Source of the DNA: Deltaproteobacteria bacterium
GTDB taxonomy: Bacteria; CG2-30-53-67
Direction: 5' to 3'
Assembly: GCA_013151235.1 (NCBI GenBank)
Contig: JAADIO010000007.1
Coordinates: forward strand, 1 to 19,831
Length of the DNA: 19,831 nucleotides
Shown: positions 1 to 19,831 of the stretch, in pieces
Position numbering within the stretch: position 1 is the stretch's first letter
Layout: the number at the start of each line of letters is the position of its first letter
Notes under the pieces: generated by a model
Seen by the model: the letters and a program-made list of their open reading frames with translations, nothing else
Databases searched by the model: none
What the model was told of the DNA's origin: nothing
Position numbers and translations under genes: made by a program

Positions 1-1323
1 ATCCAGAAGATTGTCGAGAATCTTTTGAAAAACATCCCCGGGATCGGGGAATCGATGCTGAAGGTGGCGAAACGGCTGGAGGATTCGCTGAAAGGACTGG
101 TGGTTCCCGGCATGGTCTTCGAGGAACTTGGGTTCGAGTATGTCGGGCCGATTCAGGGACATCGTTTTGACCGGTTGATTCAGACCTTCGAAAATGTGAA
201 GAAGCTCAACCGGCCGGTCCTGGTCCATGTGGCGACACAGAAGGGAAAGGGGTATGAGCCGGCCGAAGAAAGGCCTTCTCTTTTTCACGGCGTGGGACCC
301 TTCGACCGGGAGACGGGACTCCTCCGGAAAAAACCGGACGGCCCCCCGGCCTATACGGAGGTTTTCGGCAGGATCCTGACCCGTCTGGCCTTCGAAGACG
401 AGAAGATCGTCGCCGTTTCCGCAGCCATGCCGGGAGGCACGGGACTGAAATATTTTGCCGGGAAGTTTCCCGAACGGTTCTACGACGTCGGAATCGCCGA
501 GCAGCACGGCGTGACCTTCTCGGGCGGGCTGGCGGCGGAAGGGTTCAAGCCGGTGGCGGCAATTTACTCCACTTTCCTGCAGCGGGCGTACGACCAGATT
601 GTCCATGATGTCTGTCTGCCCGATCTTCCCGTGGTCTTTGCCCTGGATCGGGCCGGACTCGTCGGAGACGACGGGCCGACCCATCACGGCAATTTCGATC
701 TTTCCTATCTGAGGCATATACCCAATCTGATTGTCATGTCTCCCAAGGATGAGAATGAACTTCAGAACATGATCAAGACGGCCCTCGATTGCGGCCATCC
801 TGCGGCGGTCCGTTATCCGAGGGGGACCGGGGAGGGGGTGGAACTTGATCCCTACCCGAGGGCGCTGACCGTCGGGGAAGCCGAGCGTTTGACCCTTGGG
901 TCGGATGCGGCCATCTTCGCCGTCGGCCATACCGTAAATCCTGCCTTACGTGCGGCGAGATTGCTCAATCGGAAGGGGATTCATGTCTCGGTCATCAACG
1001 CCCGATTCATCAAGCCGGTGGACCGAAAGATGATTCGGGAACTGGCCGAAGAGACGGACTGTTTCGTCACGGTGGAAGAGAACTCTCTTCTCGGCGGATT
1101 CGGGAGCGCCGTCCTTGAGGTGATTGCAGAGGAAAGGCTTTGGGACCTGCGTGTTCATCGGATCGGTCTGCCCGACCATTTTATTGAACAGGGGCCGCAG
1201 GATCTGCTGCGCAGAAAATACGGACTCGACGAGAAGGGGATTGCCCGTCAGGTGGAACGTTTTCTGCGTACCCGGCGTACGGATCCCGCCCTTGACTTTC
1301 TGCATGAAAACAAGAATCGATAA
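1..1323 (+). CDS. dxs: 1-deoxy-D-xylulose-5-phosphate synthase, C-terminal part (5' end outside window)
   Basis: DXS condenses pyruvate and glyceraldehyde 3-phosphate with thiamine diphosphate, the first step of the MEP isoprenoid pathway in the cytoplasm. The reading frame is open to the left edge, so the first listed base is not a start. About 440 residues are present of a family usually near 630. Visible landmarks are the end of the TPP-binding domain ([15 protein letters not shown], then [14 protein letters not shown]), the pyrimidine-binding domain with [12 protein letters not shown], whose Glu codon at 499-501 is the expected TPP-activating residue, then [10 protein letters not shown] and [15 protein letters not shown], and the C-terminal transketolase domain. 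The stop TAA is at 1321-1323. The gene overlaps tlyA by 20 bases, suggesting translational coupling. In related bacteria ispA and xse genes often lie upstream, but that part is not in view. Confidence 0.97.
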
Positions 1324-2032
1324 ACTCCTTGTGAGTCGTCATCTGGCGCCCAGCCGGGAAAAGGCCCGGGCCATGATCCTGGCCGGGCAGGTGATCGTGG
1401 ATGACAAACGGGTGGACAAGCCGGGAACCCTGGTGGAAACGGAAGATGCGATCCGGGTTCGTGACGGTGGAAATCCCTACGTAAGCCGCGGCGGGCTGAA
1501 GCTGGCAAAGGCGCTTCAAACCTTTCAGCCCGAGCTTCATGGCAAGGTGACGCTTGATGTGGGCGCCTCCACCGGGGGGTTCACCGACTGTCTTCTCCGA
1601 GGCGGGGTGAAAAAGGTCTACGCCCTTGATGTGGGCTATGGGCAGCTTGCCTGGTCGCTCCGCCAGGATCCCAGGGTGGTCGCCATCGAGCGGACCAATA
1701 TCCGGCATGTCACGCCTGCAATCCTGCCGGAGCCCTTTGATCTTGTCACGATTGATGTCGCCTTTATCTCCCTGACCTATGTGTTGCCGGTTGTGACTCC
1801 GCTGTTGAAGGATCATGGAGAGATCATTGCACTGATCAAACCGCAATTTGAAGTCGGAAAAGGGGAGGTCGGGAAGAATGGGGTTGTGCGGGATCCTGCG
1901 AAGCATGAAGCCGTGGTGGAGAAGATCAGGTCTTTTGCGGAAGGGATCGGTCTTGTGCCTTCAGGTGTGATCGAGTCACCGATCCTGGGACCGAAGGGGA
2001 ACAGGGAGTTTGTGATTTATTTGAAGGGGTAG
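1304..2032 (+). CDS. tlyA: TlyA family S4-domain/FtsJ-like rRNA 2'-O-methyltransferase
   Basis: The 242-residue product matches the TlyA family, annotated as haemolysin A or 16S/23S rRNA 2'-O-methyltransferase. An S4 RNA-binding domain fills roughly residues 1-60 ([32 protein letters not shown]). The linker has the family motif [14 protein letters not shown], followed by a Rossmann methyltransferase domain with the SAM-binding motif [14 protein letters not shown] and later [11 protein letters not shown]. The frame stays open upstream inside dxs, but the S4 domain begins exactly at the ATG at 1304, so that start is chosen. It has no clear ribosome binding site of its own, consistent with coupling to dxs, which ends 20 bases later. 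Family members methylate ribosomal RNA; the haemolysin name is historical. Confidence 0.95.
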
Positions 2033-2139
2033 GGCAAAAGAACAAAGGCACAGAGGGGCAAAGGGGCAAAGGCACAGAGGCAAGGGCAAAGGCATGAACC
2101 ACGGGGAACACGGGGAAAATACAAAATGAAAAACAAAAG
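2033..2139. repeat. Purine-rich degenerate repeat spacer
   Basis: The spacer between tlyA and the glycosylase gene is almost all A, G and C on this strand, with very few T. CAAAGGCACAGAGG occurs exactly twice, at 2043-2056 and 2067-2080, with a partial third copy beginning near 2087. ACCACGGGGAACACGGGG follows near 2098, and AAAGATGA-like units run up to 2155. No gene, terminator or convincing promoter is visible. From memory, similar CACAGAGG/ACACGGGG low-complexity strings occur in intergenic DNA of environmental bacteria, but no function can be assigned here. Confidence 0.6.
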
Positions 2140-2154
2140 ATGAAAGATGAAAAG

Positions 2155-2858
2155 ATGAATCCCAACTCCCCCCGTGACGAAATGTTGCAGATCGTCGGTG
2201 ATCTGAAGCGCCGTCTTTCTCTTCAGATGCCGGAAATCCCTTGGTGTGATGTGGTGCAGGAGGATGCGGAGAGGGGAGGTAAATCGATGGCGGCGGTGGA
2301 TCATACTCTTGAACGTGCAACCACTCTGGATGAGGTGCGGGCGATTCTCGGTGACTGCACCCGCTGCCGTCTGCATGAAAAACGGCAAAAGATTGTTTTC
2401 GGACAGGGCAATCCCGATGCCCGTCTGATGTTCGTTGGGGAAGGTCCCGGCGCCGATGAAGACCGTCAGGGGCTCGCCTTTGTCGGGAGGGCCGGGCAGC
2501 TTCTGACAAAGATCATTGCCGCCATCGGTTTGAGCCGTGAGGAGGTTTTTATCGCTAATATCGTTAAGTGCCGTCCACCGGGAAACCGGGATCCCCAGGA
2601 GGATGAGATCCGGGAATGCATCCCGTTTCTCAAGGCACAGATCAACGTGATCCGGCCGAAGATTATCTGTACACTCGGGGCGCCGGCGTCGAAGACGAGA
2701 CCACCGCGCCGATCTCAAAACTGCGCGGCCGGTTCCACGACATGGACGGGATTGCTGTGATGCCGACCTATCATCCAGCCTACCTTCTCCGGAATCCCGC
2801 GCAGAAGAGACCTGTATGGGAAGACATGCAAAAGGTGCAGGCTTTCTATCAGGAGTGA
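2155..2858 (+). pseudogene. Type 4 uracil-DNA glycosylase, frameshifted
   Basis: Type 4 uracil-DNA glycosylases are Fe-S enzymes that excise uracil from DNA. The first part (to about 2697) has the cluster cysteines in [14 protein letters not shown] and ECIPFL, with the 16-residue spacing expected between the last two, and the active-site motif [20 protein letters not shown]. The second part continues two frames away from about 2700 with [10 protein letters not shown] and the second active-site motif PTYHPAYLLRNP, ending at the TGA at 2856-2858. Joined, the two give a family-length protein of about 235 residues. Unshifted, the frame ends at 2760 without the His motif. Between the codons for SKT and TTAPISKL only two bases (2698-2699) remain where relatives have about three residues, so a 7-base deletion is likely. 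The ATG at 2155 is preferred over 2140 because the family-like sequence begins there. The break may be real decay or an assembly error. Confidence 0.85.
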
Positions 2859-2870
2859 GTCCGGAGCTTT

Positions 2871-4793
2871 ATGGAAGGGGGGAGGGGGGATTTGTCATCT
2901 TTCGACCGGTTCCGGCCGGCCGGCGATCGGGAAGGTTTCATGAAACAGATTCTTGAAGAGAGTGCAAAAGATGCCGGATCACTGAAATATGTTCGTCTTC
3001 ACCGTCAGGAAATCGGTGAACTCTTCGGGGATCCTCTGCCGCGCCTGCCTCATGGGGATGAAGGAGCCGACGGCCGGTACAGAATCCATGTGGACTTTTT
3101 TGCCTCCTTCGGTCTTCTCGTGCGGGAATGGTTGCAGTCTGCCTCGCAAAGTGTTTCGGAATCCGTCGATCTTGCTGCCGGGGAGGATCCTTCCGGAAAA
3201 CTCCTCGATGCGTTGACAAAGGTGGGAGTCCGGGCTGTCTTGCAGGGACGCCGGAATGGGCTATATAATCTCTTTTTCCTTTCTCTCTCCAAGGTCTTCG
3301 CCGAGGCCGTCAACGATTTCTATTCCCGGGGCGGCCGGAAGCCTTATCACAAGTTTCTTCTCCACCCGGCGCTCTCCGCCCTGTTGGTCCAGGTTCACCA
3401 ACGGGTCCGGCAGGAAGTGGAGACCACAAAGCCCGGGGCCGCCGCCTTTCACCTCGGAACCGACTTCAACGATTCCCTGCTGCGGGCGGTCCTTTATGAT
3501 CAGCTTTCCTGTGTGACCACCGAACGGGAAGATGTGACCGTCGAAAATGTCCTGGGTATTTGTAACCCTCGTTTTCCGCTTGCACTGGAAGGTTTCAGGG
3601 AGATTTATCGAATTCTGCGAAAGCGGCTCCAGCAGGTTCTGGATGGGCGCCGGGAATCGGGAAGAGAGGAACTGGAAACGATACTCGGCGTTGAAGACCT
3701 GTCGGAGCAGTCTCCGGCCGTACTTCTGAATCAACCGGGCGTACTCCGTTATCTCTTCCTGGATTATGAAAATGTAGGCAAACCGATTCGCTCTTCCCGG
3801 TTATTGCGCGGGCAGGGAATTTCTTACGCCTTCCTTTGCACAACATATCTGGATCTGATTACCGTCCTGAAACGGAATGAAGTTATTCAGTTGCTGAAGA
3901 GACGTGTAGAGATCCTCTCCGATCGTCAGGCGGCCCGTTCCGAGGAACTCTACAGTGCCGGGAGTCTCTACCGTTTCTTTGAAGAGGGAAGGATCCTGAA
4001 CGATGCACGGGAGGTCACCACCGTCTTCCTCGATCTGCGGGGGTTTACGAGCAAGTCCGAGGAAGCGATCTCCGCCGAGGAGTTGACGGATCAGCTCTAT
4101 GCCCTCTTTGACCCGATTGTCCCGTTGGTGCATGAGTTCAATGGTGAGATCGATAAATTTACCGGTGACGGGATGATGATCACCTTCGGTGTGGGCGGCC
4201 GGAAAAAAGCGGACCCTTTGAATGCGCTTCGCTTGGCCATCCGGGTTCAGGAGAACGTCCGGGCCTTGCGCAGTTCCGGCAAAACGGAGTTTGAGATGGG
4301 AATCTCCATCCATTCGGGAACCGTTTTCGTGGCCCATTTCTTTGCCGGGGATGAGAGTGTTGACCGGACGGTGATCGGTCGGAATGTCAATATCGCCGGG
4401 CGTCTCTCCTCCGCCGGAGATCTTGTCCGGCATGAACGGGAGAAGCAGGAATTTGATGATCTGGTAAATTCTCTCTCGCTCAGTCTGGGACATGAAGAGG
4501 ATCGGTCCGGGTTTCTGAAAACAGTCCGGACCCGGAAAAATATCGGTCGGCCGATCTCCGGGGTTTCCGTCGATGGAGAGGGAAACCTCTACAACCAGGG
4601 AGTGGTCGTCAGCCATCAGACGGTGGAAACAATCGGGAAACTTGTAACGCTTCAGTCCGGCGAAGATCAGGAGATGGGCTTTCTCTATTTTCGCGATCCC
4701 GTTCTCGACCGGACCGTCAGCCTCTATTATGTCGGCGACGTCAAGTTCAAGGGAGTGGAGAGCGCCTTTCCGGTCTATGCGGTACTGCTGTGA
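2871..4793 (+). CDS. Class III adenylate/guanylate cyclase-domain protein with unknown N-terminal half
   Basis: The protein has about 640 residues, no visible membrane segment and no signal peptide, so it is probably cytoplasmic. Residues about 25-375 look helical and match no domain I recognise. Residues about 380-520 are a class III nucleotide cyclase homology domain: VTTVFLDLRGFTS with metal Asp388, IDKFTGDGMMITFG with Lys429 and metal Asp433, and TVIGRNVNIAGRL with Asn507 and Arg511 for the transition state. The usual adenine-selecting Asp/Thr position in that motif is Arg504, so the purine substrate is uncertain. About 95 further residues separate the Asn/Arg motif from the closing KGVESAFPVYAVLL, longer than typical. 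The start could instead be the ATG at 2940, which has GGAAGG five bases upstream. The gene begins 12 bases after the broken glycosylase gene. The product would be cAMP or a related signal. Confidence 0.85.
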   Translation: MEGGRGDLSSFDRFRPAGDREGFMKQILEESAKDAGSLKYVRLHRQEIGELFGDPLPRLPHGDEGADGRYRIHVDFFASFGLLVREWLQSASQSVSESVDLAAGEDPSGKLLDALTKVGVRAVLQGRRNGLYNLFFLSLSKVFAEAVNDFYSRGGRKPYHKFLLHPALSALLVQVHQRVRQEVETTKPGAAAFHLGTDFNDSLLRAVLYDQLSCVTTEREDVTVENVLGICNPRFPLALEGFREIYRILRKRLQQVLDGRRESGREELETILGVEDLSEQSPAVLLNQPGVLRYLFLDYENVGKPIRSSRLLRGQGISYAFLCTTYLDLITVLKRNEVIQLLKRRVEILSDRQAARSEELYSAGSLYRFFEEGRILNDAREVTTVFLDLRGFTSKSEEAISAEELTDQLYALFDPIVPLVHEFNGEIDKFTGDGMMITFGVGGRKKADPLNALRLAIRVQENVRALRSSGKTEFEMGISIHSGTVFVAHFFAGDESVDRTVIGRNVNIAGRLSSAGDLVRHEREKQEFDDLVNSLSLSLGHEEDRSGFLKTVRTRKNIGRPISGVSVDGEGNLYNQGVVVSHQTVETIGKLVTLQSGEDQEMGFLYFRDPVLDRTVSLYYVGDVKFKGVESAFPVYAVLL

Positions 4794-4831
4794 TGTGCAA
4801 TCTTTGCGAACACAATTTTTCTTCTTTTCTG

Positions 4832-4860
4832 TTGTCCCATCCTGAAAAATGTTTTATAAT
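4832..4860 (+). promoter_or_regulatory. Sigma-70-type promoter for the glycan locus
   Basis: TTGTCC at 4832-4837 is followed after exactly 17 bases by a perfect TATAAT at 4855-4860. Transcription should start near 4867, giving a leader of about 85 bases before the GT2 gene at 4952. It lies in the only sizeable gap (4794-4951) between the cyclase and the glycosyltransferase genes, which is AT-rich. No clear terminator for the cyclase gene is visible in the gap. Confidence 0.65.
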
Positions 4861-4951
4861 TTAAGAAGTTAGCGGTCAGGTGGTGAAAAGTTTGTGAGCG
4901 TTCGCTGCAATCTTTCTTCTTTTCCTTCAGAATTTTATTGAGTTCGTAATT

Positions 4952-5896
4952 ATGCCGAAACCGATGATCTCCGTCGTGGTTCCCGTCTATGACGAGGAGG
5001 GGAGCCTTGAAGTGCTTGCTTCTGAAATCCGAACGGTCCTTGGTCCCCTGCCGAACGAATACGAAGTGATTTTCGTGAATGACGGCAGCCGGGACGGTTC
5101 CACTGCGAGATTGGCGGCCTTGCATAAAGACGATCCCACGGTGAAGGTGGTGGAACTGCGAGATAACTTCGGGAAATCGGTCGCCCTGTCGGTGGGATTC
5201 GAGCACGCGAACGGGGAGATCATCTTCACCATGGACGCCGACCTGCAGGACGATCCGAAGGAGATTCCCCGGTTTCTGGAAAAAATAGAGGAAGGTTACG
5301 ACCTTGTCTCCGGCTGGAAATTCAAGCGCCACGACCCGGTGGGCAAGACATTCCCTTCGAAGATCTTCAACCGGGTCGTTTCCATGATGACCGGTATCAA
5401 ACTGCACGATTTCAACTGCGGTTTCAAATGCTACCGGCGGGTGGTCGTGCAAAATGTCCGGATCTACGGTGAACTGCACCGCTTCGTCCCGGTCCTGGCC
5501 CGCTGGAAAGGGTTCCGGGTGGCGGAGATCAAGGTCGATCATCACCCGAGGCTGCACGGGGTATCCAAGTACGGAGTGGAGCGGTTTACGCGCGGGTTCC
5601 TCGATCTGCTGACAGTTCTCTTCCTGACCCGCTACCTGAAACGGCCGCTCCACCTCTTCGGGGGAATCGGCCTCTTCTGTCTGGTCCCCGGTCTGCTCCT
5701 GAGCGCATGGTTCGTGATTCAATGGCTGATCGGTGTTCCCATGCATGTCCGGCCCTTCATGGTCTTCGGCTGGGTGGCGATCATCCTCGGCATACAGTTC
5801 ATCTCAATGGGGCTTTTGGGGGAGATGCTGATCCATTCGTTTCACACCTATAAGCAGCGGGAAGACCCGTCGATTATCCGTAGAACCATGCTGTAG
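4952..5896 (+). CDS. GT2 family polyprenyl-phosphate-type glycosyltransferase (DPM1/ArnC-like)
   Basis: The 314-residue membrane glycosyltransferase has an N-terminal GT-A domain: ISVVVPVYDEEGSLEVL, VNDGSRDGS and the metal-binding DADLQDD at residues 95-101. The FNCGFKCYRR stretch and FVPVLARWKGF are typical of enzymes that load a sugar onto a polyprenyl phosphate. Two hydrophobic segments (about 232-262 and 269-295) anchor the C-terminus in the membrane, as in this group. The expected product is a polyprenyl-phosphate sugar donor, such as a GT-C enzyme would use on the other side of the membrane. The ATG at 4952 has only a weak ribosome binding site, but GT2 homology begins directly after it. 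The sugar cannot be told from sequence. It is the first gene after the promoter at 4832-4860. Confidence 0.9.
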   Translation: MPKPMISVVVPVYDEEGSLEVLASEIRTVLGPLPNEYEVIFVNDGSRDGSTARLAALHKDDPTVKVVELRDNFGKSVALSVGFEHANGEIIFTMDADLQDDPKEIPRFLEKIEEGYDLVSGWKFKRHDPVGKTFPSKIFNRVVSMMTGIKLHDFNCGFKCYRRVVVQNVRIYGELHRFVPVLARWKGFRVAEIKVDHHPRLHGVSKYGVERFTRGFLDLLTVLFLTRYLKRPLHLFGGIGLFCLVPGLLLSAWFVIQWLIGVPMHVRPFMVFGWVAIILGIQFISMGLLGEMLIHSFHTYKQREDPSIIRRTML

Positions 5897-5986
5897 AATT
5901 TCTGTACGGAAGAAGAGATTGATCTACCGGGAAACAGGCCGATATGTACAGGATCCGCTCCCTGGAGTTGTGTATTGTTCAATGGG

Positions 5987-7273
5987 ATGATGAATAGAGG
6001 TGACACTCTTGCGAAGAAAAGGCTCCTGTCAAACTTCGCTTCGCTTTCCGTCCTTCAGGGGGCGAATTACCTGTTGCCCTTCATAACCCTTCCCTATCTT
6101 GTCCGTGTTCTTGGGCCGGAGAAGTTCGGGCTTGTCGCCTTCGCCCAGGCCTTTATACAGTATTTCAATATCCTGACCGATTACGGGTTCAACCTTTCGG
6201 CTACCCGCGAGATATCCATACACAGGGAAGATGGTAACGAGTTGTCCGGGATATTCAGCGCCGTCATGATGATAAAGCTTGCACTGCTGGCCCTGTCGGC
6301 GGTCATCATGTTATGCATCGTCTTTTCTTTCGGCAGGTTCTATCAGCAACGGCTGGTATATTACTATGCCTTCGGCATGGTGGCGGGGCAGTGCATATTC
6401 CCCGTCTGGTTTTTTCAGGGGATGGAAAGGATGAAATATATCACCTTCCTGAATATATCGGCCAGGCTGATCTTCACAGTCTGCATCTTTGTCTTCGTTC
6501 ATGACGTGAATGATTACATCTATGTACCCCTGATCAACTCACTGGGTTTCATGACGGCAGGCATTCTCGCCTTCGTGATCGTCTTTAAGGACTTCCACGT
6601 GCGGTTTACACTCCCTTCCGTGGAAAGGATAAGGCACCAGTTGAAAGAAGGTTGGCATATATTCATCTCCACCGTTGCAATCAGCCTGTACACGACCTCC
6701 AATACGTTCATACTGGGGCTCCTGACCAATGACACCATCGTAGGGTACTATTCCGCGGCGGAGAAGATCATCAGGGCCGTACAGGGGCTGTTGACTCCGG
6801 TCTCCCAGGCGGTCTATCCCTATGTAAGCCGGTTGATTCATACGGCGAGGGGAGAGGGGATCCGGTTCCTGCGCAGAATGACGGTCATGGTCGGAGGTGT
6901 AAGTTTCGTCCTTTCTGCGATCATCTTTTTCTCGGCGGGTATAATCGTAAGGCTGGTTCTGGGCGGCCGGTATTCGGAATCCGTTGCGGTCCTGAGGATA
7001 CTCTCCTTCCTCCCCTTTGTCATTGCGTTGAGCAACATATTCGGGATCCAGACCATGCTGAACCTGGGTTACAAGAAGGCTTTCTCCAGGATATTAATCG
7101 GTGCGAGTCTGTTGAATATCGTCCTTGCGTTCATCCTTGTTCCTCCGTTCCGGCAGACAGGCATATCCTTTGCCGTCCTGGTTTCGGAGACCGTCGTTAC
7201 GGTTTCCATGTTTGTCTACCTGCAAGGAAGAGGGATCCGGATGTTGGGAGGCAAGGTATGCCGGACTATATAG
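5987..7273 (+). CDS. wzx: Wzx-like polysaccharide/lipid-linked glycan flippase
   Basis: The roughly 428-residue, strongly hydrophobic protein has about 12-14 predicted membrane helices. It begins with the RfbX/Wzx-type signature LPYLVRVLGPEKFGLVAF, then FNILTDYGFNLSATREIS, both characteristic of the MOP-superfamily PST flippases that move undecaprenyl-linked oligosaccharide units to the periplasmic face. Start choice is uncertain. The frame opens at a TTG at 5975, and ATG codons lie at 5987 and 5990; none has a strong ribosome binding site, and an ATG is preferred. The 3' end overlaps glf by 16 bases. ATA and AGG codons are frequent here and in glf, unlike in the genes before 5900, which hints at a different origin. 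Confidence 0.9.
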   Translation: MMNRGDTLAKKRLLSNFASLSVLQGANYLLPFITLPYLVRVLGPEKFGLVAFAQAFIQYFNILTDYGFNLSATREISIHREDGNELSGIFSAVMMIKLALLALSAVIMLCIVFSFGRFYQQRLVYYYAFGMVAGQCIFPVWFFQGMERMKYITFLNISARLIFTVCIFVFVHDVNDYIYVPLINSLGFMTAGILAFVIVFKDFHVRFTLPSVERIRHQLKEGWHIFISTVAISLYTTSNTFILGLLTNDTIVGYYSAAEKIIRAVQGLLTPVSQAVYPYVSRLIHTARGEGIRFLRRMTVMVGGVSFVLSAIIFFSAGIIVRLVLGGRYSESVAVLRILSFLPFVIALSNIFGIQTMLNLGYKKAFSRILIGASLLNIVLAFILVPPFRQTGISFAVLVSETVVTVSMFVYLQGRGIRMLGGKVCRTI

Positions 7274-8406
7274 TAGTGGGATCAGGTTTCGCGGGAAGTG
7301 TAATCGCAGAGCGGATCGCGAACGTCCTTGACCGCAATGTCCTGGTGATAGAGAAAAGGAGTCATGTCGGCGGCAACTGTTATGATTCCAGGGATGCAAC
7401 CGGTATCCTGGTCCACCGTTACGGCCCTCATCTCTTCCACACGAACCGGAAGGACGTCTTTGACTATCTTTCCGGTTTTACCGGCTGGCGTACATACCAT
7501 CACCGGGTCCTGGCCTGTGTAGGCGACAGGAAGATACCCCTGCCGTTCGATCTGAAGACATTACACATGGTATTTCCTGAAGAGACGGCGGCAGGGATCG
7601 AGAGCAGACTCGTCAGACGTTATCAATACGGCACAAAGGTTCCCATCCTGGATCTCATGAAGGAGGATGACCCCTCCTTAAGGCTGCTTGCGGATTATAT
7701 ATACAACAATATATTCCTGAATTACACGGCAAAGCAGTGGGGAGTAAGGCCGGAGGATGTGGATCCTGCGGTGACCGCCAGGGTGCCGGTCCTTGTCGGC
7801 AGGAACGACGGATATTTCGATGATCGTTACCAGGCGGTTCCTGAAGAAGGCTATTCCAGGATGTTTGAATGTATGCTGGATCATCCGAAGATTGAGCTGA
7901 TGCCGGGCACCGACTCCGGTGATGTGCTGTCCGTCAACCCCACGACCGGCAGGATATATTTCAAGGGGGTGGAGTTCAGGGGCAAGGTCGTCTTCACCGG
8001 CATGATTGATGAACTCTTCGGTTTCAAACTGGGGGCGCTTTCCTACCGTTCCTTGGACCTGGAGTTCGAGACGCTTGATCAGGAATATTACCAGGAGGTC
8101 GCCACCGTTAATTATCCCAACGATCATGCCTTCACGAGGATCACCGAGTTCAGGCATATTCACCCGGTGGATGTAAACAGGACGGTCATCCTGAAAGAAT
8201 ATCCGAAGACATACAGGGCGGGAAGGGATATACCTTACTATCCTGCTCTTACGAATGAAACCGCTGATCTATATGAAAAATACAAGGCTCTTGCCGCCCG
8301 GTCAGAAAACCTGGTCCTCGTCGGGAGACTGGCGGAGTACAAGTATTATGACATGGACGATATCGTCAAGAGGTCGCTGGATCTGTTCGAGGAAGAAATC
8401 AGGTGA
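7258..8406 (+). CDS. glf: UDP-galactopyranose mutase
   Basis: This flavoenzyme interconverts UDP-galactopyranose and UDP-galactofuranose, the donor for galactofuranose (Galf) residues. The 382-residue length is normal. The N-terminal FAD fold shows VVGSGFAGSVIAER (Gly8, Gly10, Gly13) and Glu32, followed by HVGGNCYD. Family motifs YGPHLFHTN (about 55-63), YTAKQWG, FDDRYQAVPEEGY and FTGMIDELF are all present, with the late arginine-rich TRITEFRHI. The start ATG at 7258 lies inside the end of the flippase gene and has GGGAGG a few bases upstream. Together with the next gene it implies that the glycan made here contains Galf. Confidence 0.97.
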   Translation: MPDYIVVGSGFAGSVIAERIANVLDRNVLVIEKRSHVGGNCYDSRDATGILVHRYGPHLFHTNRKDVFDYLSGFTGWRTYHHRVLACVGDRKIPLPFDLKTLHMVFPEETAAGIESRLVRRYQYGTKVPILDLMKEDDPSLRLLADYIYNNIFLNYTAKQWGVRPEDVDPAVTARVPVLVGRNDGYFDDRYQAVPEEGYSRMFECMLDHPKIELMPGTDSGDVLSVNPTTGRIYFKGVEFRGKVVFTGMIDELFGFKLGALSYRSLDLEFETLDQEYYQEVATVNYPNDHAFTRITEFRHIHPVDVNRTVILKEYPKTYRAGRDIPYYPALTNETADLYEKYKALAARSENLVLVGRLAEYKYYDMDDIVKRSLDLFEEEIR

Positions 8407-8415
8407 GGAGAAGCT

Positions 8416-9444
8416 GTGAAAGATAGTGTATGTGCTGTCGTGGTTACCTATAACAGAAAACATCTTCTCATTGAATGCCTTGAAGCGCTTTTGAACCAGG
8501 CAAGACCGATACAGGCCATCTGTCTGATAGATAATCTTTCAACCGATGGAACGCCTGAGTTGCTTTCAGCAAAAGGGTATATAGGTGATCTCCTTCCGGT
8601 CGATCTGCTGGAGCCTTTTGAACAGAAATGTGAGGTGAATAATTCGGCCGATGGAAAGCCGGTAGAGATTTACTATGTGCGGATGCACGAAAATGTTGGT
8701 GGTGCGGGTGGATTCCATGAAGGACTAAAAAGAGCGTATGAAAGAGGATTTGATTGGTTCTGGTTGATGGATGATGATGCCGAACCCACGCAAGGATCCT
8801 TGGCGAAGTTGCAGGAACATTTCGGCGCGAATGATATCGCGGCATTGGCATGCAGTGTACTGTCGGATGACGGTCGGATAGCCTATCATCACAGAGGTCT
8901 CATAGATCTGAGACGTGTTTTCCCTCTTCTACAAAAGCCGTTATTGCAAGAAAGCTACACATCTTCCGTGGTAAAAATAGATATGGCCTCTTTCGTGGGA
9001 TTGTTGGTCGGCAGAGAAGCCGTGAGCCGGATAGGTTATCCCAAGAAAGAATTTTTCATTCATCATGACGATGTCGAATACTCCATGCGACTGAGAAAAG
9101 CGGGAGAGATGCTTCTTGTTCCCGGTAGCAGGATGATCCATAAAGAGGCTGCACAATGTATACAAAAAAGATTTTTTGGGATGGATGTCGCCAGGATACC
9201 TTTTAATCGTTTTTGGCTTACATATTATGGTATGAGAAATCTGGTATGGCTGGGAAATCGCTACTCAAAAAACAGGGTTGGTTTCTATTCAGGATGGACC
9301 ATCAAGTTGTTACGCACTATAACGGGGATATTGCTGCTGGACGATAATAAGTTTCAACGCATTAGATTAGTTGTTCAAGCTTATCGTGACGGGTTGGGAG
9401 ATACTTTTGACAATGATAAGCCGCGCAAGTATTCTTTTCTGTAA
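8416..9444 (+). CDS. GlfT1-like GT2 galactofuranosyltransferase
   Basis: The 342-residue soluble GT2 enzyme has a GT-A fold beginning CAVVVTYNRKHLL. HENVGGAGGFHEGL leads into the catalytic metal site WLMDDDAEP (Asp119-121), and FFIHHDDVEYSMRL (HHDDVE at 216-221) provides the acceptor-activating residues. These features match GlfT1-type enzymes that transfer Galf from UDP-Galf, and the position nine bases after glf supports this. The start is GTG at 8416, supported by GGAG at 8407-8410. The gene is plainly more AT-rich than its neighbours: the line at 9361-9420 is 22/60 G+C, whereas 10321-10380 is 39/60. That suggests separate acquisition. The acceptor sugar is unknown. Confidence 0.85.
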   Translation: MKDSVCAVVVTYNRKHLLIECLEALLNQARPIQAICLIDNLSTDGTPELLSAKGYIGDLLPVDLLEPFEQKCEVNNSADGKPVEIYYVRMHENVGGAGGFHEGLKRAYERGFDWFWLMDDDAEPTQGSLAKLQEHFGANDIAALACSVLSDDGRIAYHHRGLIDLRRVFPLLQKPLLQESYTSSVVKIDMASFVGLLVGREAVSRIGYPKKEFFIHHDDVEYSMRLRKAGEMLLVPGSRMIHKEAAQCIQKRFFGMDVARIPFNRFWLTYYGMRNLVWLGNRYSKNRVGFYSGWTIKLLRTITGILLLDDNKFQRIRLVVQAYRDGLGDTFDNDKPRKYSFL

Positions 9445-9477
9445 ATGTCTATTCTGTATACGAACGGTTGATCTATT

Positions 9478-10593
9478 ATGAGAATCTGTTACTTCGGCAC
9501 GTACGAAAAGGACTATCCCCGCAACCGGATTGTGATCCGTGGGCTGCGCCGCAGCGGGATCGAGGTTGTGGAATGCCACTTCCCGCTCTGGGAGCGGAGG
9601 GAGGACAAGACCGGAGGTTTTCTCTCGGCGGGATCGTTGCTGGTCGTCGCCCTCCGTCTCATCCGGGCCTACCTGGTCCTTGCCGTGCGGTTCTTCCGGG
9701 CAGGAAGTTTTGATTGCCTTATGGTAGGATACATCGGGCAGATGGATATCTTCCTCGCGAGATTCCTCCTTATGTTCAGAAGGCGCCCCCTGATATTCAA
9801 CCCCCTCGTATCACTCTACGATACCCTCGTGATTGACCGGGGAATCTTTCGCAGGGGTTCCATCACGGCCGGCCTTCTTTTCCGGATAGACCGGTGGTCC
9901 TTGCAACTGGCGGACCATGTGATCCTCGACACGAACGCCCATATCGACTATATCTCCGGACTGTTCGGTATAGACCGCGCTAAATTCATCCGGGTCTTCG
10001 TCGGCGCCGACGAGGATATCTTTTTCCCGAGGGAGGCTCCGGAGAGGGACGACGGATCCTTCCGGGTCCTCTTCTACGGCAAGTTCATTCCGCTCCACGG
10101 CATCCATCACATACTTCATGCAGCTAAGGCCCTGGAGGGGGATCCAACGATTCGTTTCCGGATCATAGGGCGGGGACAGCTCTCTGGCGAGATCCATGCA
10201 CTCGCAGGAAAGCTGGATCTGAAGAACGTGGAGTTCGTCGATTGGGTTCCCTACGAAAAACTCCCGGAGGAGATCGCCGCGGCTGATCTTTGCCTCGGGA
10301 TCTTCGGCGACACGGAAAAGACGCAGAGGGTGATCCCGAACAAGCTCTTCCAGGCCCTGGCCTGCGGCAGGCAGGTCTTGACGCTCGATACGCCGGCGGT
10401 GCGGGAGTTGGGGCCGGATCGCTCCGGATCCCTTTACACGGTTTTCTCACCTGGAGATCTTGTGGGAGTTATCCGCTATCTGGCGCTGCATCCTTCGGGA
10501 CCAGGCATGCCCCTTGGTGGGGATATGAGAAGGCCGGCCTATGCCTGTCATGATCTTGTTGAGCCGCTTACCGCTGTCTTGGGCTGTTTGTAG
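9478..10593 (+). CDS. GT4-type glycosyltransferase (GT-B fold)
   Basis: The 371-residue protein starts MRICYFGTYEKDYPRN, typical of the N-terminal Rossmann domain of GT-B enzymes. A hydrophobic stretch near residues 55-75 may associate with the membrane. The second domain starts near FRVLFYGKFIPLHGIHHIL and contains IIGRGQLSGEI, ADLCLGIFG and the nucleotide-sugar motif IPNKLFQALACGRQVL (from about residue 286). In that motif a Gln stands where many relatives have Glu. The family retains anomeric configuration; donor and acceptor are not predictable. The ATG at 9478 lacks a strong ribosome binding site, but homology begins there. G+C returns to the higher level of the early window, in contrast to the preceding gene. 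Confidence 0.85.
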   Translation: MRICYFGTYEKDYPRNRIVIRGLRRSGIEVVECHFPLWERREDKTGGFLSAGSLLVVALRLIRAYLVLAVRFFRAGSFDCLMVGYIGQMDIFLARFLLMFRRRPLIFNPLVSLYDTLVIDRGIFRRGSITAGLLFRIDRWSLQLADHVILDTNAHIDYISGLFGIDRAKFIRVFVGADEDIFFPREAPERDDGSFRVLFYGKFIPLHGIHHILHAAKALEGDPTIRFRIIGRGQLSGEIHALAGKLDLKNVEFVDWVPYEKLPEEIAAADLCLGIFGDTEKTQRVIPNKLFQALACGRQVLTLDTPAVRELGPDRSGSLYTVFSPGDLVGVIRYLALHPSGPGMPLGGDMRRPAYACHDLVEPLTAVLGCL

Positions 10594-10599
10594 GAGAGT

Positions 10600-10662
10600 A
10601 TGCCCGTACTCCTGGATTTACAGGGTGTGTTTTTCATTGATTGCAAGAGGAGCTGTTCATGA
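10600..10662 (+). CDS. Possible 20-residue coupled small ORF
   Basis: An ATG at 10600 preceded by GGAGAG (10593-10598, overlapping the upstream stop codon) opens a 20-codon frame that starts MPVLLDLQGVFF and ends with TGA at 10660-10662. That TGA overlaps the ATG of the next glycosyltransferase gene as ATGA. The layout fits a small coupled or leader peptide, but the peptide resembles nothing I know, the spacing from the ribosome binding site is short, and chance is a fair explanation. Confidence 0.25.
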   Translation: MPVLLDLQGVFFIDCKRSCS

Positions 10663-11573
10663 GGTGCAGGAGCCTTGCCGTGGTTCTTAACTGGAAGAGG
10701 GGCGGTATGACATGCCGCTGCCTGGAGTCTCTTGCAAAGGGCGGTTGGGAGGGAAGGGTCTGTGTCGTGGATAACGGATCGGCCGACTCATCCGTGGAGG
10801 TGATCCGTGAATATGTCGAAGGACGGGAAGGAATCGTTCTCGTCGAACTTCCGGAAAACATGGGTTTTGCCGGGGCAGTGAACCGTGCAGTGAAGGCCGC
10901 CGGGCATGAGGCGGAGCGTGTACTTATTATCAACAATGATGCCTTCGTGGAGGATGACGCGGTACGGTGTCTTTGGAAGGCGATGGATGATGATCCGGCG
11001 ATAGCCGTGATAGGTCCTAAGATCATGCAGCCCGGGGAGCCGCCACGGATCGATTCGGCAGGATGCCGGGGGATCATTCAGCTTGCACAGCCCTTCATGC
11101 GGGGGCATGGGAAAGCGGACAGGGGGCAGTATGACCATCCGGAAGATGTGGAATACGTGACCGGTGCATGCCTGATGGTGCGTATGGATGTATTTGAAAG
11201 GGTCGGCGGTTTCGACGAAGATTTTTTCATGTATTTCGAGGACTGGGACTTCTGCCGCAGGGTCCGGCAGTCGGGGGGGCGATGCGTCTTCCTTCCTTCC
11301 GCCGTGGTTACGCATATAGGATCCGCTTCCACCGGCGATACGACCCCTTTCTATCATTACCATCATGCCCGCAGCAGGATCCTCTTTGCCAGGAAACACC
11401 TCTCTGCCTCCGTGTTCTGGTGTCTCTTCGTTCCTTACATGTTCTTTTACCGCGTTATCTTCCAGGGAATCCGCATGATCGTGGCTGGGATGCCCCGGAA
11501 CGCCGCTGCCATCCTCTACGGGGTTTTGTGGCACCTCGGGGTGCGGAGAGATGAAAGGCCGGGCTTGTCATGA
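10659..11573 (+). CDS. GT2 family glycosyltransferase (rhamnosyltransferase/WbbL-like)
   Basis: The 304-residue protein has a GT-A domain: LAVVLNWKRGGMTCRCLESL, VVDNGSADSS, then ENMGFAGAVNRAV and the metal site INNDAFVEDD. YVTGACLMVRMDVFERVGG and FFMYFEDWDFCRRVR (Glu194-Asp195-Trp196-Asp197) are the catalytic-base region typical of WbbL-like rhamnosyltransferases. A hydrophobic segment near residues 252-277 may sit at the membrane. The ATG at 10659 is chosen over the in-frame TTG at 10641 because AGGAG lies seven bases before it and homology starts there. The stop overlaps the next start (ATGA), so the two genes are probably co-translated. Sugar specificity is unproven. Confidence 0.88.
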   Translation: MRCRSLAVVLNWKRGGMTCRCLESLAKGGWEGRVCVVDNGSADSSVEVIREYVEGREGIVLVELPENMGFAGAVNRAVKAAGHEAERVLIINNDAFVEDDAVRCLWKAMDDDPAIAVIGPKIMQPGEPPRIDSAGCRGIIQLAQPFMRGHGKADRGQYDHPEDVEYVTGACLMVRMDVFERVGGFDEDFFMYFEDWDFCRRVRQSGGRCVFLPSAVVTHIGSASTGDTTPFYHYHHARSRILFARKHLSASVFWCLFVPYMFFYRVIFQGIRMIVAGMPRNAAAILYGVLWHLGVRRDERPGLS

Positions 11574-12688
11574 AGGTAGCTATTGCGGCAATTGCGGGCG
11601 CCCTTGGAGGACCGCGCAGTTATGCACGGGAACTCGTCCGTGCCTTGACCGGGCTGGCCGGAGAGGACGACTTCTACGTGCTGACCGATGATCGTGCCGC
11701 CTGGGATGATGCGGGCGGTGAGGTTATGGAACTGCCGATGCGTTCTTCCTACACGCGCCCGCTCTGGGATCACTGGAAGGTGCCTCGGGCGTTGAGGTCC
11801 CTGGATGTCGATCTGTTCCACCATACGAAGAACGTGGTGCCGCTCTTTTGTCCCGCGAAATGCGTGGTGACCATCCACGACCTTGCACCTTTCCTTTATC
11901 CCGATACCTTCACCTTCCTGCAGGGTATCCACCTGCGCACACATATCCGTTTTGCCGCAAGAAGGGCGGATGCGGTCATCGCCGTCTCCTCTAACACCCG
12001 GGATGATATCATCCGCCATTTCCATGTGCCGGAGAACCGCGTCCGTGTCGTATATAACGGGGTATCTCCGGTTTTTTCCCGCTCCCCCGGCGACGGGGAA
12101 CTGGCGGGATGCCGTGCAAGGTATCGCCTCCCCGGCCGGTTCATCCTCTATGCCGGGACGATCCAGCCCCGGAAGCAGGTGGATATGCTGATCCGGGTCT
12201 ATCACCGGCTGAGGGAGGAGGAAGGAATCCCGCACCATCTGGTGGTCGCGGGACGCATGGGGTGGAAGTCGGGCGGGCTCCATGAAACTGTCCGGTCCCT
12301 GGGATTGAACGACGTGGTCCACTTTACCGGCGCCGTCGACGGTCACGATCTTCCCCTGATCTACAGGTCGGCCGAGGTCTTTGTCAACCCAAGCCTCTAC
12401 GAGGGGTTCGGCCTTACCTGTGTCGAGGCGATGGCATGCGGGACGCCGGTGGTGGCCTCCGGCGTCTCTTCGATCCCTGAAGTGGTGGGGGATGCCGGCC
12501 TGCTCTTCGATCCGTCGGACGAGGAATCCCTCTTCCGGGCGCTTCTGACGGTCATCCGTGAGGAAGGGCTGCGGGAACTGCTCCGGCAAAAAGGAATTGA
12601 CCGTGCCCGAAAATTCTCATGGGAAAAGGCCGCGGCGGGAACGCTGGAGGTCTACAGGTCAGTATTGCAAAACAGGGGAGGCGCCTGA
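11570..12688 (+). CDS. GT4 family glycosyltransferase (mannosyltransferase-like)
   Basis: The 372-residue GT-B enzyme has GALGGPRSYARELV in the N-terminal acceptor domain, DLFHHTKNVVP and TIHDLAPFLYPDTF. The linker region is AVIAVSSNTRDDI and VVYNGVSPVF, and the donor domain has RFILYAGTIQPRKQVDMLI and the retaining E-x7-E motif YEGFGLTCVEA (Glu278 and Glu286). Its closest well-known relatives are mannosyltransferases of O-antigen and exopolysaccharide clusters, but the sugar cannot be assigned. It overlaps the previous gene by four bases (ATGA). One base separates its TGA from the ATG of the first TMTC-like gene, so these genes probably form one transcriptional unit. Confidence 0.92.
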   Translation: MKVAIAAIAGALGGPRSYARELVRALTGLAGEDDFYVLTDDRAAWDDAGGEVMELPMRSSYTRPLWDHWKVPRALRSLDVDLFHHTKNVVPLFCPAKCVVTIHDLAPFLYPDTFTFLQGIHLRTHIRFAARRADAVIAVSSNTRDDIIRHFHVPENRVRVVYNGVSPVFSRSPGDGELAGCRARYRLPGRFILYAGTIQPRKQVDMLIRVYHRLREEEGIPHHLVVAGRMGWKSGGLHETVRSLGLNDVVHFTGAVDGHDLPLIYRSAEVFVNPSLYEGFGLTCVEAMACGTPVVASGVSSIPEVVGDAGLLFDPSDEESLFRALLTVIREEGLRELLRQKGIDRARKFSWEKAAAGTLEVYRSVLQNRGGA

Positions 12689-12689
12689 T

Positions 12690-14777
12690 ATGGGTACTTT
12701 ATTAACGGTCGAGCGCCGCCGCAGGGCCTTCTTCTATATGGTGCTTGTCGCGGTCTGCGCAGCGGCTGTCTATCTGAACACGTTCACGAACGGCTTCGTC
12801 ATGGACGACCGGACGATGATCGCCGAAAACGGCGCCATACGGTCCCTTGGAAATATATGGAATATACTGCTCCACGATTACCGCCCCTTGCGAACCATAA
12901 GCTATGCCCTGGACTATGCCGCCTGGGGGCTGAATCCCTTCGGTTATCACCTGACCAACATCTTCCTGCATGTTCTGAACTGCCTGTGCCTTTACGGGAT
13001 TGTAAGGATTCTTTTCGGAAGCGAAAGGACCGCCCTTTTCGCTTCGCTCCTCTTCGCCGTCCATCCTCTCCATACCGACGCCGTGAGTTATCTCTCCGGA
13101 CGGCGGGATGTCCTTTTTTCATTCTTCTATCTTTTAGGCTTCTACTTCTTCCTCCGCTACAGGAGGCGGAAAAAAAGGAAGCGTTATCTGGCAATTGTCC
13201 TGCTCGCTTTCCCGCTGAGCATGCTCAGCAAGGAAATGGCCGCCTCATTCCCGCTCCTCCTGCTGGGGTACGACATGATTTTTCCAGGGGCCGGTCCGGC
13301 GGAGGATGGCAAGGCGGGTCCGGGCCGGAGGTTCCGCCGTTCGGTTCTGCCGGTCATGCGGCGCCACTTCCTGTTTTATCTTTTTCTCTTTTCCATGGTG
13401 CCGGCCTTTGCCTATTATTACATATGGATGCGCCATGCCTCGGAGATGGTGACCGCAAAGGGTGTGCAATGGTGGGGCGGCAGCGTCCTGTCGAATTTCA
13501 TGACCGTTGCATCCGTCCTGGCACACGATGTCCGCCAGACCCTATTCCCGGTCCGGCTGGTTGCCGATTATTTTGCCTTTCCCCTTGTCACTTCGGGATC
13601 GGATCCGGAGTTCATCAGGTCGGTCCTGCTGCTCATCACGGCAGGCGCACTCTTTTTGATCGCCCTTCGCCGTGAGAAGAGAATAGCCTTTTCTCTCTTT
13701 TGGTTCTTTGTAACGCTTCTTCCGGTGATGCAGATAATCCCTCACCACGATCTCCTGGCGGATCATTTTCTATACCTGCCTTCCGCGGGTGCCTGCATGA
13801 TTGGAGGGTTCCTCTTCGACAGGGTCATGAACCATGGCAAACTTGCGGGAGTTGCAGCAGCGCTTCTGATCCTGACGCTGGGATGTTTCTCGGTCCGGAC
13901 ATGGCGCAGGAACCGGGTCTGGAAGAACAATATCACAATCTATTTGGATGACCTGAAGACCTATCCGGATAATAACCGTGTACGCCTTCTCCTTGGAATG
14001 ATGTTCATGAAGGCACATCTCTACGACATGACCGAAGACGAATTTGGTAAGGCCGAAAGAGGAGAGCGTTTTTTTCCTGAGGCCTACGCATATGATGGTT
14101 TTATCCATTACAAACGCGGGGAATATAAAAAAGCGCTCCGCCTGGAGCTAAAGGCGCTTTCTGTAAAGGATCTGCCCATGGCACATTTTGTTCAGGGGCT
14201 GGTGTATGAACGGTTTGAGCAATGGCGGCAGGCGTTTGATGCCTACGGGAAGGTTTCGAAGGGGCGTTTCCACACTGCGGCGCTCTTCGGCCGGTTCAAG
14301 TGCGCCCGCCTCCTGTGCGATAGGGAAGGAGCAAGGCTTTCGGCCCGGGCATACCTTGCGGCCACGGGACCGCTGGTGCAGGGGGGCGGCCCGGGCAGGG
14401 ACGTCCTGCAGAAACGTGCACTGTGCAGGGAATGGCTGAACAGGCGGGCGGACCGGCGGAAAGATTGTGAGGACCGTCCAACCGGGTCCGGCAGGACGGG
14501 GCTCCGGCACCTTGCTGATACGATTCATTCTTATGAAAGAAGAATTGCAAAGGCGCCTGATGATGCGGAGGCGCACCGGCGGTTGGGGATGATCTACCTG
14601 AAGAAGGTGGAGGATCTCCCCCGCGCCTACAGACATCTTGCCCGGTCGCTGCGGCTTGCCCCGGGGCAGTCCCATGCGGTGAAGATGAAACGGATCACGG
14701 AGGACCTTAATCGGCTCTATGAGAACTACTCCCGCAAAACCGGGATCAGTATTACCGTTCTGCTGGGGGGCCGGTAA
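12690..14777 (+). CDS. TMTC-like GT-C membrane glycosyltransferase with C-terminal TPRs (paralogue 1)
   Basis: The 695-residue protein has a membrane half of roughly ten helices (residues 1-430) and a soluble TPR-like half (about 430-695). The membrane half matches the TMTC/GT-C group. A first-loop acidic pair lies in NGFVMDDRTMI (Asp39-Asp40); further motifs are HPLHTDAVSYLSGRRDVL, SKEMAASFPLLLLGYD and LLADHFLYLPS. TMTC enzymes O-mannosylate proteins in eukaryotes; bacterial members are mostly uncharacterised and should use a polyprenyl-phosphate sugar at the periplasmic face. The ATG at 12690 is preferred because GGGGAGG lies nine bases upstream and the first helix follows; the frame extends further upstream inside the GT4 gene. 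It is paralogous to the next gene. The TPR half, including HRRLGMIYLKKVEDLPRAY, probably binds a protein partner or substrate. Confidence 0.85.
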   Translation: MGTLLTVERRRRAFFYMVLVAVCAAAVYLNTFTNGFVMDDRTMIAENGAIRSLGNIWNILLHDYRPLRTISYALDYAAWGLNPFGYHLTNIFLHVLNCLCLYGIVRILFGSERTALFASLLFAVHPLHTDAVSYLSGRRDVLFSFFYLLGFYFFLRYRRRKKRKRYLAIVLLAFPLSMLSKEMAASFPLLLLGYDMIFPGAGPAEDGKAGPGRRFRRSVLPVMRRHFLFYLFLFSMVPAFAYYYIWMRHASEMVTAKGVQWWGGSVLSNFMTVASVLAHDVRQTLFPVRLVADYFAFPLVTSGSDPEFIRSVLLLITAGALFLIALRREKRIAFSLFWFFVTLLPVMQIIPHHDLLADHFLYLPSAGACMIGGFLFDRVMNHGKLAGVAAALLILTLGCFSVRTWRRNRVWKNNITIYLDDLKTYPDNNRVRLLLGMMFMKAHLYDMTEDEFGKAERGERFFPEAYAYDGFIHYKRGEYKKALRLELKALSVKDLPMAHFVQGLVYERFEQWRQAFDAYGKVSKGRFHTAALFGRFKCARLLCDREGARLSARAYLAATGPLVQGGGPGRDVLQKRALCREWLNRRADRRKDCEDRPTGSGRTGLRHLADTIHSYERRIAKAPDDAEAHRRLGMIYLKKVEDLPRAYRHLARSLRLAPGQSHAVKMKRITEDLNRLYENYSRKTGISITVLLGGR

Positions 14778-14788
14778 AAGGCGAGAGC

Positions 14789-17497
14789 ATGGTGAAAGGG
14801 ATAATGGACATGGATCGTGGAACTCTATTCGGAGATCGTGACGGGAAATACCACAGGGAAGGGCTGATCATCCTTTTGCTGGTGGCGCTTTCATCTGTTG
14901 TTTACATGAACTCCATCTTCGGAGGTTTCGTCCTTGACGACATGGTCCTGATCCAGAAGAACCCGGTGATCCATTCTCTTTTCGATATCCGGCTCCTGAC
15001 CTACCGTTGGCTAAGGACCTTCTCCTATGCCGTCGATTACTCTCTCTGGGGGCTCAATCCGGTCGGGTACCATCTTTCCAATATTTTTTACAACACCCTG
15101 ACGGTCCTGTTGGTCTATTTCCTCACGAAGCGATTGACGAAGAACCTGACGATCACCTTTGTTGCGTCTCTTCTCTTCGCTCTGCATCCGATTCATACGG
15201 AAGCGGTCAGTTATCTCTCCGGGCGGCGGGATATTCTGTCCGCACTGTTCTACCTGCTCGGATTCATCTTGTACCTCAAGGGGAGGGGAGGCGGGGGGCG
15301 CCTCTATTATGCCGGAGCCTTCCTTGCCTATCTGCTCAGCATTTCCGCCAAGGAGATGGGGGTGACGCTCCCGGTCCTGATCGTGGCATATGAAATCCTG
15401 CATGAAATAGATGAAGACTGGGATGCCCCCGCTTCCACGATTCGTTTGTTTGTGCGTGCCGTCCGATCCAACCTGGCCCGCTTCCGGTGGCTCATCACAT
15501 TGTCCATTTTGCTGGTCGCGGGATATCTCTACGTCGATCTCTTTCTTGAACATGCCTCCGGGATGGTCAGTGCAAAGGGAATCAAGTGGTGGGGCGGGAA
15601 TCCGGTCTCCAATTTCGCGACCGTGGCCACGGTGCTTGCTTCCTACATGAAGAAACTGCTCTTCCCCGTGGTTCTCCGCTTCGACTACCGGATGTTTCCG
15701 CTCCGGCACTCCCTCCTGGATATGGGGGTAATCTCATCCCTGGCACTGCTTGCCGGGTTGCTTCTGCTTTCTTTCGTATTTATCCGAAGGCGTCCTGCCG
15801 TAACATTCGGAATATGGTTCTTCTTCATCACATTATTGCCGGTCATGCAGATCATCCCGCATCACATGCTGATGGCGGAGCATTATCTCTATCTTCCCTC
15901 TTACGGATTCTGCCTCTTGGCCGGAATCCTTGCGGAGAGGATCCATTACAGGCATAAACTCATTATTCTCTTCCTCGCTGCCGGGGTTCTTGTCTGCCTG
16001 CTCTTTTTCGTCCGTACTGTTGCCCGGAACCAGGACTGGCTCGACACATTCACTCTGACGGCGGAGGGGCTTCGTCACGATCCGAAGGAGCCTGTTTATC
16101 ACTTTTTCCGGGGGCACGCCTACCACCTCGTTCACCTTGAGCGGAGCGCCTGGCGGGAGTTGGAAAAGGCGGTTTATCCGAACCTCTACCGGGACTCGAA
16201 GCTGTTCGCGATCAGGGCCGTGATCCTTTTCGAGCAGGGGGAATATGAGAAAGGAGAGAAAGAGACAAAGAAAGCCCTTGACATAGACCCCGATGATCAA
16301 ATGGCGCTTGTTAATGGAGGCTATTTTGCCTTAATGATGGGTGACAATCAAAAAGCCCTTCACTATTATCTGAAGGTGCGGCCGGATTATGAAGGAGGGG
16401 GACACCTTCAGAACATAGCAAAGATCTACCTGGAAGAAGGAAAGGTCAAACGGGCCGAGAAAACCATGAGACGGGCTCTTTCTCTCCATTCCTACAGGGC
16501 TGTATTTCACTATGACTTGGCCGAGGTCCTGATCAGGGAACTTAAGTTTGACCAAGCAGCGGAGCAGTACAAAAAGGTTCTGCGTTTTGCAAAGAACGAC
16601 CCCGAACCCTCCGAATACTTGAAGGATGTTCCACAGAAGCTTAAGTGGGCTGAACGGTTCAGGCAAAGGCTGTCTGCCGTAAAGAGCAATATGGGGGGCG
16701 GAGAAACGGGGAGAGAGATCGCCTATGTCCGGCTGTATCTTGATGCCGGGAACAATGGCGAGGCGGCCAGGAGACTGAGGTCCGCAATAGGTGCGGGAGA
16801 TGATTCTTATGGGACACGCTGTCTTTTGGGATCTGCTTTGCTGAGAGAGGGCAAGAGGGATGAGGCGCTGAAGGCAGTTGAGGGCATTAAACTTGCGAAC
16901 GGGATGCTCTCCGATGAGGAGCTTGCAACACTGGTCGATATCTTCTCGCAGAATCTCAGGATTAACAAGGCCATTGATTTTGTGCGTGAACTGATCCGGC
17001 GGCACCCGGGGAAGAGCTCATACAGGGATCAGTTTGCTGCATTGAAAGGGATGGGTGAACTGCAGAAGAGATGGCGTCGCCTTGATTATGAAGGAGATCC
17101 GTTTGGCGCTGCCATTGCCGAGGGTGATCTTTATGTGAAGGTTGGAAGGATAAAAGAGGCGCTGCGGTGCTATGAGTCGGCTATCCAACAGAAACCTGAT
17201 GATCCGGATCTGCTCCGAAAGCTTTATAGCTTTTACGAGCCGAGGGGATACCCGTACCGGAGGAAGGCAATCCAGACCGGGCGTACTCTCCTGAAAATCG
17301 ATCCGAAGGACTCACGGATCGCCCTCCGCCTCTGGCGGTTCTATTATGATAAGGTTGAGGACTACGAAAGTGCTCTCATCTATCTCGAAAGAGCGGTCAA
17401 GGCCGATCATGATCGGGCGGACAATCGGAAAACAAGATCGGCCCTTAAAACCTTGAAACAATATGTGCGGACATACAAAAGTGAGGTTGTACAGTGA
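14789..17497 (+). CDS. TMTC-like GT-C membrane glycosyltransferase with long TPR domain (paralogue 2)
   Basis: The 902-residue paralogue has the same plan: a GT-C membrane half (about residues 25-430) and a TPR half nearly twice as long as in the first copy (about 435-900). Shared landmarks are GGFVLDDMVLI (Asp50-Asp51), HPIHTEAVSYLSGRRDIL, SAKEMGVTLPVLIVAYE, HASGMVSAKGIKWWGG and LLPVMQIIPHH followed by AEHYLYLPS. TPR units are visible near ALVNGGYFALMMGDNQKALHYY and GRIKEALRCYESAIQQKP. The first Met (14789) has only a weak ribosome binding site, and Met6 and Met8 are alternatives. It starts 11 bases after the previous stop. The next gene is a type IV pilin, which makes pilin or another exported protein a candidate substrate, but this is inference. 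An undecaprenyl-linked polymerase or ligase role cannot be excluded. Confidence 0.85.
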   Translation: MVKGIMDMDRGTLFGDRDGKYHREGLIILLLVALSSVVYMNSIFGGFVLDDMVLIQKNPVIHSLFDIRLLTYRWLRTFSYAVDYSLWGLNPVGYHLSNIFYNTLTVLLVYFLTKRLTKNLTITFVASLLFALHPIHTEAVSYLSGRRDILSALFYLLGFILYLKGRGGGGRLYYAGAFLAYLLSISAKEMGVTLPVLIVAYEILHEIDEDWDAPASTIRLFVRAVRSNLARFRWLITLSILLVAGYLYVDLFLEHASGMVSAKGIKWWGGNPVSNFATVATVLASYMKKLLFPVVLRFDYRMFPLRHSLLDMGVISSLALLAGLLLLSFVFIRRRPAVTFGIWFFFITLLPVMQIIPHHMLMAEHYLYLPSYGFCLLAGILAERIHYRHKLIILFLAAGVLVCLLFFVRTVARNQDWLDTFTLTAEGLRHDPKEPVYHFFRGHAYHLVHLERSAWRELEKAVYPNLYRDSKLFAIRAVILFEQGEYEKGEKETKKALDIDPDDQMALVNGGYFALMMGDNQKALHYYLKVRPDYEGGGHLQNIAKIYLEEGKVKRAEKTMRRALSLHSYRAVFHYDLAEVLIRELKFDQAAEQYKKVLRFAKNDPEPSEYLKDVPQKLKWAERFRQRLSAVKSNMGGGETGREIAYVRLYLDAGNNGEAARRLRSAIGAGDDSYGTRCLLGSALLREGKRDEALKAVEGIKLANGMLSDEELATLVDIFSQNLRINKAIDFVRELIRRHPGKSSYRDQFAALKGMGELQKRWRRLDYEGDPFGAAIAEGDLYVKVGRIKEALRCYESAIQQKPDDPDLLRKLYSFYEPRGYPYRRKAIQTGRTLLKIDPKDSRIALRLWRFYYDKVEDYESALIYLERAVKADHDRADNRKTRSALKTLKQYVRTYKSEVVQ

Positions 17498-17546
17498 ATG
17501 GTGATGGGGGAGAGTTCCTGATCGTAACGGGAGATCCGGAGAGGGA

Positions 17547-17576
17547 TTGACATTTTTCGTCTCCCGACTGTATATT
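17547..17576 (+). promoter_or_regulatory. Upstream sigma-70-type promoter before the pilin gene
   Basis: A perfect TTGACA at 17547-17552 is followed after 18 bases by TATATT at 17571-17576. Transcription would start near 17583, about 330 bases before the pilin start. Within the 413-base gene-free stretch 17498-17910 this could give a long-leader pilin transcript or a separate small RNA. A 7-bp inverted repeat (CGGGAGA at 17528-17534, TCTCCCG at 17560-17566) straddles the -35 element and could be an operator. Confidence 0.55.
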
Positions 17577-17687
17577 GTGTCAGTCTTTGTATCCTTATGA
17601 TATTTAACGATAAAACACAACAGGGTCTCTTAATTCGCAGATAGATTTGAAGTATGTTGGCCGAAATTGTCCGGATGTTGCGTCTAT

Positions 17688-17766
17688 AGGCCGGTTGCAT
17701 CGGAAAGAGTATTGTGAGATAAAAGCTATGAATATCAATGTGTTATGTCTAAATATCAACCGGTCT
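17688..17766. promoter_or_regulatory. Candidate enhancer-binding-protein sites upstream of the sigma-54 promoter
   Basis: CCGGTTG at 17691-17697 recurs inverted as CAACCGG at 17757-17763, and the match extends to 9 of 10 positions with outer bases included. Between the arms AATATCAA occurs twice in the same orientation, at 17731-17738 and 17752-17759, 21 bases apart, which is two helical turns. Sigma-54 promoters need an activator bound upstream, and for pilin genes this is commonly PilR. These repeats are the best candidates visible; their identity as binding sites is inference. Confidence 0.4.
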
Positions 17767-17773
17767 GTTACGT

Positions 17774-17789
17774 TGGCACAGGCCTTGCT
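17774..17789 (+). promoter_or_regulatory. Sigma-54 (RpoN) -24/-12 promoter of the pilin gene
   Basis: TGGCAC at 17774-17779, five bases, then TTGCT at 17785-17789 match the RpoN consensus fully. The invariant GG (17775-17776) and GC (17787-17788) are ten bases apart. Transcription should start near 17800, giving a leader of about 110 bases. RpoN control of a major pilin gene, usually through PilS/PilR, is well established in several bacteria and fits this location. Confidence 0.9.
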
Positions 17790-17835
17790 TGTATAACCGT
17801 GCAGTTGCAGAGTGATAAATTACAATCTTTCATAC

Positions 17836-17870
17836 AAAGGAGGTGAGTGGCTTCATTACAGTATCGTTAG
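17836..17870 (+). promoter_or_regulatory. Leader element: perfect Shine-Dalgarno with a seven-codon mini-ORF
   Basis: AAAGGAGGTGA at 17836-17846 is a full complement of the usual 16S rRNA 3' end, yet it lies 65 bases upstream of the pilin start. The only nearby start, GTG at 17847, opens a seven-codon frame ending with TAG at 17868-17870. The spacing to GGAGG is short. The pilin has its own good site, AAAGGAG at 17897-17903, seven bases before its ATG. Both sites are preceded by CTTT, which could pair with AAAG. This may be a translational control leader or a standby ribosome site. Confidence 0.4.
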
Positions 17871-17910
17871 AGGTTTTTACCGTCTTTAAACAACGTAAAG
17901 GAGTTTTGAA

Positions 17911-18396
17911 ATGATGACTATCAACAAGAATGAACATGGTTTTACCCTGATCGAACTGATGATCGTTGTGGCGATCATCGGGATCCTGGCCGCTGTGGCT
18001 ATTCCCGGCTATATCGGTTTCCAGGAGAAATCAAGAAAAGGTGCGATCATTGGTGCTGCATCGAACGCTGCGGCGGAAATTCAGGGTTGGCTGAGCGTCT
18101 CGCTCAACCCCAATGGTAATTTGAGGGAAGTGGACACTGACGGAAACGGTGTTGTGGATAGTAGTGATGCCACCGATTCAACACTGAACGGTGCAGTAGC
18201 CACGACATATATCACTATGAGGACGGCTATGGGAGATACGTCGCCCTGGAGTACGAGTGCTTTATGGGTGTCAGGTTCTTCAGCTCAACAAGGTCAGATT
18301 GCGCTCACTCAGTCTGGAAACAGTGTTACTATTCGTGCCTATGATAATAGTTCCACACCTGTTCTTTTGTACACCAAGACGGTCAGCGCCGACTGA
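17911..18396 (+). CDS. pilA: Type IV pilin, major-type
   Basis: The 161-residue prepilin has the class III signal [18 protein letters not shown]. Prepilin peptidase should cleave after Gly10, leaving Phe at position 1 and Glu at position 5 of the mature pilin, followed by the long hydrophobic assembly helix. The globular part has no cysteines, so it lacks the disulfide loop of many PilA proteins. Residues 75-86, [12 protein letters not shown], form a complete dockerin/EF-hand-like calcium loop with Asp, Asp, Asn, Asp, Asp at positions 1, 3, 5, 9 and 12. The C-terminal region is rich in Ser, Thr and Asn, possible O-glycan sites. The ATG at 17911 has AAAGGAG seven bases upstream; Met2 is an alternative. 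A sigma-54 promoter lies upstream and a strong terminator follows. Confidence 0.93.
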
Positions 18397-18422
18397 TCTG
18401 ATGATCTCTTGAACTTTGAGAC

Positions 18423-18461
18423 GGGGTGGGCCGGATTTAGGCCCACCCCTGTTTCTTGTTT
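18423..18461 (+). terminator. Rho-independent terminator after the first pilin gene
   Basis: A perfect 10-bp stem, GGGGTGGGCC at 18423-18432 and GGCCCACCCC at 18440-18449, encloses a 7-base loop and is followed by a T-rich tail (TGTTTCTTGTTT). It lies 26 bases after the pilin stop and should end most transcripts there, so the second pilin gene depends on readthrough or a weak promoter I cannot identify. Confidence 0.93.
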
Positions 18462-18559
18462 CTGGGGAGATATCGTGGTTATAGGGAAGGGAAATAATGT
18501 TTTCAACTAAACGGCCGCTCCGGAGCAGTAACCGATTGATATTCCGAAGAGGAATGATC

Positions 18560-18949
18560 ATGAAAAGAGAGGATGGTTTTTCCCTGATTGAACTGATGGT
18601 GACCATCGCCATTATCGGGATCCTCGCCGCCATTGCCATCCCGACCTACACCGGGTATCGTCTCAAGGCGGAGCGATCCATCGCCTGGACGGACCTGCAG
18701 AGTCTGCGGCTCCTTGAAGAGCAGTATTATGCGGAGAATAATGCCTATGTCGAAGGTGCCGATACGGCAACTTTAAAAACCAACCTTCCCGGTTTTCAGC
18801 CCGATTCCGGGTCGCAATACGATTATGATGTGGCCTTTTCAGGAACGAACAACCAGACCTTCACTGCTAGAGCCACCCGCAAATCCGGTACCGGCAGTGA
18901 TACCGGCTCCCCCTGGACGATCGATAATACCAACACCCGGAACTGGTAG
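18560..18949 (+). CDS. Type IV pilin-like protein, minor/PilE-type
   Basis: The 129-residue prepilin-like protein begins MKREDG|FSLIELMVTIAIIGIL, with cleavage after Gly6 and Glu5 kept in the mature form. After the helix, AERSIAWTDLQSLRLLEEQYY and AENNAYVEG followed by a C-terminus ending in Trp recall PilE-type minor pilins. The ATG at 18560 gives the usual short leader and has GAGGA upstream. However, the frame is open to an ATG at 18497 with GGAAGGG six bases before it, which would give a 27-residue leader. The gene follows a strong terminator, so it is probably expressed at a lower level than the first pilin. No cysteines and no calcium-type loop are seen. Confidence 0.88.
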   Translation: MKREDGFSLIELMVTIAIIGILAAIAIPTYTGYRLKAERSIAWTDLQSLRLLEEQYYAENNAYVEGADTATLKTNLPGFQPDSGSQYDYDVAFSGTNNQTFTARATRKSGTGSDTGSPWTIDNTNTRNW

Positions 18950-19007
18950 GACTGTAACAACGGCAAACTGATGGAAATAGATGAAAACTTCCGTCAGAAT
19001 CTTCAGG

Positions 19008-19319
19008 TCAATAGGAGATGAGTGGCAGATTTGTTTGATTGAAGTCGTTGCCCTTGAAAAGAAGGGGCTCGCCGGCATATTTGGAGAGTGCATAGGTACA
19101 GCAGTCTCCCAAATTCAGCCCCGCAGGATGCCGCCCCTTGCCGTAGATTCTCCAGGCCTTTCTAGCCAGTTCGGACTGTTCCGGGGTTATGTTGACGATT
19201 TCAATCCGGGAGCGATGCAGGAGAAGATCGAACTCCCGGCCCCCAGGTTCACCCCCCCAATTAGCGATAGGAGTTTCACCCGAGACAAAACCCCTTCTGG
19301 TTTCAAGGTTTATATTGAG
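19008..19319 (-). pseudogene. vapC: VapC-like PIN-domain toxin, 5'-truncated remnant
   Basis: Read on the minus strand, an open frame of about 103 codons ends with TGA at 19008-19010. It contains a clear PIN toxin C-terminus: GGREFDLLLHRSRIEIV, TPEQSELARKAWRIYGKG, RHPAGLNLGDCCTYALSK with the conserved Asp, and GEPLLFKGNDF. VapC proteins are Mg-dependent ribonucleases of toxin-antitoxin pairs. The first 40 or so residues, with the N-terminal catalytic Asp, are missing. An in-frame stop lies at 19320-19322, and no start codon occurs in the frame. No vapB antitoxin is visible in the 130 bases further upstream. The first 20-25 codons of the open frame only loosely resemble the family. The flanking bases 18950-19007 and 19323-19454 hold no other gene. 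Confidence 0.75.
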
Positions 19320-19332
19320 TTAACGGCACACC

Positions 19333-19366
19333 TGACTCCCCCGCAGGGGGAGCATACCCCCTGTCA
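19333..19366. repeat. GC-rich alternative hairpin
   Basis: CTCCCCC at 19336-19342 can pair with GGGGGAG at 19346-19352 around a 3-base loop. The same G run as CAGGGGG (19344-19350) can instead pair with CCCCCTG (19357-19363). Outer bases TGAC (19333-19336) and GTCA (19363-19366) are also complementary. The two stems are mutually exclusive. There is no T run, so it is not a standard terminator. It may be a repeat element or debris at the edge of the vapC remnant. Confidence 0.4.
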
Positions 19367-19454
19367 CGCAGCCGAGCATCGCAGAAGGAGAGGGGAAAAC
19401 GGCGTAAGAGAAAATCCATTGCCATCTTCCCCCAAATCATGCTAAAAAAAGGGC

Positions 19455-19831
19455 ATGAAAACCAAGACCGTCTATCTGAAAAATTTCGGTTGCCAGATGA
19501 ACAATGCCGATGCGGAACAGCTCCTCGGCGTTCTGCACCGGGTCGGCTACCGGTCGGCGGACCGGCCGGAGGGGGCCGATCTGATCTTGCTGAACACCTG
19601 TGCGATTCGCGAGAAGGCGGAGCAGAAGGTATTCAGCGATCTCGGCAGGCTGAAAATTTTCAAGGCGAGGGATCCGGGGGTTCTGATCGGGGTTCTCGGC
19701 TGCGTGGCCCAGGCCGAAGGGGAGAAGATCCTTGGCCGGGAACCGGCAGTTGATTTTGTCGTCGGTACCCGGGGGATGGCGGAACTTCCGGAGATCATCC
19801 GCAAGGCGGAAGCGGGGGAGAAGAGTCTCTT
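19455..19831 (+). CDS. miaB: tRNA-2-methylthio-N6-dimethylallyladenosine synthase, N-terminal part (runs off window)
   Basis: The first 125 codons of a MiaB-type methylthiotransferase are present and the frame is open to the right edge. MiaB adds a methylthio group to i6A37 of tRNAs using two Fe-S clusters and SAM. The N-terminal domain has the three cluster cysteines Cys13 (NFGCQMNNAD), Cys49 (LLNTCAIREKAEQKVF) and Cys83 (GVLGCVAQAEGEKIL). The last two motifs, followed by VDFVVGTRGMAELP, favour MiaB over MtaB or RimO. The radical-SAM CxxxCxxC lies beyond the window. The ATG at 19455 is the first start in the frame; a TAA lies just upstream at 19443-19445. AAAGGG precedes it with unusually short spacing. 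Confidence 0.95.
   Translation, partial: MKTKTVYLKNFGCQMNNADAEQLLGVLHRVGYRSADRPEGADLILLNTCAIREKAEQKVFSDLGRLKIFKARDPGVLIGVLGCVAQAEGEKILGREPAVDFVVGTRGMAELPEIIRKAEAGEKSL

Follow-up and report, generated by a model that had tools for sequence, protein, structure and literature searches.

What two tandem membrane glycosyltransferase genes with TPR extensions do between a cluster of glycan genes and the genes for type IV pilins is the question raised by a contig of 19,831 b, which was analysed in its complete length (hereafter the window) and derives from a 2.62 Mb, 99% complete genome of a small phylum (8 genomes in the phylum search). From the sequence features discussed below, we consider it moderately likely that the two proteins, GTC1 and GTC2, arose by duplication and are GT-C glycosyltransferases that face the periplasm and serve specifically the type IV pilus, and the pair probably attaches sugars to pili.

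All genes of the window are located on the + strand. The end of dxs, tlyA, a uracil-DNA glycosylase gene and a cyclase gene are followed by an ArnC/PgfS-like GT2 gene, wzx and glf, the glycan glycosyltransferase genes in the order GlfT1-like GT2, GT4, GT2 and GT4, then GTC1, GTC2, pilA, a second pilin gene and the start of miaB (dxs and miaB were named from reading of the translations). The features that matter for the argument are:

4952..5896, + strand: ArnC/PgfS/DPM1-type GT2, candidate donor maker as a polyprenyl-phosphate-sugar synthase (NCBIfam)
5975..7273, + strand: Wzx-type flippase (PF01943, E 1.6e-68)
7258..8406, + strand: Glf, UDP-galactopyranose mutase (TIGR00031, 473 bits versus a cut-off of 304)
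8416..9444, + strand: GT2, GlfT1-like (NF050113, E 4e-25, under the cut-off)
9478..10593, + strand: GT4 (PF13692/PF00534)
10641..11573, + strand: GT2 (PF00535)
11570..12688, + strand: GT4 (PF00534, E 7.5e-36)
12690..14777, + strand: GTC1, 695 aa, GT-C membrane domain with a short TPR tail (PMT_2, E 1.1e-11)
14789..17497, + strand: GTC2, 902 aa, GT-C domain with a long TPR superhelix (TPR_19, E 8e-21; PMT, E 0.0022)
17774..17789, + strand: sigma54-type promoter TGGCACAGGCCTTGCT 5' of pilA (exact consensus match)
17911..18396, + strand: PilA, type IV pilin, candidate acceptor (N_methyl, PF07963, E 5.7e-11)
18423..18449, + strand: terminator-like hairpin 3' of pilA (10-pair GC-rich stem, T-rich tail)
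18554..18949, + strand: second type IV pilin, ComP_DUS type (PF16732, E 1.7e-13; N_methyl)

The tandem of two related membrane transferases with TPR described in the first-pass annotation is borne out by open reading frames, homology, Pfam and models alike, as is its placement between glycan and type IV pilin genes in a single orientation. The polyprenyl-phosphate-type GT2 and the flippase claimed for the cluster are also found, the latter by PF01943 and the former as a candidate with NCBIfam matches to ArnC (NF007986, E 1.4e-55) and PgfS (NF047588, E 1e-46) that both lie under the equivalog cut-off. No initiating phosphoglycosyltransferase was found in the window. Both pilins, encoded at 17911 and 18554, carry the prepilin N-methylation signal (PF07963, TIGR02532). 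At the other end of the window, the uracil-DNA glycosylase open reading frame (2140-2760) encodes 206 aa, where the sister species has 239 aa, and gives a partial profile match, a possible frameshift or assembly error.

GTC1 and GTC2 share approximately 40% identity across approximately 480 aa (E 2e-98) and match PMT_2/PMT and TPR families in Pfam. In the AlphaFold2 models (mean pLDDT 89.6 for GTC1 and 89.4 for GTC2), residues 1 to approximately 450 match GT-C enzymes and the remainder matches TPR proteins; in GTC1 the GT-C domain spans approximately residues 1-425 and the TPR starts from about 427. The TPR part is indeed of unequal length, as had been noted at first reading, GTC1 having the short and GTC2 the long version. 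The two acceptors or two roles that the first reading derived from this difference gained no support as stated and are conjectural. The TPR part prevails in searches, as a sequence search against solved structures yielded TPR matches only and TPR proteins dominate the Foldseek result with the whole GTC1 model, from which the GT-C domain emerged after VIA re-alignment. The best non-TPR structural matches of both models are then STT3, PMT and ArnT: the VIA alignment gives STT3 8age (Z 22.5), Pmt4 9i5l (Z 20.0) and ArnT 5f15 (Z 19.1) for residues 1-440 of GTC1, and STT3 8age (Z 21.9), Pmt4 9i5k (Z 19.4) and ArnT 5f15 (Z 18.7) for GTC2, where 5f15 is the ArnT structure with undecaprenyl phosphate bound. 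The acidic pair D50 D51 is retained. Among 79 relatives, the two residues of DD are kept in 75 and 78, the arginine of RxD in 74, the lysine of KE in 71 and the tyrosine of ERxxY in 75, motifs which correspond to M1, M3, M4 and M7 of the TMTC motifs M1-M7 used for comparison (PMC7801869). In both window proteins the phosphate-binding arginine of ERxxY is replaced by histidine (EHxxY/DHxxY), and the M5 DW motif is not recognisable. The fold matches of the predicted models together with the retained acidic pair place GTC1 and GTC2 in the GT-C superfamily.

The earlier designation of the pair as TMTC-like stands for the architecture, a GT-C domain plus C-terminal TPR, and not for membership in the TMTC family. 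All human TMTCs match PF08409 (DUF1736). Neither GTC1 nor GTC2 gives a match to this family at E values up to 10, where the HMMER filters may miss very weak matches, and PF08409 does not figure among the 25 most frequent family matches in a set of 53 relatives. TMTC membership was therefore dropped for this lack of a PF08409 match, and the two proteins are TMTC-like by architecture only. With the animal O-mannosyltransferases TMTC1-4 they have in common the N-terminal GT-C domain with DD, RxD and KE and the C-terminal TPRs, but they are bacterial, lack a detected PF08409/DUF1736 and have EHxxY/DHxxY in place of ERxxY (PMC7801869). The literature on GT105 in bacteria provided nothing useful.

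The history of the pair can be followed in one other genome of the same genus, the MAG Dive96_bin10.193, to which the same-genus comparison is confined. In trees built from 205-222 GT-C domains, the window pair groups with the same-genus pair in one clade (support 0.994-0.996), where GTC1 and GTC2 each branch with their own same-genus counterpart (support 0.98-1.0), which indicates that the duplication is older than the species split. The same-genus genome retains both GTC copies by pilA, with a third, more distant GT-C/TPR gene between GTC2 and pilA. With gene order kept, the ArnC-like GT2 (83% identity), the GT4 encoded at 9478 (83%), PilA (81%), GTC2 (64%) and GTC1 (46%) have counterparts, the GT2 encoded at 10641 is only 31% identical, and the Wzx, Glf and GlfT1-like genes are replaced; specifically, nothing in the same-genus locus matches Wzx, the place of which is occupied by a different multi-TM protein, and Glf is absent from the same-genus contig. 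By sequence, this looks as if donor maker, transferases and acceptor were conserved as a set and the glycan module that they surround could be exchanged. The sigma54 promoter has a counterpart in the same-genus locus, with 2 mismatches and at the same distance from pilA. As side observations, PilS/PilR-like genes lie downstream in the sister locus, and the sister-species GTC1 homologue (G005:C107:11646-14288, L020) has one internal in-frame TAA and may be decaying or misassembled.

Beyond the genus, the association of GT-C/TPR genes with pilin genes is uneven. The neighbourhoods of 79 GT-C loci, sampled at first across many phyla, gave few and distant pilin neighbours and no strong general enrichment; the linkage signal appeared only on direct examination of pilA loci. 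No pilin linkage was seen for the relatives most similar to the pair beyond its genus (L027, L045, L053), and a genome of the same family (G004) has a pilA cluster without an adjoining GT-C gene. In one of the 79 loci, that of the MAG WY3.bin34 (G008), of a deltaproteobacterial class, on the other hand, pil genes, two pilin genes and two tandem GT-C/TPR genes occur together. Approximately 60 GT-C loci of this class include five with a pilin gene within 341 bp, that of G008 among them, and in two of the five the GT-C gene is located between two pilin genes and overlaps the second. When loci of the class were picked by pilin alone, 9 of 20 pilA loci, additional to these five, had a GT-C/TPR gene in the same orientation at 83-351 bp upstream or downstream, two of the nine with two GT-C/TPR copies. 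The locus L218, for example, reads pilC, pilS, pilR, a 773-aa TM/TPR protein, pilA, GTC/TPR, GTC/TPR and a PMT_2 protein. On the tree, 11 of the 12 members of the GT-C clade concerned are pilin-linked (support 0.999). A conserved 750-785 aa multi-TM protein with the motif 'QKQHWDSDIFW' is encoded just 5' of pilA in loci of the same class (L211, L214-L222, L225); it has a TPR tail in the members scanned, and some of these loci are without another GT-C gene.

Among 18 genomes of an independent panel, for which GT-C content was the sole selection criterion, seven have a GT-C gene on the same strand within approximately 9 kb downstream of pilA versus 0.8 expected, with P ~4e-6, or P = 0.09 after collapsing six related loci to one, probabilities which indicate the order of magnitude only, as 15 pilins and 5 GT-Cs per genome were assumed and kinship was ignored. 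Five of the seven loci (Desulfuromonadales and one Nitrospirae) consist of pilA, a small partner or second pilin gene, ABC genes, the GT-C gene and a UbiA gene, the product of which scores above the decaprenyl-phosphate phosphoribosyltransferase (DPPR synthase) cut-off of NCBIfam in L189 and is homologous in the other four. By this sequence relationship, the UbiA-type gene is a candidate donor maker for a TfpW/arabinofuranose kind of pathway. The seven panel GT-Cs form one clade (support 0.98) that includes one sequence from an Aquificota MAG; pilin-linked GT-Cs as a whole fall into several separate clades, which requires a minimum of 10 changes of label along the tree versus a mean of 27.6 with shuffled labels. 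Pilins adjoining a GT-C gene are richer in S/T (p 0.007, in a small sample of non-independent members). A conserved gene neighbourhood across genomes, on which the first-pass annotation had staked its proposal, is thus seen, since pilA linkage recurs across lineages.

Several pilin loci deserve mention in their own right. The order pilA, ABC transporter, GT-C and DPPR synthase is observed in L189-L193 (Geobacter relatives and one Nitrospirae), and no paper on this candidate route of pilin glycosylation in electroactive bacteria was found. The pilA loci of Geobacter relatives have been studied for extracellular electron transfer. A TMEM260-like gene (PF11028; L198:3707-5749) overlaps the end of a pilin gene in the Nitrospirae MAG WY3.bin97; TMEM260 represents the third animal O-mannosyltransferase type. 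A YfhO-type GT-C gene (PF09586; L187:8751-11126) starts 105 bp past pilA.

With respect to the mechanism, GT-C enzymes as in the ArnT, PMT and Gtr systems are supplied with their sugar by a polyprenyl carrier at the outward-facing side of the membrane (PMC11127046). In the proposed pathway, the ArnC-like GT2 would load a sugar onto polyprenyl phosphate in the cytoplasm, the donor would be flipped across the membrane, and GTC1 and GTC2 would move the sugar to serine or threonine residues of S/T-rich pilins on the periplasmic side before pilus assembly, with the C-terminal TPR superhelix gripping the acceptor. Such transfer to the pilin, the simplest reading, may comprise two successive steps; alternatively, the pair might elongate a first sugar. 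The variable Wzx/Glf/glycosyltransferase part would build a species-specific oligosaccharide, which may extend or join the same glycan. We infer the periplasmic side of the TPR, the identity of the donor, the pilin as acceptor and the division of labour between GTC1 and GTC2. Several observations speak against the proposal: the nearest relatives beyond the genus lack pilin linkage, the pilA cluster of G004 has no GT-C gene beside it, pilA of the window has its own promoter and terminator, most GT-C/TPR genes lie away from pilins, the sister GTC1 homologue has an internal TAA, histidine replaces the arginine of ERxxY, the window has no initiating phosphoglycosyltransferase, and the panel of 18 genomes by itself gives P = 0.09 once related loci are collapsed. 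The earlier claim of a periplasmic transferase system with pilin as substrate gains from the GT-C fold, the catalytic motifs, the GT2 candidate and the recurrent pilA neighbourhood, but pilin and surface glycan cannot be told apart as targets from sequence.

The strongest rival, which we regard as unlikely, is that the pair acts on the surface polysaccharide of the cluster itself, by side-chain decoration, polymerisation or ligation, with pilA merely a neighbour. Its strength lies in the packing of the pair with the glycan genes: GTC1 starts 1 bp past the last GT4 gene and is separated from GTC2 by 11 bp, so that both look co-transcribed with the glycan genes, while pilA lies 413 bp beyond GTC2 on the same strand and possesses its own sigma54 promoter and terminator. 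Also, the set of GT2, flippase and GT-C resembles the published three-component systems GtrB/Gtr or ArnC/ArnT (PMC11127046), and the window is without Wzy; the earlier statement that neither Wzy nor WaaL is evident applies to the window and not to the genome, which has four Wzy_C proteins on other contigs. However, in the loci of the G008 class examined in detail, GT-C/TPR genes belong to the pil operon or directly follow it, with no Wzx/Glf-type cluster separating them from pilA, which in part also holds for Desulfuromonadales, and the same-genus genome swaps its glycan genes yet retains the GTCs by pilA. It is this recurrence inside pil operons of other lineages that tips the balance towards pilin over polysaccharide decoration.

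Less probable still is that the pair glycosylates other exported proteins, or pilins among others, such that pilin adjacency reflects a general role in O-glycosylation. GTC paralogues of the same genome adjoin other genes, 5-17 GT-C copies per genome are common among relatives, and relatives in L036 and L053 adjoin CXXCH-rich, cytochrome-like genes, but the specific adjacency to pilA recurs in several clades. Most GT-C/TPR genes of the surveyed genomes are indeed located away from pilins, which suggests that the family has other substrates too; as a whole it probably has many acceptors. The GT-C/TPR genes by CXXCH-containing genes (L036:4339-6078, L036:11762-13900 and L053:778-2300) might have extracellular cytochromes as acceptors. 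Very improbable, finally, is that the TPR part alone is functional, promoting assembly or stability of the pilus in the manner of PilF/Tgl, on an inactive membrane anchor: PilF 2ho1 is found among the TPR structural matches (Z 17.5) and the PilW/Tgl NCBIfam models match weakly, but many unrelated TPRs reach equal scores and the catalytic residues of the GT-C domain are retained.

As dedicated pilin glycosyltransferases, GTC1 and GTC2 would have a precedent in TfpW, the GT-C D-arabinofuranosyltransferase of group IV Pseudomonas pilins, so that a GT-C enzyme with its gene next to pilA is already known to glycosylate pilin (PMC11841053). The likeness in described features consists of a GT-C gene by pilA, which is found in the window and kept in the same genus, and the expected polyprenyl-phosphate sugar donor (PMC11841053); moreover, DPPR-synthase genes accompany the Desulfuromonadales GT-Cs and a GT-C/TPR gene on contig C41 of this genome. 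In contrast to TfpW, the window pair has a TPR tail, a tandem duplication, a Galf/glycosyltransferase cluster and an ArnC-like GT2, and no genes of the polyprenyl-P-arabinofuranose pathway or DPPR genes were found in the window. On contig C41 (G000, L023:345-5053), the GT-C/TPR gene is accompanied by genes for DprE2, DprE1 and a DPPR-synthase-like UbiA, likely a polyprenyl-P-arabinofuranose route. The ArnC/ArnT, GtrB/Gtr and pentofuranose three-component systems equally combine a polyprenyl-phosphate sugar synthase with a GT-C enzyme, as reflected in the ArnT matches (Z 18.7-19.1), but differ from the window pair in its TPR tail and pilin neighbourhood (PMC11127046). With the pilin oligosaccharyltransferases of the TfpO/PglL/TfpM type, the window pair would share the role in pilin O-glycosylation proposed for it. 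These oligosaccharyltransferases carry Wzy_C, for which neither GTC1 nor GTC2 gives a match.

To our knowledge, the enzymes known to glycosylate pilins come mostly from Proteobacteria and fall into two architectures, the TfpO/PglL/TfpM type and TfpW. What is new is the presence of GT-C/TPR genes in or near pilA loci of other lineages. In cable bacteria, pilA has been noted to form a cluster with TPR proteins and a phospholipid-carrier-dependent glycosyltransferase (PMC10580974); save this note, no paper linking TMTC-like proteins, or GT-C plus TPR, to pilins was found. Tentatively, and at somewhat less than even chances, the TMTC-like GT-C/TPR proteins may represent a class of protein O-glycosyltransferases that is widespread in bacteria, has gone undescribed and was repeatedly recruited to type IV pilus loci, those of Geobacter relatives included, where the donor makers would differ by lineage (GT2 for polyprenyl-P-hexose or UbiA for polyprenyl-P-pentose), the TPR would recognise the acceptor and tandem copies would work one after the other. 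A TPR-bearing GT-C at pilA would widen the range of known enzymes to a little-studied phylum, a deltaproteobacterial class, Desulfuromonadales, Nitrospirae and Aquificota, and pilA-linked GT-C/TPRs would supply bacterial models for TMTC-like enzymes. For Geobacter-type pili, the candidate glycosyltransferase and donor-making enzyme encoded downstream of pilA would offer a testable point.
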